From Candidatus Villigracilaceae bacterium (GTDB lineage Bacteria > Chloroflexota > Anaerolineae > Anaerolineales > Villigracilaceae), in assembly GCA_026645935.1 (NCBI GenBank), contig JAPKMP010000008.1, forward strand, positions 124,001-188,000: 64,000 bases of DNA, read 5' to 3'. Both the position numbers and the translations under genes were made by a program. Shown here piece by piece: positions 1 to 64,000 of the stretch. Under the pieces are notes generated by a model that made no database searches, was not told the DNA's origin, and worked only from the letters and a program-made list of their open reading frames with translations. How positions within the stretch are numbered: position 1 is the first letter of the stretch; the number at the start of each line of letters is the position of its first letter.

Positions 1-1371
1 AACCAATACCACCAAAGCAATCATGTAAGGTTGAGTCAGCGGGACAGGATGCCTGTCTTCGTCTTCATTCGGCAGGCGGTACAAGTATACAAATTTCAAG
101 ACGTTCAGGTAATAGTACAAGCCGATGATCGAGTTGATGATCCCCACCACAACCAGCCAGATATAGTTTGCCTGGACGCCCGCAGCGAAGACCAATATTT
201 TTGCGATAAATCCTCCGAAGGGAGGCATTCCCGCCAGGGAGAGAAATGCCGCCAGCATCATCAATCCGAGCAGAGGATTCCTTCGACTTAGACCGGCGTA
301 TTCACGAATATCTTCGATGCCGGTGATCCGGCTGTATGCCATCACGATACCAAAGGCGAGCAGGTTCGTGGCTATATACGCTGCAAGGTAAAAGACAACA
401 CTTGCCGCGCCGAATTGACTGAATCCCACCACCCCGATCAGCGCATACCCCGCGTGGGAGATGGAGGAATAGGCGAGCAGGCGTTTGATGTTCGTCTGCG
501 GCAGAGCCAGCAAGTTGCCAACCGTCATGGACACCGCCGACAGTACCGCAAATGTCATCGTCCAGATTTGATCGAAACCAGGGAAAACGACAAAGAACAA
601 TCGCAAAATGACCGCAAATCCCGCAGCCTTCGAAGCCGTGGAGAGAAAACCGGCGACGGGGGTCGGTGCGCCTTCGTACACATCCGGCGCCCAAAAATGA
701 AAGGGAACAATGGAAACTTTGAAGCCCAGCCCAACGACCACAAGGGATACAATGCCAAAGCCGATCAAGGGCGGGATTTTACCGGACGCCAGCGCTCCCG
801 CAATGCCGTACAAATCGGTCGTGCCCGAAAAACCGAACAGCAGACTGAAACCGTAAAGCATAATGGTGGATGCCAACGTGCCGTACAGGAAATACTTGAA
901 ACCTGCCTCCGTGCTGCGTTCATCATCCAGAAGAAAACCGGATAACACATAAAGCGGAATGGAAGCGGTCTCAATGGAAAGATACAGCATGACCAGATCC
1001 GCAGAGGATGCCATCAGGTTCATGCCGATCAACGATGCGAGCAGCAGGAGATAGGCTTCGCCTCGTTTCCCCGCCCTGTCATGGTCCATCAACAGAAGCG
1101 CAGTTGCCGCCGCGGCGAACATGAAAAGCATTTTGAGGAAGAAGCCCAGCCAGTCGAATCGGATCATACCGCCCAAAGTCATCTCGGGGTCCCCGGGGCG
1201 ACCAGCCAACAAACAGATGATCATAGAGACGAACAAACCGCCTGCCGTGAGCCATCCGGCATTTCGGCGCTGTTCGCCCTTCCAGAACGGCTCGAAGACG
1301 AGGACCAAAAGCCCGATGGCCAGGATCAGGATCTCGGGAAGGATGGAGGCGAAGGTCTGTGTCGTAAACAT
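1..1371 (-). CDS. nuoN: NADH-quinone oxidoreductase subunit N (3' end missing)
   Basis: This is an antiporter-like, proton-pumping subunit of the complex I membrane arm. The reading frame is open from the ATG at 1371 to the window edge, giving about 457 codons against a usual 480 or so, so only a short C-terminal piece is missing. The TM5 glutamate is seen in YLSIETASIPLY and the TM7 lysine in LGFKVSIVPFHFWAPDVYEG; further on come the loop motif GAPTPVAGFLSTASK and a typical C-terminal NuoN pattern, LAYSSISHAGY. The start ATG overlaps the TAA of the upstream nuoM by one base (TAATG), which implies translational coupling. It is the last visible gene of an operon read right to left. Identification is secure; the true end is outside the window. 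Confidence 0.95.
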   Translation of the reverse strand, partial: MFTTQTFASILPEILILAIGLLVLVFEPFWKGEQRRNAGWLTAGGLFVSMIICLLAGRPGDPEMTLGGMIRFDWLGFFLKMLFMFAAAATALLLMDHDRAGKRGEAYLLLLASLIGMNLMASSADLVMLYLSIETASIPLYVLSGFLLDDERSTEAGFKYFLYGTLASTIMLYGFSLLFGFSGTTDLYGIAGALASGKIPPLIGFGIVSLVVVGLGFKVSIVPFHFWAPDVYEGAPTPVAGFLSTASKAAGFAVILRLFFVVFPGFDQIWTMTFAVLSAVSMTVGNLLALPQTNIKRLLAYSSISHAGYALIGVVGFSQFGAASVVFYLAAYIATNLLAFGIVMAYSRITGIEDIREYAGLSRRNPLLGLMMLAAFLSLAGMPPFGGFIAKILVFAAGVQANYIWLVVVGIINSIIGLYYYLNVLKFVYLYRLPNEDEDRHPVPLTQPYMIALVVLV

Positions 1372-2891
1372 TATGCACCTCCCAAAAGAGCCATGATGTA
1401 TGTGACTCCCGATTCGATCATCGGCACCATGATGGAGGGAAAGACGCCAAGAGCAATCATGAACAGGCAGAGGGTCGAGATCGCGACCTTATCCATGACC
1501 GTGATGTCGCCCATGTGTCCCTGAAGATTTTCAGGCATCGGGGAGAAGAACACCTTGCGGATGTTCATCATGATGTACGCCGCTGTGATGACGATCGAAA
1601 TGGAACAGATGACCGCCACCAGCCATTGCTCCCGCCATACTCCCATGAATATCGGGAATTCGGCAACGAAGCCGGAGAAACCGGGCATGCCCATCGAGAC
1701 CAGACCGCCGATGATGAAGCCGATGGCGGCGAACGGCATCACTTTGACCATGCCGCCCAGTTCGGGAATCATGCGTGTGTGCGAGCGGTCATAGATCATT
1801 CCGGTCACAGCAAAGAAGAGAGCCGTCATCACACCGTGAGAGAACATCTGCACACCTGCGCCGAGCAAACCGGTTTCATTCAGTGTGGAGATGCCGAGCA
1901 TGACAAGTCCCATGTGCGATACAGAGGAAAAACCGATCATGTATTTCAAGTCAGTCTGTACAAAAGCGATGTACGCGCCATAAACGACCGCGATGCCTGC
2001 AAAAGTCATGATGAGGGGCGACCAGGTCTTCGCGCCTTCGGGCAGGAGCATGACGCCAACGCGAAGAGCGGCGAAAGCGCCAAGTTTCATCAACACACCG
2101 GCATGGAACATGGAAACAGCTGTAGGCGCGGCGACGTGGCCATCCGGCGACCAGTTATGGAAGGGCCAGATGCCGCCCAGCACCGCAAAGCCGAGAAATA
2201 CCGGCAGGAACCACAAGTTTTGAAACGCGGTCGAGAAGCCTGCATTTTCCATCTCAAGCATATCGAACGAAAGCGCGCCGGTATTTTGATATTGCACCCA
2301 ATACATTGCGAGCACGCCGACAAGAGCCACCACCGACCCCACGAAAAGATACAGTGTCAGTTTCATTGCCGCATATTCGCGGGTCTTGACCCAGCCCCAG
2401 ATGGCGATGAGCAGGTACATCGGGAAGACGGCGATCTCGTAGAAGAAGAACAGCATGAACAGGTCGAGCGAGACGAAGACGCCGAACACGCCGCCTGCGA
2501 GCAGGAAGAGGAAGGCGAAGAATTCGCGAGGTCTGTCCTGGATACCAGCCATTACATGCGGGTCGTCGTCTCCCCAGGAAATGAGAACACCTGTAAACAT
2601 GACAATGCCCGTGAGCAGGACGAGTGGCGCGCTCATGCCGTCCACGCCGAAGTGCAGGGCAAAGTTCAGCGGCGGGATATTGATCCAAGTATATTTCTCG
2701 ATGAATTGATATCCCGTCATATCCTGCAGCAAATACTGGAGGTAGACCCAGGCGGACAACAGGAGGTCGATCACCGCCGTCGCCAGAGCCGCTGCGCGGG
2801 CTTCGTTCTTCCGGTTTGCGGGCAGCATCAGGATGAAGATGCCCGCCGCAAACGGAAGGAGGGTAATAACACTCAGAACTGGAAAAGTCAT
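1371..2891 (-). CDS. nuoM: NADH-quinone oxidoreductase subunit M, second copy (NuoM1)
   Basis: This is an antiporter-like complex I membrane subunit of 506 residues. I chose the ATG at 2891 (MTFPVLSVI) because GAGGTG lies just before it; a longer frame from 2936 would run into an inverted repeat. The TM5 glutamate (FFFYEIAVFPMY), the TM8 lysine (GVLMKLGAF) and the TM12 glutamate (GFVAEFPIF) are present. The TM7 lysine found in the sister copy (FAVKVPIWPFH) is replaced here: the aligned stretch reads FAVLGGIWPFHNW. This makes it a divergent paralogue of the gene immediately upstream, not a recent duplicate. It is followed by nuoN with a one-base overlap. A second NuoM next to the normal one is the hallmark of so-called 2M complex I; that assignment is inferred from context. 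Confidence 0.93.
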   Translation of the reverse strand: MTFPVLSVITLLPFAAGIFILMLPANRKNEARAAALATAVIDLLLSAWVYLQYLLQDMTGYQFIEKYTWINIPPLNFALHFGVDGMSAPLVLLTGIVMFTGVLISWGDDDPHVMAGIQDRPREFFAFLFLLAGGVFGVFVSLDLFMLFFFYEIAVFPMYLLIAIWGWVKTREYAAMKLTLYLFVGSVVALVGVLAMYWVQYQNTGALSFDMLEMENAGFSTAFQNLWFLPVFLGFAVLGGIWPFHNWSPDGHVAAPTAVSMFHAGVLMKLGAFAALRVGVMLLPEGAKTWSPLIMTFAGIAVVYGAYIAFVQTDLKYMIGFSSVSHMGLVMLGISTLNETGLLGAGVQMFSHGVMTALFFAVTGMIYDRSHTRMIPELGGMVKVMPFAAIGFIIGGLVSMGMPGFSGFVAEFPIFMGVWREQWLVAVICSISIVITAAYIMMNIRKVFFSPMPENLQGHMGDITVMDKVAISTLCLFMIALGVFPSIMVPMIESGVTYIMALLGGA

Positions 2892-2908
2892 AATCACCTC
2901 GTATTGCG

Positions 2909-2952
2909 TAATGCGTAATCCGTGAGAATCACGCATTACGGATTACGCATTA
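2909..2952. repeat. Perfect 15-bp inverted repeat between the two nuoM genes
   Basis: TAATGCGTAATCCGT at 2909-2923 pairs perfectly with 2938-2952 across a 14-base loop. The loop carries a further partial copy of the unit. The right arm overlaps the stop codon of the upstream nuoM (2950). No T-run follows on the minus strand, so it is more likely an mRNA processing or stabilising hairpin, or a small dispersed repeat, than a terminator. Confidence 0.8.
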
Positions 2953-4470
2953 GAAAAGGGCTGTCACTGCCTTGTTGATGATATCCAGAATCCACAGGGG
3001 CCAGAGACCCGTCAACAGCATCAACGCCATGAGCGGGGCCATGACAATGACCTCGCGTATATTGATCTCGGTCAATTTGTGTTCGCCGTGCGCCCAATGC
3101 TCGTTCATCGGCCCGTGCAGGACTTTCTTGATTCCCTTCAGGATGTAAGCGCCGGTAAAGAGCAAACCAAGCATTGAGATGGCGGTGTAGACCGTCAACG
3201 GCTGGTAGGAACCCCGCACGATCATGAATTCGGAAACAAAGCCGTTCAGTCCCGGCAGGCCGAGCGACGCCATCGAGGTAAAGATCAGGATGCCGCCGTA
3301 AATAGGAACAACCGGGAACAAACCGCCGAAATCGTCGAGGTTGCGTGTGTGAGTCCGTTCATATATCACGCCGACGAGGAAAAACATGCCCGCAGCGGAG
3401 AGTCCGTGGTTGAACATTTGCAAGACTGCGCCGCTCATGGCGATATGGGCGTCGGTGGTTCCGGCGGCAAGCCCGGCCGCAGCGATGCCGAGGACGACAA
3501 ATCCCATGTGATTGACGGAAGAATACGCGACAAGGCGTTTGAAGTCCGTCTGGCCGAACGAGCCGAACGCTCCAAAAACGATCGCCGCTACTGCAAGGAA
3601 TGCCAGCGCGCCGGCAAATATCTTCGCTTCAACGGGATAAAGCGGGAGTACGAGGCGGATAAATCCATACGCGCCAAGTTTCAGGAGGACGCCCGCCAGG
3701 ATCATCGAGCCTGCGGTGGGAGCCTCGGTGTGAGCATCGGGCAGCCAGGTATGGAAGGGCCAGATGGGTACCTTGACCGCAAATGCGATCGCAAACGCCC
3801 AGAAGGCGATGGATTTGACCGTGGCTACCGGCATGCCGAGCAACATTGCACCGGGATTCAGCGCGTTCCAATTCTGATAAAGCGAGACGAGATCATAACT
3901 CCCGAAGAGGACGCCCAGCATCTGCACCGCAAGCAACAGGCCGAGCGAACCGCCCATTGTATAGATCATGAACTTCAGGGACGCGTAATCCTTATTGGCG
4001 CTCCCCCACTGGTTGATGAGGAAGTACATCGGGACGAGGCCGATCTCCCAGAACACGAAGAAGATCAAAAGGTCAAGGGCGAGAAAAACGCCCAACATGC
4101 CGGTTTCGAGAAACAGGAAGAGCATCATGTACGGCTTGACGCGGTCCGTCACGCTGAACGACGCGAGAATGGCAAGCGGCGTCAAAAGCGTGGTGAGCAG
4201 GACCATCGAGAAGGATATCCCGTCCACGCCGAGATGGAAGGACGAATTCAACGCTTCATACCAGACGTATTTTTCCTCCAATTGAAAACCGGCGACATTG
4301 GGGTCGAAGCGGCTCCAAAGGACAAGGGTCAACAGGAATGGAATCAGGCTGGCGACAAACGCAAACCAGCGGTGAAGTTTCGCTTCGTTCGGCATGAAAA
4401 GCATGATCAACGCCGCAACCGCGGGTGTGAAGAGGATCAGGCTGAGGAGATGTGTGTTGAGATATTCCAT
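2950..4470 (-). CDS. nuoM: NADH-quinone oxidoreductase subunit M (NuoM2, canonical copy)
   Basis: This 506-residue antiporter-like proton-translocating subunit belongs to the complex I membrane arm. All expected charged residues are visible: TM5 glutamate in FFVFWEIGLVPMYF, TM7 lysine in AFAVKVPIWPFHTWLPDAH, TM8 lysine in LLKLGAYGF, and TM12 glutamate in GFVSEFMIV. The loop HTEAPTAGSMILAGVLLK is the standard NuoM signature. It lies 9 nt downstream of nuoL and 58 nt upstream of a second, divergent nuoM. Because it keeps every key residue, it is the better candidate for the ordinary NuoM position. Confidence 0.96.
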   Translation of the reverse strand: MEYLNTHLLSLILFTPAVAALIMLFMPNEAKLHRWFAFVASLIPFLLTLVLWSRFDPNVAGFQLEEKYVWYEALNSSFHLGVDGISFSMVLLTTLLTPLAILASFSVTDRVKPYMMLFLFLETGMLGVFLALDLLIFFVFWEIGLVPMYFLINQWGSANKDYASLKFMIYTMGGSLGLLLAVQMLGVLFGSYDLVSLYQNWNALNPGAMLLGMPVATVKSIAFWAFAIAFAVKVPIWPFHTWLPDAHTEAPTAGSMILAGVLLKLGAYGFIRLVLPLYPVEAKIFAGALAFLAVAAIVFGAFGSFGQTDFKRLVAYSSVNHMGFVVLGIAAAGLAAGTTDAHIAMSGAVLQMFNHGLSAAGMFFLVGVIYERTHTRNLDDFGGLFPVVPIYGGILIFTSMASLGLPGLNGFVSEFMIVRGSYQPLTVYTAISMLGLLFTGAYILKGIKKVLHGPMNEHWAHGEHKLTEINIREVIVMAPLMALMLLTGLWPLWILDIINKAVTALF

Positions 4471-4479
4471 GAGTCGCTC

Positions 4480-6600
4480 CTACGCCATCAAAAGGAAGTA
4501 CAGCAGCCCGCTGATCACAAAAATGACGATCAATGTGAGCAAAAGGTATTGCTGGATTCGTCCCGTCTGAATCGGGCGGAGGTTTTTACCAAACCACCAG
4601 GTCACCTCCGCAGAACCATCGCCGAAGAAACGATTGATGACGGGCAGGTCGATGTAATTCCGAATCGCGCCTCCGACTCCGCCGGTGGCTGGTCCGAACA
4701 GGTGAAGGATCCCATCGATCACGCCCTGGTCCATCCATTTGGAAACAAAGACCTCCGAGAACCAAATGGCGGGCTTGATGAACAGGAAGTTATATAATTC
4801 GTCGAAATACCATTTATTCTTAAGGACGGAAATCTGCAGACGGTCTTCGGCAGACGATCTGACATTCCGATACGCAAAATAACCAAGGGTCAAACCGCCG
4901 AGAGCCACAAAAAGCGACGTCGCCAATGGAACGATATTGAACGCCAGTTCTTCAGCATGCTCGTGAAGCATCGAGCCGACGAATTCGTGGAACCAATTGG
5001 GGACAAGTCCGCCCGTCGCCCAGTGCGGCATGCCGACCCAGCCATATCCTACCGCAAAGACGGATAGCACCACAAGCGGGGTTGTCATCGTCCAGGGAGT
5101 TTCTTGAGCGTGTTTTGCCTCTTCCGTGCGGGCTTCGCCGAGGAAAGTCAATGTAATCTGGCGCATGGTGTAGAAAGCGGTGAGGAAGGCGGCGAAAGCG
5201 AGAGTGAAGAAGACGATCGTATGTCCGTGCGCCCAGGCATCAGCCAGAATCTCATCCTTCGACCAAAAGCCGGCCGTCAACACCGGGAAGCCCGAAAGTG
5301 CAAACCCGCCGACCAGAAAAGTCCAAAAAGTGATGGGCATCTTTTTTCGCAATCCGCCCATGTTGAACATATCCTGCGGGTCCACTTTATGATTGCCGGT
5401 ATGAAGCACTCCATGTTCCATGCCGTGAATGACGGAGCCGGAACCGAGGAAGAGCAATGCCTTGAAAAATGCGTGAGTAACAAGGTGGAAAGTCGCCGCC
5501 ACATATGCATGAATGCCGAGCGCGGCGATCATGAAACCAAGTTGTGAGATCGTGGAGTAAGCCAGAACGCGTTTGATATCGTTCTGCGCCACCGCTATTG
5601 TTGCGGCGAAGAGCGCTGTGAACGCGCCGATGAAAGCCACGAAGGTCATGGTCTTTTCATCAAGGCTGATGATCGGGAACATGCGGATGACGGCATACAC
5701 ACCGGCGGAGACCATCGTGGCAGCATGGATCATCGCGCTGACAGGGGTGGGGCCTTCCATCGCGTCCGGAAGCCAGACATGCAGCGGAAATTGAGCCGAT
5801 TTACCGATCGTGCCGATGAACAAAAGGAGGCCGATCAGGCCTGCGGCGGAGAGACCCAGGATTCCCGTCGGGACGGAGGCGAGAGCGTGTAAGACTTCCT
5901 CGCGGAAAATATCCTTGAACGAGAGCGATCCTGTCACACTGTAAAGGAAGGCGATTCCCAACAACATGAACACATCGCCTACGCGGGTGGTCATGAAGGC
6001 TTTGATCGCGGCATTCCGCGCGGATTCTTTTCCGTACCAGAAGCCGATCAGCAGGTACGAGCACAAACCCATGATCTCCCAGCCAACGAACATTGTCAGC
6101 ACATTGTCGGAAACGACAAGCACATACATACCGAAGGCAAACAGAGCAAGAAAAGCAAAGAACCGCGAATACATCGGTTCGACGGAGGGAACCGTGTGAC
6201 CGTGAACCGTCGCGCCATGAGGCGGCAAGCCGGCGTGGTCATGGTCGCCTTCAGGCTGACCGAAATTGTGATAACCCACGCTGTAAAGGAAGATCATAAA
6301 GATCGTCCATGCGACAAAGAAAAGGGTTGTTGCTGAAAGCGGATCCAACAATACGCCGATCTTGAGGTAACTGTCACCGGTCGCCAGCCAGTTGACCGCC
6401 GACTCGAAGGGATGTTCGGCAAGATGTTCCACTCCCAACGCGCGAGCAAAGATGACCATCCCGCCCAGCCAGGAAAGGAAAGCCGCGCCCACCCCCAATG
6501 TATGGCTGAGCATCTTGCTTCTGTTCGTAAACAATACGATCAGGAAGAAGGCAAGCGCCGGGGGCAATGGAATCAGCCAGATCAATAATTCAGTCGTCAT
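4480..6600 (-). CDS. nuoL: NADH-quinone oxidoreductase subunit L, with an extended C-terminal region
   Basis: This distal proton-pumping subunit of complex I has 706 residues, compared with 613 in E. coli. Diagnostic segments are the TM5 glutamate in FVGWEIMGLCSY, the TM7 lysine in IGKSAQFPLHVWLPDAMEGP, and FWSKDEIL in TM12. A His-rich loop (GDHDHAGLPPHGATVHGH) interrupts the N-terminal third. The C-terminal horizontal-helix region, from FLFIKP to TGRIQQYLL, is about 80 residues where ordinary NuoL proteins I recall have about 50. The extra stretch includes DLPVINRFFGDGS. Such a lengthened lateral helix is what a complex I with an additional antiporter subunit would need, and two nuoM genes follow. 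The start ATG at 6600 fits the standard N-terminus. Confidence 0.96.
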   Translation of the reverse strand: MTTELLIWLIPLPPALAFFLIVLFTNRSKMLSHTLGVGAAFLSWLGGMVIFARALGVEHLAEHPFESAVNWLATGDSYLKIGVLLDPLSATTLFFVAWTIFMIFLYSVGYHNFGQPEGDHDHAGLPPHGATVHGHTVPSVEPMYSRFFAFLALFAFGMYVLVVSDNVLTMFVGWEIMGLCSYLLIGFWYGKESARNAAIKAFMTTRVGDVFMLLGIAFLYSVTGSLSFKDIFREEVLHALASVPTGILGLSAAGLIGLLLFIGTIGKSAQFPLHVWLPDAMEGPTPVSAMIHAATMVSAGVYAVIRMFPIISLDEKTMTFVAFIGAFTALFAATIAVAQNDIKRVLAYSTISQLGFMIAALGIHAYVAATFHLVTHAFFKALLFLGSGSVIHGMEHGVLHTGNHKVDPQDMFNMGGLRKKMPITFWTFLVGGFALSGFPVLTAGFWSKDEILADAWAHGHTIVFFTLAFAAFLTAFYTMRQITLTFLGEARTEEAKHAQETPWTMTTPLVVLSVFAVGYGWVGMPHWATGGLVPNWFHEFVGSMLHEHAEELAFNIVPLATSLFVALGGLTLGYFAYRNVRSSAEDRLQISVLKNKWYFDELYNFLFIKPAIWFSEVFVSKWMDQGVIDGILHLFGPATGGVGGAIRNYIDLPVINRFFGDGSAEVTWWFGKNLRPIQTGRIQQYLLLTLIVIFVISGLLYFLLMA

Positions 6601-6634
6601 GAAGCCTCCAAGAGCAGAGAATGGTAATCAAAGG

Positions 6635-6664
6635 TTGGAGGTTTGTTCGCGCTCATCTCCAACA
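6635..6664. repeat. Short inverted repeat in the nuoK-nuoL gap
   Basis: GTTGGAG at 6635-6641 can pair with CTCCAAC at 6658-6664 within the 86-nt gap. Further CTCCAA units follow at about 6671-6677. The stem is short, so structure is only suggestive. The gap otherwise shows nothing that looks like a gene. Confidence 0.4.
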
Positions 6665-6686
6665 GCCAATCTCCAATATCTGCCCT

Positions 6687-6995
6687 CTAGAATTTCAACA
6701 TATCCACATCGTTCGCGATCACTGTATTGCGGCGGCGGTACATGGAAATAACCAGCGCAAGGCCGACCGATACTTCGGCGGCGGTGACTGCAAACACGAT
6801 GATCGAAAAAACCTGACCGGACATCGAAAACACATCGCTGTATCGCCAGAACGACACGAGATTGATGTTGACGGCGTTGAGCATCAATTCCACGCCGAGC
6901 AGGATCGCAACCGCGTTCCTCCGCGCCAGCACGCCGAACATGCCGACGCTGAACAACGCCGCCGCGAGGATCAAATACCATGAATGAGGGACCAT
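6687..6995 (-). CDS. nuoK: NADH-quinone oxidoreductase subunit K
   Basis: This 102-residue, three-helix membrane subunit of complex I contributes conserved glutamates to the proton path. The first is in GVELMLNAVNINLVSF and the second in VFAVTAAEVSVGLAL. Length and order are typical. It starts 14 nt downstream of nuoJ, so the two are probably co-translated. The 86-nt gap before nuoL holds CTCCAA/TTGGAG repeats. Confidence 0.96.
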   Translation of the reverse strand: MVPHSWYLILAAALFSVGMFGVLARRNAVAILLGVELMLNAVNINLVSFWRYSDVFSMSGQVFSIIVFAVTAAEVSVGLALVISMYRRRNTVIANDVDMLKF

Positions 6996-7009
6996 GATGA
7001 TTCCGCCTC

Positions 7010-7537
7010 CTATTTATCAGAGTTGCCGGCGCGGGGGTTGAACGCGACGTACACCGCGCCCACCAATGCAGCCAGGAGTAAAACAGACGCGACCTCGAAC
7101 GGCAGGACGTATGCATTGGGCGAGACCAGCGCTTCGCCCAACAATCCGATCGAATCGAACCCGGGCGGGAGCTCTGAAGCGGTTTTTGTGAATCCGCTCC
7201 ACTCCCTGAGCATGTACACCAATCCGCCGAAGACAAGCAGCGAAACCAGGACGCCCGCCCACCAGTTCTTGTTGATCTGCGGACCCGCATCGCGCATATC
7301 CTTTCGCGTGAGCATCACCGCGAAAATGAAGAGGATGGCGATCGCGCCGATATAGATCACCACCTGCACCACAGCGATGAAGTTCGCGTTCAAAAGCGCA
7401 TACACCGCCGCAACGCCGAACAGCGTGGAGACCAGCCAGAGCGCGGCATGGACGAGGTTGCGTGTCGTCACCACCATCACGGCGGAACCGAGCGTGAAGA
7501 GAGCGATAAGGATGAAAATGATCTGTTGTGCCGTCAT
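7010..7537 (-). CDS. nuoJ: NADH-quinone oxidoreductase subunit J
   Basis: This 175-residue, five-helix membrane subunit of complex I sits near the quinone module. The pattern RNLVHAALWLVSTLFGVAAVYALL followed by FIAVVQVVIYIGAIAILFIF is the standard NuoJ signature (quoted in two parts). It lies between nuoH and nuoK. The 63-nt gap from nuoH contains a strong inverted repeat. A second overlapping frame in the same region is a shadow and is not reported. Confidence 0.95.
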   Translation of the reverse strand: MTAQQIIFILIALFTLGSAVMVVTTRNLVHAALWLVSTLFGVAAVYALLNANFIAVVQVVIYIGAIAILFIFAVMLTRKDMRDAGPQINKNWWAGVLVSLLVFGGLVYMLREWSGFTKTASELPPGFDSIGLLGEALVSPNAYVLPFEVASVLLLAALVGAVYVAFNPRAGNSDK

Positions 7538-7544
7538 AACAACT

Positions 7545-7586
7545 CTCCAATTCTCTTCTCCTCCAAATTCCGTAAGAGAATTGGAG
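7545..7586. repeat. 13-bp inverted repeat between nuoH and nuoJ
   Basis: CTCCAATTCTCTT (7545-7557) pairs perfectly with AAGAGAATTGGAG (7574-7586) across a 16-base loop. There is no T-run after it in the direction of transcription. It resembles the CTCCAAT/ATTGGAG repeats in the nuoK-nuoL gap and could be a processing hairpin or dispersed repeat. Confidence 0.75.
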
Positions 7587-7600
7587 GATCGGAAAATTTA

Positions 7601-8794
7601 TTAGTGATGCGCCTCCGCAGGTTTCTTCCCCCCCTCAATGTGTTCGCGTTCGGAGCGGGTAGCGGAGCGCGCGATTTCGATGGCAATCCAGCCGGTTACG
7701 ATATTGGCGAGGATCATGCCGAGGGTATAGAGCCAGGCCGGGGCGGAGGCGAGAAGCGCGTTCATCAGAGCCGTCACCAAAAGGAGGGCGAACGCCAAAG
7801 GAGTAAGGAATTTCCAATTGAAGGCGAGCATCTGGTCGATGCGGATGCGCATCATCGTGTATTTGACCCACATAATGACCCAATATCCAAGCATCGCCTT
7901 GATGATAAGGATAAGAATGGCCAGGAACGGACTGACCTGTTCCAGACCGAGGAAGCGATAGCCGCCAAAGAACAGGATCGCCCAGAAACCGCCGAAGGTA
8001 AAAGCGTGAAGCAGTTCGCCAGCATAGAACATCCCGAATTTCATGCCTGAATATTCGATGTTGAAGCCGGAGACCAACTCCGATTCGCCTTCCGCAAGGT
8101 CGAAGGGCGCGCGGCCGAGCTCCGCGATAGCGGCGACGAGGAAGATCAAAGCTCCGAGCGGCGAGATGAGAAAGTACCAGGTGCTCTGAGCCGCGATGAT
8201 GGCGTTCATGTTCATCGACTCGGCAAAGATGACGGGAATCATCAAGACGGTCAGCATCGGGATCTCAAAGGAAACCATCACTGCGACCTGACGAAAACCG
8301 CCGATAAGCGCGAATTTATTGTTCGATGCCCAGCCCGCCATGATGATGGAAAGCGTTCCGATGGCTCCGGCAGCGATGAGGAAGAGGGCTCCCACGTTTA
8401 GATCCGTGCCGAGCATGACGGGAGCGAGTGGAACCACCGCCCAAAGGATCAGGACCGACATCATTGAGAGAATCGGCGCGAGGTTGTACACCACCTTGTC
8501 GGCGTTGCCTGGAGTCGTATCCTCCTTGATGATGAGTTTGATGATGTCTGCAAAAGGCTGGATCAGGCCGAATGGACCCACGCGGTTCGGTCCGAGCCGG
8601 TCCTGGAAGCGCGCCACCACCTTGCGCTCGACCCAGACGAGAAAAATATCGATCACCATCAGGATCGCGATGAGAAGGAATACGCCAAGGAAGGCGACCA
8701 GTACATGAGCCGCGTCAGCATTCATGCCCCAGCCGGTGAAAACACCTTCCAACCAGTCTGCGGCTACTTTCAAGGGGTCATTCCAAAAACTCAT
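7601..8794 (-). CDS. nuoH: NADH-quinone oxidoreductase subunit H
   Basis: This 397-residue subunit links the membrane arm to the peripheral arm and forms much of the quinone-binding chamber. The first cytoplasmic loop, VWVERKVVARFQDRLGPNRV followed by GPFGLIQPFADIIKLIIKED, and the later FDLAEGESELVSGFNIEY, are textbook NuoH motifs. The C-terminal tail is charged. In most bacteria nuoG or nuoD comes before nuoH and nuoI follows it. Here nuoA precedes it by 149 nt and nuoJ follows, with no nuoI, so the gene belongs to a membrane-arm-only cluster. Confidence 0.96.
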   Translation of the reverse strand: MSFWNDPLKVAADWLEGVFTGWGMNADAAHVLVAFLGVFLLIAILMVIDIFLVWVERKVVARFQDRLGPNRVGPFGLIQPFADIIKLIIKEDTTPGNADKVVYNLAPILSMMSVLILWAVVPLAPVMLGTDLNVGALFLIAAGAIGTLSIIMAGWASNNKFALIGGFRQVAVMVSFEIPMLTVLMIPVIFAESMNMNAIIAAQSTWYFLISPLGALIFLVAAIAELGRAPFDLAEGESELVSGFNIEYSGMKFGMFYAGELLHAFTFGGFWAILFFGGYRFLGLEQVSPFLAILILIIKAMLGYWVIMWVKYTMMRIRIDQMLAFNWKFLTPLAFALLLVTALMNALLASAPAWLYTLGMILANIVTGWIAIEIARSATRSEREHIEGGKKPAEAHH

Positions 8795-8817
8795 AAATCA
8801 CTCCGTTTATTCGCGTT

Positions 8818-8924
8818 GCGGACGTTCTCTTACGTCCGCCCCATGCGCATCGGTGAATGCGCGATACACACACGCATTGACATTACACAAAGAAAAGGCT
8901 GAAAGGAAATCTCCGATCAGCCTT
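8818..8924. repeat. Three consecutive stem-loops in the nuoA-nuoH gap
   Basis: The 149-nt gap holds three hairpins. GCGGACGT (8818-8825) pairs with 8832-8839, GCGCAT (8845-8850) pairs with 8857-8862, and AAGGCTGA (8895-8902) pairs with TCAGCCTT (8917-8924). On the minus strand the last, nuoA-proximal stem is followed by TTCTTTG, so it may act as a weak terminator or attenuator between nuoA and the rest of the operon. The gap marks the place where nuoB-G would normally lie. Confidence 0.6.
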
Positions 8925-8943
8925 CTCTCCATTTACCGCACAA

Positions 8944-9297
8944 TTACGCCCATTCCAACATTCCCTTGCGCCAGGTATAAACCAGACCTACCACCAGGAT
9001 GGTGACAAAAATGATGCCTTCGATGACGGCGTACAACCCGAGGTGACCGAGTTTCACCGCCCAGGGGAAAAGGAACACCGCTTCCACATCGAAGACGAGG
9101 AAGACCAGCGCAAAGATGTAATACTGCGCCTTGAATTGGATCCACGCCGGGCCAACAGGTTCGATCCCGCACTCGTAGGTTGACTCTTTGACCGGGTTGG
9201 GTTTCTTGGGACCGAAAATAAAACCTGCTGCAATCGCGCCAATGGGAATGACCAATCCTACAACAATAAACAGGGCGACATATATCCACTCGCTCAT
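8944..9297 (-). CDS. nuoA: NADH-quinone oxidoreductase subunit A
   Basis: This 117-residue, three-helix complex I subunit contains the conserved loop PVKESTYECGIEPVGPAW, with its quinone-switch cysteine, and the acidic TM2 pattern FALVFLVFDVEAVFLFPWA. GGAG precedes the ATG at 9297. It is the first gene of the nuo run; a promoter is expected in the 110-nt gap to its right. It is followed by nuoH rather than nuoB. Confidence 0.96.
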   Translation of the reverse strand: MSEWIYVALFIVVGLVIPIGAIAAGFIFGPKKPNPVKESTYECGIEPVGPAWIQFKAQYYIFALVFLVFDVEAVFLFPWAVKLGHLGLYAVIEGIIFVTILVVGLVYTWRKGMLEWA

Positions 9298-9344
9298 TTA
9301 GATTTCTCCATTGGGAAATGTTGTATTACAAATTTAACGCGAAC

Positions 9345-9350
9345 ATTGTA
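9345..9350 (-). promoter_or_regulatory. Candidate -10 box for the nuo operon
   Basis: TACAAT on the minus strand lies 47 bases before the nuoA start, inside the only sizeable gap upstream of the operon. No convincing -35 hexamer is seen at the right distance, so this is a weak call. Confidence 0.35.
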
Positions 9351-9407
9351 CCATAAAGGACAAATCGCCCGCCTGTTATCCCTTGTCAATTTTTCAGGTG
9401 ATATTTG

Positions 9408-10241
9408 TCACGTTTTCTTTTTGGACTTCGCCGCAGGTTTTGAAGGTTTCCGCTTCGGTTTCAGAAGCCTGCCGTATAGGAATTTGATAATGTCCTTCAA
9501 AAACGGGAAGCCTACAATGGATCCCACCACCGAGCCGACCACGCCGGATGTCCGGACAAAGTTGGTGGAGAAACCGAAGAAGTCCACCGCCTCGATCTCG
9601 GCGATTTGAGCGTTTACCGGAATCCGGCTTTTCTCTCCCGTGGAGCGGTTCTCGAAATTCAGGTGCAGCCAGATCGTGCCGCGATACCTGCCCACATTTT
9701 GCGTACCAACGCTCCAATAAAAGGTCACAGACTGCCCCTGCTTTAATGGCTGGAAGGTCGACCCAGTCGGTTTTACTTCCAGACCGACCACCTCGAAATA
9801 CGCCTCCGCTGTAACGTTATGAGTTGCGTATAAATTCGGTATTTCGATCACTTCGCCTTCAACGACATTCCCTCCGACCTCGGCGGTCGGCGTGATATTC
9901 CCCAGTGTATCCACCTCGAGGGTAAGGCGCACGACGTCGCTCTCCGCTCCCGCCTTGATGCTCGAAGGATATTCAAGGGTCAGGCGGCGAAATTCAGGCA
10001 GGGCGGGAGCCGGTTCGCCTCCGACAGACGGAGTCGCTACTTGTGAGGACGGCGTGGAAGTTGGAAATGCAGGCTCGAACGTCGCTGTGGCTGGAACTGC
10101 CACCTGTTGAGTCGAAGTATCTGGCGGCGCTTCCGTTGCTGGCGCCTCGGTCGCCGGAGGCGCTCCGCAGGATGCAAACAGCAAGATCGCCGCGGCAGTA
10201 ACAACGAACAGATAATGGAAACGAAAAGGTATTTTTTTCAC
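9408..10241 (-). CDS. Putative lipoprotein with a beta-rich domain and a basic C-terminal tail
   Basis: I do not recognise a named family. The 277-residue product begins with a lipoprotein signal peptide (LLFASC lipobox, Cys at about residue 25). A Pro/Thr/Ala-rich linker follows to about residue 75. A probable beta-sandwich region (about 85-215) has text such as GQSVTFYWSVGTQNVGRYRG, resembling CARDB or bacterial Ig-like folds. A hydrophobic stretch around 232-252 and a Lys/Arg-rich tail (KPKRKPSKPAAKSKKKT) end the protein, so it may be held both by lipid and by a C-terminal helix with its basic end inside the cell. The start is GTG at 10241, sharing a base with the TAG of the upstream small gene, which indicates translational coupling. 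Confidence 0.7.
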   Translation of the reverse strand: MKKIPFRFHYLFVVTAAAILLFASCGAPPATEAPATEAPPDTSTQQVAVPATATFEPAFPTSTPSSQVATPSVGGEPAPALPEFRRLTLEYPSSIKAGAESDVVRLTLEVDTLGNITPTAEVGGNVVEGEVIEIPNLYATHNVTAEAYFEVVGLEVKPTGSTFQPLKQGQSVTFYWSVGTQNVGRYRGTIWLHLNFENRSTGEKSRIPVNAQIAEIEAVDFFGFSTNFVRTSGVVGSVVGSIVGFPFLKDIIKFLYGRLLKPKRKPSKPAAKSKKKT

Positions 10242-10411
10242 TATACAGACGGAGAATCAAGATGAAGCGAGGATGGCGTCGGGAGCTTCATTTCAGAGGG
10301 AGAGATGGTCTGGATTCGAGTCTCACGCGGGTTGGGTGAAAACCCCCAGATCAAAAGCGCAATTGAAACGGAGAGGATAATGACAGTTAGGGCGAGCCGC
10401 AGAGATCTCAA
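10241..10411 (-). CDS. Small single-pass membrane protein
   Basis: This 56-residue product starts with TTG at 10411, overlapping the TGA of the upstream nucleotidyltransferase gene (TTGA). The N-terminus RSLRLALTVIILSVSIALLI is a classic signal-anchor helix, followed by a polar Pro/Ser-rich tail. Its stop shares a base with the start of the downstream lipoprotein. An alternative ATG at 10441 would give a longer, less plausible N-terminus overlapping the previous gene by 34 nt. Function is unknown; the tight coupling suggests it works with the lipoprotein. Confidence 0.6.
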   Translation of the reverse strand: MRSLRLALTVIILSVSIALLIWGFSPNPRETRIQTISPSEMKLPTPSSLHLDSPSV

Positions 10412-11160
10412 CGCTGAACCTCCTCCACTTCGATATACCACTTTACTCGTGTGCCGACCCGGTCGCGCAATTGCCAGGCGACAGGCTTGGGCATTTCTGT
10501 GAATGTGCGGCGGATGTCGTTGATGCGCCCAATAACGAGCGCCTTTTCTTCATTTGAGAGCGGGATTTCATTCGTGTTCAACATCGCTTCAAGCTTATCG
10601 AGGTTGATGGAAGTCGTTTTATACAATCCCCAATCTGCGCTGCATAAGTGTGCCAATATGGCAAGGTTGATGGTCTCGTTATCGCCCTCGCCTGTTTCGT
10701 TGTTCATCAGGATCGAAGTGAGATCGAACGCGTCCTTGCGGTTAAGTTCGATGATCTGGGCTTTGGAAAGAAATAGTTCCGCCAGCGGGATGGTGACCGG
10801 GTCTGCGGCAAGGCGGTCTTCGAGCGGAATTTTGTGGCACATTTCGAAATGCCCGACGAAAATATCCACCTTCATTTCCGTGGGATCGTGATAGTAGATC
10901 TGTCTCTGGTCGCCGTTGAGAATATTGAACTGCTTGTGCGGAGAATAGCCCATCCCGGGCATGAAGCTTTCGAATTCACGGCGCTGCTTGAGCGGGATGC
11001 AAAAATCAAGGTCGGCGAATTCGCGCGTGAAGAGCGGATGGCTGGTTTTGTTGTGCATTTGCACCGCCAGCCCGCCAATGGCGCGCAAACGGATGTTCTT
11101 CTCGTTCGCGGCATCGATAAGGCGGTGCATTTCCTGTACAAGGTCGGGGTGCGCTTCCAT
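10408..11160 (-). CDS. AbiEii/MNT-like nucleotidyltransferase-fold protein
   Basis: The 250-residue product carries the nucleotidyltransferase signature GGLAVQMH (about residues 29-36) followed by REFADLDFCIP (about 46-56), with the metal-binding D-x-D. A later aspartate lies in EMKVDIFVG. The rest is helical and resembles the AbiEii/MNT-type fold seen in toxin-antitoxin systems and antibiotic adenylyltransferases. No partner antitoxin gene is seen next to it. It heads a three-gene coupled operon with a small membrane protein and a lipoprotein. The substrate is unknown; calling it a toxin would be speculation. Confidence 0.65.
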   Translation of the reverse strand: MEAHPDLVQEMHRLIDAANEKNIRLRAIGGLAVQMHNKTSHPLFTREFADLDFCIPLKQRREFESFMPGMGYSPHKQFNILNGDQRQIYYHDPTEMKVDIFVGHFEMCHKIPLEDRLAADPVTIPLAELFLSKAQIIELNRKDAFDLTSILMNNETGEGDNETINLAILAHLCSADWGLYKTTSINLDKLEAMLNTNEIPLSNEEKALVIGRINDIRRTFTEMPKPVAWQLRDRVGTRVKWYIEVEEVQR

Positions 11161-11197
11161 CAGGTTGTTTGCCTGCTTTCATTTTACTCTTTTCCTC

Positions 11198-12097
11198 TTA
11201 CTGCACAACATCCTTCATCCACATGGGGAATTCGGCTGAATCCATCTTATCCTCAGCCCTGCCCCAGCGTTCGAGCGCCCAGCCCCAGAAGTCGAAATCG
11301 ATGGTCGAGATCCTCGCCTGGATCGCCGCCCACAACCCCCAGCCCACGTCGGACATGATCATGTTGAGTTTCATGCGCGCGACCATCTGCGGTGACGCAT
11401 CGCCGAAATACGCGGCACAGACTTCCTCGATCTGATCGTCGTTGAACTGCATTTCCTGGCAGGTATTGCCCAATTCGAAGGTCGGGTCGTTGTTGCCGCT
11501 GTATTCATAATCGATCAACCAGAGTTGTTCGCCGTCGTCGATGTAATTTTCAGCAAGCAGATCGTTATTGCACGGGACCGGCGCCAAAGGTTTGACAGCC
11601 ATGGCTTTTTCGATCTCGTTCACAACGGGTATCCGCTCGGGGTAGCCTTTAGGGATATCGATACTACGTTCACGGCACAGGTTGAGATAATACTCTGTGA
11701 GGCGGAACATGTTGAAGTCCGAATAGAAGCGCGGACCGGCGTGGAGTTTCTTGATGGCTTGAGCCATGCGGGAGGGTTGTCCCGGCTGATTCAAAGAATC
11801 CTTCGACATGGTCTTCCCGTCAAGGAATTCCAAAACCATGGCGCTGTGTTCCGGTAGGTGGTGCAAGACTTTCGGCGCGACCCCGGCGCTGGCGGCGGCT
11901 CTTGTGTTGTGATGTTCGTTATCCCTGTCGATGGCGAGCAGTTCCGTGCTTTCACCCGGCACACGAACAAAATAAGGCATGCCATCCACGGTCACTTTGT
12001 AATTGGTATTGGTAAGGCCGCCCGAAAGCTGTTGAATGGAAACATCCCTTCCCTTCCAATCCTCCACCTGGGCGGCGATCTTTTCGATAACAGACAT
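11198..12097 (-). CDS. Choline/ethanolamine kinase-like phosphotransferase (APH fold)
   Basis: This soluble 299-residue kinase-like protein has a choline-kinase/LicA-type organisation. It shows an N-terminal nucleotide loop (QLSGGLTNTNYKV), the catalytic loop CNNDLLAENYI (a variant of HNDxxxxN, with Cys in place of His) and the metal-binding LIDYEYSG. The ATG at 12097 is preferred because GGAGG lies five bases before it; a TTG at 12109 would absorb that site. It probably phosphorylates a small amino alcohol such as choline or ethanolamine. It follows an APC permease on the same strand, but a terminator separates them. Confidence 0.8.
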   Translation of the reverse strand: MSVIEKIAAQVEDWKGRDVSIQQLSGGLTNTNYKVTVDGMPYFVRVPGESTELLAIDRDNEHHNTRAAASAGVAPKVLHHLPEHSAMVLEFLDGKTMSKDSLNQPGQPSRMAQAIKKLHAGPRFYSDFNMFRLTEYYLNLCRERSIDIPKGYPERIPVVNEIEKAMAVKPLAPVPCNNDLLAENYIDDGEQLWLIDYEYSGNNDPTFELGNTCQEMQFNDDQIEEVCAAYFGDASPQMVARMKLNMIMSDVGWGLWAAIQARISTIDFDFWGWALERWGRAEDKMDSAEFPMWMKDVVQ

Positions 12098-12104
12098 ATG
12101 TGCC

Positions 12105-12158
12105 TCCAAATAAAAAAGAAGACCTGACAGTCACACTTTCAGCGTGGCTGCCAGGTCT
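12105..12158 (-). terminator. Rho-independent terminator downstream of the APC permease
   Basis: AGACCTG (12120-12126) pairs with CAGGTCT (12152-12158), and the stem continues inward with CAG/CTG and CAC/GTG after mismatches. On the minus strand the stem is followed by TCTTCTTTTTTA. It therefore ends transcription from the permease gene. Confidence 0.85.
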
Positions 12159-12170
12159 CTTGATGTTTCG

Positions 12171-13814
12171 TTACTCGACCGGGATCTCAGCCTGAACCTT
12201 GTTCAGGTCGATGCCCTTGCTCATGCGGTAGGATTTGAATCCGAAGTAGATGATCGCGGCGAGCAGGTAATTGACGCCCATGAAGATCAGCGATGTGCCG
12301 TTCTTGTATCCGGCTTCGTTTATGCTGTAGCCGATACCGTACAAAGCGTTCGGGTCGAGGATCCATTGATACAACAGGTATACGAGGAAACCGCCGAAGA
12401 TTACGCCCGCAACTGTGATCATCGGGATGCCGAAGATGTTGTACTTTGCAATGGGCGACGCCTTGTAGAGATCGGGTTTGACGTAGGGCAGAAGAATTGC
12501 CGAAATCGTCGTGCCGAGGAAGGTCACAGCGATGACCAGGGTGGAGCACAGTGTCAACGAGGCGAAGTTGGCAATGTTGTAGTTGAACAGGTACGCCACC
12601 AGGATCGACGGAACGATCATCAACAAAAGCGCATTGACTGGCGTCCCGGTGCGCTCATCGAGTTTTGCAACCGATTCGGGCAGGAGGCGGTCGAAGGCGG
12701 CGGCAAAGATCACGCGCGTCGATGAAAGGAATACCGTTGCGCACCAGCCGAACCACCACAAGCTCATCAATGCCACGACCAGGAATTGAACGACTTTATT
12801 CGTCGTCAGGAAGGCGGCGAACAGCGCCGGATAGGGCCAGACAGGGAATGCCGGGGCAACATCGGTGAAACCCCAGGCGTAGTTCCACCAGGCGGCACCC
12901 GATTGGACATAGAACTCCCAGCCGACGCTTTTGCTGATGGCAAAGAGCAGAACGATGCCAAGCAGGGTCGTGATGCCGAGCGCCCATCCCATGCCGGACA
13001 TGTTTCGTTTGAAATCCGTCGCGCCGCGCACTTCACCGTAGAGGGTCGCTCCCCAGTTGGGCCACAAGTTGAAGAAGACCATGTACGGGATGACGAGGAA
13101 GACGACAGCCAACGAGCCGCCCGCAAACGGAGTCACTGCGCCAGCAGCTGTGCCGAGTTCGACGGTTGCATCGTACACGCCGCTCACGCCGAACATGGAT
13201 GAGGCGTTCGCCTCCAAACCGGCTTTGAACGCTTCAGGGGTGCCGCCCAACAACAGCGCGATCACGATCAGCAAGCCAAGCATTCCGCCGTAGAAGGAAA
13301 ACTTCTGGATGCGGGCGTAGACCTTCATGCCGAGCATGATGAAGACGCTGACGATGATGATGGTCAGCATCGAAGCGGTGAACGCCCCGTTTTGGGTTCC
13401 CGCAAACCACAGGGCGGTATCCTTCGCGCCGAGCACACCGAGAATCGGAACCAGAACAATGTGACGGAACATGTCGCCATACAGCGGCACCCACAACCAC
13501 AGTATGAACCACCACCCGGTCACCGCGAGGATGAAACCCGCCGCGCCGCCCAGGATGCGGCTCTGCCAGACGTAATCGCCGCCCGAACGCGGCATGACGG
13601 CGATCAATGCAGCATAGACCACAACCTCGAAAAAAATGAAGATCGCGCTGACGATCAGCGCGTTCACCATCCCGCCCTCGAAGTAATACATCTGGCTGAA
13701 ACTGTACAAGCCGAGGGTGATCAGGTTGATGGAAAACAACGCGTAGATGAACGCGTCGAGGACCGACCAGGATCGCACCATGCCGGTCGCTTTACGGACA
13801 AACAAGTCGCTCAT
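12171..13814 (-). CDS. APC superfamily amino acid/polyamine permease
   Basis: This 547-residue integral membrane protein has about 12 predicted helices. The N-terminal region matches the APC superfamily: hydrophobic TM1, then IAVMPRSGGDYVWQSR, which is the usual substrate-loop motif P-R-S-G-G-D-Y. A further conserved segment is SSTRVIFAAAFDRLLPESVAKLDERTGTPVNALL (TM8-9 loop; quoted only as SSTRVIFAAAFDRLLP in part). It is slightly longer than the usual 450-500 residues. The substrate is not predictable from sequence; amino acids or amines are likely. A terminator follows and the gene appears to be transcribed alone. Confidence 0.85.
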   Translation of the reverse strand: MSDLFVRKATGMVRSWSVLDAFIYALFSINLITLGLYSFSQMYYFEGGMVNALIVSAIFIFFEVVVYAALIAVMPRSGGDYVWQSRILGGAAGFILAVTGWWFILWLWVPLYGDMFRHIVLVPILGVLGAKDTALWFAGTQNGAFTASMLTIIIVSVFIMLGMKVYARIQKFSFYGGMLGLLIVIALLLGGTPEAFKAGLEANASSMFGVSGVYDATVELGTAAGAVTPFAGGSLAVVFLVIPYMVFFNLWPNWGATLYGEVRGATDFKRNMSGMGWALGITTLLGIVLLFAISKSVGWEFYVQSGAAWWNYAWGFTDVAPAFPVWPYPALFAAFLTTNKVVQFLVVALMSLWWFGWCATVFLSSTRVIFAAAFDRLLPESVAKLDERTGTPVNALLLMIVPSILVAYLFNYNIANFASLTLCSTLVIAVTFLGTTISAILLPYVKPDLYKASPIAKYNIFGIPMITVAGVIFGGFLVYLLYQWILDPNALYGIGYSINEAGYKNGTSLIFMGVNYLLAAIIYFGFKSYRMSKGIDLNKVQAEIPVE

Positions 13815-13845
13815 AACACTCTCCTCTTATGAATTATTTTTATCG

Positions 13846-13872
13846 GTAGCGGCGCGTTCATCGCGCCCCTAC
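13846..13872. repeat. GTAGsGGCGCG inverted repeat
   Basis: GTAGCGGCGCG (13846-13856) pairs with CGCGCCCCTAC (13862-13872) with one mismatch and a 5-base loop. It lies between the metallophosphoesterase stop and the permease start. Similar GTAGGGGCG palindromes are, from general experience, common dispersed intergenic elements. No T-run follows on either side. Confidence 0.65.
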
Positions 13873-13876
13873 AAAA

Positions 13877-14818
13877 TCAACCTGTTGTCAGAACGTAATC
13901 TTCGATCTTATGCCTGCCAAGGCGAACGATCGCGCCGAGCAGGGTTCCCTGCTCATACATCGAGCCGGGATTGATGCACAATGTCTCGCCAATGCGAGCA
14001 ACGCCGCGTCCTTCGTGAATGTGTCCGTGCAAGCCGAGCAAAGGCTGGACCTTTTCTATCGATTCGCGCAGAGCCGTCGAACCGACCGCCTTCAATGCCT
14101 GCCCCGCCATTTTGGGACGCAGGTTTTCATCCAACTCCGGCGCTTCATCGAGGTTCGATTTATACGGCGGCACGTGGATGTTAAAGATGGCATTCTTCGG
14201 GTCTTTGAGCCTAGACGTCATCGCTTCATACCGGACCTTGAGCCGGTCCTCATCCTCTTCACGATGCGTATTCCAGGGCGTCCGGTTGCTCCAACCGGAA
14301 GCGATCATTTCATGACCGCTGTCGAGAACCGTCACGTCCCCCTCCGCAAGGACAACCGTCCTGCTCTCGCGGATGATGTCGTCCACTTCATCCATATCGT
14401 CATTGCCCGGGCAGCAATAGACCTTCATGCCCGTGCCTGCGAGTTTTTTCTCCGCCAATTCCATCCACTGCTGGACGACTTTCAAAACCTCATCCAAAAA
14501 AATCCTGCCGACCTTCCCAGGGTCTTTCTCCAGTTCCTTGATCTCATCCAGATTCGTCAGGTAGGGATAATACCCGCGGCTGCGGACGCGCTTCTTCAAG
14601 TCCGCCAGTTCGTCTTCGTTGGTGATCTCGTAAACCTGTTCAAGGAGTGTGACGCGGTAATTCTTTCCGCCCTGATGCACGAACGGGACCACCGCCTTGC
14701 CCGTCATGTCGCCGCCGAGGATCAACTGATCGGCGTTGTAAAACTTGCCCGCATTGAGAAACTTGCTCCAGCAAATATCCGAACCGTGAATGTCTGTCGC
14801 AAAGAAAATGGTGGTCAC
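13877..14818 (-). CDS. Calcineurin-like metallophosphoesterase
   Basis: The 313-residue product has the full metallophosphoesterase motif set: DIHGS (about residue 9), GGDMTG (about 36), GNDD in place of GNHD, NIHVPP and GHIHEG near the C-terminus. The middle holds a helical insertion that is not typical of short YfcE-type enzymes. GTG at 14818 is the likely start: AAGGA lies seven bases upstream, and the upstream TTG at 14824 would fall too close to it. The substrate is unknown; cyclic nucleotides or other phosphodiesters are possible. Confidence 0.8.
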   Translation of the reverse strand: MTTIFFATDIHGSDICWSKFLNAGKFYNADQLILGGDMTGKAVVPFVHQGGKNYRVTLLEQVYEITNEDELADLKKRVRSRGYYPYLTNLDEIKELEKDPGKVGRIFLDEVLKVVQQWMELAEKKLAGTGMKVYCCPGNDDMDEVDDIIRESRTVVLAEGDVTVLDSGHEMIASGWSNRTPWNTHREEDEDRLKVRYEAMTSRLKDPKNAIFNIHVPPYKSNLDEAPELDENLRPKMAGQALKAVGSTALRESIEKVQPLLGLHGHIHEGRGVARIGETLCINPGSMYEQGTLLGAIVRLGRHKIEDYVLTTG

Positions 14819-15142
14819 ATGCAATCCTTGGGTCAGAGGGTCACTTGCAGAGGTGTTACGCTGGTATGCAATTGATTATACACGCCGCCAGCCGGATTTC
14901 ATTAATTATTAACAACCCCGCGCGGTCAAAGTTTCGGATTGCCCGATGAGAGGATGAAAGAATTCAACCAAAATCCGGGGAATTCGTGCTATATTTTTAC
15001 GGAAGGATAAATTTCAATTCCCGTGTCCGTAGTCCAACAGTTTGAGTTTCAACAAGCCATATAAACCAACTTGACCCGATACCTGTGGACAATTATCATG
15101 TCACATTAGCACATAAACCCGAGCGAATACAAAGGACGGAAA
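14819..15142. other. Intergenic region (324 nt) between divergent genes
   Basis: This AT-rich gap separates the minus-strand phosphoesterase from the plus-strand STAND NTPase. I find no gene. It holds the promoter at 15071-15099 and AAAGGACGG before the ATG at 15143. The left part near 14905-14915 (ATTAATTATTAA) could contain the divergent promoter. Confidence 0.6.
15071..15099 (+). promoter_or_regulatory. Sigma-70-type promoter for the STAND NTPase gene
   Basis: TTGACC (15071-15076) and TATCAT (15094-15099) are separated by exactly 17 bases. The gene starts 43 bases downstream of the -10 box. Confidence 0.6.
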
Positions 15143-17425
15143 ATGAAAAAACTTGTGCCGTTACTGATCGCCCTACTGGGCCTGGCTTTGGTCATCGCCG
15201 CCATCGTCGTCTGGCTCGAACCACCCGCGGAAGGCGGAGTATTCACCACGGCAGGATCAATCATTTTGTTTCTTTCTGGATTGGGCACAAGCATCAAAGG
15301 CTGGATGGATGTATTTAAAAAAGATTCGCCGACAACAAATACCCAAACCCAGACTCAAAATCAAGAGCAAATTCAAAGCCAAGTCGTTTACATTCACAAC
15401 TATCCACCCGATTACCAATCTCCAACACTTGCACCTGGCGCAAGTGCAGGTGTTACCAATCACCAATTACTCAAGAACACGTTACTGCAACAGCCTTATT
15501 TCTTTGGACGTGTCAAAGAACTTGCCACGATTGCAGATGCAATATCCCCCGACTCCCGCACCTGGGGCGCCCTCATTGACGGACCTGGCGGCATCGGCAA
15601 GACCGCGCTGGCGATCAAAGCCGCGCACGACGCGCCAGCGGATTTATTCGAGCGCAAGATTTTCATCACCGCCAAAGTGCGCGAACTGACCGCCGAAGGC
15701 GAAGCCAAACTGACCGATTTCACCCGCCCGACCTACCTCGCCATGCTGGACGAACTCGGCAAGGAACTGGGCGCAGACGGACTCGAAAAACTCGCGCCCG
15801 ATGAACGTCCCAACGAACTGCGCCTCGCGCTGGCAGGCAAAAAGGCGCTGATCATCTTCGACAATTTGGAAACCCTGCCCGAGGAAGAGCGCACGCGCTT
15901 GTTCCAATTCCTCTCGCGCCTGCCCGAAGGGAACAAAGCCATCGTCACCTCCCGCCGCCGCACCGACGTGGACGCGCGTATCGTGCGCCTCGACCGCCTC
16001 GCCCGCGACGAAGCCCTGCAACTCATCGCCGAACTCGCCGCCAAAACTCCGCGCCTCGCCCGCGCCTCGCAAAAAGAGCGCGAAGACCTGTACGAGATCA
16101 CGCAGGGCAACCCGCTCTTCATCCGCTGGATCGCGGGGCAGTTGGGGCGTGAAGGATCGCAGTGCCGCACCATCGCCGACGCCTGCGCCTTCATTGACAA
16201 AGCGCCAAAAGGCAACGACCCGCTCGAATACATCTTCGGCGACCTGCTGGAGACCTTCACCGCCGACGAGACGAAAGTCCTCGCCGCGCTGACGTATTTC
16301 AGCCTGCCCGCCAAACTCAAGTGGATCGCGGACATGACCGACCTGCCCGTCCGCGTCGCCGAGACCGCGCTGGAAGACCTGACCGACCGCTCCATCCTGA
16401 CCTCTGACCTGCCCGCACAAACCTATTTTTTGCCCCCGCTGACAGCAAAATTCATCCGTACCCGCCGACCTGAAGCCGTGACCCAGACAGGCGACGCCCT
16501 CACCGACCGCGCCTATGCCCTCGCCGTGCAATATGGTGGACAAACCAACTACGAAGGCTACCCCACGCTGGACGCCGAATGGGACTTCATCTCCGCCGCC
16601 CTGCCGCGCCTGCTGACTGGCGACAATGATCGCCTGCAAACAATGTGCCTTCGAATCATGTCTTTTCTAAATTTCACTGGACGCTGGGATGAAATTTTGT
16701 GGCTCTCAAGTGAAGCCGAGGCTCGCGCCCTCGCCGCTGATGATAAAGAGAACGCGGGCTGGCGGGCATATCAAGCAGGAGAGACATATTTCAGCCGCGG
16801 CCAACCTGCCGAGGTACTGGCGTGCGCATCCCGCGCCGCCGAACACTGGCAGGAGAGCACACCGCACAATAAATCTCTTCCTATTCACATGCGCGGTAAT
16901 GGCTATGAACTAAAAAAAGAATTCCCCGCCGCTATTGCTGCATACTTTGAAGCGTTGGAAATTGAACGTTCCATCAATTCCGAGAGACTTGCTGTTTCCA
17001 CAATATTGATCGACCTTGGAAGGGTCGAAAGGAAAAACAACGAATATCCCGCCGCCGAGCGCCACTACCGCGAAGCCCTGCGCATTGCAAAGATCTTTAA
17101 AAACGATGAATTCATTGCTACTATCACAGGCAGCCTAGCAAAACTCGCCCTCGACCGCGAGCAGTGGGCAGAAGCCGAGTCCTTCGCCCGTGAAGCCCTC
17201 ACGCTGTCAGAAAAAGTCGGGCGGCAGGATTTGATTGCCAGCGAGAGCGGTCATGTCGCCAAAGCCCTGCTCAAAAAGAGTCGTGGGGCGGATTGGCAAT
17301 CCGCCTTACAGGAAGCCCTCACCCTCTCCCGTCGCGCCGTCGAGATTTACACGCACCTGCGTCACCCCGAGTTGCAGTCCGCGCAGGAAACGCTGGCGGA
17401 GATCGAGAAAGCCATCCACGAATAA
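15143..17425 (+). CDS. Membrane-anchored STAND NTPase (NB-ARC/NACHT-like) with TPR repeats
   Basis: The 760-residue protein begins with two hydrophobic segments (about residues 4-26 and 34-52), then a Gln/Thr-rich linker. The STAND ATPase core follows: Walker A GPGGIGKT at about 149-156, Walker B KKALIIFDNLE at about 233-243, the sensor-like IVTSRRR at about 271-277, and GNPLFIRW further on. A winged-helix-like section lies at about 380-440. From about 520 onward the sequence is built of TPR-like helical pairs (YPAAERHYREALRIAK, WAEAESFAREALTLSE). STAND proteins with TPR sensors act as ligand-triggered switches, including in antiphage defence and signalling. No separate effector domain is visible; the N-terminal 2TM anchor could itself be the output. 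A GxxExxY gene follows. Confidence 0.8.
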   Translation: MKKLVPLLIALLGLALVIAAIVVWLEPPAEGGVFTTAGSIILFLSGLGTSIKGWMDVFKKDSPTTNTQTQTQNQEQIQSQVVYIHNYPPDYQSPTLAPGASAGVTNHQLLKNTLLQQPYFFGRVKELATIADAISPDSRTWGALIDGPGGIGKTALAIKAAHDAPADLFERKIFITAKVRELTAEGEAKLTDFTRPTYLAMLDELGKELGADGLEKLAPDERPNELRLALAGKKALIIFDNLETLPEEERTRLFQFLSRLPEGNKAIVTSRRRTDVDARIVRLDRLARDEALQLIAELAAKTPRLARASQKEREDLYEITQGNPLFIRWIAGQLGREGSQCRTIADACAFIDKAPKGNDPLEYIFGDLLETFTADETKVLAALTYFSLPAKLKWIADMTDLPVRVAETALEDLTDRSILTSDLPAQTYFLPPLTAKFIRTRRPEAVTQTGDALTDRAYALAVQYGGQTNYEGYPTLDAEWDFISAALPRLLTGDNDRLQTMCLRIMSFLNFTGRWDEILWLSSEAEARALAADDKENAGWRAYQAGETYFSRGQPAEVLACASRAAEHWQESTPHNKSLPIHMRGNGYELKKEFPAAIAAYFEALEIERSINSERLAVSTILIDLGRVERKNNEYPAAERHYREALRIAKIFKNDEFIATITGSLAKLALDREQWAEAESFAREALTLSEKVGRQDLIASESGHVAKALLKKSRGADWQSALQEALTLSRRAVEIYTHLRHPELQSAQETLAEIEKAIHE

Positions 17426-17432
17426 GATCAAC

Positions 17433-17474
17433 CACGAATTCACGAATGGGGAGTCTTGCATTCGTGTATTCGTG
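17433..17474. repeat. ATTCGTG/CACGAAT hairpin after the STAND gene
   Basis: CACGAATTCACGAATG (17433-17448) pairs with CATTCGTGTATTCGTG (17459-17474) with one mismatch and a 10-base loop. It is built from the same CACGAAT unit that recurs at 17416-17422, 17480-17486, 17967-17973 and 17997-18003. Confidence 0.75.
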
Positions 17475-17477
17475 AAA

Positions 17478-17974
17478 CATTCGTGGACGGTTTTTCAAAA
17501 CCACCAAGTAGCGGAGGAAATATGCCCCTCGTAGTTGACTCAACCAGAAATGACCTGACCTACAAGCTCATCGGCTTGGCGATGGAAGTCCACAATGAAA
17601 TTGGTTATGGCTTCAAAGAGGAAGTGTACGAGAAAGCCTTGGAAATCAAACTTAACCATGCGGGAATCGAGCCATTTCGCCAACACGAAGTCTTCGTGGA
17701 TTTTGAGGGCGAGCGGGTGGCAACCTTCTATTTGGATTTGTTTCCAAACCAACAAGTGATTGTGGAAATCAAAGCATTCAGTCACCAACTGACCAATGAC
17801 GAACTGGCGCAGGTCATCAATTATTTGAAAGCCACAGGCGCGCCTGTCGCGCTATTATTCAACTTTGGGCGCAGGCGGTTGGAATATCGACGCGTCTTTC
17901 CCGGCAAGGATATGAAACCCATCCAAAGAACTGGGCGGGATAATGCGATAAAAAAGTAAAACCGTCCACGAATG
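17478..17974. repeat. 17-bp inverted repeats bracketing the GxxExxY gene
   Basis: CATTCGTGGACGGTTTT at 17478-17494 is matched perfectly, in inverted orientation, by 17958-17974. The pair brackets the GxxExxY coding sequence (17522-17959) almost exactly, with the right copy overlapping its stop codon. This is either a MITE-like cassette boundary or a pair of dispersed repeats that happen to face each other. Confidence 0.7.
17522..17959 (+). CDS. GxxExxY family protein (PD-(D/E)XK-like)
   Basis: The 145-residue product carries the family signature IGYGFKEEVYEKALEIKL and the nuclease-like core FYLDLFPNQQVIVEIKA (D then E-x-K), followed by QVINYLKATG and LLFNFGRRRLEYRR. The ATG at 17522 is supported by GCGGAGGAAAT; a longer frame upstream would run through repeats. 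The family is found as scattered single genes and inside rRNA intervening sequences, and its role is unsettled. Here the gene sits between perfect inverted repeats 464 nt apart, which supports a small mobile or recently inserted unit. Confidence 0.85.
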   Translation: MPLVVDSTRNDLTYKLIGLAMEVHNEIGYGFKEEVYEKALEIKLNHAGIEPFRQHEVFVDFEGERVATFYLDLFPNQQVIVEIKAFSHQLTNDELAQVINYLKATGAPVALLFNFGRRRLEYRRVFPGKDMKPIQRTGRDNAIKK

Positions 17975-18078
17975 GAGGTCGGCGTATTCGCCGAAAATTC
18001 GTGGATAGTTTCCATACAGCAAAAAAGAGAGTAGTTGTTAGTTGTTAGACTATTCTCTACTCCCGACCCATCTAATCT

Positions 18079-19065
18079 CTACCAACCGAACAACATAATC
18101 ACCCAATACACCCCCGCGGAGACCAACGCGCTGGCGGGGATGGTGATGAACCATGCGGTCACGATCTCTTCCGCAACGCTCCAGCGCACCTTGCCGAAAC
18201 TTTCCGAAGCGCCCACCCCGATGATCGCGGAACTGACCACCTGCGACGTGCTGACCGGCAGTCCCAAGTACGATGCGGCAAGGATTACCGCCCCCGAGGT
18301 CATCTGCGTCGAAAAACTGTGGATGGGGCGAATCTTATAGAACCGTCCGCCCAGGGTGCGAATCAATTTCCAGCCGCCGAGAGCGGTTCCCAGTCCGATC
18401 GCCGCGGCGCTTAATGTCACAACCCACAGAGGGACTTGAAACCGGTCGATCTGACCTCCGATCAGAAGGCTGAGCGTGATGATCCCCATCGTCTTCTGCG
18501 CATCGTTCGTGCCGTGGCTGAACGCCATTGCCAACGCAGTCACGAGCTGTCCGCGTTTAAAAAAAGTATTGATCTCCATGGGCGCATTTTGAACCAGGAA
18601 ATGGATCAGGCGGGTCAATAAGAAGCCGAAGAAAAACCCAAGCAGCGGTGAGGCAAACAAGGCGATGATCACCTTCTCCAGTCCGCGAAGTTTGATGGCG
18701 CCAAATCCTGCGCCCGCCAGGACCCCGCCAACCATGCCGCCGATCAATGCATGGGAGGAACTGCTGGGAATCCCCAGGATCCACGTCAGAACATTCCACA
18801 CAATGGCGCCCACCAGACAGGCGATGATCACCTCGATGCTCAGAGCATTCGATTGCGCCACTTCATCGCCGATGGTGGTTGCGACCGCGACGCCGAACAG
18901 GAAGGGTCCGAGAAAATTCGCAACCGCCGTCAACCCCAGCGCGGTCCCCGGGCGGAAGGCGCGCGAAGCGATCATCGTCGCGACGATATTGCTCGAGTCG
19001 TGGACCCCGTTCAGGAAATCAAAGAGCAACGCGAGGCTGATGACGAAAAATAACTCCAGCGGCAT
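18079..19065 (-). CDS. pit: PiT family inorganic phosphate transporter
   Basis: This 328-residue membrane protein has the two PiT signatures, DFLNGVHDSSN near the N-terminus and FSHGTNDAQKTMG in the middle, which are variants of the GANDVAN motif. It imports phosphate with a cation. It starts 8 nt after a DUF47 gene whose product is the usual partner of PiT carriers. The loop between the two halves is short, as in low-molecular-weight bacterial PiT proteins. The ATG at 19065 (MPLELFFVI) is the only sensible start. Confidence 0.9.
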   Translation of the reverse strand: MPLELFFVISLALLFDFLNGVHDSSNIVATMIASRAFRPGTALGLTAVANFLGPFLFGVAVATTIGDEVAQSNALSIEVIIACLVGAIVWNVLTWILGIPSSSSHALIGGMVGGVLAGAGFGAIKLRGLEKVIIALFASPLLGFFFGFLLTRLIHFLVQNAPMEINTFFKRGQLVTALAMAFSHGTNDAQKTMGIITLSLLIGGQIDRFQVPLWVVTLSAAAIGLGTALGGWKLIRTLGGRFYKIRPIHSFSTQMTSGAVILAASYLGLPVSTSQVVSSAIIGVGASESFGKVRWSVAEEIVTAWFITIPASALVSAGVYWVIMLFGW

Positions 19066-19073
19066 ACGTTAAC

Positions 19074-19694
19074 CTATGTCCTCTTCACGACGATATCTGC
19101 GATGACATTCGCCGCTTCGTCGCCGCGGTCAGCCGCATTGGAAAGGTGGCGATAGACTTCGCGCTCCTTCAACATTTCCGTCACGTGATGGATATCCTCG
19201 GGTCCGCTGAACAGGTCCGCCACCGCCTCCCGATAAATGGATTCGACCCGATTCTCCAAAGCCTTGGCTCGCTGGGCATGTCCGATCGCCACGCCCGGGT
19301 TGTTCTTGAGCCGCTGGACCGCCTGTTGGATCTCCCAGCCTGCATCCTTCAAGAGGGAGCTCATCCGTCTCATGTAATCGGTCGGTTGAACCTTCAAAAT
19401 ACCCATTTCCACAACGGTTGTGTCGGCATAATCCACCATGTCGTCGATCGAGCGTGAGAGGGCAAAGATATCTTCACGGTCGAACGGCGTGACAAAGGTG
19501 CGGTTCAACTCATCGATCAGGATGCGCCGGACCTCGTCCGCCTCCTTCTCTTTTAGAGACAGGGCATCCGAAATTTCGGTGCCAGGCGTCTCGAGAAATT
19601 TCGCCAGCAGCTTAAGACCGTCATAGGTAAGGTTGGCTTGATCGATGATGAGCTTATTGAAAACATCCTCTTTGCGTTTGAATATCTTTAACAT
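19074..19694 (-). CDS. DUF47 / PhoU-like phosphate transport accessory protein
   Basis: The 206-residue, all-helical protein matches the DUF47 family of PhoU-like proteins. Recognisable parts are TPFDREDIFALSRSIDDMVDYAD, with the E/D-x-x-x-D metal-binding pattern, and REVYRHLSNAADRGDEAANV at the C-terminus. These proteins are encoded with PiT transporters and probably modulate them at the membrane. It is the first gene of a two-gene operon with pit. Confidence 0.88.
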   Translation of the reverse strand: MLKIFKRKEDVFNKLIIDQANLTYDGLKLLAKFLETPGTEISDALSLKEKEADEVRRILIDELNRTFVTPFDREDIFALSRSIDDMVDYADTTVVEMGILKVQPTDYMRRMSSLLKDAGWEIQQAVQRLKNNPGVAIGHAQRAKALENRVESIYREAVADLFSGPEDIHHVTEMLKEREVYRHLSNAADRGDEAANVIADIVVKRT

Positions 19695-20055
19695 GGCTCT
19701 GCCCTTTCCAAAGGTTTCCTTGATCCGTCTTTTATATTAGCACCACGTCAAACCGCCCAACTCGTGTCAATATTCCTGATATTTCCGGCTTAAAAGCAGA
19801 AGGTCGGGAATCTGTCCGTTCATGTGGGGAACATAATTAGGAAGGGAGGATCACAAAATGGTGGGAACTGGTTTGAATTACCCTCTTGTCACTAATCAAC
19901 TAAAATCTATCAATTTTCATGACATTTGTTACAGCCACAAAACAGGGATTAATCATAAAATGGGCTTGTCATTGGAGACCGAATGGCAACACACAGGGGC
20001 ACACGCCAGGCTCGCTACCCAAAATTTGACGCAACCTCAAATTTCAGGAGAAAAA
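19695..20055. other. Tryptophanase leader region (361 nt)
   Basis: This gap separates the minus-strand DUF47 gene from tnaA. It contains an unusually good ribosome site, GGAAGGGAGG at 19842-19851, followed by ATG at 19858. That frame runs without a stop for 66 codons into tnaA and has one Trp codon (TEWQHTG). A promoter-like pair, TTGTCA (from about 19885) with TATCAA, lies inside it. It could be a translated N-terminal extension, a relic, or a regulatory leader. No rho-independent terminator is evident. Confidence 0.45.
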
Positions 20056-21438
20056 ATGACTTCCCATCCCTATCCCCCTGAACCGTTCCGCATCAAAGTC
20101 GTGGAACCCATCCGGCTCATTCCGCGTGAGGCGCGAGAAGCGGCGCTCAAAGAGGCAGGCTACAACCTCTTTCTCATGAAAGCCGAAGACATGTTCATCG
20201 ACCTGCTGACCGACTCCGGCACCGGCGCGATGAGCCATGATCAATGGGCGGCGCTGATGCGCGGCGACGAATCCTATGCGGGAGCGCGCTCATATCACCG
20301 CCTCAAGAACGCCGTGGACGATATCTTCGGGTTCAAGTATTTCATGCCTACTCATCAAGGCCGCGCCGCCGAAAATATCCTCGCGGCGGTTTTGGTCAAA
20401 CCCGGTCAATGGGTGCCGAGCAACATGCACTTTGACACCACCGACGCCAACATCCGCGCAAGGCAGGGTCGCCCCGCCAACCTCGTCATCGACGAAGCCC
20501 ACGACCCTGAGAATCGTCATCCCTTCAAGGGCAACATGGATATCAACAAGCTCAAGGCTTTTATTGCAAAGTATGGGCGTGAACAAATTCCACTGGGCAT
20601 GATCACCGTTACGAACAATGCAGGAGGCGGACAACCCGTCTCGATGGAGAATCTCAGGGCTGTGGCGGATGTCTACCACCAGAATGGTATCCCGTTCTTC
20701 ATCGACGCCGCACGCTACGCCGAAAACTGTTTCTTCATCAAACAGCGGGAACCTGGCTTTGAGCATAAATCGGTCAAAGAGATCGCGCGTGAAATGTTCT
20801 CGCTGGCAGATGGCATGACCATGTCTGCTAAGAAGGATGCCATCGTAAACATCGGCGGTTTGTTGTGTTTGAACGATGAATCCCGGTTTCAAAATTTGAA
20901 AAATGAGTTGATCCTGCGCGAGGGCTTCCCAACCTATGGCGGGCTTGCCGGTCGCGATCTCGATGCGATGGCGGTTGGACTTTACGAAGGCCTGGACGAA
21001 GACTATCTTGCCTATCGTCTTGGGCAGACGGCATATCTCGCCTCACGCCTGAACGAGGCTGGGATTCCCACCATTCAGCCGACCGGCGGCCACGGCGTGT
21101 ACGTCAATGCGGGAGCGATTCTTCCTCACATCCCCAATTACGAATTCCCCGCGCAGGCGCTTGCGGTTGAGTTGTATCGCGAAGGCGGCATCCGCGGCGT
21201 GGAGATCGGCTCGGTGATGTTTGCCTGCCTCGACCCGGAAGATGGCAAATGGCATTACCCAAAATTGGAATTGCTGCGCCTCGCCATTCCGCGGCGGACG
21301 TATACACAAAGTCATCTCGATTACGTTGCAGATTGTCTCGCCGCCATCAAATCACGAGCCAGTAAAGTGAATGGCTATAAATTTACCTACGCGCCTGATT
21401 TGCTGCGTCACTTCACGGCGAGGTTCGAGCCGCTGTAA
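20056..21438 (+). CDS. tnaA: Tryptophanase
   Basis: This PLP enzyme splits L-tryptophan into indole, pyruvate and ammonia. The 460-residue product matches the tryptophanase/tyrosine phenol-lyase family throughout, from EPFRIKVVEPIR to LLRHFTARFEP, with the PLP lysine in MSAKKDAIVNIGG. Two residues favour tryptophanase over the phenol-lyase: an aspartate in HFDTTD, where phenol-lyase has Thr, and VEIGS, where phenol-lyase has MERG with its substrate-binding Arg. I chose the ATG at 20056, which has AGGAG five bases upstream and matches the family N-terminus. An in-frame upstream ATG at 19858 also has a strong ribosome site and would add 66 residues. Confidence 0.88.
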   Translation: MTSHPYPPEPFRIKVVEPIRLIPREAREAALKEAGYNLFLMKAEDMFIDLLTDSGTGAMSHDQWAALMRGDESYAGARSYHRLKNAVDDIFGFKYFMPTHQGRAAENILAAVLVKPGQWVPSNMHFDTTDANIRARQGRPANLVIDEAHDPENRHPFKGNMDINKLKAFIAKYGREQIPLGMITVTNNAGGGQPVSMENLRAVADVYHQNGIPFFIDAARYAENCFFIKQREPGFEHKSVKEIAREMFSLADGMTMSAKKDAIVNIGGLLCLNDESRFQNLKNELILREGFPTYGGLAGRDLDAMAVGLYEGLDEDYLAYRLGQTAYLASRLNEAGIPTIQPTGGHGVYVNAGAILPHIPNYEFPAQALAVELYREGGIRGVEIGSVMFACLDPEDGKWHYPKLELLRLAIPRRTYTQSHLDYVADCLAAIKSRASKVNGYKFTYAPDLLRHFTARFEPL

Positions 21439-21448
21439 TGAGCCATAG

Positions 21449-21497
21449 AAAATGGACGGTGGACCATCGAGCGCGATCCATCGTCCATTTTTGTTTA
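21449..21497. terminator. Bidirectional terminator after tnaA
   Basis: AAAATGGACG (21449-21458) pairs with CGTCCATTTT (21482-21491), extended inward by TGGA/TCCA around a G-T wobble. T-rich sequence follows on the plus strand and A-rich sequence precedes it, so it can end both tnaA and the converging anti-sigma gene. Confidence 0.85.
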
Positions 21498-21896
21498 TTC
21501 GCTGATCTTCCTGTTCACCCAGAAGAACGCAACCCAGAAAAAGACCGCGAGCCCGCCAAAGACGAAAGGAGCCTGTGCGCCGCGCGGCTCATCCCACGGA
21601 AAGATGTAGGCGATGCCCATCATGATGGTCAGGATCACTGCCAGAGCCAGAAACACATTATGCTGAACCATCAATTTGCGAACTTTCTTTAAAGCGTCCA
21701 TTTCATTCTCCTTTTTGAGCGGCGCAGGGATTTCCTGCAAAGTTGGGGACTGATTCGCCAGTTCGGCGAGTATTGCCAGCTGTGGGTCGGTTTTCAAATA
21801 ACCCTCGATCAGGTTGTGGGTTTCGTCGCTGACCTCATCTGCGAGATACAGCGGTAATAGATCGAGGATGAGGTGCTGGGGAATTTTTTCATTCAT
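21495..21896 (-). CDS. Putative membrane-bound anti-sigma factor
   Basis: The 133-residue protein starts four bases inside the end of an ECF sigma gene (ATGA overlap), the usual place for a cognate anti-sigma factor. Residues 1-60 form a helical domain (LILDLLPLYLADEVSDETHN) resembling the zinc-less anti-sigma N-terminal domain. Two membrane helices follow (about 79-97 and 108-127). No HxxxCxxC zinc motif is seen. It probably holds the sigma factor at the membrane; the assignment rests on position and layout. Confidence 0.65.
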   Translation of the reverse strand: MNEKIPQHLILDLLPLYLADEVSDETHNLIEGYLKTDPQLAILAELANQSPTLQEIPAPLKKENEMDALKKVRKLMVQHNVFLALAVILTIMMGIAYIFPWDEPRGAQAPFVFGGLAVFFWVAFFWVNRKISE

Positions 21897-22375
21897 TCGA
21901 TTTCTCCAATCTGCCGGGCGGCTAGTTTCAAGCGTGCGCGATGGATTTTCACTTTGACGGTGGTCAATGGCAATTGCATAATGCGGGCAATCTCATCGTA
22001 AGGCAGTCCGTTTTGGATGCGCAAAAGGAAGGCAGCACGATCCACCTCAGGGAGAGCTTGGATGGCGGTCATGACGCGATCCACTTCCAGCCTGGATTCA
22101 ACTTGTAATTCGGGAGCAGGCCGCGGGTCCGCGTGATGGGCGGTTAAATTCACCTGGCGTTTTGAATGTCTGAGTCCTTTCAGGTAAAGGTTTCTGGCTA
22201 TCGCGAACAGGCATGCCTTGACCGTTTCGGTACGAATCTCATCGCGCCCAACCCATGCACGCGCAAAGGTTTCGGAGGTGATGTCGTCAGCGTCATCGGC
22301 ACTGCCCGAAAGCCAGAAGGCATATCGATAGACATCTCTCGAATGCCGCTCGTAGATTTCATGTAAGGTAAGCAT
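21893..22375 (-). CDS. ECF-type RNA polymerase sigma factor
   Basis: The 160-residue product has region 2 (YERHSRDVYRYAFWLSGSADDADDITSETFARAW, residues about 8-41; key part DDADDITSETFARAW) and region 4 (LPEVDRAAFLLRIQNGLPYDEIARIMQLP, then TVKVKIHRARLKL). This is the standard ECF architecture. It is followed by a coupled putative anti-sigma gene. A TGTAACTTT element upstream could be its own promoter, as autoregulation is common in this class. The regulated genes are unknown; the adjacent tryptophan dioxygenase gene is divergent. Confidence 0.9.
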   Translation of the reverse strand: MLTLHEIYERHSRDVYRYAFWLSGSADDADDITSETFARAWVGRDEIRTETVKACLFAIARNLYLKGLRHSKRQVNLTAHHADPRPAPELQVESRLEVDRVMTAIQALPEVDRAAFLLRIQNGLPYDEIARIMQLPLTTVKVKIHRARLKLAARQIGEIE

Positions 22376-22390
22376 GTTGTCTCTATCTTA

Positions 22391-22419
22391 CATTATCCAT
22401 TCGAGGCATAAAAGTTACA
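22391..22419 (-). promoter_or_regulatory. Candidate ECF-type promoter for the sigma/anti-sigma operon
   Basis: On the minus strand TGTAACTTT (22419-22411) lies about 12 bases before GGATAATG (22398-22391), 16 bases ahead of the sigma gene start. An AAC core in the -35 element is typical of ECF promoters. This is a visual match only. Confidence 0.35.
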
Positions 22420-22484
22420 CATGAGTCAGCCATCTTTCTGGGTACAATCGATTTTATTTCTACATTCGCAAACCGGAGGAGCCG

Positions 22485-23528
22485 ATGACAAAAAACCCCG
22501 ATCCCTTGTATTACTCCGATTATCTCGAACTCGATAAGATTCTCGGTGCGCAACACCCAAAAAGCGGAAATAAAACAGATGAAATGCTGTTCATCATCAT
22601 CCATCAAGCCTATGAGCTGTGGTTCAAGATGATCATTCACGAGCTGGACCATGTCCGCGCCATCTTCGACACGGATAACGTCCCCGACAACGCCGGAGAG
22701 ATGAGCATTGCCACCCATAAATTGAAACGGGTCGTCAGAATCTTCGATGTCGTCAACCGCCAGGTGGACGTCCTCGAATCGATGACGCCGATGGATTTTC
22801 TTGAATTCCGCAACCTGCTATTGCCGTCTTCCGGATTCCAAAGCCTGCAATTCCGCATCATCGAAGCCAAGCTGGGACTCAAAATGGACCAACGCTTTAA
22901 GGCGAATTATTACAAGAACACGCGCCCAGGCGGGTTCAGCCAAAGGGATTACGACGCAATCACCGGAGTGGAATCCGAGGCGACGCTGAAGAGTCTGATC
23001 ATCAAGTGGGCGGAGCGGACTCCCTTCTTCGACGAGTCGCTATGGAAGGATTACCAGGCTCGATTCCCAGGCGGGGAAGATATTCACAAATTCTGGAGTG
23101 ACTACAAGCAGATTTACCGGAACAGCCTCAATGGACCGGTTGAAATGCGTCAATTGGATGAATTAGACAGAGTCTTTTACAAGGAAGGCTTGGGTGAATT
23201 CTCGGTGAATGCCATGCGGGCGGTGTTGTTCATCATGCTGTACCGCAACCTGCCGATCTTCCAACAACCTTTCGACCTGCTGACCACCCTGATCGACATC
23301 GACGAAATGCTTTCGCAGTTTCGCTATAAACACATGCTGATGGCGCGGCGCATGATCGGGATGCGCGTGGGAACCGGCGGCACGAGCGGAGCGGGCTATC
23401 TCGAAGGAGCGTTAAGACAGCATTATGTTTTCAAGGAGTTGACCGAGGTTTCGACGTTTTTGATCGAGCGAAGTAATTTACCCGAATTGCCAAGGGATGT
23501 GATGGAGAAGATGAGTTTTAATTCCTAG
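22485..23528 (+). CDS. kynA: Tryptophan 2,3-dioxygenase
   Basis: This heme enzyme opens the indole ring of tryptophan to give N-formylkynurenine. The 347-residue product shows YYSDYLELDKILGAQ, DEMLFIIIHQAYELWFK with the distal His, LPSSGFQSLQFR, and the proximal-heme region RYKHMLMARRMIGMRVGTGG. GGAGGAG stands just before the ATG. No kynureninase or formamidase lies nearby, so the pathway is completed elsewhere or not at all. The organism therefore carries two competing first steps of tryptophan breakdown within 3.5 kb, this one needing oxygen and tryptophanase not. Confidence 0.93.
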   Translation: MTKNPDPLYYSDYLELDKILGAQHPKSGNKTDEMLFIIIHQAYELWFKMIIHELDHVRAIFDTDNVPDNAGEMSIATHKLKRVVRIFDVVNRQVDVLESMTPMDFLEFRNLLLPSSGFQSLQFRIIEAKLGLKMDQRFKANYYKNTRPGGFSQRDYDAITGVESEATLKSLIIKWAERTPFFDESLWKDYQARFPGGEDIHKFWSDYKQIYRNSLNGPVEMRQLDELDRVFYKEGLGEFSVNAMRAVLFIMLYRNLPIFQQPFDLLTTLIDIDEMLSQFRYKHMLMARRMIGMRVGTGGTSGAGYLEGALRQHYVFKELTEVSTFLIERSNLPELPRDVMEKMSFNS

Positions 23529-23551
23529 GATCTGTATACAAATTAAAGGTC

Positions 23552-23652
23552 ATGTCATCCGGAGCGTCAGCGAAGGGTCTCTTACTCGGCAAACAACATA
23601 GATTTTGAGCAAAAGTAGAGATTCTTCGTCGCTCCGCTTCTCAGAATGACAT
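23552..23652. repeat. Dispersed TGTCATTCTGAGCG-type inverted repeat
   Basis: ATGTCATCCGGAGCG begins at 23552, and an imperfect inverted copy ends at 23652 (AGAATGACAT). The right arm, read on the minus strand, gives ATGTCATTCTGAGAAGCG. This resembles small repeats of the form TGTCATTCTGAGCGnAGCGAAGAATC that I recall from several bacterial phyla. It fills the convergent gap between the dioxygenase and lipoprotein genes. Confidence 0.65.
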
Positions 23653-24359
23653 CAAGGACAGAGATGCTCTGTGCCGTTTCCGTCCACTGTGATGTAGACC
23701 GTCTCGCCCTCCTGCACATCCACGGTTTGGATCTTTGGTTCATCGGGAAGAAAAAGGTCGTAAATATCATACACGCCGGGGTCGACCTGCACTTCATTCA
23801 AATATCTGCTGTTGGTAAATAAGTTGTAGAGATAAAGTTCATTCGGTCCGATGATGAGGTCGTGTTCGGTGCAATTCTTGATGTAGGCAGGTTCAGGCCA
23901 GTCGGTGAATGTGAACGACTCGACGAGCTTGAGATTGCCTTCGAGTTTTGTGAAAGGGGTGAGCAGGGAAATCCAGCCGGTATATTCAGTATTTGGAATG
24001 ATCACCTGAACCCATTTCGAAAGTACATCCTGCCCGATGACTTGCGCGCTTTCGCCCTTCTTTAACAAGCCGATGCGGTTGTACTCCGTGCCTGGTCCGC
24101 GGCGGATGTACAGATTCCCTTCCGAGGCGATGACGCGGACGGATGAAAGCGGCTCAGGCTTGGGTAGCTGTGTGGAAGCGGGAATTGGCGTCGCTGTGGG
24201 AAGAGGCGCGGGAGATTCCGGCTGAGGCGTGGACGTGGACACGGGAGATGATTCCGTTTGGGCAAACGACGTGCCTCCGTTCCTGATTCGGGCAAAGAAA
24301 CATCCCTGCGCAATCAACGAAATCAGCAAGGCAAGGACGACCGTTCGCGATGTTCGCAT
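23652..24359 (-). CDS. SH3b-domain lipoprotein
   Basis: The 235-residue lipoprotein starts one base after the MacB-like permease stop. The signal peptide ends in ISLIAQGC. A Pro/Ser/Thr-rich linker follows, then an SH3b domain (about residues 75-140) with the usual text NLYIRRGPGTEYNRIGLLKKG and WVQVIIPNTEYTGWIS. A C-terminal beta-rich region of about 80 residues follows that I cannot name. It is the last gene of a four-gene export operon, so it may be a surface partner of that ABC system. Confidence 0.8.
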   Translation of the reverse strand: MRTSRTVVLALLISLIAQGCFFARIRNGGTSFAQTESSPVSTSTPQPESPAPLPTATPIPASTQLPKPEPLSSVRVIASEGNLYIRRGPGTEYNRIGLLKKGESAQVIGQDVLSKWVQVIIPNTEYTGWISLLTPFTKLEGNLKLVESFTFTDWPEPAYIKNCTEHDLIIGPNELYLYNLFTNSRYLNEVQVDPGVYDIYDLFLPDEPKIQTVDVQEGETVYITVDGNGTEHLCP

Positions 24360-24360
24360 G

Positions 24361-25617
24361 TTACTCGTAACGCAATGCTTCGACGGGTTCGAGGTTGGCG
24401 GCGCGGCTGGCGGGATAGATGCCAAAGAACAAACCGATCGCCGCCGAAAAACCGGTGGAGAGCAGTACCGCATCCCACCCGACGATGGGAATGAAGTTGT
24501 TTCCCGTGGCGGTGGCCACCTGCTCGACAATACGCGCAATGACCCAGCCGAAAATGATGCCGATGATCCCGCCGATGAGACTCAGGAGGGAGGATTCGGT
24601 GAGGAACTGCAAAAGGATATCGCGCTTGCGCGCGCCGAGGGCTTTGCGCAAGCCGATCTCCTTGGTCCGTTCCGTGACCGATACCAGCATGATATTCATG
24701 ATGCCGATGCCGCCAACTAACAGCGAAATACCGGCAATGCCGCCGAGGAAAATGGTCAACACGCCGGTGATCTGACTGAAGATGCTGAGGAAGTCCTGCT
24801 GGGTAAAGACAGTGAAATCGTCCAAGCCGACCGGGGTGCGATGACGCTGGCGGATGATGGATGAGACTTCCTCCACCGCCGATGGGACGGCTTCGGCTGT
24901 GGTTGCCTGCACAAAAATCACATCCACCTGGTCGCGCGACCCGCGTTTGATGAGGCGGGCTTGCGCCGTGGTGAATGGAATGTAGGCGGCATTATCCTCG
25001 CTGCCGAACGCGCCGCCGCCGCGAGCCACCAGCACGCCGATGATGCGGAAGGGCTGCCCCTCGATGCGGATGGTTTCGCCTACAACTCCATCGGCATGAC
25101 CGAAGAGAGCGATGGCGGTTTCGGGTCCGAGCACCGTGACCGACATGCGCCCAAGGATGTGTTCCTGGTTGATGAATTCGCCCTCCGCCAATTCAAGGTT
25201 GCGCACCTGATAGTATTCCGGTGTGACGCCGCTGATGGATGTGTTCGTCTTCTCGCTCGAGAAGTTCAACAAGCCGTTGCCCTGGATCGCAGGCGCGACC
25301 ATTTCGACCGATGGAGCCGCAAATTGATCGAGCAGGGCGTTTGCGTCGCCGAGCGTTAGCGGACGTTCGTTGTTTCCGCTCCGTCCGCCCGAGCCGGGAG
25401 GTCCTTCCTGGTTGGGGGAACCGCTAAATACGAATAAAAGATTCGTGCCGATGCTGGAGATCGAACCGGTGATTGATGCCTGCGCGCCATTGCCCACTGC
25501 CAGCATGGCGATGACCGCAGCAACGCCGATGACGATGCCCAACACGGTCAGACCCGAACGCATCTTGTTGCCGTTCAGACTTTCGAGCGCTTCGATGATG
25601 GCTTGGGTAAAACTCAT
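24361..25617 (-). CDS. MacB-like ABC transporter permease
   Basis: The 418-residue protein has the MacB layout: one N-terminal helix (SGLTVLGIVIGVAAVIAML), a large extracytoplasmic domain (about residues 45-270), and three C-terminal helices with the FtsX signature (VGGIGIMNIMLVSVTERTKEIGLRKALGA; key part TERTKEIGLRKALGA). Its ATG overlaps the stop of the ATPase gene (ATGA). With the ATPase and the HlyD-type adaptor it forms a tripartite-like exporter. In a monoderm cell it would act as a mechanotransmitter or extruder at the single membrane. The substrate is unknown. Confidence 0.92.
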   Translation of the reverse strand: MSFTQAIIEALESLNGNKMRSGLTVLGIVIGVAAVIAMLAVGNGAQASITGSISSIGTNLLFVFSGSPNQEGPPGSGGRSGNNERPLTLGDANALLDQFAAPSVEMVAPAIQGNGLLNFSSEKTNTSISGVTPEYYQVRNLELAEGEFINQEHILGRMSVTVLGPETAIALFGHADGVVGETIRIEGQPFRIIGVLVARGGGAFGSEDNAAYIPFTTAQARLIKRGSRDQVDVIFVQATTAEAVPSAVEEVSSIIRQRHRTPVGLDDFTVFTQQDFLSIFSQITGVLTIFLGGIAGISLLVGGIGIMNIMLVSVTERTKEIGLRKALGARKRDILLQFLTESSLLSLIGGIIGIIFGWVIARIVEQVATATGNNFIPIVGWDAVLLSTGFSAAIGLFFGIYPASRAANLEPVEALRYE

Positions 25618-26312
25618 GCGGACCCCCCGTTCCCCTTTTCGATGACATCCAGTTCGCCGTCCTTCAAGCGGATGATGCGCTGCGCCTGCTCGGCGATCTT
25701 TTGATCGTGCGTGACGATGACGAGCGTCGTGCCGAGTTCTTTATTCAGAGAAAGAAGAAGATTCATGATCTCCTTGCCCACTTTCGAGTCGAGGTTGCCG
25801 GTCGGTTCGTCCGCCATGATGATGGCGGGGTTATTCACAAGCGCCCGCGCCACCGCCACGCGCTGCTGCTGCCCACCGGAAAGCTCATAAGGTCGATGTG
25901 TCATGCGATCTGCCAAGCCCACGGCTTCGAGGGCTTTCTGGGCGCGTTCGCGGCGTCCCTGGGTCAGGCCGGCGTACCGCAACGGCAATTCCACATTTCC
26001 CAGCGCAGTCAGGCGCGAAAGCAAATTGAAACTTTGAAATACGAAACCGATCTTTCGGTTGCGCACGCTTGCGAGTTGATCGTCGTTCATCTGCGCGACG
26101 GATTCGCCGTCAAGGATGTATTCACCGGAGGTTGGGCGGTCAAGACAGCCAAGCGTGTTCATCATGGTGGATTTGCCAGACCCGCTGGGTCCCATGATCG
26201 CAACGACCTCTCCGCGAGTCACATCGAAGGAAACATCGCGCAAGGCTTGCACTTCGATCTCGCCCATGACGTAGGTCTTTGTCAGGCTGCGCGCTTCGAT
26301 GACCCAGTCCAT
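25614..26312 (-). CDS. MacB/LolD-type ABC transporter ATP-binding protein
   Basis: The 232-residue ATPase has Walker A GPSGSGKS, signature LSGGQQQRVAVARAL, Walker B IIMADEPTGNLDS and H-loop VTHD. The VMGEIEVQALRDVSFDV opening is typical of the MacB/LolD group. The ATG at 26312 is preferred, with GGAG six bases before it and one base after the adaptor stop; an upstream ATG at 26327 would overlap that gene. It energises the permease encoded next. Confidence 0.92.
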   Translation of the reverse strand: MDWVIEARSLTKTYVMGEIEVQALRDVSFDVTRGEVVAIMGPSGSGKSTMMNTLGCLDRPTSGEYILDGESVAQMNDDQLASVRNRKIGFVFQSFNLLSRLTALGNVELPLRYAGLTQGRRERAQKALEAVGLADRMTHRPYELSGGQQQRVAVARALVNNPAIIMADEPTGNLDSKVGKEIMNLLLSLNKELGTTLVIVTHDQKIAEQAQRIIRLKDGELDVIEKGNGGSA

Positions 26313-26313
26313 G

Positions 26314-27576
26314 CTAATCTCCGCCAAAAGGTCCGCCGCTAAACGTTGGCGGATTGAGGACGATCAAGTCGCCCTCCTTCAGATCGCCCTGGATCAGTAC
26401 GCTCATCGTGTCGGAGGATGCGCCGAGGGTGATCTTGACCGGTTGAGGGATTCCATCCTGCAGGATATATACGACCCGTTCCCCATCCACCAATCGGACG
26501 GCGCGGTTCGGGACCAGCAACGCATCTTTTACCTCTTCGACGATGACGCTCACCGCCGCGGTCATCCCCGGTTTGACCTGCTCGTCCGCGTCGGTCAATT
26601 CCACGGTGACGGTGAAACTCACGACGCCGCCGACCGTATCGCCAGCCTGGCCCGCTTCCAGGACTTTGCCGTGATATACCTTGTTCAAGACGGCATCGAA
26701 GGCAAGAGTGGCATCCTGGCCGATCGCGACACTATTGATATCCACTTCGGAGACTTGCACATCAACGAGCAGACTCGAAAGATCATCCACGCGGAATCCA
26801 ACAGTTCCCGGTGAGACCTGGTCTCCAATCTTGGGGCTTGACTGAGTTACCCTGCCATCGAAAGGCGCGATCAGCCTGGCGAGATTCAAGGTCGCCTCGG
26901 CTGCTGCGACACGGGCGCGAGCCGCCTGTACCGCATCGGATTCCTCGCCCTTCATCAATCGTTCGAGTTCGCGCCGGGCATCTTCAAGCTTTGCTTCGGC
27001 AAGGGCAAGGTCACGGTCAGCTTCGGCAATGGTCTCGGGGCTGGCATAGCCTCTGTATTCCTTGGTTTTCAAATCCCCGAACTGGTCGTACCAGACTTCT
27101 TTAATATCGATCTTGCCGTTCAATTCCATGCGCCAATTGTAGGCTTTCTCGTAGGCTTTCTCCGCCTTTTCAACAGCCTTTTGCGCTTCGATCAACGCCG
27201 TATCAGATTCGAGCAGGTCTTCGAGCGCCTGCCGGGCATTGATCAGGTCTGCCTCGGCGAGGATGATCGACTGACTGAGCGAAGCCTTGTCGAGTTCGGC
27301 AAGAACTTCTCCACTGGCGACCGTGTCACCGATGGCCACGTTCACGGCTCCGACGATTCCATTTGTTTGCCAATTGAGGACGGCCGTCCGGTTTGCGCGG
27401 ACGCTGCCCGTCGCACCGACGGATGCCGCAAGGTCCCCGTGCTCGAGCGGAACGGTCTCGAAGACGGCCTGTTCGGGCTGGCGCGACATCGAAAACAAGG
27501 CAACCAATAGAATAACGGCGACCACGCCGATGACGATCCATGCACGGCGCGATATTTTCGCAAGGAATTTACGCAT
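26314..27576 (-). CDS. HlyD/MacA-type membrane fusion (adaptor) protein
   Basis: The 420-residue protein has an N-terminal helix (AWIVIGVVAVILLVALF), a biotinyl-lipoyl-like half (GIVGAVNVAIGDTVASGEVLAELD), a long coiled-coil hairpin at about residues 105-235 rich in Ala/Glu/Lys, a second lipoyl half (APFDGRVTQSSPKIGDQV), and beta-barrel domains. ATG at 27576 has GGAGG nine bases upstream. It heads the HlyD-ATPase-permease-lipoprotein operon. Such adaptors in monoderm bacteria bind the permease's outer domain. Confidence 0.9.
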   Translation of the reverse strand: MRKFLAKISRRAWIVIGVVAVILLVALFSMSRQPEQAVFETVPLEHGDLAASVGATGSVRANRTAVLNWQTNGIVGAVNVAIGDTVASGEVLAELDKASLSQSIILAEADLINARQALEDLLESDTALIEAQKAVEKAEKAYEKAYNWRMELNGKIDIKEVWYDQFGDLKTKEYRGYASPETIAEADRDLALAEAKLEDARRELERLMKGEESDAVQAARARVAAAEATLNLARLIAPFDGRVTQSSPKIGDQVSPGTVGFRVDDLSSLLVDVQVSEVDINSVAIGQDATLAFDAVLNKVYHGKVLEAGQAGDTVGGVVSFTVTVELTDADEQVKPGMTAAVSVIVEEVKDALLVPNRAVRLVDGERVVYILQDGIPQPVKITLGASSDTMSVLIQGDLKEGDLIVLNPPTFSGGPFGGD

Positions 27577-27680
27577 TATTGAAATCCTCCGATGAAACCA
27601 TGACGGGTATATCACACTATATACGAAATAATGTGGATAAACTGTGCAGATTCGAGCCAGACAATTCTAATTCAAGGGGA

Positions 27681-27721
27681 AGATATTTATTACGACACAG
27701 GCGTCGTATTAAGAAATATCT
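27681..27721. promoter_or_regulatory. Extended inverted repeat (operator or hairpin) upstream of the export operon
   Basis: AGATATTT (27681-27688) matches AAATATCT (27714-27721), and inside it TACGAC (27691-27696) matches GTCGTA (27703-27708). It lies in the 261-nt gap between the divergent HlyD and GltD-like genes. Its position suits a regulator-binding site; no regulator gene is adjacent. The rest of the gap is AT-rich and holds no gene. Confidence 0.45.
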
Positions 27722-27837
27722 AATAAAGTCATGACGATTGTCTTTCTGTTTTGTGACATTTACGTCTTTGTATCTCCGAATTGATTGGGTATCATCCAAT
27801 TATCTTACTTGTGTTTCCATTTAAATTCGGAGGAAGA

Positions 27838-29286
27838 ATGCAGGCTGTCCCAAGCGAATTCTTAGCCATTGACCGCAGAGAACGGGCAAACCGTCCTTTT
27901 TTCGATCTGGATCTTCGCCCGGCGGATGTGCGCACCTGTGATTTCGAAGATGTAGTGATCGACTTCTCGCCGGAACGCGCCATGGTCGAAGCCGCGCGCT
28001 GCATCCATTGCCCGGATCCGGCTCCCTGCATGGTGGCATGCCCGACCTCGAACGATATCCCATCGGCGATGTGGCTGATCGAGCAGGGAAAGTTCGTGGA
28101 AGCGGCGGGCATTTACCATAAGACCAGTTCCCTGCCGGAAATCTGCGGGCGGGTTTGTCCGCATGAGGCGCTGTGCCAGGGCTCGTGTGTGCTGAACAAA
28201 CATCAAACCCCGGTATTGTGCGGTGAACTCGAAGCCTTTACCGTTGACTACGAACGACGGACGCAGGGCTATATTATTCCATTGACGATTCCCGGCGGAA
28301 GAAAAATTGCTATCGTGGGGGCAGGACCGGCGGGGTTGGGATGCGCGGATATCCTCCTGCAAAAAGGACATGAAGTCACGTTTTTCGAATCCAAGCCGAA
28401 ACCGGGCGGATTGCTTGTTTACGGCATCCCGAATTTCAAACTGCCGAAGGATGTGTGGCAGGAAAAATGGGAGGAGTTCGAACGCGCGGGAGTGAAGTTC
28501 GAGGGCAACACTTATATTGGAAAGGACAAGACCATCGACGATCTGTTCGCCGAAGGTTTCGATGCGGTCTTTATCGGTGTCGGTTCGGAAGTGGACGCAA
28601 AAATGGAAGACACCCCGGGCACCGACCTCCCCGGAGTGTATGAAGCGACCGATTTTCTCATCCGCGGAAATATCCCCTTGGATCAACTTCCTGAGTCGAT
28701 GAGAAAGCCGTTGGAGATCGGCAAGCGGGTGGTGGTGATCGGCGGCGGCGATACAGCGTCCGATTGCCTGCGCACAGCATTGAGACTCGAAGCCGACGAA
28801 GTGACCTGTTTGTACCGCCGAACGGAAAAGGAAATGCCCGGCGGCAAGAAAGACCGCCAGATGGCGAAGGACGAAGGAGCGAAATACCGCTTCCTGACCC
28901 AGCCGGTTAAGTTCATCGCCGGCCCGGACGGCCGACTCGCCGCTGTGGAATGCATCGAAATGGTGCTCGGCGAGCCCGATAAAAAAGGCCGCCGCAAGCC
29001 CGTGCCCGTAGAGGGCTCAAACTTCAGCGTTGCAGCGGATACCGCCATCCTTGCTCTCGGTTACTGGCCTGACCCGATCATCAGCAAAACGACTCCCGAT
29101 CTCGAAACACACGACTGGGGCTTGATCACGGTCAAGGACAAAGCCAAAGGGAGCACGAGCCGCGAAGGTGTATTCTCCGGCGGCGACTGCGTGACCGGTC
29201 CCGATCTCGTCGTGACCGCGATGGTGGCGGGAAGAAAAGCGGGGCTTGCGATCGATGAGTTTTTGAAGGGAAAGAGCGGAGATTAG
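27838..29286 (+). CDS. NADPH-dependent glutamate synthase small-subunit-like flavoprotein (GltD/NfnB type)
   Basis: The 482-residue protein starts at an ATG preceded by CGGAGGAAGA. Residues about 40-135 form the domain that holds two [4Fe-4S] clusters, with CIHCPDPAPCMVACP and CGRVCPHEALCQGSC. The FAD-binding GAGPAGLGCADILL follows at about 160, and the NADPH-binding GGGDTASD at about 305. The C-terminal GGDCVTGPDLVVTAMVAGRKAG closes the FAD site. It could be glutamate synthase beta, the NfnB subunit of a bifurcating transhydrogenase, or a sulfide dehydrogenase subunit. No glutamate synthase large subunit or NfnA is next to it, so the partner is unknown. Confidence 0.85.
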   Translation: MQAVPSEFLAIDRRERANRPFFDLDLRPADVRTCDFEDVVIDFSPERAMVEAARCIHCPDPAPCMVACPTSNDIPSAMWLIEQGKFVEAAGIYHKTSSLPEICGRVCPHEALCQGSCVLNKHQTPVLCGELEAFTVDYERRTQGYIIPLTIPGGRKIAIVGAGPAGLGCADILLQKGHEVTFFESKPKPGGLLVYGIPNFKLPKDVWQEKWEEFERAGVKFEGNTYIGKDKTIDDLFAEGFDAVFIGVGSEVDAKMEDTPGTDLPGVYEATDFLIRGNIPLDQLPESMRKPLEIGKRVVVIGGGDTASDCLRTALRLEADEVTCLYRRTEKEMPGGKKDRQMAKDEGAKYRFLTQPVKFIAGPDGRLAAVECIEMVLGEPDKKGRRKPVPVEGSNFSVAADTAILALGYWPDPIISKTTPDLETHDWGLITVKDKAKGSTSREGVFSGGDCVTGPDLVVTAMVAGRKAGLAIDEFLKGKSGD

Positions 29287-29344
29287 AGGATTAGAGAGTA
29301 GAGGATTGTGGTTTCGTAGATTACCTGTTGAGGGCAGGTCGAAA

Positions 29345-29379
29345 GCACGGCAGAGCCACCAGCTCTGCCGTGTGCTTTT
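29345..29379 (+). terminator. Rho-independent terminator
   Basis: CACGGCAGAGC (29346-29356) pairs with GCTCTGCCGTG (29362-29372) over a 5-base loop, followed by TGCTTTTA. It ends the GltD-like transcript. Confidence 0.88.
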
Positions 29380-29644
29380 ACAAAATCCAGGCGTATAATC
29401 GACACAAGTATTTAACAGGTTTATTTGAATCTACCCGCATAAGGAACTACAGATGCGATATATAGTAAATTTCTGCTCAATATATAATTGAGCAGATCGA
29501 TTCACAAACCTCGATGAAAGTAAAATGTCATGCCTGTTGAGACGCAGCACAGGTATTCAGTTCCCTCCGCCCGGGGCAGGATAAATCAAAATATCCCTTC
29601 ATGACACAAATCTGTTTGGTGGATTTAGAAATGGAGTCATAAAA
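29380..29644. other. AT-rich intergenic region with a small hairpin
   Basis: Together with the terminator this forms a 358-nt gene-free gap. It contains GTATAAT at 29393-29399 and a perfect stem, TCTGCTCAA (29472-29480) with TTGAGCAGA (29488-29496). I see no ORF or known RNA. The lower G+C here than in neighbouring genes might mark an insertion edge. Confidence 0.5.
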
Positions 29645-30328
29645 ATGGTATTACCGGATTATTGGCTAACACGACCTAGTGCAAACTTCGAAGAAACTAC
29701 GCGGAATGAGTTCGATGAATTGTGGAATTCAACCCTCAGCATTGGCGGATGCCCAACCATCGAATACACATTGCCCTATCCCAAGTGGCAGTTCCTTTGT
29801 CATCTCGCCGATCATCATGGAATTGCCATGCATGGGTCCGGCGATCCCAGTATCGCCGTATTCGAACCACGTCAATCCAATGACCTCAACGAATTCGGCA
29901 ATCAGAAAGCCATCTATGCTGCCTCGGATGGCTTATGGGCGATGTTCTTTGCCATCGTCGATCGCGACCGCGTGAGGTCGATCACCAATGCCTGTGTTCG
30001 CCTGGCAGATGAAACAGGCATATTCCAGGGTCCCTTCTATGTTTTTTCTATCAGTCAATCAGCTCTTCCAAATCAACCCTGGCGGCGCGGCACTGTCTAC
30101 CTCCTGCCAAGCACCACTTTCATTACCCAGCCGCCGATGGCTTTTGGCTCTCATCAAGTTCATATAGCACAACTCGCGAGCTTTGAGCCTGTTCCGCCGT
30201 TGGCGAATCTCACCATCACACCAGAGGATTTTCCCTTCCTGCCGGAAATCAGGGGGCATGATGATGAGCGACTCCAGGAATATGCGACAGCACTACAAAC
30301 CGGTTCGCCCTGGCCCCGGGACCTGTGA
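29645..30328 (+). CDS. Protein of unknown function, possibly ADP-ribosyltransferase-like
   Basis: The 227-residue soluble product matches no family I can name with certainty. The segment GIAMHGSGDPSIAVFEPRQS, then FGNQKAIYAASDGLWAMFF, recalls the H-[G]-[ST] and Y motifs of ART-fold enzymes, where the first His and a Tyr bind NAD. The third catalytic position is not clear. The C-terminal part (about 140-200) looks beta-rich with many Pro residues. It stands alone after a low-G+C gap and is followed 66 nt later by another small unknown gene. Treat the ART idea as a hypothesis. Confidence 0.5.
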   Translation: MVLPDYWLTRPSANFEETTRNEFDELWNSTLSIGGCPTIEYTLPYPKWQFLCHLADHHGIAMHGSGDPSIAVFEPRQSNDLNEFGNQKAIYAASDGLWAMFFAIVDRDRVRSITNACVRLADETGIFQGPFYVFSISQSALPNQPWRRGTVYLLPSTTFITQPPMAFGSHQVHIAQLASFEPVPPLANLTITPEDFPFLPEIRGHDDERLQEYATALQTGSPWPRDL

Positions 30329-30394
30329 TAACCAAGCAAAGCCGCCCAACCATCGTGAGAGGCGCATCAAGACAATCCAATATGGATTCCTTAA

Positions 30395-30787
30395 ATGAAT
30401 GAAAAAATCCGCCCGCAGGCATGGCAATTCACAGGCCGCTGGATCGGTGAATCCCAAGAGATAGACCGACCGGCGCACATCTGGGAGATCCGTCAGACGG
30501 GCAGGTTTGTGTCGATAGATAACTTGTGGGAGGGTGAGACTTCGTTCCGGAAGATGACCGGAACCCTGATCGAGGGGCAGGCGGCGTTCACGATTATTGA
30601 CACCTACCGCGCGGTGATGGTCGATCCGCAGCATTTTATCATCGCGGGCTGGGACACGATCTACCAAGGTGAGGAACTCGTCGCCAGGTATGATGTCGTA
30701 TTTTCTCGCCCGGGAATTGCCGAGCTCACCGCGCATCAAGTATGGCTGGAATGGAAGAAAAGAGAATCCGCAATGTCGGATGAATAG
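30395..30787 (+). CDS. Small protein of unknown function, lipocalin-like pattern
   Basis: The 130-residue protein is rich in alternating beta-type segments (FTGRWIGESQ, HIWEIRQTGRFVSIDNLWEG, GQAAFTIIDTYRAVMV). This is the rhythm of a small beta-barrel such as lipocalin-type domains. There is no signal peptide or membrane helix. It begins 66 nt after the preceding unknown gene on the same strand. I cannot assign a role. Confidence 0.6.
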   Translation: MNEKIRPQAWQFTGRWIGESQEIDRPAHIWEIRQTGRFVSIDNLWEGETSFRKMTGTLIEGQAAFTIIDTYRAVMVDPQHFIIAGWDTIYQGEELVARYDVVFSRPGIAELTAHQVWLEWKKRESAMSDE

Positions 30788-30828
30788 CAATCAGTCTCAT
30801 GGAGTCGAATTACAGAATCCAATCCCCG

Positions 30829-32052
30829 CTATTGTGTAACCATGAATGGCGCGGCTTGTGACTTCAACAAACGGATCGCCTCGCCGAATGGGAAGCGGTC
30901 AAGGTCGAGCCCGCCGGGAGTCACCACCCAAAGGACGGGGCAGCGAGGCGCTTGTCCGGGAAATTGACCAATGCCATCTGTGAGATAAATCGCCACGGTC
31001 TTGCCCCACAAAAACGGATGCGCCGCGATTTGGTCGAAGAACGGGCGGAAATCGGTTCCGCCTCCGCCTTGCGGCGCGGGAATCTGCGAATCCGGTTTAA
31101 GGGGATAAGGTCCATATAAAGCGGCGTCGGCATAATACAGTTCACAGCGTAAATGTGGATACGCGCGTAAAATGGCGCGTACTTCGCCGATGAAAGTCTG
31201 TATTTCGACGCTGCCTACCGAGCCGCTTGTGTCGACGCAAACCAAGACCTGCACCGATTCACCCGCGAGCGTATCAAGGTACATCCTTTGGCCGACGAAT
31301 CGCCGGTCGAAATCCTGAAAATCGGTTGGCGTTTGCGTAAGATAGCGCCATAGATATGTCCGCCAATCCAATTGCGCCCCAATAACGCCAGGCATCTCTC
31401 GTTGAATTCCTGCCGGCATTTTTCCCGCCGCCAAGGTCTTTGCCGCCATCTGAGCCTGTTCCAGCGCGTTACGCCAGTGACCCTCAAGGGCTTCCTTCGA
31501 TGCTTTTCCTTCGCCTTCACCCTCGCCAGGTTTCCGCCCTGGTTCTTGCATTTCGTGACCCGGGCCGGTCATTCCATGCGATGACTCAGCATCTCCGGGA
31601 GATGCGTCAAGCAGATCGTTCATCGGCGGAGGAGGAGGTCCCGCCTTCTTGATCAGGACCTCATAGGCTTCTTCCGCGCCGAGGCGTTCGAGGGATTTAT
31701 CTCGCAACCCTCCCTCGGGCAGTTGATACCCCTCCTGCAATATCATGCCGTTGATGACGATGTCCGCAGCTGCATTCCAAACCTGTGGATGGCGTCCCGC
31801 CCGCCTCGTTGGATGGAGAAGCGCGGCATGCAAGACTTCATGAAGTAAAAGCCCGTCCTGTTCCGGCGATGTCAATTTATTCCAGAACTCCGGGTTGATG
31901 AAAATCGTCCGCCCGTCTGTGGCTGCGCTTGGAATTTGTCGACTCTCTTCGAAGCGCGCGTAGAGCGCCAGCGTCGCAAAAAATGCGCTCCGTTCGGTGA
32001 TGCGCAGGATCGACGCGCTCACTGTTTGCTGGAGTTCCTCATCAAGCTTCAT
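30829..32052 (-). CDS. VWA-like / DUF2201 putative metallopeptidase
   Basis: The 407-residue protein joins two parts. The N-terminal DUF2201 region (about residues 40-140) has an HExxH-type motif, LLLHEVLHAALLHP. The middle is a Pro/Gly-rich charged linker. The C-terminal VWA-like domain has a MIDAS-type start VCVDTSGSVGS and the segment ELYYADAALYG. Its start overlaps the end of a MoxR ATPase gene by 11 nt (ATG 32052), so the two proteins are made together. MoxR/VWA pairs act as chaperone-like systems that mature or remodel metal-containing or large complexes. The client is unknown. Confidence 0.85.
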   Translation of the reverse strand: MKLDEELQQTVSASILRITERSAFFATLALYARFEESRQIPSAATDGRTIFINPEFWNKLTSPEQDGLLLHEVLHAALLHPTRRAGRHPQVWNAAADIVINGMILQEGYQLPEGGLRDKSLERLGAEEAYEVLIKKAGPPPPPMNDLLDASPGDAESSHGMTGPGHEMQEPGRKPGEGEGEGKASKEALEGHWRNALEQAQMAAKTLAAGKMPAGIQREMPGVIGAQLDWRTYLWRYLTQTPTDFQDFDRRFVGQRMYLDTLAGESVQVLVCVDTSGSVGSVEIQTFIGEVRAILRAYPHLRCELYYADAALYGPYPLKPDSQIPAPQGGGGTDFRPFFDQIAAHPFLWGKTVAIYLTDGIGQFPGQAPRCPVLWVVTPGGLDLDRFPFGEAIRLLKSQAAPFMVTQ

Positions 32053-33058
32053 TGGAAGGTTCACCCATCAAGCGGCGATACTCCCCCATCCATTTTACGA
32101 GTTCCGGGTCCTTGTTGATCAGTGCAAAAAGCGGTTTGATCATCTGCCGCGCTCGCATGAGCCGAAAAAGGTCGGTTGCGCAAAGCTGCACCCATTCCAT
32201 TGGGGCGTTGCGCGTCATCCAGCGGAACGCGTGATAACCCGTTTGCGGCTCGCCCACGCGGGTGAGAAGCCCGACCACTGTGGCATATCGCATGGACGGC
32301 TCGCCAGGAAAGGAAATTCCATCGCCTTCACCTCGTAGAATTTGCGCCAGGTCGGGGATCCTGTGATAAAGCGCAGTATACGCATTGAACTCTGTTGCCG
32401 CCGCCGCACCGACCGCAGCAGTGATGTCCAACCCAACACGGTGCAGGTGACTCGCCATTTCCCACGAACGCGGTGAGGGCCAGGCGGGCTGCTGCGGATC
32501 CAGTTTGTGGATCAGTTCGGGGCGGAATGAAAGAAACGCGATAATGTGCTCGTGCGCATTCGCTGCCAGCGCATAGTTCTTGAAACTTTCGAAATCGGGC
32601 TGGACTTCCAAATGCAAAAAGCGGTTGGCAAGCGGCGCCGGCATATCGAACACTGCCGCGCGGTCCTCACTGCGGTTTCCCGCCGCCCAGATGAACCAGC
32701 CATTTGGAACCACATAACTGCCGACGCGCCGATCCAAAATCAATTGCTGCGCCATTCCCTGCATCGTTGGCGGCGCCAGGTTGATCTCATCGAGAAAAAG
32801 AACGCCCTTACCGCTGCGCGGCAGGAACTCGGGCGGATACCAGCGTGAAATCCCTTTTACGGCAACCGGCAAGCCGCGTAAATCGGTGGGAGCGAGTTGT
32901 GAGAGGCGCACATCGATGAACTGCAATTTATGCGCGCCGGCGGTTTGAGCGACGATCGAAGATTTGCCAATGCCGGGCGGTCCCCAAATCATGGTGCTGA
33001 GCTTCAGTCGGTGCTGGACAAGATGGTCCAGGTATTTCTCAAGGTCGGCTGGTTTCAT
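32042..33058 (-). CDS. MoxR family AAA+ ATPase
   Basis: The 338-residue AAA+ protein has Walker A GPPGIGKSS (about residues 26-34), Walker B GVLFLDEINLAPP (about 86-98), sensor 1 FIWAAGNRSEDRA and an arginine finger region around LANRFLHL. MoxR ATPases work with a VWA partner, and that gene follows with an 11-nt overlap. The pair forms a two-gene operon on the minus strand. Confidence 0.9.
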   Translation of the reverse strand: MKPADLEKYLDHLVQHRLKLSTMIWGPPGIGKSSIVAQTAGAHKLQFIDVRLSQLAPTDLRGLPVAVKGISRWYPPEFLPRSGKGVLFLDEINLAPPTMQGMAQQLILDRRVGSYVVPNGWFIWAAGNRSEDRAAVFDMPAPLANRFLHLEVQPDFESFKNYALAANAHEHIIAFLSFRPELIHKLDPQQPAWPSPRSWEMASHLHRVGLDITAAVGAAAATEFNAYTALYHRIPDLAQILRGEGDGISFPGEPSMRYATVVGLLTRVGEPQTGYHAFRWMTRNAPMEWVQLCATDLFRLMRARQMIKPLFALINKDPELVKWMGEYRRLMGEPSNEA

Positions 33059-33187
33059 TGAAAGGTTGACTACTGCTTTCTAAGTAATTGCGAGTGGAGG
33101 GCATCCGCTTACAAATGCTTGGGAATAATCCATCCATCGAATTTTACCGCAGTCCCATCGTCAAACCTGCGAGGTTATTTTACTGGG

Positions 33188-33193
33188 TATAAT
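33188..33193 (+). promoter_or_regulatory. TATAAT box 6 nt before the protease start codon
   Basis: A perfect TATAAT (33188-33193) ends 6 bases before the ATG at 33200, and no Shine-Dalgarno sequence fits between. Transcription would start at or next to the A of the ATG, giving a leaderless mRNA. Confidence 0.55.
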
Positions 33194-33199
33194 CCCCGC

Positions 33200-34477
33200 A
33201 TGATCGAACGCATCCTTCGCGGACTCGAGATGACGTTTCTGCTCTTCATCCTTGCCGCGCTGACAGGGTTCAGCAATCCCTCTCTGACCAACCCAATCGA
33301 AAAAGTACGAGCCTATACGCGCAGTCTTGAATTCGATTACGCTGAGTGGATGGCGGATGCCGCACTCGTTAAAATCCGCGCTGCATCCGTGGACCTGCCG
33401 TATACGCTCGACCGCGAAACCCAAAGGCAGATCGTCGGGGGCTATATCCTGACAACTCAGAGCATTCTCGAAAAGGAATACCAACTCTCGCAGCTTTATG
33501 CAGACCCATCGATTACAGACAAGGATACGGCGACCCTGCCAACCCGCAACGAGTTGGCTGATCTTTATGCGCGCCAAAGCGAGATCGCGCCATTGGCTGA
33601 AGCAATATTACAGGACCAGGTCTCACAGGTTTTGGCAGAGATCGGCCTCACAGCAGTAGGCCAACCCATCCCGAATGTCTGGTATCACTCCACGCCTTTG
33701 CCGATGGCGCTCATCGTCTCACCACGCGACCGCATCGAACAAACTGCAAATATCTCGGTAAACACCGGCATTACCGTGGACGAACAGGTGGAACTCGAAG
33801 ATAAAGTGGCGAAAGGCTTGAACGTTTCCTCCCTTGTCGTTCAGATCGGCGGTGTGGGCGTGTATCCCACCATGGTGATGCGCACGACAGATTTGAACTG
33901 GATGCTCAACACGATCGCACATGAGTGGATCCATAATTACCTTACGCTTCGCCCGCTTGGCATCCTGTATAACGACACGCCCGAACTGCGCACGATGAAC
34001 GAAACCACCGCTTCGATCGCTGGAGACGAGATCGGGATACTTGTCATCGAAAAATTCTATCCGGAATTAAAACCCTCCGCCTCCTTTCCCCGATTGGAGT
34101 TGGTCTCGATTCCCTTTGACCGTCCCGACCCCGGGACTTTGGTCCGCCCGCCGTTCGACTTCCGCGCGCAAATGCATGAGACAAGAATCAATGCGGATGC
34201 CCTGCTGGCAGAAGGAAGAATCGAAGAAGCCGAAGCCTACATGGAAGAACGCAGGCAGGTGTTTTTAAGGAACGGTTATCTGCTGCGCAAGATCAACCAG
34301 GCATATTTTGCGTTCCATGGCGCGTATGCCGATGTCCCCGGCGGCGCGGCGGGAGAAGACCCGGTCGGTCCTGCTGTTCGTGCCTTGCGCGCAAAAAGCA
34401 ATTCGCTTGCGGATTTCATCAACACCATGTCCTGGATGTGGTCTTTCGAGCAGTTACAGGAAAGAGTAAAGCAATAA
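33200..34477 (+). CDS. Membrane-anchored putative zinc metalloprotease
   Basis: The 425-residue protein starts with a charged N-terminus and one signal-anchor helix (MTFLLFILAALTGF). The large outer domain ends in a zincin-type site, TIAHEWIHNYLTLRP (HExxH), followed about 35 residues later by NETTASIAGDEIG, which supplies a likely third ligand. The preceding region SLVVQIGGVGVYPTMVMRTTDLNWML looks like an edge strand for substrate. I do not recognise a named peptidase family. The start was set at the ATG just after a TATAAT box; a longer frame from 33119 would span the promoter. Confidence 0.72.
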   Translation: MIERILRGLEMTFLLFILAALTGFSNPSLTNPIEKVRAYTRSLEFDYAEWMADAALVKIRAASVDLPYTLDRETQRQIVGGYILTTQSILEKEYQLSQLYADPSITDKDTATLPTRNELADLYARQSEIAPLAEAILQDQVSQVLAEIGLTAVGQPIPNVWYHSTPLPMALIVSPRDRIEQTANISVNTGITVDEQVELEDKVAKGLNVSSLVVQIGGVGVYPTMVMRTTDLNWMLNTIAHEWIHNYLTLRPLGILYNDTPELRTMNETTASIAGDEIGILVIEKFYPELKPSASFPRLELVSIPFDRPDPGTLVRPPFDFRAQMHETRINADALLAEGRIEEAEAYMEERRQVFLRNGYLLRKINQAYFAFHGAYADVPGGAAGEDPVGPAVRALRAKSNSLADFINTMSWMWSFEQLQERVKQ

Positions 34478-34527
34478 TTTGCCCTCTGTCCAGCGTCTTC
34501 AGATGTTGAAGTCCTTTTTAGAGAAAA

Positions 34528-35772
34528 ATGAAAAAAATTCTACTCAATCTTATTCTCGCCGGTACCAGTTTCTTCATCATATCCTGTTCCAAGGAAGAGT
34601 CGACGCCGGTTACAACCATCACTCCGTTCATCGTACTCGATCCTGTGATCCCACCCACTTCCACGCCAGTATTTGCCTGCACGATCATCAACGTCCTCCC
34701 TACCCCGCTGCCCGACGAACAGTCTCAAGTACCGCCCATAACCGACGCAGATTTTTCCATCGGCCCCGCTGATGCGCCGGTGACGATCCTCGAGTATTGC
34801 GAATTTCAATCTGAGATCTGCTTGCTCATGGCGCAAACGATCGCGGAGTTGAACCGAAACTACCCGGGGAACATCCGCTTCGTTTTTCGACCCTTCCCCT
34901 TGCCGGACCTGCTCGATAAGTCGGACGAAGCCCTGCTGGCGGCATTTGCCGCGAATGAGCAGGGGAAATTTTGGGAGATGTACGATCTGCTCTTCGTCAA
35001 ACATGCGGAATGGTCCAACCTGAGCCCGGGTGAGTTTAAGTCCTGGCTTGTCAGGGAATCCGCCGCGGTGGGAGTGGACGGGAATCAACTTGCGATGGAG
35101 ATGAAAGCCGAAGGTCCCGCGACACAGCTCAAGTCCGCGAAGGAGGCGGCATCCCTGCTCCCGGTCCAGGCTTTACCCCTGGTGTTCATCAACGGGTCCC
35201 TCCAGCAATACTTCACCGACTATCAAGGGTTAAACGATACGATCGGTTTGATCCTGCTCGGTAAAAAACAATTCACGAAATGCCCGTCTTACACAGTGAA
35301 TGCCGCGAAGCAATATATCGCCACCATTGAAACCGAAAAAGGAAATATCGACATCCAATTGTTCCCCGATAAAGCGCCGTTCGCTGTGAATTCTTTCGTC
35401 TTTCTTGCGCGGCAGGGCTGGTACAACGGCGTAACCTTTCACCGCGTGATCCCAGGTTTTGCGGCGCAGGCGGGTGATCCCAGCGGGACGGGAAGGGGCA
35501 ATCCCGGTTATCTTTTCAAGAATGAGACGAACGACCTGCTCTTCAGCAAACCCGGCATGGTGGGTATGGCGAATTCGGGTCCTGATACGAATGGAAGCCA
35601 GTTCTTCATTACGTTTGCTCCGGCTGCGCATTTGAACGGATTCTTTACGATCTTCGGTCAGGTCATCAGCGGGCTGGAAGTTGCCGAGCAGCTCACGCCG
35701 CGCGATCCCTCGCAGGGAATTTACCTGCCCGCCGGAGATGTCATCCTGAATGTGACCATCGAAGAGAAATGA
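34528..35772 (+). CDS. Lipoprotein fusing a DsbA-like thioredoxin fold to a cyclophilin-type peptidyl-prolyl isomerase
   Basis: The 414-residue product has a lipobox (LAGTSFFIISC) and a Pro/Thr-rich linker. Residues about 78-245 form a thioredoxin_4/DsbA-type domain (IGPADAPVTILEYCEFQ, then PLPD, FAANEQGKFWEMYDLLF and the cis-Pro strand ALPLVFING). Residues about 265-412 form a cyclophilin domain (FHRVIPGFAAQAGDPSGTGRG, NGSQFFITFAP, HLNGFFTIFGQVISG). The normal CxxC of DsbA-like domains reads SEIC here, so the nucleophilic first Cys is absent while the second remains. The protein probably folds secreted proteins at the cell surface, acting by proline isomerisation rather than oxidation. Confidence 0.85.
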   Translation: MKKILLNLILAGTSFFIISCSKEESTPVTTITPFIVLDPVIPPTSTPVFACTIINVLPTPLPDEQSQVPPITDADFSIGPADAPVTILEYCEFQSEICLLMAQTIAELNRNYPGNIRFVFRPFPLPDLLDKSDEALLAAFAANEQGKFWEMYDLLFVKHAEWSNLSPGEFKSWLVRESAAVGVDGNQLAMEMKAEGPATQLKSAKEAASLLPVQALPLVFINGSLQQYFTDYQGLNDTIGLILLGKKQFTKCPSYTVNAAKQYIATIETEKGNIDIQLFPDKAPFAVNSFVFLARQGWYNGVTFHRVIPGFAAQAGDPSGTGRGNPGYLFKNETNDLLFSKPGMVGMANSGPDTNGSQFFITFAPAAHLNGFFTIFGQVISGLEVAEQLTPRDPSQGIYLPAGDVILNVTIEEK

Positions 35773-35775
35773 CGG

Positions 35776-35781
35776 TAGAAT
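35776..35781 (+). promoter_or_regulatory. TAGAAT box 7 nt before trmI
   Basis: TAGAAT (35776-35781) ends 7 bases before the ATG at 35789. No Shine-Dalgarno sequence is present in the short gap after the previous gene. It fits the leaderless pattern seen at other genes in this window. Confidence 0.4.
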
Positions 35782-35788
35782 CACAAGC

Positions 35789-36628
35789 ATGAAGTATTTT
35801 GTCGACGCGCGCGAAGGCGACCTCGCACAACTGGTCGGTCTTACCCACAAACATTTCATCTTCATCCTGCAAAGCGGCGGGGATTTCCAAAGCCATCGCG
35901 GAGTGATCAAACACGACGACCTGATCGGCAAGCCGTGGGGTTCGCAGGTCTTCAGTCATACCGGCGCGCCGTTCTTTCTGTTACAACCGTCCATGGCCGA
36001 TATCCTGAACGAACTTCCGCGCAACACGCAAATTTTGTACCCGAAGGACATCGGCTACATCTTGATCCAAATGGGAATCTCCGAGGGGCAAACCGTTTTG
36101 GAAGCCGGGACCGGCTCTGGTTCGATGACGATTGCATTGGCATCGAACGTCGGCTCGAGCGGAAGAGTGGTCTCCTACGAAAACAAGCAGGATACGCAAA
36201 ACCTGGCGCGGAAGAATCTGGAACGGGTGGGGCTCGCCTCGCGTGTGGATTTCAAGCTGCGCGACATCCAGGGGGGTTTTGACGAAGCCGATGCCGACGC
36301 CTTCTTCCTCGATGTGCAAAACCCGTACGATTACATTTCACAGGTGCGCGCCGCGCTCAAACCCGGAGGATTCTTCGGTTCGTTGATACCAACCTATAAT
36401 CAGGTGGAAAAAGTATTATTCGCCTTGAAACAGAATAACTTTGCCTTTGTGGAAGTCTGCGAATTATTGTTGAGATATTACAAGACCAATCCCGCCAGGC
36501 TGCGACCTACCGATCGCATGGTGGCGCATACCGGATTTCTGGTATTTGCCCGCAAGATCGAGCCCACTGACGACCCGCGCGGGTCCGCGCTTGCGACGGA
36601 AGTCAGCGGGATCGAAGAGGAGTATTGA
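35789..36628 (+). CDS. trmI: tRNA (adenine-58-N1)-methyltransferase
   Basis: This 279-residue SAM-dependent enzyme would methylate A58 in the T-loop of tRNAs. The N-terminal small beta domain (THKHFIFILQSGGDFQSHRGVIKHDDLIG) and the Rossmann core with VLEAGTGSGSMTIALA, then ADAFFLDVQNPYDYI, match bacterial/archaeal TrmI. The pattern YPKDIGYILIQMGISEGQ is diagnostic. It forms a likely operon with the TPR/zinc-ribbon gene two bases downstream. Confidence 0.92.
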   Translation: MKYFVDAREGDLAQLVGLTHKHFIFILQSGGDFQSHRGVIKHDDLIGKPWGSQVFSHTGAPFFLLQPSMADILNELPRNTQILYPKDIGYILIQMGISEGQTVLEAGTGSGSMTIALASNVGSSGRVVSYENKQDTQNLARKNLERVGLASRVDFKLRDIQGGFDEADADAFFLDVQNPYDYISQVRAALKPGGFFGSLIPTYNQVEKVLFALKQNNFAFVEVCELLLRYYKTNPARLRPTDRMVAHTGFLVFARKIEPTDDPRGSALATEVSGIEEEY

Positions 36629-36629
36629 T

Positions 36630-37196
36630 ATGTTTCGACGCGCCAGAAGATTCTTCAGAGGTGGCCCCCTGAGCCGTCGCCGACACAGTCCGCCTGCGCC
36701 GGTTCCGCCGGAACTTCAACACGCGCATCACCTGATGGATGAAGGGAAATTCCCGGAAGCCACTGCCGCTTTTCACGATCTCGCCAAAAAGGCCGAAGAT
36801 CGATTCCCGGAGCGCGCGCCGTTTTTATACATCGAAGCCGGTCACGCCGCCATGTTAAATCGAGACGGTAAAAAAGCCGTGACGCATTTTCGAAGCGGTT
36901 TGACCATGCTGGGTACACAGCAGCGTCATCACCGCCTGCGCAAAGCGGGGCGGCGGATCGTTGCCGAACTGCGTGATCACGGTTTCAACGCCGAAGCGGA
37001 CGAGGTAGAATCCGTCGTCAGGAACAATGCCACAGTCTGGGGAAAGGCGGAGGCGTCTACCCCGAAAGATCGTCCAGTTTTACCCACGCATTGTCCATCA
37101 TGCGGCGCGGCGGTTCGATCCGACGAAGTGGAATGGTTGGACGATGTCACTGCGGAATGTGATTATTGCGGGAGCCCCGTCCGCGCAGAGTCATGA
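36630..37196 (+). CDS. Helical-repeat protein with C-terminal zinc ribbon
   Basis: The 188-residue product has an Arg-rich N-terminus, a TPR-like helical middle (AHHLMDEGKFPEATAAFHDLA, residues about 30-50, then AVTHFRSGLTML), and a zinc ribbon near the end with CPSCG and CDYCG. ATG 36630 has GAGGAG upstream. It lies between trmI and a Nudix gene with almost no spacing. The family is not one I can name; nucleic-acid or protein binding is possible. Confidence 0.7.
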   Translation: MFRRARRFFRGGPLSRRRHSPPAPVPPELQHAHHLMDEGKFPEATAAFHDLAKKAEDRFPERAPFLYIEAGHAAMLNRDGKKAVTHFRSGLTMLGTQQRHHRLRKAGRRIVAELRDHGFNAEADEVESVVRNNATVWGKAEASTPKDRPVLPTHCPSCGAAVRSDEVEWLDDVTAECDYCGSPVRAES

Positions 37197-37197
37197 G

Positions 37198-37800
37198 ATG
37201 ACTGTCGTCGATGTGGAATTCCTGAAAACAAAACTGCGGGAGTCCAACCGTTCGCATGCCGAGACGGACGGTTATGCAGAGATCCCGATTCATCCAGACG
37301 TGCACCTCAAATGCGCGGCAGTGCTTGTGCCCCTTGTTCATTTTCAAGGCGAATGGCATATTCTTTATACGCGCCGCACAGACAGGGTGGAATCACATAA
37401 GGGGCAGGTTTCATTTCCAGGAGGAGCCTGCGATGAAAACGAACTCACCCCAGAGCAGACCGCGCTACGCGAAGCAGAAGAGGAGATAGGCATCCGCCCC
37501 GAGGATGTGAAGGTCATCGGCAGATTGAGCCGCATGGTGACCATCAGCAAATTTCGGGTGAGCCCAGTGGTGGGCATCATCCCCTTCCCCTATGCATTCA
37601 AAACTGAGGGTATCGAAGTGGCGCGGGTTTTTACCATTCCTCTACTCTGGCTTGCAGACCGAAACAACTTCTGGGAATTTTCACTTCCCGGTTCGGAACG
37701 GACCGTGATCGCCTATCATCCCTACGACGGTGAACTGCTGTGGGGCGCCACCGCAAGAATGACAGTGAATTTCATGAGGATATTGGAGTTATTAAAATAA
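37198..37800 (+). CDS. Nudix hydrolase, CoA-diphosphatase (NudL)-like
   Basis: The 200-residue enzyme carries the Nudix box GGACDENELTPEQTALREAEEEIGI (key residues G, E, REAEEEIG). The preceding HKGQVSFPGG is the NudL/UPF0035 signature, which points to a CoA or nucleotide-sugar pyrophosphatase that releases phosphopantetheine or a monophosphate. ATG 37198 follows the previous stop by one base; a frame starting at 37027 overlaps the upstream gene and lacks homology in its extra part. Confidence 0.87.
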   Translation: MTVVDVEFLKTKLRESNRSHAETDGYAEIPIHPDVHLKCAAVLVPLVHFQGEWHILYTRRTDRVESHKGQVSFPGGACDENELTPEQTALREAEEEIGIRPEDVKVIGRLSRMVTISKFRVSPVVGIIPFPYAFKTEGIEVARVFTIPLLWLADRNNFWEFSLPGSERTVIAYHPYDGELLWGATARMTVNFMRILELLK

Positions 37801-37801
37801 A

Positions 37802-37837
37802 AAAAGTATCCGCCACCTTGCAATGACGGATACTTTT
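37802..37837. terminator. Bidirectional terminator
   Basis: AAAAGTATCCG (37802-37812) pairs with CGGATACTTTT (37827-37837) over a 14-base loop, with A and T runs on both sides. It separates the converging Nudix and rplY genes. Confidence 0.85.
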
Positions 37838-37850
37838 ACAAAGACAAGAA

Positions 37851-38519
37851 CTACTTTTCGGCTTCTTCGCCTTCTTCTGTCTTCTTGCCGCGCTCCACGC
37901 TCAGTTCGGGAGCTGCAGGCTCGGCGGCAACAGCCTCCGCTTCGGCGGCCACAGGAGCCGCTTCTTCCTTGATGATCGTAACCACTGCAATGGTCTCTTC
38001 CGGATCGCCCAGGATGCGGATCTTATCAGATACGGTAAGCTCGCGAACGCGAACCAGATCGCCGATCTGTTTGAGCACCGTAATGTCCACTTCGATGCGC
38101 TCAGGCAGGTCGCCGGGGAAACATTCCACTTCGAGCCGCTCGAGGTTGTGAACAAGAATGCCGTTGTAGTCCTTCACGGCGGGCGAAACACCGACAAATG
38201 CAAGACCGACGCTGGTGCGAATCTTTTCGTTCATATCCACTGCGAGGAAATCAACGTGGGAAAGCGTCCCCTTGATGTAATCGCGCTGACGTTCGCGCAC
38301 GAGCGCGGGGTATTCTGCGCCGTCCACATTGACAGTGACCAGGCTGGACGCAGTCACCTTCGCCAGAGCCAGCCCTGCCCCATGCGCTTCCAGCGCTATC
38401 GAGATCGGTTCAAGGTGCCGCCCATAGATCACCGCCGGGAGTTTCCCTTCGCGGCGCAAAGCATTCACCTGCTTGCCGGTCACATCGCGTTTGGTTGCGT
38501 TCAAAACCACTTTTTCCAT
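37851..38519 (-). CDS. rplY: 50S ribosomal protein L25 (general stress protein Ctc type)
   Basis: The 222-residue protein binds 5S rRNA through its N-terminal domain (LNATKRDVTGKQVNALRREGKLPAVIYG), followed by the beta-rich TL5 domain (HVDFLAVDMNEKIRTSVGLAFVG, LERLEVECFPGDLPERIEVDI). The last 40 residues are an Ala/Glu-rich acidic tail, common in the long Ctc form. It is read alone toward a strong terminator. Confidence 0.93.
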   Translation of the reverse strand: MEKVVLNATKRDVTGKQVNALRREGKLPAVIYGRHLEPISIALEAHGAGLALAKVTASSLVTVNVDGAEYPALVRERQRDYIKGTLSHVDFLAVDMNEKIRTSVGLAFVGVSPAVKDYNGILVHNLERLEVECFPGDLPERIEVDITVLKQIGDLVRVRELTVSDKIRILGDPEETIAVVTIIKEEAAPVAAEAEAVAAEPAAPELSVERGKKTEEGEEAEK

Positions 38520-38639
38520 CTTACCAATCTCCTTGGGCGCCTCTCACGCGGCAACTCCGCCGCATTACCTTCGCCCTGTCAAAGAATTTCTGTAAAGCGG
38601 AGCACATCCGCTCGCCATTCGACATCATCCGCAGAAAAC

Positions 38640-38659
38640 GCGCCTCCTTGCGGAGGCGC
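38640..38659 (-). terminator. Likely terminator of the PaiB-like gene
   Basis: GCGCCTCC (38640-38647) pairs with GGAGGCGC (38652-38659), and on the minus strand GTTTTC follows. The T-run is short. The rest of the 200-nt gap has no gene. Confidence 0.6.
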
Positions 38660-38719
38660 ATGGTCTGGAACGGGCTGGATTTTATTCGCTGACGGGGGTT
38701 TCGTCAAGGAAAATGGAAA

Positions 38720-39325
38720 TCACCGCCTGTCCCTCATTACGCGCGCAACCTCCGCGGAAGCATCGTCGCCCCGCGCCTCCAGCTCACGGATGATATTGGC
38801 GTAGGATTCGTCGTCTCGGTTCTGGCTAAGCTTGAACGCTGCGTCGAACCGCGTCACTTCAATGGCGAAGCCTGCCACACCTTTCATTTCCTTCTCCACG
38901 AAATCGCGCGGCAACGACTCCAAATCATATCCAGTCTCAATTTCGTGTTTTTCCACCAACCGATCAAGCAGGGAATACAACCCCTTCCCTTCGAGCATCC
39001 TTGCCCTGCCGTAAACATGCACATTCATGTAATTCCACGTCGGCACGTTGATGTGGTTGTACCAGCGCGGCGAGATGTAAGTATGCGCGCCCTGGAAAAT
39101 GAGCAGCACTTCCTGATCCCCGAACGATTTCCATTGTGGATTTGCGCGCGACATGTGGCCATAGATCGTCAATGAACCATCGACATTCTCAACGACCTCC
39201 ACAGGCAGGTGGGTCGCAACCAACTTCCCGTCATGAATTGAGACAAGCGCGGGGAATCCATTCCCTTTCAAGAATTCCACGACCCGCTTATGGTCTTCTT
39301 CACGATAATATTTTGGAATATGCAT
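38720..39325 (-). CDS. FMN-binding negative transcriptional regulator (PaiB-like)
   Basis: The 201-residue protein belongs to the PaiB family: HIPKYYREEDHKRVVEFLKGN, then FPALVSIHDGKLVATHLPV, YGHMSRANPQWKSF and YISPRWYNHINVPTWNY. The fold is a split-barrel flavin binder, and the family was named for repression of degradative enzymes in Bacillus. ATG 39325 has GAGGAG six bases before it. It stands alone; its targets are unknown. Confidence 0.88.
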   Translation of the reverse strand: MHIPKYYREEDHKRVVEFLKGNGFPALVSIHDGKLVATHLPVEVVENVDGSLTIYGHMSRANPQWKSFGDQEVLLIFQGAHTYISPRWYNHINVPTWNYMNVHVYGRARMLEGKGLYSLLDRLVEKHEIETGYDLESLPRDFVEKEMKGVAGFAIEVTRFDAAFKLSQNRDDESYANIIRELEARGDDASAEVARVMRDRR

Positions 39326-39422
39326 GAACGGCTCCTCAATTTTCAAGATATTCTACATTTCATGCGCAACGAATGCAATGGAATTGGGCTCGCGATACCC
39401 TTGTCAATCATCCGTCTTATAC

Positions 39423-39428
39423 TATACT
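39423..39428 (+). promoter_or_regulatory. TATACT box before the ATP-grasp gene
   Basis: TATACT (39423-39428) ends 7 bases before an ATG at 39436 that opens a 13-codon reading frame. This matches the leaderless pattern in this window. Confidence 0.4.
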
Positions 39429-39435
39429 GGAAACC

Positions 39436-39477
39436 ATGAAATCAAATCCGGAGCAACCGATCTCTGATGTCCTTTGA
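39436..39477 (+). CDS. Possible leader mini-ORF (13 codons)
   Basis: ATG at 39436, just after a TATACT box, opens MKSNPEQPISDVL and stops at 39477. It overlaps the ATG of the ATP-grasp gene (39467) by 11 bases. Its translation could deliver ribosomes to the main start, whose own GGAG is 13 bases away. It may be chance; there is no homology evidence. Confidence 0.3.
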   Translation: MKSNPEQPISDVL

Positions 39478-40591
39478 CGGAAAACCCAACCGTCGTTCGA
39501 AACGTCCATGGAAAGTGGCGGTAATCGGCAATATCAAGGATGCGAACCAGCCCAAGCCGGAGGGCGTCCCGCCGGATGTCTTCGCCGATTTCGATACGAT
39601 GGAAACGATGGACGCGCTTCGCGCTGCCATCGAAACGGATGGCCACTCCACGGTCTTTCTCCACTCCGATCGCGATCTGCCATATGCGCTGAAAAAATAC
39701 AAGCCCGATATCTGTTTCAACATGTCGGAGGGACTCGGCGGCGACGCGCGCGAAGCGCAGGTTCCCGCATTGCTGGAGATGCTCTCGATCCCTTACACCG
39801 CATCACGGGTGCTCGCAAACGGCATCTCGCTCGATAAAACACTGACGAAACGCATCTGGCGCGACCGCCGTCTGCCCGTCGCCCCCTTTCAGGAGTTCAC
39901 ATTCGGCGACGAACCCCTGCGCCCCGAGTTGAAGTTCCCGCTCTTCGTCAAGCCTGCGCGCGAAGGGACAGGCATGGGCGTGGATATGAACGCCATTGTC
40001 AACAATGAAGCGGAACTGCGCGAACGCGCGCAATACATCATCAACGCCTATCAACAACCCGCATTGGTCGAAGTCTTTCTTCCGGGCCGCGAATTCACCG
40101 TGGGCATTCTGGGACGCACGGACGCCAAACGTTATAGTCGTCATCCCGAATGGTACGATAAGGACGGATTTCACCGTTTTCCGATCCTGGAATTGGATAC
40201 GGGCAACACTGAAGGTCCGTGGATCTACACCAACGAAGCCAAATCCAAAGATGTCGGTCCTGAGGGCAATGAAGGTTTTTTTTGTCCGGCAATCGTGGAC
40301 CCCGAACTGGAAAAGAAACTCAAACACCTGGCATATCGCGCCCATAACATCGTCTATGCGCTCGATGTCTCGCGCACCGACATTCGGTTGGATGAGGAAG
40401 GCAATCCGCGCCTGATAGAGATCAACACCCTGCCCGGTCTCACACCCGGTTACAGCGACTTGTGCCTGCAAGCAGAAGCCGAGGGCATCAGCCACACCGA
40501 CCTGATATTGGAAATCCTTTATCTTGCGGCGGGACGATGGGGAATGCTCGAACCGAGGGAGCTGGAAGAGCCGAAGAGGAACGGAAAATGA
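39467..40591 (+). CDS. ATP-grasp ligase, D-alanine--D-alanine ligase-like
   Basis: The 374-residue enzyme resembles D-Ala-D-Ala ligase in its order of motifs: NMSEGLGGDAREAQVPALLEM (substrate Glu and N-terminal domain), IPYTASRVLANGISLDKTLTK, FPLFVKPAREGTGMGVD (ATP lysine), FLPGREFTVGILGR, and the metal site DIRLDEEGNPRLIEINTLPG. It diverges from housekeeping Ddl in the N-terminal 40 residues and in the insertion YTNEAKSKDVGPEGNEG. It may make a related dipeptide or peptide bond rather than be the main cell-wall Ddl. It is monocistronic, with a good terminator. Confidence 0.8.
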   Translation: MSFDGKPNRRSKRPWKVAVIGNIKDANQPKPEGVPPDVFADFDTMETMDALRAAIETDGHSTVFLHSDRDLPYALKKYKPDICFNMSEGLGGDAREAQVPALLEMLSIPYTASRVLANGISLDKTLTKRIWRDRRLPVAPFQEFTFGDEPLRPELKFPLFVKPAREGTGMGVDMNAIVNNEAELRERAQYIINAYQQPALVEVFLPGREFTVGILGRTDAKRYSRHPEWYDKDGFHRFPILELDTGNTEGPWIYTNEAKSKDVGPEGNEGFFCPAIVDPELEKKLKHLAYRAHNIVYALDVSRTDIRLDEEGNPRLIEINTLPGLTPGYSDLCLQAEAEGISHTDLILEILYLAAGRWGMLEPRELEEPKRNGK

Positions 40592-40638
40592 TCAGAGATT
40601 AAGCGGCATAAACCCGCAATTGGTTCGAACGACGACAT

Positions 40639-40674
40639 GGAGCGCAAAATTAAAGATTTTGCGCTCCGGTTTTA
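40639..40674 (+). terminator. Rho-independent terminator
   Basis: GGAGCGCAAAAT (40639-40650) pairs perfectly with ATTTTGCGCTCC (40656-40667) over a 5-base loop, followed by GGTTTTATT. It ends the ATP-grasp gene and abuts the stop of the converging cytochrome gene. Confidence 0.88.
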
Positions 40675-42057
40675 TTAATCGTCGCCACCCTCACCTTCGA
40701 AGTTGTTCCCTTCATGGCAGGCGATACAGCTGGATTGAAACACAGATGAAGGATGACATTCCCTGCATGAGGCGCCACCATGGTGGATTCCAGTTCCCTC
40801 TTCCTCTGCGCGCGGTTCGGGATGGGAGATATCGAACCGGGCTGGCAACCATGAATCTACAGAATGGCAGGACTCGCACACCGAGCCGAACGCACCTGCG
40901 TGGAAAGCGGGATCCTGATGACAGCTGATACAAGTGGTGGAGAGCCCTTCGAAAGTACCGCCTACATGGCACTCGTCACATTCCACTTGAGCATGACCGC
41001 CTCGTAGCGGAAAGCCAGTGCTGTTGTGATCGAACGATGCATTTTCCCAATCGGACGGATTGTGGCACGACTCGCACTGAGTACCATATTGTCCATTATG
41101 TTCATCATCTTTACGATGACAGGAATAACAATCCTGCGGCGTGCCTTTGAAGACATTGTTCACATGGCATTCCTCACAGGCGGCTTTAGAGTGTTCACCC
41201 TCGAGTTTGAATGATGACAAGTTATGATCGAAATTGGCAGGCGTCCAGCCTTTAACAGAATGGCAGTTCTGACATTCTGCGCCGAATGCGCCTTGATGAG
41301 CATCGTCCTGCCTATGGCACGAGAAGCAATCCTGGGGCGCAGTTTGCAAATCCGCGATGGAACGGGCGTCGAGATGACATTTCGTACAGGCAACGTTTGC
41401 GTGCCCGCCCTTGAGATCGAATGGATAGGCGTTGTGGTTGAAATCGCCGTACCGATCCACGCCATCATGGCAGGCAAGGCAATCCGCGCCGAACGAGAGG
41501 ATATGACCCTGGGCGAAGACAATGTCCATGTCGCTGTGACAGGTTTGGCACGAGTCTGAGGTGAAGGTCGTCAAATCATCACTGTGACAGGAATCGCAAG
41601 TTATCGGCTGACCGGATTCCATCCGCTTGTGCTCATTCAAGGCAAAACCGAAGGCATCGTGCGGGAAGGTATTATCCCCAAGGTCGGTCAGGGATGCGGT
41701 CTTCCCGCGATGTTCATGGTGACAATCGCGGCAGGCAAGGCTGGGCGATTTTGCCGTAATGGAGCCGTGAAGCTGGGCAACGTCCCGCATTTGGTCGGCG
41801 ATATTTTCATGACAATCGAGACATTGGTCAGCCATTGTAGCCTGACCCCATGGCGCAACATGACAGGATTTACACTCGATGATCTGCGCGTGCGAATTGA
41901 CGCCGTGAATGTTTTCGCCGGGTTGGGCGTTCAGCGCGCCGGAGCTGAACATTTGCGATCCGCTGGCGTAGGCGACGCCGAAGATGACGAATATGGTAAT
42001 CAGAGCGGCGATGATTCCCGTTCCTGTCAGACAGCCAAGACGATTTGCGTTTTTCAT
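40675..42057 (-). CDS. Multiheme cytochrome c with 17 CxxCH motifs
   Basis: The 460-residue protein begins with a signal anchor (IIAALITIFVIFGVAYASG) and then carries 17 CxxCH heme-binding motifs, the first at about residue 62 (CKSCH) and the last near the C-terminus (CIACH). From about residue 200 the pattern is a repeat of roughly 45-60 residues: a CxxCH followed by AxFDHN-x-FxLxGxH and CxxCH. FDHN and GxH histidines are probable distal heme ligands, as in cytochrome c7/NapC-type modules. It would form a heme wire on the outer face of the membrane. It is the last gene of a four-gene redox operon; membrane cytochrome b is its likely electron donor. Confidence 0.93.
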   Translation of the reverse strand: MKNANRLGCLTGTGIIAALITIFVIFGVAYASGSQMFSSGALNAQPGENIHGVNSHAQIIECKSCHVAPWGQATMADQCLDCHENIADQMRDVAQLHGSITAKSPSLACRDCHHEHRGKTASLTDLGDNTFPHDAFGFALNEHKRMESGQPITCDSCHSDDLTTFTSDSCQTCHSDMDIVFAQGHILSFGADCLACHDGVDRYGDFNHNAYPFDLKGGHANVACTKCHLDARSIADLQTAPQDCFSCHRQDDAHQGAFGAECQNCHSVKGWTPANFDHNLSSFKLEGEHSKAACEECHVNNVFKGTPQDCYSCHRKDDEHNGQYGTQCESCHNPSDWENASFDHNSTGFPLRGGHAQVECDECHVGGTFEGLSTTCISCHQDPAFHAGAFGSVCESCHSVDSWLPARFDISHPEPRAEEEGTGIHHGGASCRECHPSSVFQSSCIACHEGNNFEGEGGDD

Positions 42058-42066
42058 GACCGCTTC

Positions 42067-42621
42067 CTATTTCAGAAACGTAGCGTAGTACAACGCCCCG
42101 CCGATATGGATAAAGGCGGAGATGAACAACGCCATCCCGATGGGTATGTGGACAGTGTGCCACAGCGCCAGGAATTGACGCCCGCGCCTGAGCGCTTCCT
42201 GCGAGAGCGCGCCTTCGATCTCGATACCGTCGAGCGTGCGCGGAATGCGGGTGAAGATATATCTCCCGATGATGCCGCTGAAGACAATGATGACCGTCAA
42301 CAGGGTGGTCGCGCCCGCCAGTCCGTTGAACTTCCATGAAGTATGAAGCAAAACCATGAAAGGCCCGACCAAACCCATGTAGATGTGAAACCTAAGCCAG
42401 GTGGACATTCGTCCCAATGTGGCTCTGCGGCTTCGTTTGCGGATGCTGTAAAGAATTTCGGTCATGAGCATGAGAATGAATCCGATGATCCCAAGTGTGT
42501 GACCGATCAGTTCCCCTGCGGCGGGGATTTCCCGCGTCCAAAGCGATATCAGTCCATATCCCGCGCCGATGAATATACATGTGATCGTTGCAAGCCAAAG
42601 TTCGATGTTCCCACGAAGCAT
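42067..42621 (-). CDS. Membrane cytochrome b-like protein
   Basis: The 184-residue protein has about five hydrophobic segments with histidines placed for heme b: GHTLGIIGF, FHIYMGLVGPFMVLLHTSW, LWHTVHIPIGMAL and FIHIGGALYY. The layout resembles cytochrome b561/ferric-reductase-like domains. It lies 9 nt upstream of the 17-heme cytochrome gene and 48 nt after the FAD oxidoreductase. It probably passes electrons across the membrane from the cytoplasmic flavoprotein/ferredoxin to the external multiheme protein. Confidence 0.82.
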   Translation of the reverse strand: MLRGNIELWLATITCIFIGAGYGLISLWTREIPAAGELIGHTLGIIGFILMLMTEILYSIRKRSRRATLGRMSTWLRFHIYMGLVGPFMVLLHTSWKFNGLAGATTLLTVIIVFSGIIGRYIFTRIPRTLDGIEIEGALSQEALRRGRQFLALWHTVHIPIGMALFISAFIHIGGALYYATFLK

Positions 42622-42669
42622 ATATGCCCTCCCGAGGCAAAAAAGCGAAACTTACGGCGGATGGTGAAA

Positions 42670-43971
42670 CTATCCTGCCTGGCTGCGCATCCAATAATCC
42701 AAGATCACATCGGCGATCCTGGCGTCCTTCATTAGAAGCCGGTCACGGATCAAGGCGATGTTCATTTTTTCGGCGATCATGTGCTGCAAAGGCGTGGAGA
42801 GTTTCTGGTCGCCCATCACGACCGCACCGAGGAGGTGGTCTTCACCGATCACCAACCGGACGCGGTTGACGTCGAAGCCGCTTTGAGCCACAGCGGCATC
42901 CGGCAATTGGCGCCAGGTCTCGCTGTCTCCGCGCGCGATGCCCACCACATCTTCATCACCGCCATGCCCCACCGCGCCTATTATGGTCGTGGTCAGCCCG
43001 GCAAGGCGCGTGACGTTGAACGGAACGGTTTTGATATACGGCTTGACCTGCCCGGTCATATTCAACCCGGCGGCAAACCCCTGTTCGCGAGCCGGACTCC
43101 ATAAACTATCCAGCACGGATCGTCCCGACAAGGGATCATAGACCTGCGCCGCGTCGCCCACCGCATAAATATCCGGGTCGCTCGTCTGAAGATATTCATT
43201 GACGAGGATTCCCCTGTCACAGGCGAGGCCGGCATTTCTCGCAATATCGATGCGCGGCTGGATTCCCACAGCATAGGCGAAAAGATCGCACTTCATGACA
43301 CGCCCATCCAAAAGGCAGATGCCGTTCACCCTGCCCGATCTGCCCTGGATCTCAACGACCTCGGAACGAAAATGGATCTCAACACCCTCTTCCTGCAAAC
43401 GCGCCTCCACAATGCGGGACTCGCGCTCGTCGAGGACACCCCTCCAATAACGGCTTGCACGAAGAAGATAATGAACCTTCATGCCGCGTGCCAGCAATCC
43501 TTCGGCTAATTCGAGCGCGGTGATGCCCCCGCCCGTCACAACCGCGGTCCGCCCGCGTTTGGCAAGTTTCAAAATCGCGAGCGCATCTTCGAGATGATCG
43601 AGTTTCACCACGCCCTGCAAATTCGCGCCGGGAACCGTCATCGGGACCGACAAGGCTCCGGTGGCAAGCAACAGCTTATCGTACGTAAGAGGCGAACCGT
43701 CGCCTAGAATCACAGCCTTGTTTTTCCGGTCGATCCCTTTCACCCGTGTTTTCTTGTACGAAAAATTCAATCGCGAGTAATCCTCGCGGGTCTTTGGGAA
43801 GAGCGCCTTGTCGTGCAGTTCCCCGGTGAGGAAGTAAGCCAGCCCGGGTCGGGAATAATATCCATGCGGGTCGTCGCCGAGCATGATGATTTCCACGCCT
43901 CTGTCCACGCTGCGAATTGCCTCCACAGCTGAGAGTCCCGCCACGCCTGAGCCGATGATGATGCGCCTCAT
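42670..43971 (-). CDS. FAD/NAD(P)-dependent oxidoreductase (pyridine nucleotide-disulfide oxidoreductase-like)
   Basis: The 433-residue flavoprotein has an N-terminal FAD site IIIGSGVAGLSAVEAI, an NAD(P) site VVTGGGITALELAEGLL at about residue 146, and the second FAD motif DIYAVGDAAQV. No redox-active CxxC is seen, so it resembles ferredoxin/rubredoxin reductases and the N-terminal part of NirB. The ATG at 43971 overlaps the ferredoxin stop by four bases (ATGA), so the pair is co-translated. It likely exchanges electrons between NAD(P)H and the ferredoxin. Confidence 0.88.
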   Translation of the reverse strand: MRRIIIGSGVAGLSAVEAIRSVDRGVEIIMLGDDPHGYYSRPGLAYFLTGELHDKALFPKTREDYSRLNFSYKKTRVKGIDRKNKAVILGDGSPLTYDKLLLATGALSVPMTVPGANLQGVVKLDHLEDALAILKLAKRGRTAVVTGGGITALELAEGLLARGMKVHYLLRASRYWRGVLDERESRIVEARLQEEGVEIHFRSEVVEIQGRSGRVNGICLLDGRVMKCDLFAYAVGIQPRIDIARNAGLACDRGILVNEYLQTSDPDIYAVGDAAQVYDPLSGRSVLDSLWSPAREQGFAAGLNMTGQVKPYIKTVPFNVTRLAGLTTTIIGAVGHGGDEDVVGIARGDSETWRQLPDAAVAQSGFDVNRVRLVIGEDHLLGAVVMGDQKLSTPLQHMIAEKMNIALIRDRLLMKDARIADVILDYWMRSQAG

Positions 43972-44225
43972 GCGCCACCTTCCCTCTGCGGAACAGCCTG
44001 TTCGAAACGAAGCGCCCCGCGCGGACAGCGCGCCACGCATTCACCGCAGGTCAGGCATTCGCGATGCTTGACAGATTCACCCTGCCATGCATGCGCCCGA
44101 ACATCTATGCCGATAGGACAGTTATAGGTGCAGATGCCGCACTGCACACAACGATAAGGGTCTGGAACTACAAATCCCGTCGACAAGGATATGCGGCGGT
44201 TTCGATTGTTCGAAAATAGTTCCAT
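43968..44225 (-). CDS. Ferredoxin with two [4Fe-4S] clusters
   Basis: The 85-residue protein has two cluster motifs, CVQCGICTYNCPIG and CLTCGECVARCPRG. The second matches the standard CxxCxxCxxxCP form, and so does the first. The N-terminal 20 residues are basic. It is the first gene of the redox operon and overlaps the flavoprotein gene. Its job is probably electron delivery to the flavoprotein or membrane cytochrome. Confidence 0.9.
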   Translation of the reverse strand: MELFSNNRNRRISLSTGFVVPDPYRCVQCGICTYNCPIGIDVRAHAWQGESVKHRECLTCGECVARCPRGALRFEQAVPQREGGA

Positions 44226-44394
44226 AATGGATATGTCGCTGAATGGGAGAAAAGGTTACGGGGTGATACAAGATTATTGTAAATCTGCCTTCAATCGTCC
44301 AAATAGTGACGAATGTCATGAATTGAAGGCGCTTGAATGATATATATAAGTAAGGGATAATTGTCAATATTCTTTACCAGTTATTAAACAAAAA

Positions 44395-44418
44395 CAGGGT
44401 TGTCTCACGACAACCCTG
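44395..44418 (-). terminator. Rho-independent terminator of the cold-shock gene
   Basis: CAGGGTTGTC (44395-44404) pairs with GACAACCCTG (44409-44418) over a 4-base loop. On the minus strand TTTTTGTTT follows. Confidence 0.92.
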
Positions 44419-44442
44419 CTCGTTATGCAAATGATGTACTTC

Positions 44443-44655
44443 TTACGAGATGGGCACCACGTTGGCGGCTTGCAGACCTTTAGGACCATCCTCAACGGAA
44501 AACTCCACTTTCTGCTCGGCTTCCAACTTGCGGTAGCCATCGGACTGGATGGCGCTGAAATGCACGAACACATCCTCGCCTCCATCGCGCCCAATAAAGC
44601 CGTAGCCCTTGGTCGCATTGAACCACTTGACGGTTCCAACGATACGTTCAGACAT
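44443..44655 (-). CDS. Cold-shock protein
   Basis: This 70-residue single-domain CspA-family RNA chaperone contains both RNP motifs, [18 protein letters not shown] and [12 protein letters not shown] 44655 has GGAG upstream; a longer frame to 44739 is just the 5' leader. A stem-loop in the leader suggests post-transcriptional control, which is common in csp genes. Confidence 0.95.
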
Positions 44656-44692
44656 TTTACTACTCCTGCAATTAAAAAATTTATGCCCGCCA

Positions 44693-44720
44693 TGGCGCCG
44701 TGACGCCACGTGCCGGGCAT
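44693..44720 (-). promoter_or_regulatory. Stem-loop in the csp 5' leader
   Basis: ATGCCCG (44693-44699) pairs with CGGGCAT (44714-44720), and inner GGCG/CGCC can extend it. It lies about 37 bases ahead of the start codon, where csp leaders often fold into temperature-dependent structures. The function is inferred. Confidence 0.4.
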
Positions 44721-44866
44721 GCACGCGCAAGATTATCATGCCTGAATGCGAGTGTCAAGATTTTTCAGGCAATATTCAATCCCTCTGTTTCTTCCAACCG
44801 CCATCCAAGGAGCGGTAAAATCCGGTACCAGATCGAAAATCATTTCACCGCGAAGGGAAACCCGCC

Positions 44867-45619
44867 ATGAAAATTGGAATCGTCGGCGCAATGGACGAAG
44901 AACTCGCCCCCATCCGCGCGTTATCAACTCATCTCGAACGGATCGAAAAAGGCGCACGCGAATACTGGCACGGCGACATGCACGGACATCAGGTGTATCT
45001 CACGCGCTGCGATCCCGGCAAGGTCAACAGCGTTATCGCCGCCCAGCAATTAATCGATCTCTTCACCCCCGATTGCCTGTTCAACATGGGCAGTTCCGGC
45101 GCACTTTCACCCGAACTCGAAGTGGGAGATCTTGTAGTGGCGACCGAAGCCATCCAGCACGATTTCGATCTGACCGGTTGGGGAATGAAGCCCGGCGAGA
45201 TGCTCTTTGATGTAAAAACCGCCTCAGAATCGGGACAACTGACCTTCACTTCGCGACAGGTCTTCCCGACCGATTCGCGCCTGACCAAACTCGCCTACGA
45301 AGCTGCGCAAGCAAGCGAATTGGACACCATTGCCGGTCACGTCCCGAAAGTCCATCAGGGACGGCTTGTCAGCGGAGACCAGTTCATTTCCAGCCGTGAA
45401 AAAGCCGGTCAATTATGGGAGACGCACCAAGCCCTGTGCGTGGATATGGAAGCCGCTGCCATCGCGCATGTCTGCTTCATCAATAAAGTTCCCTTCCTGT
45501 GCGTCCGCGCCATGTCGGACAAAGCCGATCATACCGCCAATATCAGCTTCACTGATTTTTTGAGGGCTGCCACGCACAACTATGGCAGGATTTTCGACAA
45601 ACTCATCAAGCAGGTCTAG
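44867..45619 (+). CDS. mtnN: 5'-methylthioadenosine/S-adenosylhomocysteine nucleosidase
   Basis: The 250-residue phosphorylase-fold enzyme cleaves adenine from methylthioadenosine and S-adenosylhomocysteine. Key sequences are the N-terminal IGIVGAMDEELAPI, FNMGSSGALSPELEVGDLVV, GDQFISS, VDMEAAAIAHVC (ribose-binding Met-Glu) and RAMSDKAD with the catalytic Asp. It is read alone and ends in a palindromic CTAG shared with the converging gene's stop. Confidence 0.93.
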   Translation: MKIGIVGAMDEELAPIRALSTHLERIEKGAREYWHGDMHGHQVYLTRCDPGKVNSVIAAQQLIDLFTPDCLFNMGSSGALSPELEVGDLVVATEAIQHDFDLTGWGMKPGEMLFDVKTASESGQLTFTSRQVFPTDSRLTKLAYEAAQASELDTIAGHVPKVHQGRLVSGDQFISSREKAGQLWETHQALCVDMEAAAIAHVCFINKVPFLCVRAMSDKADHTANISFTDFLRAATHNYGRIFDKLIKQV

Positions 45620-45888
45620 GCAGTCGACTCCAATTCCTCTTCCACGATTCGATACACCTTGTCGTGTACGTGAACGGGCTGGATCACTTTGACCGCCATG
45701 TTATCTCCCGGTTTCACCCAAAGGACGGTGTGATGATCCACCTCCATCGAAGTGACCCGCTGGGTAAAATCGGTCGAATGCCCATAGAAACGGATCTTAT
45801 CCCCAAGTTTCAATCCATCCACCAACTCCAGGACAGCGACGCCAAGATGGTTGTAATAATGCGTGACCTTTCCAATCTCGACTTCCAT
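45616..45888 (-). CDS. Small beta-barrel protein resembling EF-Tu domain 2
   Basis: The 90-residue protein is predicted all-beta: IGKVTHYYNHLGVAVLELVD, LKLGDKIRFYGHSTDF, VKPGDNMAVKV. The LKxGDxIxxxG and VxxGxxVxV pattern is that of translation-factor domain 2 barrels, and stand-alone copies are annotated as EF-Tu-like proteins. The role is unknown. Its stop codon is formed by the same CTAG that ends mtnN. Confidence 0.75.
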   Translation of the reverse strand: MEVEIGKVTHYYNHLGVAVLELVDGLKLGDKIRFYGHSTDFTQRVTSMEVDHHTVLWVKPGDNMAVKVIQPVHVHDKVYRIVEEELESTA

Positions 45889-45977
45889 AAATCTGCTCCT
45901 GCCCGGTTTCGCTCCGAAGACCCGGGCAGTTAAACAATAGCACGAACTTCGAGCGGACGAATTAAAATCCCGGCTGA

Positions 45978-45983
45978 TATACT
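45978..45983 (+). promoter_or_regulatory. TATACT box 6 nt before a start codon
   Basis: TATACT (45978-45983) ends 6 bases before the ATG at 45990 with no ribosome site between. It is another leaderless candidate. Confidence 0.45.
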
Positions 45984-45989
45984 TCCCGT

Positions 45990-46436
45990 ATGTTCAAACG
46001 CCTGCCAGGAATCCTTTTCCGTGGACACCAGGTCGCCTCGCGCCCCTCGAAGGATTATCCCTACAGCGCACTGGAAAAGCAGAAGCCGCTCTTCAAAGCG
46101 TTAGGGCTGGATCTATACGGATATTTCAACGGTACGCTGAACATCTCCATCGCCCCGCTTATTTTTGAAATGACCGCGCCACAGTTTACATTTCCGCTCG
46201 TCGAATGGACCGACCTGCACCCGCCAGAAACATTTTCTTTTTCGCGCTGTAACGTCGTTTATAAAGATATCGAATATCCGGGCTGGGTGTATTATCCACA
46301 CCCCGAGACAAAGCGCAATCACTTCCAGAATCCATCACTTCTGGAAGTAATCACAAAACAGATTCCGGAAATCAAATACGGGGATTCGCTCGAAGCGGGC
46401 ATTGATCCTAGGGAGATCACGCTTCGGGCGGGATGA
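45990..46436 (+). CDS. Unknown protein, CTP-dependent riboflavin-kinase-like (DUF120) pattern
   Basis: The 148-residue product has FNGTLNISIAP, then FSFSRCNVVYKD, WVYYPHPETKRNHFQNPSLLEVI and KYGDSLEAGI. This order (PGTLN, C-x-V near the centre, H-P-E-T, LE-I, L-x-x-GD-V-x-I) recalls archaeal-type riboflavin kinases with a cradle-loop barrel. The similarity is weak and the flavin-binding residues cannot be confirmed by eye. It is transcribed just after a TATACT box. Confidence 0.5.
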   Translation: MFKRLPGILFRGHQVASRPSKDYPYSALEKQKPLFKALGLDLYGYFNGTLNISIAPLIFEMTAPQFTFPLVEWTDLHPPETFSFSRCNVVYKDIEYPGWVYYPHPETKRNHFQNPSLLEVITKQIPEIKYGDSLEAGIDPREITLRAG

Positions 46437-46548
46437 AAAACCTGAACGTAGGACCAGACCCGGCACCCGCGCTGAAGCGGATTTCCATCACCCAAAAGTT
46501 CTATTTAGGCGAAAAAAACGAGTCGCGTCGTGTACAATTGGCATAATC

Positions 46549-47280
46549 ATGCGCATTGGATTTATTTCTGATATTCACGGAAGTTTTACAGCGCTCGAAG
46601 CTGTCCTCGCAGACATCAAGAAGCAGAACATCGACCAATTGATCTGTTTGGGCGACACGGTCAGCCTGGGTCCACAGCCCGTCGAGGTATTAAATGCCTT
46701 GAGGGAATGGAATACCATTACCATCATGGGAAATCACGACCAGGCAATCCTTGATCCGGCAAATTGCGCTCAATTTGAGATTGCGACTCACCTGGTCCCA
46801 GACTTGGAATGGGGACGGGAGAGACTTACAGGCGCGGATATCGATTACATCCGGTCTTTTCGTTCGACGTATACAGTGCAATTTATGAACGGGATCGAAT
46901 TGCTCGCCTTCCACGGTTCGCCCAAATCTACCACGCACTTGATCCAGGCGATCACGCCTCCGGAAGAATTGGACGCGTATTTCGAAGGTCAAACTGCGTC
47001 GGTTTTCATTGGCGGACACTCGCACATTCAAATGCACCGCCGTCACGGTAAAAAATTAATCCTCAATTCGGGCAGTGTCGGGAACGCCTTCAAATATGCA
47101 TTCTCTCCCGGCAACCCGCCAAGTTTACTGCCGTGGGCTGAATACGCCATTTTGGAACAGGACGGAAACATGCTTCGCGCAGACATGCGCCGCGTATATT
47201 TCAACACCAACGCGCTGGCCGAACTGGTGAAGGCGAGCGGACTTCCCGGCGCGGATTGGTGGATCAGACAATACCCGTAG
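46549..47280 (+). CDS. YfcE-like metallophosphoesterase
   Basis: This compact 243-residue phosphoesterase has all five motifs in order: GFISDIHGS, LGDTVSLGPQP, IMGNHDQ, FHGSP and IGGHSHIQM. Length and order match the YfcE/MJ0936 group of small phosphodiesterases. ATG 46549 is chosen because homology begins there; a longer frame from 46402 overlaps the previous gene. A TACAAT box lies 10 bases before it. Confidence 0.88.
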   Translation: MRIGFISDIHGSFTALEAVLADIKKQNIDQLICLGDTVSLGPQPVEVLNALREWNTITIMGNHDQAILDPANCAQFEIATHLVPDLEWGRERLTGADIDYIRSFRSTYTVQFMNGIELLAFHGSPKSTTHLIQAITPPEELDAYFEGQTASVFIGGHSHIQMHRRHGKKLILNSGSVGNAFKYAFSPGNPPSLLPWAEYAILEQDGNMLRADMRRVYFNTNALAELVKASGLPGADWWIRQYP

Positions 47281-47379
47281 CTCACTGTTCGGTCATTTGC
47301 GATTGACCATGTAATTACTCATTCCAACGACAATAGACCGTTGACAGCAAACCGCAGTCAGCGGTCGATTATCAAAATC

Positions 47380-47883
47380 ATGGAACTCTCCCTTGTCTTT
47401 CAATTGATCTCGACCACGGCGGTCATTCTGGGAATCATCTTTGGTTTGCTGAACCTGAGAAATTTCCAGATGATGCGGCGGCGCGAAGCCGCCATCCTGA
47501 TGTTGAATTCCTTCCAGACGACAGACTTCGTGCGTGGGCTGATGTTGATGTTCGACCTGCGCGGCGAGATCAGTATGAAGACGGTAGAAAAGCTTCCGAA
47601 AGAGGATTATCTCGCGTTCTATATCCTGCTTGGGACATGGGAAAGGCTTGGCATCCTCGTGCATCGACGTGAGATCCCACTCGACCTGGTGGACGACGCA
47701 TTCGGCGGAACGGTGATGGTCTCATGGCAAAGGCTGGAAGGTTTCGTCACACAATTCCGCGAGAACTCGAAGCGCGATACGGCATTCGAGTGGTTCCAGT
47801 GGCTGGCGGAACGGATCCGCGAACGAGAGCATACGGATGCGGCAATCCCCGCTTACATCCGAGCCAGAAAATGGAAGGCGTAA
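47380..47883 (+). CDS. Single-pass membrane protein, DUF4760-like
   Basis: The 167-residue protein begins with one membrane helix (LVFQLISTTAVILGIIFGLL), then a helical cytoplasmic part, NLRNFQMMRRREAAILMLNSF, ending with WFQWLAERIREREHTDA. This resembles the DUF4760 type of membrane-anchored helical proteins. ATG 47380 was chosen over an upstream codon. The following amidohydrolase starts five bases after its stop codon. Confidence 0.65.
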   Translation: MELSLVFQLISTTAVILGIIFGLLNLRNFQMMRRREAAILMLNSFQTTDFVRGLMLMFDLRGEISMKTVEKLPKEDYLAFYILLGTWERLGILVHRREIPLDLVDDAFGGTVMVSWQRLEGFVTQFRENSKRDTAFEWFQWLAERIREREHTDAAIPAYIRARKWKA

Positions 47884-47887
47884 CGAT

Positions 47888-49162
47888 ATGACGATCCATG
47901 TATTGAAGAACGCACTGCTGATCGACGGAACGGGCTCAAAGCCAATTGAGCGCGGTGTTGTCGCCGTCGAATATGAAAAGATCATCTATGCTGGAGAATT
48001 GGAAGATTGGAGAATTCCCGAGGGAAAGGATGCTCAAGAATTGGATCTATCCGGAAGAACAATTCTTCCCGGTTTGATCGATTGTCACGTTCACATCGCC
48101 GCCGAATGCCTGCCTGATAGCACGATGGCGGGTCCCTGGGGTTGGACGACTCTGGTTATGTTGAAACATGCCCAAAACACGCTTGCGGCGGGAGTCACAT
48201 CCATCCGCGATGTGGGCGGGCGGCATCATCTCGAATTCTCGCTGCGTAAAGCGGCCGAGTTGGGACTCTTCGCTGCGCCGCGCATGTCACTGGCTGGCAA
48301 ACTGCTTTCGATCACAACGACCGGAACGGAGTGGTACGACGGCATGTACCGCGAAGCAGACGGCGTGGACGAAGTCCGCAGGGCGGCTCGGGAACAACTC
48401 AAAGCCGGAGCCGACCTCATCAAAGTCTTGGCTACGGGTGCGGTTTTATCTCCCGGAGAAAAACCCGGCGCGGCGACCTTCGAAATGGAAGAGATCCGCG
48501 CGGCGGTGACAGAGGCGGCGAAGGTCGGCAAGATCGTCGCGGCTCACGCGCATGGGATCGAGGGCATCCGCAATGCTGTGTCCGCGGGAGCAAAGACCAT
48601 CGAACACGGGACGTATCTTAACCAGGACCCTCGCCTGATGGAACATATGGCAAAGGAGGAAATCTTTCTCGTGCCGACCTTAAAAGCTGGATACGACGTG
48701 ATCTACGGCGATAGACCCGGCATCCCGGCTTGGATCATGGAGAAAAGCAAAGATACGCAGGAAGATGCGCTGCGTTCCATCGGCGAAGCGTATGGGATGG
48801 GTGTGCCTATCGCCATGGGAACTGACGCCGCAACTCCCTATAATTTCCACGGCGAGAATGCGATGGAGCTATATTACATGTCTCAGGCAGGGATGACAAG
48901 CATGGATTGCATCGTGGCATCGACGAAGAACGCTGCCCGCGCCCTCGGATGGGACTCGAAACTCGGCACGCTTGAAGCCGGAAAACTGGCGGATTTGATC
49001 GTGGTCAAAACGAATCCACTCGATGATTTGCGTTCGCTGGCAGATAGAAAAAACATCGAATATGTGATGCAAGGCGGAAAGTTCGTGGCGAGACAATTCT
49101 CCGAACCGGATGGAATCCCTGAGGAGTTGATGGCTGGCGCATGGATTTGCTGCGGGCTGTAG
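47888..49162 (+). CDS. Imidazolonepropionase-like amidohydrolase
   Basis: The 424-residue metal-dependent hydrolase has the amidohydrolase motif series: DCHVHIAAE (HxH), VLATGAVLSPG with the Lys-type carboxylation region KVLATG, AAHAHGIEG, IEHGTYLN and MGTDAATP with the catalytic Asp. The C-terminal ALGWDSKLGTLEAGKLADLIVV is typical of the imidazolonepropionase/Xaa-Pro dipeptidase group. No signal peptide is visible. The substrate cannot be told from sequence. Confidence 0.85.
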   Translation: MTIHVLKNALLIDGTGSKPIERGVVAVEYEKIIYAGELEDWRIPEGKDAQELDLSGRTILPGLIDCHVHIAAECLPDSTMAGPWGWTTLVMLKHAQNTLAAGVTSIRDVGGRHHLEFSLRKAAELGLFAAPRMSLAGKLLSITTTGTEWYDGMYREADGVDEVRRAAREQLKAGADLIKVLATGAVLSPGEKPGAATFEMEEIRAAVTEAAKVGKIVAAHAHGIEGIRNAVSAGAKTIEHGTYLNQDPRLMEHMAKEEIFLVPTLKAGYDVIYGDRPGIPAWIMEKSKDTQEDALRSIGEAYGMGVPIAMGTDAATPYNFHGENAMELYYMSQAGMTSMDCIVASTKNAARALGWDSKLGTLEAGKLADLIVVKTNPLDDLRSLADRKNIEYVMQGGKFVARQFSEPDGIPEELMAGAWICCGL

Positions 49163-49230
49163 TGCCCTGTTCGAAATGGAGTAAAATTGCCCAATTCTTC
49201 TCCATATCCAACTCAGAAGGTGAGGTTTGC

Positions 49231-50619
49231 ATGTTCGTCACCAAGAATCTCTACCAGAACGACGATCAATGGAAGGACGTCCCGCTCGGCGCATCGGGAG
49301 AAAGCACCATCGGCAAGTGGGGCTGTTTATTGACCTCCGCCACCATGATGCTTAACGGCATCGGCTATGACGAAACCCCTGCCACCGTCAACGACAAGAT
49401 GAAAGCGAACGGCGGTTTTCAGGGGTCTCTTTTTATCCCCAGCGTCCTGCCATACATATGGCCCAACTGCGTCTACCGCGACATGCAAAATTGCGAAACA
49501 ACCCCCGCCCCCATTGCTCAGATCGACGCGGCGGTCGCAGCGGGCAAGCCCGTCATCTTGCAGGTGGATTGGAACAAACAAGTCGGGCTTCAAACTCACT
49601 TTGTTCTCGTCAAGGAAAAGAAGGGCGACGACTACGTCATCTACGATCCCTACAAATACGGCGGTGATTCTCCCGATAAGGAAGTGCTGCTCACGACACG
49701 CTATAAATTCAACGGCGCAAAACTCAGCACCGAGATTAGCGCCGTCCTTTGGTTCGACAGCACCACCGTCAATGCGCCCGAGCCGCCGAAGAAAACAAAC
49801 GTCCCAGTCCCTGCCGAAAAATTCATCCTATACGTTTCCGAAGACGACCTCGCCCTCCGCGCCGAACCCTCCGTCACCGGTTACCTTTGGAAGCGCATGA
49901 TGATGAACACCGAACTCATCAGCCTGGAAGATAAGGCGAAAGCGAAAGCAAAGATCAGCGTGCAAGGACAATGGATCCAAGTGCAGGACCCGAAAGGCGA
50001 CCAGGGATATGTCGCCGCCTGGTATGTGTCGGATAAAAAAGGAACACCCGCATCATCCTCGACGGGTCAGCCGAGTCCCGCTCCCACGCCTTCGGCTACG
50101 CCCAAGCCGGGACCCGCTCCCGCCCCCGTGCCTGCCGGGGCATTGGCGTTGTATCCCACTGCACAGGTGACATTACGCAGCAAACCTGTTGTCGCGGCGG
50201 ATAATGTCATACGTTACATCGAACCGACCGAGCAACTCATCAGCCTCGAACCGGCAAAGGATGCCATCAAAAAGGTTGGTGTTCAGAATCAGTGGATCAA
50301 AGTCCGCGATGCGGGTAAAAGGGAGGGATATGTTGCAGCGTGGTTTGTCAAATATGCAGGCGGCTCGACCGCGCAGGCAGGTTCGACGGCTTCATCATCC
50401 GGCGGAGCGGTCAAAGTGCGGACGACAGCCGAGGCCGTATCGCTGAGAAACCAACCCTTCGTCAGCGATGCGACGCTGATCAAGCGCGTGCCGATCAACT
50501 ACGAGTTCACGATCACCGAGCCTGGCGGCGAATCAAAGATCGGCGCAAACAATCAATGGATCAAAGTCAAGGATGCGACGAACGAAGGTTACATCGCCGC
50601 ATGGTTCCTGGCTCGGTAG
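49231..50619 (+). CDS. C39-like cysteine peptidase with three SH3b domains
   Basis: The 462-residue protein has a papain-like C39_2 domain at residues about 1-170 (WGCLLTSATMML with the nucleophilic Cys, QTHFVLVKEK with the catalytic His, VIYDPYKYGGD with the Asp). Three SH3b-like repeats follow at about 195-270, 305-385 and 395-462, each ending in GYVAAWYV or a close variant. A Pro/Ala/Ser linker separates the first two. There is no signal peptide or membrane helix, which is unusual for SH3b cell-wall proteins; ATG 49231 seems right. It precedes the SLATT-like gene by 19 nt on the same strand. Confidence 0.82.
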   Translation: MFVTKNLYQNDDQWKDVPLGASGESTIGKWGCLLTSATMMLNGIGYDETPATVNDKMKANGGFQGSLFIPSVLPYIWPNCVYRDMQNCETTPAPIAQIDAAVAAGKPVILQVDWNKQVGLQTHFVLVKEKKGDDYVIYDPYKYGGDSPDKEVLLTTRYKFNGAKLSTEISAVLWFDSTTVNAPEPPKKTNVPVPAEKFILYVSEDDLALRAEPSVTGYLWKRMMMNTELISLEDKAKAKAKISVQGQWIQVQDPKGDQGYVAAWYVSDKKGTPASSSTGQPSPAPTPSATPKPGPAPAPVPAGALALYPTAQVTLRSKPVVAADNVIRYIEPTEQLISLEPAKDAIKKVGVQNQWIKVRDAGKREGYVAAWFVKYAGGSTAQAGSTASSSGGAVKVRTTAEAVSLRNQPFVSDATLIKRVPINYEFTITEPGGESKIGANNQWIKVKDATNEGYIAAWFLAR

Positions 50620-50638
50620 CAGACTGGAGAGAATCATC

Positions 50639-51988
50639 ATGGCTGTCCAACCCGTAAATGTAACCCCCATTCTCGAAGTCGCCTGGCGCAAGTTCGCCCA
50701 ATACGACGATACGTCGGTAAAAAGAACCGCATCGTTCACCCGATTGAGACGATGGATTTTGATCTTTGGGGTGCTGGCAACATTACTTTCCATCCTGACG
50801 ACGATCTACCCGGCTGGATTTTATCCCCTCGGTTTGTTCGCTCTGAAGATCCTGCTGGTTGCGTCGCCGATCATCGCCTCGGTGCTTGCCGCGATCGGCA
50901 ACGAATATTACTCCACCGGCGATTGGCTCGTGGCAAGGGCAGGCGCGGAAGAAATTCTGCGGGACATGTACCTGTACCGGACGATTTTAAAAGGCAACCC
51001 CAAGCGGCGCGAATGGCTGGAAAGAAGGCTGGGACGCGTGCAGCGAGCGGTCTTCCGCGGCATGAACGGCGAACTGGTGATGGAAACCTTCAAAGGGAAC
51101 GTGCCGCCCAAGCCGCGCTTCAATCCCGCCGAACCCGGCAACGATAACGGTTTCGATGATTTGACCGGCGATGAGTATTTCAACTATCGCCTCAGGAATG
51201 AACTGCAATGGCACGAGAAGAAGATCATCGGCAAGCAGAAGGAACGCTTCCGCTTGCAGGTCTCGATCTACATCTCTGGAGCCCTCGGCGCGATCATTGC
51301 CGCGATCGCCACCTTCGGGGAAGCAGCTTCAAACATCGCCATATGGGTCGCGTTAACCGCATCGCTGACGAGCGCGTTCTCGGTCTGGCAGCAATTGAAG
51401 AATCTCGAACAGGTTGTGCGCAACTACAGCAAGGTCATCATGGAGCTCGGCATCATCTCGGATCATTGGAAGAATCTCGAAGCCGAGGAACGCACACAGA
51501 GCGAGGTCAACCGCATGGTGCAAAGCACCGAAAACATTCTCTGGAGCCGCAACGTTGAATACATCAAAGCCATGCAGGAAGCACTGCGCGACTCCAGTCT
51601 CGACAAGGAAGCCGAACTCATCAACAACGTCATCGCCGAGCAGCGCGAAGCCGATGCGCGCTTCAGGCAGGCGCTGACCGATTCCATCGTGAACAAAACG
51701 TCGGAGGAGCTAGATAAAGTCACCGCAGATTTGAGCGAGCGCTTCGATGAGATCCTTGGCACGCTAGCAGAAGAAGCTTCGTCGGATGTGGTCCAAGCCG
51801 AACTGGCGGCGATGCGGGAGGCGATCCAGGAATTTTCCGAGAAGATCGCGCAGAAATTCGGTCTATCCAATTCGCTCGATGCCATCAAGGAAGATTACAA
51901 GGATGTGGCTGTTGGCGGGGAAACGCCGCGCGGCGTTTTGAACGATCTGCTTGCGCGGTTTCCGAAGACCGAAGAAGTAAAAGGCTGA
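50639..51988 (+). CDS. Tandem 2TM SLATT-like effector protein
   Basis: The 449-residue protein has two copies of a two-helix membrane unit. The first is at about residues 38-56 and 64-86 (LIFGVLATLLSILTTIYP, ILLVASPIIASVLAAIG), followed by DWLVARAGAEEILRDMYLYRT. The second is at about 205-225 and 232-247 (ISGALGAIIAAIATFG, IWVALTASLTSAFSVW), followed by a long coiled coil. This is the SLATT_3/SLATT_1 tandem layout (DUF4231 relatives): predicted pore-like effectors linked to nucleotide-based conflict systems. The C-terminal 150 residues are helical and charged. It lies 6 nt before a SLOG/TPR gene. SLATT membership is my reading of the pattern. Confidence 0.72.
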   Translation: MAVQPVNVTPILEVAWRKFAQYDDTSVKRTASFTRLRRWILIFGVLATLLSILTTIYPAGFYPLGLFALKILLVASPIIASVLAAIGNEYYSTGDWLVARAGAEEILRDMYLYRTILKGNPKRREWLERRLGRVQRAVFRGMNGELVMETFKGNVPPKPRFNPAEPGNDNGFDDLTGDEYFNYRLRNELQWHEKKIIGKQKERFRLQVSIYISGALGAIIAAIATFGEAASNIAIWVALTASLTSAFSVWQQLKNLEQVVRNYSKVIMELGIISDHWKNLEAEERTQSEVNRMVQSTENILWSRNVEYIKAMQEALRDSSLDKEAELINNVIAEQREADARFRQALTDSIVNKTSEELDKVTADLSERFDEILGTLAEEASSDVVQAELAAMREAIQEFSEKIAQKFGLSNSLDAIKEDYKDVAVGGETPRGVLNDLLARFPKTEEVKG

Positions 51989-51994
51989 TACTCC

Positions 51995-54415
51995 ATGACT
52001 GAGACGAGTGAAAAGACACCTGAAAAGAAAATGGACCCGGCCGAGAATCCCGTCCCCGTGCCGCCGACCGTGCCGACGAGCGAAGCTTCTTCCCCCGGAG
52101 ATAACCAGACAGCAGAACAAGTTGCCAAGCCCAAAACAGAGACCGCTTCGCAGGAATCGAAGGCGAAACGTCAACCCAGTGAAAAAGACGACGACGATAG
52201 CGATGGCGGCGCAAGGGAATACCGCCCCTTGCACCCCGAGGTAAAACCGCATGCCTTTGTGGTCATGCCATTTGGAAAGAAAACCGGTTCCGACGGGCAT
52301 CCATTCGACTTCAACGCCATTTACAAGACGCTCATCAAACCCGCCATCGAAGACGCCGGATTCGAGCCTTTCCGCGCTGATGAAGAGACCGCCTCTGGCG
52401 ACATACTGACCGATATGTTCCAGGAACTCCTGTTGGCGGATATGGTCCTGTGCGACCTGAGCATCGACAACGCCAACGCCTTCTACGAACTTGGCATCCG
52501 TCATGCTTTGAGGAAACGAGGCGTGGTCCACATCCAGGCGGGGCGGGCTTACATGCCTTTCGATATTTTCAACGTCCGCACGCTCCCCTATCACGTCACA
52601 AATGAAGGGGTCCCGGACCCGGAATATATCAAGAGCGATATCAAAGCCATTGCGCGGTTGCTCCGGGATACCTGGGCTTCGGACCGCGACGCAGTGCATA
52701 GCCCGATCTACAACCTGCTCTCAGGTTTGAAAGAACCGGAAAGGAAAAGCTTGCAGACACCCCTTGCCACAGGCTTCTGGCGGGAATACGATGAGTGGAA
52801 GGAAAGAGTCACAGTCGCACAACGTGAAAAACATATCGGGGATATATTGCTGCTTACAGAAGAGATCAAGAATCCACTCATCCGCGAAGACGCGGTTGCC
52901 GAGGTGGGAAACGCGCTCGCCAAATTGGGACGCAATGAGCTCGCTTTGAGTCAATACCGCGAAGGCATCCAGGTAAACTCCAATAACCTCGAATTTCGGC
53001 GCGAAGAGGCATTCCATCTCAACCGCGTGGGGCGCGTGAACGAAGCCATCATCAAACTCGAAGGCATTCTGAACGATTTCCCCAGGGACACGAAATCCAT
53101 CTCCTATCTCGGGCGCATTTACAAAGAGATGTGGACGAATTCCTGGAACCGGATATCGAACAAAAGGAAACGCCTGAAGACCGCCTTCGAAACCTATCAC
53201 TGGCTGATCAAGTCGGTCGATATCTATCTGAAGGGATTTCAGATGGATGTGCGGGATTACTATCCCGGAATCAACGCGTATACCCTTTCGGTGCTCGCCA
53301 CCCATCTGGCGGATAAATTCGACTCCAAGAAGAATCCCGACCCCGATATCACCCGCATTCGCAAGATCATGCCGGGGTTGAGGGATACGCTGGAATTCTG
53401 CCTCGAAAGCGCCATCGAGCTCCAGCAGGAAAAAGCGGATTACTGGTCGCTCGTTTCGATCGCAGAACTGCGCCTGTTGACCTCGCACGACGATGCCGAG
53501 GTCATCCGTTCGTACAGAAAAGCCATTACCGCTTTAAGGCGCGACCTGTTCTCTCTGCGCTCTTCGCTCGGTCAACTGGAAACCATTAAACTTCTTGGCG
53601 TTCGCACGGAATACGTGTCAAAATGCATCGACCTGATTAAGGACGAGATCAAACTGGCCAGCTCAGGTGATGCCGGGAATGTGCCCGCCTCCGACAACCG
53701 CCCTGGGAGCAAAGCCACTGGCGGAAGGGCACTCCTCTTCACCGGCTTCATGGTGGATTATCCAGGTAAGGACAAGAAGGTATTTCCACCCGATAAGGAA
53801 AATGAAGTCAGACATGAGATTCGCAAGCGCGTGGAAAAATTCGGACCTGGCCCGCAGGACAGGGCATTCCTTGCGGGATTATCCGCAGGCAGTGAAATTA
53901 TCTTTGCCGAAGTTTGCGCCGAGGCGGGCATCAAGGTCAAGGTCTTTCTGCCGCATACTGAATCCACCTATATCCGCAGGTTCGTCTCCCCGGCAGGAGA
54001 GGCATGGGTGGACCGCTTCTACAAGGTCCGCAACCACCACCTGGTGGATGAAATCTACCAGATTGAGCACCTCGGTCAACCAAAGGATGGGGACAACCTG
54101 TACGAACGGAATTGCCGATGGGCGATCTATTCCGCGCTTGGGCGCGTGGGCATCGAAAATATGCGTATGGTCGCGGTGGCAAACGAATTTGCAGGCGATA
54201 CAAAGGATCGTGACGTTCTGCTCACACGTTACACTATCGACCTGATGCGCAATGTGGGCGGCGTGGTGGAGGAGATCATCAACCCGTCGAAATACATCTA
54301 CAGCGTGATCGACACCGCGCTCGAACGTATGATCCAGCAGGAGGCTGAGGAGAAAAAATCGGGCGAAGGCGTAAAACTTATCAAGAAAAGCATTGCCCGC
54401 AAACGCGTATCCTGA
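51995..54415 (+). CDS. TIR/deoxyribosyltransferase-like - TPR (DUF4071) - SLOG-like multidomain protein
   Basis: The 806-residue protein has a disordered, charged N-terminus (1-80). Residues about 85-180 form a nucleoside-deoxyribosyltransferase/TIR-like domain: AFVVMPFGKK, FEPFRADEETASGDIL, DMVLCDLSIDNANAFYELGIRHAL. TPR-like and DUF4071 (TRAFs-binding) helical repeats cover about 280-540. Residues about 585-780 form a second Rossmann-type domain, ALLFTGFMVD, then FLAGLSAGSEIIFAEVCAEAG and VKVFLPHTES, matching SLOG-like nucleotide-sensing domains. The order resembles proteins found with SLATT effectors. It probably makes or senses a nucleotide-derived signal for the membrane protein encoded next to it. 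No kinase or caspase-like domain is present. A bidirectional terminator follows. Confidence 0.78.
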   Translation: MTETSEKTPEKKMDPAENPVPVPPTVPTSEASSPGDNQTAEQVAKPKTETASQESKAKRQPSEKDDDDSDGGAREYRPLHPEVKPHAFVVMPFGKKTGSDGHPFDFNAIYKTLIKPAIEDAGFEPFRADEETASGDILTDMFQELLLADMVLCDLSIDNANAFYELGIRHALRKRGVVHIQAGRAYMPFDIFNVRTLPYHVTNEGVPDPEYIKSDIKAIARLLRDTWASDRDAVHSPIYNLLSGLKEPERKSLQTPLATGFWREYDEWKERVTVAQREKHIGDILLLTEEIKNPLIREDAVAEVGNALAKLGRNELALSQYREGIQVNSNNLEFRREEAFHLNRVGRVNEAIIKLEGILNDFPRDTKSISYLGRIYKEMWTNSWNRISNKRKRLKTAFETYHWLIKSVDIYLKGFQMDVRDYYPGINAYTLSVLATHLADKFDSKKNPDPDITRIRKIMPGLRDTLEFCLESAIELQQEKADYWSLVSIAELRLLTSHDDAEVIRSYRKAITALRRDLFSLRSSLGQLETIKLLGVRTEYVSKCIDLIKDEIKLASSGDAGNVPASDNRPGSKATGGRALLFTGFMVDYPGKDKKVFPPDKENEVRHEIRKRVEKFGPGPQDRAFLAGLSAGSEIIFAEVCAEAGIKVKVFLPHTESTYIRRFVSPAGEAWVDRFYKVRNHHLVDEIYQIEHLGQPKDGDNLYERNCRWAIYSALGRVGIENMRMVAVANEFAGDTKDRDVLLTRYTIDLMRNVGGVVEEIINPSKYIYSVIDTALERMIQQEAEEKKSGEGVKLIKKSIARKRVS

Positions 54416-54421
54416 AAAGAA

Positions 54422-54449
54422 GAGACCCGCTGGTCATTCGGCGGGTCTC
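54422..54449. terminator. Bidirectional terminator
   Basis: GAGACCCGC (54422-54430) pairs with GCGGGTCTC (54441-54449) over a 10-base loop. It ends the SLOG/TPR gene on the plus strand and overlaps the stop codon of the minus-strand gene at 54434. Confidence 0.8.
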
Positions 54450-54904
54450 ATTGTTCGCGCAACCCTTTCTTTTAAGCAGGGCCAGATCTCTCCCCGAACG
54501 CCTTTCGCGAGAAAAAAATCCCCGGCGCGAACGGTCTCCGGTCCTTCGAGTGTGACCACGGTCACCAGGCGGTCTTCATCTCCGTCGGCGACATCTGCCA
54601 GCGGAACGATCAAGGTGATGGCGCGTTTGACGCAAACGCCGGGTCCTGTCATGATATAGGTCTGGTCGAAGATTACCGCGTCGATGGGCCAGACTTCGTC
54701 GGGATCGTCCATTTCACTGATGAGCATGTCGCCTTTCTTTGCGGTCAAGACCGAACCCCAGGGCGTTTTAACCTCTCTCGTTTGAGGCTCATCGGGTCCG
54801 GGAACAAAAGCCGTCACACGGCGAACCATCTTGTTGCGATAGGGTTTGAAGTTCAATCTGACGAGGATCGGGTCGTCTGATGTAATGACAAGAGAATCGC
54901 TCAT
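54434..54904 (-). CDS. Unknown protein, PGDYG-like pattern
   Basis: The 156-residue soluble product has TPWGSVLTAKKGDMLISE, then DEVWPIDAVIFDQTYIM, and later a weaker echo, TVRAGDFFLAKGVRGEIWP. The G-D-x-[IL] and W/Y-P-[ID] order recalls the PGDYG domain, which has no known biochemical role. Two related halves suggest an internal duplication. It is a single gene on the minus strand. Confidence 0.55.
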   Translation of the reverse strand: MSDSLVITSDDPILVRLNFKPYRNKMVRRVTAFVPGPDEPQTREVKTPWGSVLTAKKGDMLISEMDDPDEVWPIDAVIFDQTYIMTGPGVCVKRAITLIVPLADVADGDEDRLVTVVTLEGPETVRAGDFFLAKGVRGEIWPCLKERVARTMRPAE

Positions 54905-54955
54905 ATATTTTCCTGTTCTTGAATCTGCCCCATTTTATTATAAAATCGACTCGGA

Positions 54956-55549
54956 ATGAACAAACTCATCGTTATCGTCGGAGTGAGCGGCGTGGGCAAG
55001 ACCAGCCTCATGAATGCCCTGCGCGCCAGGCAAGAATTCGCCGTCGCATACGAGCAGCATGACCAGCGGCCGTTCCAATCCTTATTCAAGGGCGATTCGA
55101 AATACGCCCTGGCCAACCAACTCGACTACCTGCTCCTGCGCGCGGAACAGGAACGCGAACTGCGATCCGGCAAATTTCCTGCCCTGATGGACGGCGGGCT
55201 CGATCTCGACTTTTACGGATTCTCGCGCCTCTTCCATAACCGGGGCTGGCTCAGCGCTGCGGAGTTCGATCTGTGCCGACGCCTGCACGCATTTATCCGT
55301 TCCCATCTCCCGCCGCCCGAACTCATCATCCATCTTTTCGCGGATTCGAAAACCATCGGCGAAAGACTCGCCTCGAGAAACAGGATCAACATCGCGTCTG
55401 CGCAGGATGCGGAACTGCTTGAGTCGTATATCGCCGAATGGCTGAATCCGCTCCCCGAGTCGCGAATCCTGCAATTGGATGTTTCACACGAAGGCATCGA
55501 GTATCCCGCCAGTGTGCCAGTCGTTCTTGATAAAATCCGAACCATATAA
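54956..55549 (+). CDS. Deoxynucleoside-kinase-like P-loop protein
   Basis: The 197-residue protein has a Walker A loop, GVSGVGKTSLMNAL, then AYEQHDQRPFQ, LDYLLLRAEQERELR and DGGLDLDFYGF in place of the usual (E/D)R(S). The lid-like ASRNRIN and pattern IIHLFADSKTIGERL fit the deoxynucleoside kinase/thymidylate kinase-like group. It could phosphorylate deoxynucleosides or another small molecule. The next gene starts directly after its stop codon, so the two are coupled. Confidence 0.72.
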   Translation: MNKLIVIVGVSGVGKTSLMNALRARQEFAVAYEQHDQRPFQSLFKGDSKYALANQLDYLLLRAEQERELRSGKFPALMDGGLDLDFYGFSRLFHNRGWLSAAEFDLCRRLHAFIRSHLPPPELIIHLFADSKTIGERLASRNRINIASAQDAELLESYIAEWLNPLPESRILQLDVSHEGIEYPASVPVVLDKIRTI

Positions 55550-56455
55550 ATGGAAAATTTGGACGAAATCAAACATCAAATAACCGGCGAACCGCGATAC
55601 AGACTTTCGGCCGCGAATGTATTCGTTTCGCCGGGGGGTTTTCATTTTATCGACCATCTCGACCCTGTTGAGGAAATTTCGCCCGAGATCGATGGCAGGT
55701 CTCTGACCCAGGCCGAGGTGGAGTATATCGAGAAATCACTGCAGTCGAACCCGGAACGGCTGGCGAATCAGATCACTGCTCTCAAAAGACATGTCACTGT
55801 AAGGGGAAAGAAAGCCCTGGATATCGGCTGTGGCGGCGGAATATTCCTTGCAGCATTGCAGCGCGAAGGTGCAGAGGCGACAGGGATCGAGCTGAACGAT
55901 ACGCGCGCATTTTATTCAAGGACCCGGCACGGGTTCGAAGTCGTCAAACGCCCCATCGAAGACGAGTATTGGAAGCCGTTTCAGGGGACCTTCGATGTTG
56001 TGACTTTGTGGGACGTCATCGAACATGTGAATTATCCGCAAGCGACCCTGCGCGCAGCGTCAGCGATGCTTAAACCCGGCGGCATTTTATCGATCGACAC
56101 ACCCTGCCGCGACGCGTTCTATCACCGTTTCGGCGAACTCACCTACCGCCTTTCGCGCGGAAAATTCCCGACCTTTCTGAACACTATGTATTCGTCGAAA
56201 CCGTTCGGGCATAAACAGATCCTTTCCCTCGCAGAGATGCGCGGTTTGTTGGAATCTTCCGGGCTGGAAGTGGTGGAACTGAAACGGTTTCACGAACTCT
56301 CCTTCCCATATGGTTTCTATTTGAAGAAACTGCTCCATTCCGACCTGTTGGTGAAACTGCTTCTCCCTTTTGTACATTTGTTCTTCCTGGTCTTCCCCAT
56401 CCGCAACAAGATGCTGGCGATAGGCAGAAAACACTTTGGCGTGCCCGGCACATGA
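55550..56455 (+). CDS. Class I SAM-dependent methyltransferase
   Basis: The 301-residue protein has the SAM-binding motif ALDIGCGGGIFLAALQ at about residue 85, a motif II acidic residue in ATGIELND, and DVVTLWDVIEHV, typical of UbiE/UbiG-like and cell-surface methyltransferases. The C-terminus has a hydrophobic stretch (LLVKLLLPFVHLFFLVFP). It could be membrane associated. The ATG directly follows the preceding stop codon. The substrate is unknown. Confidence 0.82.
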   Translation: MENLDEIKHQITGEPRYRLSAANVFVSPGGFHFIDHLDPVEEISPEIDGRSLTQAEVEYIEKSLQSNPERLANQITALKRHVTVRGKKALDIGCGGGIFLAALQREGAEATGIELNDTRAFYSRTRHGFEVVKRPIEDEYWKPFQGTFDVVTLWDVIEHVNYPQATLRAASAMLKPGGILSIDTPCRDAFYHRFGELTYRLSRGKFPTFLNTMYSSKPFGHKQILSLAEMRGLLESSGLEVVELKRFHELSFPYGFYLKKLLHSDLLVKLLLPFVHLFFLVFPIRNKMLAIGRKHFGVPGT

Positions 56456-56525
56456 TGGTAACCAAATGTGAGTCCGACTGTGATTGGCTTTTGGTAAAAT
56501 TGCGCCATACATCATAAGGAGAATT

Positions 56526-57371
56526 ATGCTTGACTTTTCATGGCTTTCCAACCCTGAAACCTGGGTTGCGCTATTGACCCTCGTCGCGCTCGAACTGGTG
56601 CTCGGCGTGGATAATGTTATCTTCATCTCCATCCTCGCCGGAAAACTCCCTCCCCAAGATCAGGGACGCGCCCGCACGACCGGTATCGCAATGGCGGTCA
56701 TCACCCGCATCCTGTTATTGCTCTCCCTTTCCTGGATCATCAGCCTCGATGAGCCGTTCTTTTTCGTGCCGTGGTTTGGCGGCGAAAGTCTCGAGATTTC
56801 AGGCCGCGATCTGATCCTGATCGTCGGCGGGCTTTTCCTCCTGTGGAAAAGCACGCACGAGATCCATGACAAACTGGAAGGCACGGGAGGGCGCGTCTCC
56901 ACACGGGTCGCGGCGAACTTCGCCAGCGTGATCATCCAGATCATGCTGCTGGATATCGTCTTTTCGATCGACTCGGTAATTACTGCGGTCGGCATGGTGG
57001 ATCATGTCTCCATCATGATGATCGCTGTTGTGATCGCAGCAGGCGTGATGATCTTTACCGCGGGAACCATCGGCGAATTCGTGGAAAAGCACCCCACGAT
57101 CAAAATCCTCGCATTGAGCTTCCTGTTATTGATCGGTTTTACATTGGTGGTCGAAGGCTTGCACCTGCACATCCCCAAGGGTTATATTTACTTCGCGATG
57201 GGCTTCTCGGTCTTCGTTGAAATGATCAATATCCGCATGCGCGACAAAGAGATCGAACCCGTCGCATTGCGCAGCGCTTATAAACAGCCCGCCATGGTCC
57301 TGCAACCAGCAGGAACGACAGCAAAAAAAGCTCCAGCCGCAAAATCAAAGGGTAAAAGAAGAAGTAAATGA
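56526..57371 (+). CDS. TerC family membrane protein
   Basis: This 281-residue protein has seven or so membrane helices and the TerC signatures LELVLGVDNVIFISILAGKLP and LDIVFSIDSVITAVGM, with conserved aspartates in the membrane. TerC proteins are metal-ion, often manganese, exporters that assist secreted metal enzymes, and were first found with tellurite resistance. The C-terminus has a basic Lys/Ala tail. AGGAG precedes the ATG at 56526. Confidence 0.92.
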   Translation: MLDFSWLSNPETWVALLTLVALELVLGVDNVIFISILAGKLPPQDQGRARTTGIAMAVITRILLLLSLSWIISLDEPFFFVPWFGGESLEISGRDLILIVGGLFLLWKSTHEIHDKLEGTGGRVSTRVAANFASVIIQIMLLDIVFSIDSVITAVGMVDHVSIMMIAVVIAAGVMIFTAGTIGEFVEKHPTIKILALSFLLLIGFTLVVEGLHLHIPKGYIYFAMGFSVFVEMINIRMRDKEIEPVALRSAYKQPAMVLQPAGTTAKKAPAAKSKGKRRSK

Positions 57372-57373
57372 CG

Positions 57374-57406
57374 ATCCGCCCCAATGGTGATGCTGTTGGG
57401 GCGGAT
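57374..57406. terminator. Bidirectional terminator
   Basis: ATCCGCCCCAA (57374-57384) pairs with TTGGGGCGGAT (57396-57406) over an 11-base loop. It ends terC and abuts the thrB stop. Confidence 0.88.
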
Positions 57407-58297
57407 TTATGATTCCACCCGGTACGCGCCCGTTTTTACCGGCTTGGTCACAAGGGATTTCGCCCGAATACCTCGCTCTTCGAATACTGAAGAAATCTGT
57501 GCCTTAGCATCTTTAGCATGATCCGGAACAGTAAACACAATTATGGAAGGTCCCGCGCCGGAAAGCGCCGCCGCACCGAACTTCCTGGCTGTATTATAAG
57601 CCGCCATTCCGCCGGAGATGTGCCGCAAACGATACGACTGATGAATCCGGTCGTCCATTACCTTTCTTAAGAATTCCAGGTCGCCATTCAACAACGCCTC
57701 GACAACCAACATCGAGCGGCCGATGTTGAAGATCGCGTCAGCGCGTGAAACGGACTTCGGCAGGACCGCCCTTGCCATCTTTGTCGTCCACTCCAGTTTC
57801 GGTTTTACCACTACGACCGTCCATTCGGGGATTTCATGCCTTTTCCAGAGGAATCCATCTTCCGCCTTCGTCGAAATCACCAATCCGCCCAGCAGCGCCG
57901 GGGCAATATTATCGGGATGCCCTTCCAAATCCGCCGCGAGTTTCAGCAATTCACCCTGAATTAAAGGATTGCCGAGCATTTCGTTCGCGCCGAGCACTCC
58001 AGCCACGATCGCCGCTGCACTCGAGCCCAGTCCGCTGCTCATCAGGATTTCATTGTGCGAAGAGATCGATACTCCTTCCATATTTTTTCCGCACAATTGA
58101 TGGACTCGCGCATACGCTTTTGTAAGAAGATTTCTATTCCCCTTGTTCAATTTTTCAGCGCCTTCACCGCTGACACGAAAATTCAATCCCTCCCCTGTTT
58201 CGAAGATGACTTCGTTCCAGATATCCAAAGCCAATCCGAGACAATCGAATCCCGGACCCAGGTTCGCAGATGTGGCTGGCACCCGGATTTTAATCAT
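57407..58297 (-). CDS. thrB: Homoserine kinase
   Basis: This GHMP-family enzyme phosphorylates homoserine in threonine synthesis. The N-terminus IKIRVPATSANLGPGFDCLG, the ATP loop SSGLGSSAAAIVAGVLGAN, and the C-terminal GAAALSGAGPSI are the three GHMP motifs. I place the start at the ATG 58297 (MIKIRV): homologues start there, and a palindromic TATAAT box lies 7 bases before it. An upstream ATG at 58306 is inside that box. It is divergent from thrC with 41 bases between the starts. Confidence 0.9.
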   Translation of the reverse strand: MIKIRVPATSANLGPGFDCLGLALDIWNEVIFETGEGLNFRVSGEGAEKLNKGNRNLLTKAYARVHQLCGKNMEGVSISSHNEILMSSGLGSSAAAIVAGVLGANEMLGNPLIQGELLKLAADLEGHPDNIAPALLGGLVISTKAEDGFLWKRHEIPEWTVVVVKPKLEWTTKMARAVLPKSVSRADAIFNIGRSMLVVEALLNGDLEFLRKVMDDRIHQSYRLRHISGGMAAYNTARKFGAAALSGAGPSIIVFTVPDHAKDAKAQISSVFEERGIRAKSLVTKPVKTGAYRVES

Positions 58298-58304
58298 GCG
58301 GGAC

Positions 58305-58312
58305 ATTATAAT
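58305..58312. promoter_or_regulatory. Palindromic bidirectional -10 box between thrB and thrC
   Basis: ATTATAAT (58305-58312) is its own reverse complement, so TATAAT is read on both strands. On the plus strand it serves thrC (ATG 58339, with GGAG before it). On the minus strand it lies 7 bases before the ATG of thrB at 58297, which would make that transcript leaderless. Confidence 0.55.
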
Positions 58313-58338
58313 CGCCTCAATTCGACCCCGGAGTTGAA

Positions 58339-59373
58339 ATGCCGTATCAAGGTTTGATCCATCGCTATGGGCCGTATCTAAATCTTCCCGCCCACACCCA
58401 GATCGTTTCCCTCCTTGAAGGGAATACGCCGCTCGTCCCCTTGCCCGGTTTGGCGCGCGAACTGAATTGCGAATTGTTCGTAAAATTCGAAGGCTTGAAT
58501 CCCACCGGTTCTTTCAAGGATCGCGGCATGACCGCCGCCATCAGCGAAGCGCTCGGACGCAGGGTAAAAACGGTCATCTGTGCCTCGACGGGGAATACAG
58601 CCGCCTCCGCTGCCGCGTATGCCGCACGTGCCGGTTTGCGGTGCATTGTCTTGATTCCAGAGGGAAAAGTGGCAACGGGAAAACTTGCAGGCGCAATTGC
58701 CTACGGCGCGGAGGTAATTCAAATTCAGGGTTCGTTCGACGATGCGCTGACCCTCGTTGTTGAGATAACCCAAAAGACACCCATCGCACTGGTCAACTCC
58801 ATCAACCCCTATCGCATCGAGGGACAGAAGACTTCTCCATTCGAAATTTGCGATGAGTTTGGGTCCGCGCCGGATTGGTTATGCCTGCCAGTCGGCAATG
58901 CCGGAAATATCACTTCCTATTGGGCGGGCTTCAAGCAATACCAAAAAGGATTACCGCGCATCCTTGGTGTGCAGGCGGAAGGGGCGGCTCCGCTCGTGCT
59001 CGGGCGTCCGGTCGAAAAACCTGAGACCATTGCCACCGCCATACGAATTGGGAAACCAGCGAGGGGCGAACAGGCGTTGGAAGCCGCGCATGAGTCCAAT
59101 GGAAAGATCATCGCCGTTTCCGACGCGCAGATTTTGGATGCGCAACGCATCCTCGCCTCGGAAGGCCTCTGGGTCGAACCGGCTTCTGCGGCGGGATTGG
59201 CGGGCTTGATCGCAGAGACAGGCTCGGACAGAATCGAAGCGAAAGGCAGGCGGGTGGTTATCGTCTGCACCGGCCACGGGATGAAAGACCCGTCCATCAT
59301 CACAGAATCGTTCGAAATTCCGCAGGTCATCCCGGCGGATTATCAAACATTATTCGATATGATCGGAGGCTGA
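58339..59373 (+). CDS. thrC: Threonine synthase
   Basis: This PLP enzyme converts O-phosphohomoserine to threonine. The 344-residue protein has EGNTPLVPLPGLA, FVKFEGLNPTGSFKDRGM with the PLP lysine, CASTGNTAASAAAYAARAG, and the phosphate-binding GNAGNITSYWAG. Length fits the shorter bacterial type. It is co-oriented with a SAM hydroxide adenosyltransferase reading frame that follows the TGA by one base. Confidence 0.94.
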   Translation: MPYQGLIHRYGPYLNLPAHTQIVSLLEGNTPLVPLPGLARELNCELFVKFEGLNPTGSFKDRGMTAAISEALGRRVKTVICASTGNTAASAAAYAARAGLRCIVLIPEGKVATGKLAGAIAYGAEVIQIQGSFDDALTLVVEITQKTPIALVNSINPYRIEGQKTSPFEICDEFGSAPDWLCLPVGNAGNITSYWAGFKQYQKGLPRILGVQAEGAAPLVLGRPVEKPETIATAIRIGKPARGEQALEAAHESNGKIIAVSDAQILDAQRILASEGLWVEPASAAGLAGLIAETGSDRIEAKGRRVVIVCTGHGMKDPSIITESFEIPQVIPADYQTLFDMIGG

Positions 59374-59374
59374 A

Positions 59375-60166
59375 ATATCCATCGTAACCATTCTCACAGA
59401 TTTTGGAACAGACAACGAATTTGTAGGGGTGATGAAGGGCGTGATCTACGGGATCACGCCTGACGCCAGGATCGTCGACCTTACGCACAACATCCAGCGG
59501 CATAACGTCAGGGAAGGCGCAATCTCAGTCTGGCGGGCGTACCCGTACTTTCCGCAGGGTACTGTTCACATATTCGTCGTGGACCCTGGCGTGGGCACAA
59601 GGCGGCGCCCCATCGCAGCCCACCTCCACGGACAATATTTCGTGGGTCCCGATAACGGTTTGTTGACACCCGTCATAGTAGATGCGGAACGGGATGGAAA
59701 AACTGTTGAGGTCGTCCATTTGCAGAATCAAAAATACTGGCTCGAAAAAGTCAGCCGCACTTTTCACGGACGCGATATTTTTTCGCCGGTGGGTGCCCAC
59801 CTGGCAGGCGGCGCATCATTGGCGGACATGGGGAAATTCATCACCGACCCGGTAAGGCTGGAATTATCCAGACCTGTAATAACGAAGAACGGTTGGGAAG
59901 CGCACATCAGCGTGATCGATTCGTTCGGGAACATGACGCTCGACCTGCCCGCCGCAGCCCTCGACGGCCGGACCGATGTCCGCTTCCGTTTGAAGGGCAG
60001 GGAGGTCTCCGGCATTGTCGAGACGTATGGGCATAAACCCGCCGGTGATTTGGTTGTCGTGGTGGACAGCGAAGAGTATTTCGAGATCGCCGTTGTCAAC
60101 GGAAGCGCGAAAGAAACACTAAACGCCTCCGTTGGTGATATGGTAGAAGTCCTTCTTTCCGAGTAA
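59375..60166 (+). CDS. S-adenosylmethionine hydroxide adenosyltransferase (DUF62), with non-canonical start
   Basis: This family splits SAM to adenosine and methionine using water/hydroxide. The coding frame begins in ISIVTILTDFGTDNEFVGVM (quoted from the first codon), the conserved DUF62 N-terminus with the catalytic Asp of TDFG. There is no ATG, GTG or TTG before that segment. The best candidate is ATA at 59375, with GGAGG (59365-59369) five bases before it and one base after the thrC stop. A GTG at 59429 would remove the catalytic Asp. Other motifs are VDPGVGT, GPDNGLLTP, GRDIFSPVGAHLA and the C-terminal domain VISVIDSFGNMTLD. It is 263 residues with this start. Confidence 0.85.
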   Translation: MSIVTILTDFGTDNEFVGVMKGVIYGITPDARIVDLTHNIQRHNVREGAISVWRAYPYFPQGTVHIFVVDPGVGTRRRPIAAHLHGQYFVGPDNGLLTPVIVDAERDGKTVEVVHLQNQKYWLEKVSRTFHGRDIFSPVGAHLAGGASLADMGKFITDPVRLELSRPVITKNGWEAHISVIDSFGNMTLDLPAAALDGRTDVRFRLKGREVSGIVETYGHKPAGDLVVVVDSEEYFEIAVVNGSAKETLNASVGDMVEVLLSE

Positions 60167-60178
60167 AATACTGGCGAG

Positions 60179-61819
60179 ATGCCCAACCAGCCCTTAATCA
60201 TCGAAAACCTCACGTTCAAATACCGCACCCGTCCCGAGCTGGCTTTGGAGAACATATCCTTAAAGGTAAACCCGGGGGAATTGTTATTGATCGCCGGTTC
60301 GAGCGGATGCGGCAAAACGACTCTCGCGCGCTGCATCAATGGCCTGATTCCGCGAAGCTACCGCGGCGAACGAAGCGGCCAGGTTCTCCTGCATGGCAGG
60401 GAAGTTGCCGACATGCAGATCTCCGAAATCGCTCAAGTTGTGGGGACGTTATTGCAGGACCCGGAGCGCCAGATCGTCGCCAGCAATGTTTTCAACGAGA
60501 TCGCATTTGGTCCCGAAAATTTGGGGCTTCCACGCGCAGAGATCATCAATCGGGTCGACCAGGCGATAAGCCGATTGAATCTCGAATACCTGCGCGAACG
60601 CGAGACGTTCAATCTTTCGGGTGGCGAAAAGCAGAAGGTGGCTCTGGCGGGCGTCCTGACGATGAACCCGTCCATCCTGATGTTGGATGAACCCCTCGCC
60701 TCTCTCGACCCCGCTTCTGCTCATGAAGCCCTCGAAGTTTTTCGAAGCCTCGCAGATGAAGGCAAAACGGTCATCCTTGTGGAGCACCGAGTCGAAGATG
60801 CGATCGACGCCAGGCCGGATCGACTCTTATACATGGAAGATGGAAAAATCAAATATCTTGGTCCCATCCGCGACCTTCCGCCGGAGATCGATCACACAAA
60901 GGTGAAACTGCCCGCCCCATGGGTTGTGCAAAGGGTCAAAGCGTTGGATAAAGTCCCGGCCGCGACACCCAAACCCGAAGCCGGGGAAAGAGGCGAGCCG
61001 TTGGTCGTCTTCGAGAACGTGGACTTCCGTTACGATGAGGAATATCCGCTCGTTTTGCAGAACGTCAACCTAAAGATCTATCCCGGCGATCTGATCGCTG
61101 TGTTGGGCCCGAACGGTGCAGGGAAATCCACGCTGGTCAAACATGCAATCGGCTTGCTCAAACCCACGAGAGGACGGGTGCTCGTCGAAGGCGAGGACAC
61201 GCGCAAAATGAGCGTCGCCCAAATCGCGCGGACGTTGGGTTACGTTTTTCAAAGCCCGACCCACATGTTGTATGCGCCCACGGTCAGGGAAGAGTTGGAA
61301 TTCGGTCCAAAAAATCTCGAATTCGACCCGGCGTCGATCCCGCAATACGTGAACGAAAGCCTGTTAACGGTCAACCTGAAAGGGCTCGATGAATACCCGC
61401 CGCTCGGTTTGTCGTTTGGACAGCAAAAACGAACCACCATCGCGGCGGTGCTGGCGATGCGATCAAAGATCCTCATCATGGATGAACCGACCGCCGGGCA
61501 GGATTTTGCAAATTACACCCGTTTTATGAAGGCATTATGCGACACGTCGGACAACGCGCAATCCATTCTGACCGCGAATTTTGCCGCGACGATTTTCATT
61601 ACACATGATCTCGACCTTGCAGTGACCTACGCCAACCGCGTATTATTGTTCGGCGACAAACACATCATCGCCGACGGCAAACCACAGGATGTATTGAAGG
61701 ATGACCAACTTCTCCGAAAGTATCGTGTGCGTCCCACCTCGCTTCTTCGCCTAAACCTCGACCTGCTGCCACGCACCGGGCGTTTTCTGCCCGCCGAATC
61801 GTTGGCGGCTTTTGCATAG
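60179..61819 (+). CDS. ECF transporter tandem ATP-binding protein (EcfA1-EcfA2 fusion)
   Basis: The 546-residue protein fuses two ABC ATPase domains. The first (about residues 5-255) has GSSGCGKTTLARCING, LSGGEKQKVALAG and ILMLDEPLASLDPAS. The second (about 285-520) has LGPNGAGKSTLVKHAIG, LSFGQQKRTTIAAVLA (an atypical ABC signature) and LIMDEPTAGQD. A segment between Walker B and the H-loop of the second domain is longer than usual. It powers the S and T proteins encoded directly after it, as in YkoD-type systems. A TAAAAT box overlapping the previous stop lies 9 bases before the ATG. Confidence 0.93.
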   Translation: MPNQPLIIENLTFKYRTRPELALENISLKVNPGELLLIAGSSGCGKTTLARCINGLIPRSYRGERSGQVLLHGREVADMQISEIAQVVGTLLQDPERQIVASNVFNEIAFGPENLGLPRAEIINRVDQAISRLNLEYLRERETFNLSGGEKQKVALAGVLTMNPSILMLDEPLASLDPASAHEALEVFRSLADEGKTVILVEHRVEDAIDARPDRLLYMEDGKIKYLGPIRDLPPEIDHTKVKLPAPWVVQRVKALDKVPAATPKPEAGERGEPLVVFENVDFRYDEEYPLVLQNVNLKIYPGDLIAVLGPNGAGKSTLVKHAIGLLKPTRGRVLVEGEDTRKMSVAQIARTLGYVFQSPTHMLYAPTVREELEFGPKNLEFDPASIPQYVNESLLTVNLKGLDEYPPLGLSFGQQKRTTIAAVLAMRSKILIMDEPTAGQDFANYTRFMKALCDTSDNAQSILTANFAATIFITHDLDLAVTYANRVLLFGDKHIIADGKPQDVLKDDQLLRKYRVRPTSLLRLNLDLLPRTGRFLPAESLAAFA

Positions 61820-61826
61820 TGAATCC

Positions 61827-61853
61827 CCCTGCAACGCGGAGGCATCTGCAGGG
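61827..61853 (+). terminator. Hairpin between the ECF ATPase and S-component genes
   Basis: CCCTGCA (61827-61833) pairs with TGCAGGG (61847-61853), followed by TTTATT. It may be a partial terminator or attenuator that lowers expression of the S and T genes. No known riboswitch signature is seen in the 91-nt gap. Confidence 0.45.
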
Positions 61854-61910
61854 TTTATTCATACAGGGTCAGCGTTTGTTCAATTCGATAATTCAAAAAG
61901 GAGAGAAATC

Positions 61911-62459
61911 ATGAACGATAACAGCACCTGGGCATTTGGAACCCGTCAGGTCGTTTACGGGGCGATCGGCGCCGCGTTGTACGGCGTCCTCTCGTGGGTT
62001 ACCAATATCTTCCCCCTCCCCGCTGCAGGAAACATCACCTTCCGCCCCGCGGTCGCCGTGTTGATCTTCTTCAGCGTGGCATACGGTCCCTGGGTGGGCC
62101 TGCTCGCCGGTTTCATCGGAAACACGCTCGGCGATGCGTTGAGCGGATGGGGCTTCTACTGGAACTGGAGCCTCGGCAACGGATTGATGGGCCTAGTCGC
62201 GGGTCTAGTAATGTCGCAGATCACGGACTTTCGCGCGCAGGGTCAAATCATCAAAGCCGTCATTTACGGCTTGATCGGCATTGCTGTCGGCATGCTGTTC
62301 GCTTCCCTGACCGAAATGTTCACCGGCGGCATCGACTTCAATACCGCCCTGTTCGGCTACTTTACGCCCGCCTTCCTCGGTAACGCGATCGTCACCATCG
62401 TCCTCCTGCCCATCCTGATGGTCGCCTTCGCCGCCGTCGCATCGAGGCGCGGCCGCTAA
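61911..62459 (+). CDS. ECF transporter substrate-binding (S) component
   Basis: The 182-residue membrane protein has about six helices and follows the ATPase gene, with the T gene five bases beyond it. The pattern PAAGNITFRPAVAVLIFFSVAYGPW, GNTLGDALSGWGFYWNWSLGNGLMG (key part GDALSGWGFYWNWSLGNG) is that of small ECF S components. The Trp/Gly-rich loop should line the substrate site. The vitamin or other ligand cannot be named from sequence, and there is no riboswitch or biosynthetic neighbour to indicate it. Confidence 0.85.
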   Translation: MNDNSTWAFGTRQVVYGAIGAALYGVLSWVTNIFPLPAAGNITFRPAVAVLIFFSVAYGPWVGLLAGFIGNTLGDALSGWGFYWNWSLGNGLMGLVAGLVMSQITDFRAQGQIIKAVIYGLIGIAVGMLFASLTEMFTGGIDFNTALFGYFTPAFLGNAIVTIVLLPILMVAFAAVASRRGR

Positions 62460-62464
62460 ATCCT

Positions 62465-63355
62465 ATGTTGGTCACCTGGAAGTACCGCCCGCGAAATACG
62501 TTCATCCAGCGGCTGGATCCGCGCACCAGACTCATCTTCATGCTCTGCATCATCTTTGCATTTACCATCCCCGAGATCTGGGACTACCGCATCATTCTTC
62601 CGCTCTTTGCCTTATCGCTGACCCTGTACCTTATGGCGCGCATCGAGTGGAAGGATGTGCGGCGCGCGTGGATATACATTTTCATCCTTGTGTTCTTCAT
62701 CGTGGGATTGAACGGCCTGCTTTCCGGGCGCGGCGGTCCTTCCTCGGTGACCAACCTCCCCTCCCCCGTCGTCTTCGAAGTACCCATAAAAATTCCGTTC
62801 ACCGAAATCGGCTGGGATGTCCCGGTGACCGTGTCGAAGATCTGGTTCGCGTTGAATCAGATGACGCGCATGATCACGATGGCGATCCTTGCCATTCCCA
62901 TCCCGTATACGATGGATCCGAACATCTATGGAACAGCGTTCAAAAGGATGGGCGCGTCTGACAAAGTGTCCTTCACCATGGACCTGGCGTTCCGGTTTCT
63001 GCCGACCTTTGCGCGCGACTTTACGATCACCATGGATGCCCAGCGCGCACGCGGGTATGAAATGGAAAAGCTCAAGGGAGGGATCCCCACGCGCATCCGG
63101 AAACTTGCCCCGTTGATCATCCCTGTCGTCATGCAGTCCACGGTCACAGGTGAAGAGGTGATCGACGCAATGGATTTACGGGCGTTCGGCACCAGGCAAA
63201 GGACATGGGTCAAAGACAACCTGAAGTATGCGCCGCGCGATTACCTCATCCTGGGGATCGGGGTCGCAGCGTTTGTCAGTTGTTGTGTGCTGAAATGGGT
63301 GTTCGGTATCGGCGAGTACTTCGTACCGGATTTCTTCATGAGTTTGTTCGTCTGA
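62465..63355 (+). CDS. ECF transporter transmembrane (T) component
   Basis: The 296-residue membrane protein has the EcfT coupling helices with their Ala-Arg-Gly style motifs, MDAQRARGYEME and AMDLRAFGTRQR, which contact the ATPase grooves. The N-terminal LDPRTRLIFMLCIIFAF is also characteristic. It ends in a strong terminator. With the tandem ATPase and the S component this makes a complete group-I ECF importer in one operon. Confidence 0.93.
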   Translation: MLVTWKYRPRNTFIQRLDPRTRLIFMLCIIFAFTIPEIWDYRIILPLFALSLTLYLMARIEWKDVRRAWIYIFILVFFIVGLNGLLSGRGGPSSVTNLPSPVVFEVPIKIPFTEIGWDVPVTVSKIWFALNQMTRMITMAILAIPIPYTMDPNIYGTAFKRMGASDKVSFTMDLAFRFLPTFARDFTITMDAQRARGYEMEKLKGGIPTRIRKLAPLIIPVVMQSTVTGEEVIDAMDLRAFGTRQRTWVKDNLKYAPRDYLILGIGVAAFVSCCVLKWVFGIGEYFVPDFFMSLFV

Positions 63356-63360
63356 ACAAA

Positions 63361-63386
63361 AACGCCGCTCGGAGCGGCGTTTTTTA
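63361..63386 (+). terminator. Rho-independent terminator of the ECF operon
   Basis: AACGCCGCTC (63361-63370) pairs with GAGCGGCGTT (63372-63381), with TTTTT after it. The loop is tight, but the stem is GC-rich and followed by a strong T-run. Confidence 0.9.
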
Positions 63387-63417
63387 TTAGCTTATTGTAA
63401 TAGTCACATTCTTGCCA

Positions 63418-63507
63418 GGCTCAAGGCGGCGTCCCCGCTGCCGAGGACTGCGGCGGGAGCACTGATGCGAGAGGTCTATTTAATCAAGCCACGCAGTACA
63501 CCGAGCC
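63418..63507. ncRNA. Candidate structured RNA (unassigned)
   Basis: This 90-nt gene-free stretch can fold: GGCTC (63418-63422) closes with GAGCC (63503-63507), and inside it ACTGCG (63447-63452) closes with CGCAGT (63492-63497), plus short GC-rich hairpins. The strand is uncertain. It matches no RNA family I recognise; it may be a 3' tail or just repeat-derived. Confidence 0.25.
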
Positions 63508-63522
63508 CCCAGGCGAGGAGAA

Positions 63523-64000
63523 TTATGTGAACACATCACGCGGATACGTCTCTCCGGCTTTGATTTTCAATTCCATATGGTTCTGTTCGGGTGCGAAGAC
63601 GCAGGTGGCAAAATCGGTGAAGGCGCAGGGCGGGTTGTAGGCTTTATTGAAGTCGAGGAACAGCTTCCCGTCCGGCTCGACATCCGCAACGAGATAGCGG
63701 CCCGTCGGGTAGGTTTCGTCATTGCTGGTGGGGTCCCGGAACCGGAGGAAGAACGCGCCGTCGTCCTCCCTGTTTATGTCCAATTTATATTCCTTTCCCT
63801 TGAACTCGAAGGAGACAGACCCTTCCACAAGGAATTCAGCCTTTTCGCCGGTCAGATCGGGAAAGTATGCCATCTTTGGCTTGTCGTAAGCGGTGAAAAC
63901 CACCGGGATGCGAAAGGCTTCGTCGATGTCGTACCAGGTCCGGGCGGGGAACGAGGCGCGCTTCCTACTCTGGTTATCCCACATGCGGATTCCCATCCGG
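63523..64000 (-). CDS. DUF1684 family protein (5' end beyond the window)
   Basis: The visible 157-residue C-terminal part has the DUF1684 core: the region before EAFRIPVVFTAY resembles the family's W-x-x-I-D segment, then DNE-type TSNDETYPTGRYLVADV and LDFNKAYNPPCAFTDFATC, the family's hallmark. The frame is open to the right edge and family members are usually longer, so the first Met at 63996 is probably internal. The function of the family is unknown. It converges on the ECF operon. Confidence 0.85.
   Translation of the reverse strand, partial: RMGIRMWDNQSRKRASFPARTWYDIDEAFRIPVVFTAYDKPKMAYFPDLTGEKAEFLVEGSVSFEFKGKEYKLDINREDDGAFFLRFRDPTSNDETYPTGRYLVADVEPDGKLFLDFNKAYNPPCAFTDFATCVFAPEQNHMELKIKAGETYPRDVFT

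What the first reader, a model, noticed from the sequence alone, without database searches (positions are those of the whole stretch)
40675..44225. Four-gene module linking NAD(P)H to a 17-heme cytochrome
Ferredoxin, FAD/NAD oxidoreductase, membrane cytochrome b and a 17-CxxCH cytochrome are adjacent, the first two overlapping. The order suggests electrons pass from cytoplasmic carriers across the membrane into an external heme chain. This would suit extracellular electron transfer or an unknown terminal reductase.
Basis: partly seen in the sequence, partly recalled or inferred. Interest (0 to 1): 0.6.

Follow-up and report, generated by a model that had tools for sequence, protein, structure and literature searches.

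The report
Predicted NADPH-to-cell-surface electron export operon
Four neighbouring genes, kept together across many uncultured Chloroflexota bacteria, look like a machine that takes electrons from NADPH inside the cell, passes them through the membrane and feeds them into an extendable heme-protein wire outside; it may let these bacteria discharge electrons to their surroundings, but no part of it has been tested in the laboratory.

Summary
The four genes are real and intact, on the minus strand: a 2[4Fe-4S] ferredoxin, an FAD/NAD(P) reductase of the ferredoxin/rubredoxin-reductase type, a five-helix cytochrome b with two His pairs, and a 460-residue cytochrome with 17 CxxCH. The host is an Anaerolineales-type Chloroflexota. 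Linkage is conserved: of 79 related loci, 68 carry all four genes in the same order; the other 11 are cut by contig ends (10) or have one more heme gene inserted (1). More distant families keep the genes together in other orders. In 37 genomes of one genus, 29 have cytochrome b, FAD protein and heme protein, 7 have none, 1 is cut by a contig end. The FAD proteins carry an Arg (82 of 82) next to the place where NADH-type relatives have Glu, which suggests NADPH. The 17 hemes have 17 plausible distal His, so the cytochrome looks like a wire and not a reductase; its length varies (11 to 47 hemes) on a constant base. Best reading: NADPH, FAD, Fe-S, two hemes b, external heme wire. Direction, donor and acceptor are inferred. 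Large Anaerolineales cytochromes of variable length are published; in what I read, the base is not described. New variant of a known kind.

The parts
43968..44225 (-). 2[4Fe-4S] ferredoxin, 85 residues; proposed one-electron carrier from FAD to heme b
   Evidence: Two CxxCxxCxxxC clusters; Pfam PF12838 42.7 bits, cut-off 27; the Cys of the second cluster and three of the first are invariant in 13 aligned relatives, the remaining Cys26 is kept in 90% or more
42670..43971 (-). FAD/NAD(P) reductase, 433 residues, proposed NADPH oxidase step; ATGA overlap with the ferredoxin stop
   Evidence: PF07992 189.9 bits, cut-off 26.1; start fixed by homologues; Arg171 in 82 of 82, Ala152 in 79 of 82
42067..42621 (-). 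membrane cytochrome b, 184 residues, five predicted helices, two His pairs for two stacked hemes b
   Evidence: AlphaFold mean pLDDT 77.8, five helices; His 41, 79, 93, 155, 158, 172 invariant in 19 relatives
40675..42057 (-). 17-heme c-type cytochrome, 460 residues, with N-terminal hydrophobic segment (signal or anchor)
   Evidence: 17 CxxCH; PF14537 and PF14522 over cut-off; 16 conserved further His plus 425/426
44392..44421 (-). hairpin with T tail between the upstream gene and the quartet; possible terminator
   Evidence: 13-pair stem; such sites are no commoner in the region than in shuffles (4 found, mean 4.4)
40638..40668 (+). hairpin between the heme gene and the convergent ATP-grasp-like gene; possible two-way terminator
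   Evidence: 14-pair stem; same caution

Best explanation
The operon encodes a membrane electron exporter. A soluble FAD reductase, probably NADPH-dependent, takes two electrons from NADPH and hands them on one at a time through the 2[4Fe-4S] ferredoxin. The ferredoxin reduces the inner of two stacked hemes b in the five-helix membrane protein. The outer heme b reduces the first heme of the exported 17-heme cytochrome, which conducts electrons away from the membrane to an acceptor outside (metal oxide, humic matter, another cell, or a diffusible oxidant). No quinone is needed. The base (FAD, Fe-S, cytochrome b) is constant; the wire is lengthened in units of about three hemes, and further wires can be added. 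Shown: genes, redox motifs, conserved linkage, joint presence or absence of three of the four genes. Inferred: order of transfer, direction, NADPH preference, acceptor. Outward transfer conserves no energy by itself, so the likeliest job is disposal of excess reductant.
For: Linkage in 68 of 79 loci in the same order, the other 11 cut by contig ends or with an inserted heme gene; other gene orders but the same set in other families; joint presence of cytochrome b, FAD and heme protein in 29 of 37 genomes, joint absence in 7. Two His pairs 14 apart on helices 3 and 5; the same 14/14 spacing can be read in the distant cytochromes b of L032, L158 and L162. A two-cluster ferredoxin gene in 14 of 17 distant loci, also in the six that lack a heme gene. 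L162 pairs a related cytochrome b and a 7-heme protein with an unrelated FNR-type reductase carrying [2Fe-2S], the same logic with another input. All 96 heme-protein ORFs have at least as many other His as hemes. A flavoprotein of the same family works with an Fe-S protein in the solved aldehyde oxidoreductase 8c0z (its biology recalled).
Against: No measurement of any step. L156 has cytochrome b and an 8-heme protein with no FAD or ferredoxin found, and L152 has no ferredoxin found. Six of 17 distant loci have the base without a heme gene in the fetched stretch, so the base cannot be only a feeder of wires. The second Arg of the NADPH signature is in 2 of 82 only. The heme protein could not be modelled (pLDDT 51.1), so heme spacing is unknown. 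The host has heme-copper oxidase homologues and complex I genes, so it has other electron sinks.
Confidence: 0.62

Rival explanations
1. Terminal reductase: the heme protein, or a partner encoded elsewhere, reduces a defined soluble substrate (nitrite, an oxygen species, a metal ion) just outside the membrane, as a respiratory or stress enzyme, not as a route to distant acceptors.
For: Six of 17 distant loci have the base without a heme gene in the fetched stretch, so some other acceptor exists there. The host may meet oxygen: three PF00115 hits.
Against: Seventeen plausible distal His for 17 hemes leave no open heme. Wire length varies from 11 to 47 hemes without loss of that balance, which is unlike an enzyme. 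No recurring neighbour that I recognise as a reductase.
Confidence: 0.17
2. Electron uptake: electrons flow inward from an outside donor through the heme chain to NADP+, as a reductant supply.
For: Multiheme conduits can work both ways; Ardenticatena maritima, also Chloroflexota, shows anodic and cathodic current (PMC5808234, passages).
Against: Inward flow works against the membrane potential and needs a donor of very low potential (established bioenergetics; inference). No sequence evidence decides it.
Confidence: 0.1
3. Quinone-linked variant: the cytochrome b exchanges electrons with menaquinone, and the NAD(P)H arm or the heme arm is a side branch of the quinone pool.
For: Weak similarity to the prokaryotic b561 family (PF01292 in 14 of 19 relatives at E 0.1 or better), some of whose members use quinones (recalled). 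L156 has cytochrome b and heme protein with no FAD or ferredoxin found.
Against: FAD and ferredoxin genes stay with the cytochrome b in 68 of 79 loci, the rest not being counter-examples, and in 14 of 17 distant ones with or without a heme gene.
Confidence: 0.11

Closest known systems
Large multiheme cytochromes of Anaerolineales from Rifle bioanode genomes (PMC7399161, passages read)
   Same: Same order of bacteria, very large cytochromes of variable heme number, gain and loss of motifs in groups, proposed extracellular electron transfer without a porin complex.
   Different: The passages read do not mention a ferredoxin, FAD protein and cytochrome b base; NADH and 'cytochrome b' have 0 occurrences there. 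Whether the Figure 5 proteins are these was not compared.
NADPH oxidase / ferric reductase transmembrane electron carriers (NOX, FRE; recalled)
   Same: NAD(P)H, FAD, then two stacked bis-His hemes b across the membrane to an outside acceptor.
   Different: Here the reductase is a separate Pyr_redox_2 protein with a ferredoxin, not a fused FNR-type domain; Ferric_reduct scores 14.4 against a cut-off of 28; the acceptor is a heme wire.
Aldehyde oxidoreductase FAD subunit (8c0z chain E) and phenylglyoxylate dehydrogenase PadH
   Same: Same flavoprotein family (E 2.3e-35; PadH model 189.9 bits), working with Fe-S subunits and NAD (recalled).
   Different: PadH model is below its cut-off of 475; 8c0z has Glu where this family has Leu-Arg; no membrane or heme parts there.
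Sixteen-heme HmcA and dodecaheme 3ov0 cytochromes
   Same: Distant profile matches (E 9.2e-6 to 2.7e-5 for HmcA-type entries, 2.2e-4 for 3ov0); chains of c3/c7-type units.
   Different: HmcA equivalog model scores 24.7 against 400; the Hmc complex has other membrane partners (recalled).
Porin-cytochrome conduits and surface cytochromes of other electroactive bacteria (PMC7829351, PMC5808234, passages)
   Same: Heme chains carrying electrons to outside acceptors.
   Different: No outer-membrane barrel gene recognised beside the quartet; entry at NAD(P)H and not shown to need quinone; A. maritima's largest cytochrome has seven motifs.

Membership tests
Pyr_redox_2 flavoproteins, ferredoxin/rubredoxin-reductase-like | PF07992 over its curated cut-off | tested here: met
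   189.9 bits, cut-off 26.1
Pyr_redox_2 flavoproteins, ferredoxin/rubredoxin-reductase-like | no redox Cys pair in the FAD half | tested here: met
   no Cys before residue 200 of the 433 (read from the sequence; alignment)
Pyr_redox_2 flavoproteins, ferredoxin/rubredoxin-reductase-like | electron transfer to a ferredoxin measured | not testable with these tools
   needs purified proteins
NADPH oxidase / ferric reductase | PF01794 over its cut-off | tested here: not met
   14.4 bits, cut-off 28
NADPH oxidase / ferric reductase | FNR-type FAD/NAD domain | tested here: not met
   reductase is PF07992, separate gene
NADPH oxidase / ferric reductase | two His pairs on two helices for two stacked hemes b | tested here: met
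   His 79/93 and 158/172, invariant in 19, on predicted helices 3 and 5; heme binding itself not tested
Prokaryotic cytochrome b561 (PF01292) | model over its cut-off | tested here: not met
   23.3 bits, cut-off 30.1
Cytochrome c3/c7-type multiheme proteins | PF14537 or PF14522 over cut-off with CxxCH motifs | tested here: met
   66.3 and 65.3 bits, cut-offs 25 and 24.8; 17 motifs
HmcA | NCBIfam equivalog NF045713 over its cut-off | tested here: not met
   24.7 bits, cut-off 400
Extracellular electron transfer systems | measured reduction of an outside acceptor | not testable with these tools
   needs cultures or purified parts
Extracellular electron transfer systems | heme protein outside the membrane | tested here: inconclusive
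   N-terminal hydrophobic helix 12-31 in a low-confidence model; signal or anchor not resolved

The most novel reading that the evidence does not exclude
A quinone-independent class of electron conduit of single-membrane Chloroflexota: a standard NADPH-FAD-2[4Fe-4S]-diheme b socket in the membrane into which heme wires of freely variable length are plugged (11 to 47 hemes beside the socket, and free-standing relatives of up to 105 hemes in the same genus), so that wire length can be fitted to the cell envelope and to the distance of minerals or neighbouring cells.
Probability: 0.4. Interest if true: 0.75.

Novelty: new variant of a known kind. Interest (0 to 1): 0.55.

Why it matters
Related Anaerolineales bins come from sediments, groundwater, lakes and sludge (titles) and carry large heme proteins whose electron source I did not find described in the passages read. 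A conserved base that starts at NAD(P)H and needs no quinone would give that source, would make the question testable with purified parts, and would offer a natural series of heme wires of graded length on one input socket.

Tried and rejected
Structure of the heme protein: AlphaFold with 17 sequences gave mean pLDDT 51.1 and pTM 0.26; not used, no fold search made. Fold search of the cytochrome b model gave 0 matches at E 0.001 or better; the NOX5 (E 0.47) and b561 rows are leads only. Profile search of cytochrome b against solved structures gave only weak hits to unrelated molecules; single-sequence searches of cytochrome b and heme protein gave none. The first count of the cofactor site by a fixed text pattern missed 20 of 74 FAD proteins; it was replaced by an alignment of 82, which leaves out FAD proteins under 400 residues. 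Rfam: no match in the window. Greedy gene calling dropped cytochrome b in 4, FAD in 5 and ferredoxin in 34 of 79 loci, so the linkage count uses tblastn instead.

Considered and rejected: chance neighbours; sequence artefact (open frames in dozens of genomes); a 73-base gene overlap (homologue starts).

Not tested: other phyla (the one genome-contig scan found 188 relatives, kept 80, gave 79 loci, all with Chloroflexota-type names; the rest were not shown); whether the proteins of PMC7399161 Figure 5 are these; expression; ferredoxin in the co-occurrence test.
Full report
Observation. The window belongs to a 4,329,913-base genome in 70 contigs, 98.67% complete. The named records with the nearest cytochrome b are Chloroflexi or Anaerolineales bins, so I place the host there; the genome itself is unnamed. 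Four genes lie on the minus strand from 44225 to 40675. The ferredoxin has two CxxCxxCxxxC clusters. The FAD protein starts at 43971, its ATG overlapping the ferredoxin stop (ATGA), as homologue starts show. The cytochrome b has 184 residues. The heme protein has 17 CxxCH in 460 residues; shuffles gave at most 3. Hairpins with long stems flank the group at 44421-44392 and 40638-40668, but such sites are no commoner here than in shuffled DNA (4 found, mean 4.4).

Linkage. A scan of named genomes found 188 relatives of the cytochrome b, of which 79 loci were kept. By tblastn, 68 of 79 have ferredoxin and FAD upstream and a heme protein downstream on the same strand: 61 with ample contig, 4 and 3 near a contig end. 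Of the other 11, nine have the contig start within 2.2 kb of the cytochrome b (five lack both FAD and ferredoxin, four lack the ferredoxin), L127 ends 32 bases after it, and in L111 a 35-heme gene lies between FAD and cytochrome b. L123 and L124 are two inverted loci on one contig. Most of these genomes are close kin, so stronger support comes from other families where the genes are together in other orders: Fdx-CytB-heme-Fdx-FAD (L034), CytB-heme-Fdx-FAD (L038, L039, L041), heme-CytB-Fdx-FAD (L036). Among 37 genomes (own plus G001-G036, one genus), 29 have cytochrome b, FAD protein (E 1e-90 or better) and heme protein (1e-60 or better); 7 have none (G001, G004, G006, G014, G015, G017, G026; G004 has only a weak match in a different gene); G011 has cytochrome b and heme protein, and no FAD match, its contig ending inside the cytochrome b. 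The ferredoxin was not part of that test. Clustering of 971 called genes in the 79 loci shows, besides the quartet, neighbour families in at most 26 loci; by eye these are an ATP-grasp-like gene, a PHP-like gene, ATP synthase genes and others, none a recognisable reductase.

Range. In 400 genomes drawn from the phylum, 54 have the cytochrome b at E 1e-8 or better. I fetched 17 loci, 15 of them from outside the genus and family. Eight have all four kinds of gene (L149, L150 with the heme gene cut by the contig end, L151, L153, L154, L155, L164, L165; in L153 the FAD frame is split in two ORFs). L152 has FAD in pieces, cytochrome b and a 13-heme gene, no ferredoxin found. Six have FAD, a two-cluster ferredoxin and cytochrome b with no heme gene in the stretch (L157-L161, L163). 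L156 has cytochrome b and an 8-heme protein only. L162 has an FNR-type reductase with a [2Fe-2S] domain, a related cytochrome b and a 7-heme protein. So the base is the constant unit, the heme protein an attachment, and the input reductase appears exchanged in L162 (that genome is 77% complete with 5% contamination, so its kinship is less sure).

Membrane protein. The model has five helices (mean pLDDT 77.8). Six His are invariant in 19 relatives: 41, 79, 93, 155, 158, 172. Pairs 79/93 and 158/172 are each 14 apart on helices 3 and 5; the same spacing can be read in the far relatives L032, L158 and L162. By the positive-inside rule (my reading), the basic loop after helix 2 and the loop between helices 4 and 5 are cytoplasmic and the C-terminus is outside. 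Other families carry roughly 45 to 90 more residues in that second loop; a docking role is a guess.

Cofactor. In the search alignments the relatives 3fg2, 8c0z, 6pfz and 8a56 have Gly in the nucleotide fingerprint and Glu at the end of the next strand. Here these places read Ala152 and Leu170, followed by Arg171. Arg171 is in 82 of 82 aligned FAD proteins, Ala152 in 79 of 82. From memory, Ala and Arg at these places mark NADPH use in glutathione reductase; the further Arg of that signature is in 2 of 82 only. NADPH is likely, not shown.

Heme protein. CxxCH spacings of 16, 18 and 32 are the commonest, a unit of about 66 residues with three hemes. Of 20 His outside the motifs, 16 are kept (His289 in 12 of 14 relatives with a residue there, the other 15 in every one), and 425 or 426 can serve the last heme: 17 for 17. 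In 96 distinct ORFs with 11 to 47 CxxCH (ORFs under 10 not counted, some cut by contig ends), other His are never fewer than hemes, r 0.92. That suits bis-His wires. Solved relatives are distant. Signal peptide or anchor is not resolved.

Mechanism. Shown: genes, motifs, linkage, joint presence and absence. Inferred: NADPH to FAD, ferredoxin, inner heme b, outer heme b, heme chain, outside acceptor. Outward transfer is helped by the membrane potential and conserves no energy by itself (established bioenergetics), so a sink for excess reductant is likelier than a main respiratory chain. The host has three PF00115 hits, complex I-like genes in the window (by eye), and two PF01578 hits in frames of 692 and 264 residues, sized like CcmF and CcmC, so it can probably attach hemes c.

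Known work. PMC7399161 (passages) reports large Anaerolineales cytochromes of variable heme number and suggests extracellular transfer. PMC3971608 (passages) lists a 24-heme cytochrome in the Chloroflexi genome RBG-9. PMC5808234 (passages) shows anodic and cathodic current in Ardenticatena maritima, whose largest cytochrome has seven motifs. PMC11495043 (passages) reports Bacteroidota cytochromes with over 100 motifs. Passages of PMC11650866, PMC5460018, PMC7829351 and PMC11475568 did not describe the module. Eight library searches listed no paper whose title or abstract start describes it; the library is open access only, and most listed papers were not opened.

Verdict. Real and conserved; a good candidate for an NADPH-driven electron exporter. 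Membership in the NOX/ferric-reductase and b561 families was tested and not met, though it may work like the former. New variant of a known kind.

Noticed in passing
L171 2421-9881 (-), L172 757-6141 (+), L173, L174, L175 3207-7277 (+), L177 2226-5030 (+): Giant free-standing cytochromes of the same triheme-repeat family in other genomes of the genus: 105 CxxCH in 2486 residues (L171), 75 in 1794 (L172), at least 78 and 56 where the contig cuts the gene (L173, L174), 57 (L175), 39 (L177); in each, other His exceed the motifs.
   Followed up: partly
L032 2-7171 (own genome, G000:C7): A second module of similar logic in the own genome: FAD protein with FHA domains (5' end beyond the stretch), an Fe-S protein with cyclic-nucleotide-binding domains, and a membrane protein with the same His spacing joined to a 5-CxxCH part; the same trio in L042.
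   Followed up: partly
L162 4152-7700: FNR-type reductase with [2Fe-2S] domain, related cytochrome b and 7-heme protein side by side: another input unit on a similar output.
   Followed up: partly
L157-L161, L163: FAD protein, two-cluster ferredoxin and cytochrome b with no heme gene in the stretch, mostly in one family (f41) of large genomes; what accepts the electrons there is unknown.
   Followed up: no
L123, L124 (one contig of JANJTV010000076.1): Two copies of the quartet in inverted arrangement with mirrored flanks; recent duplication or assembly artefact.
   Followed up: no
window 39467-40591 (+): The convergent ATP-grasp-like neighbour (named by eye) recurs in 26 of 79 loci beside the quartet, often with ATP synthase genes after it: conserved gene order around the site.
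   Followed up: partly
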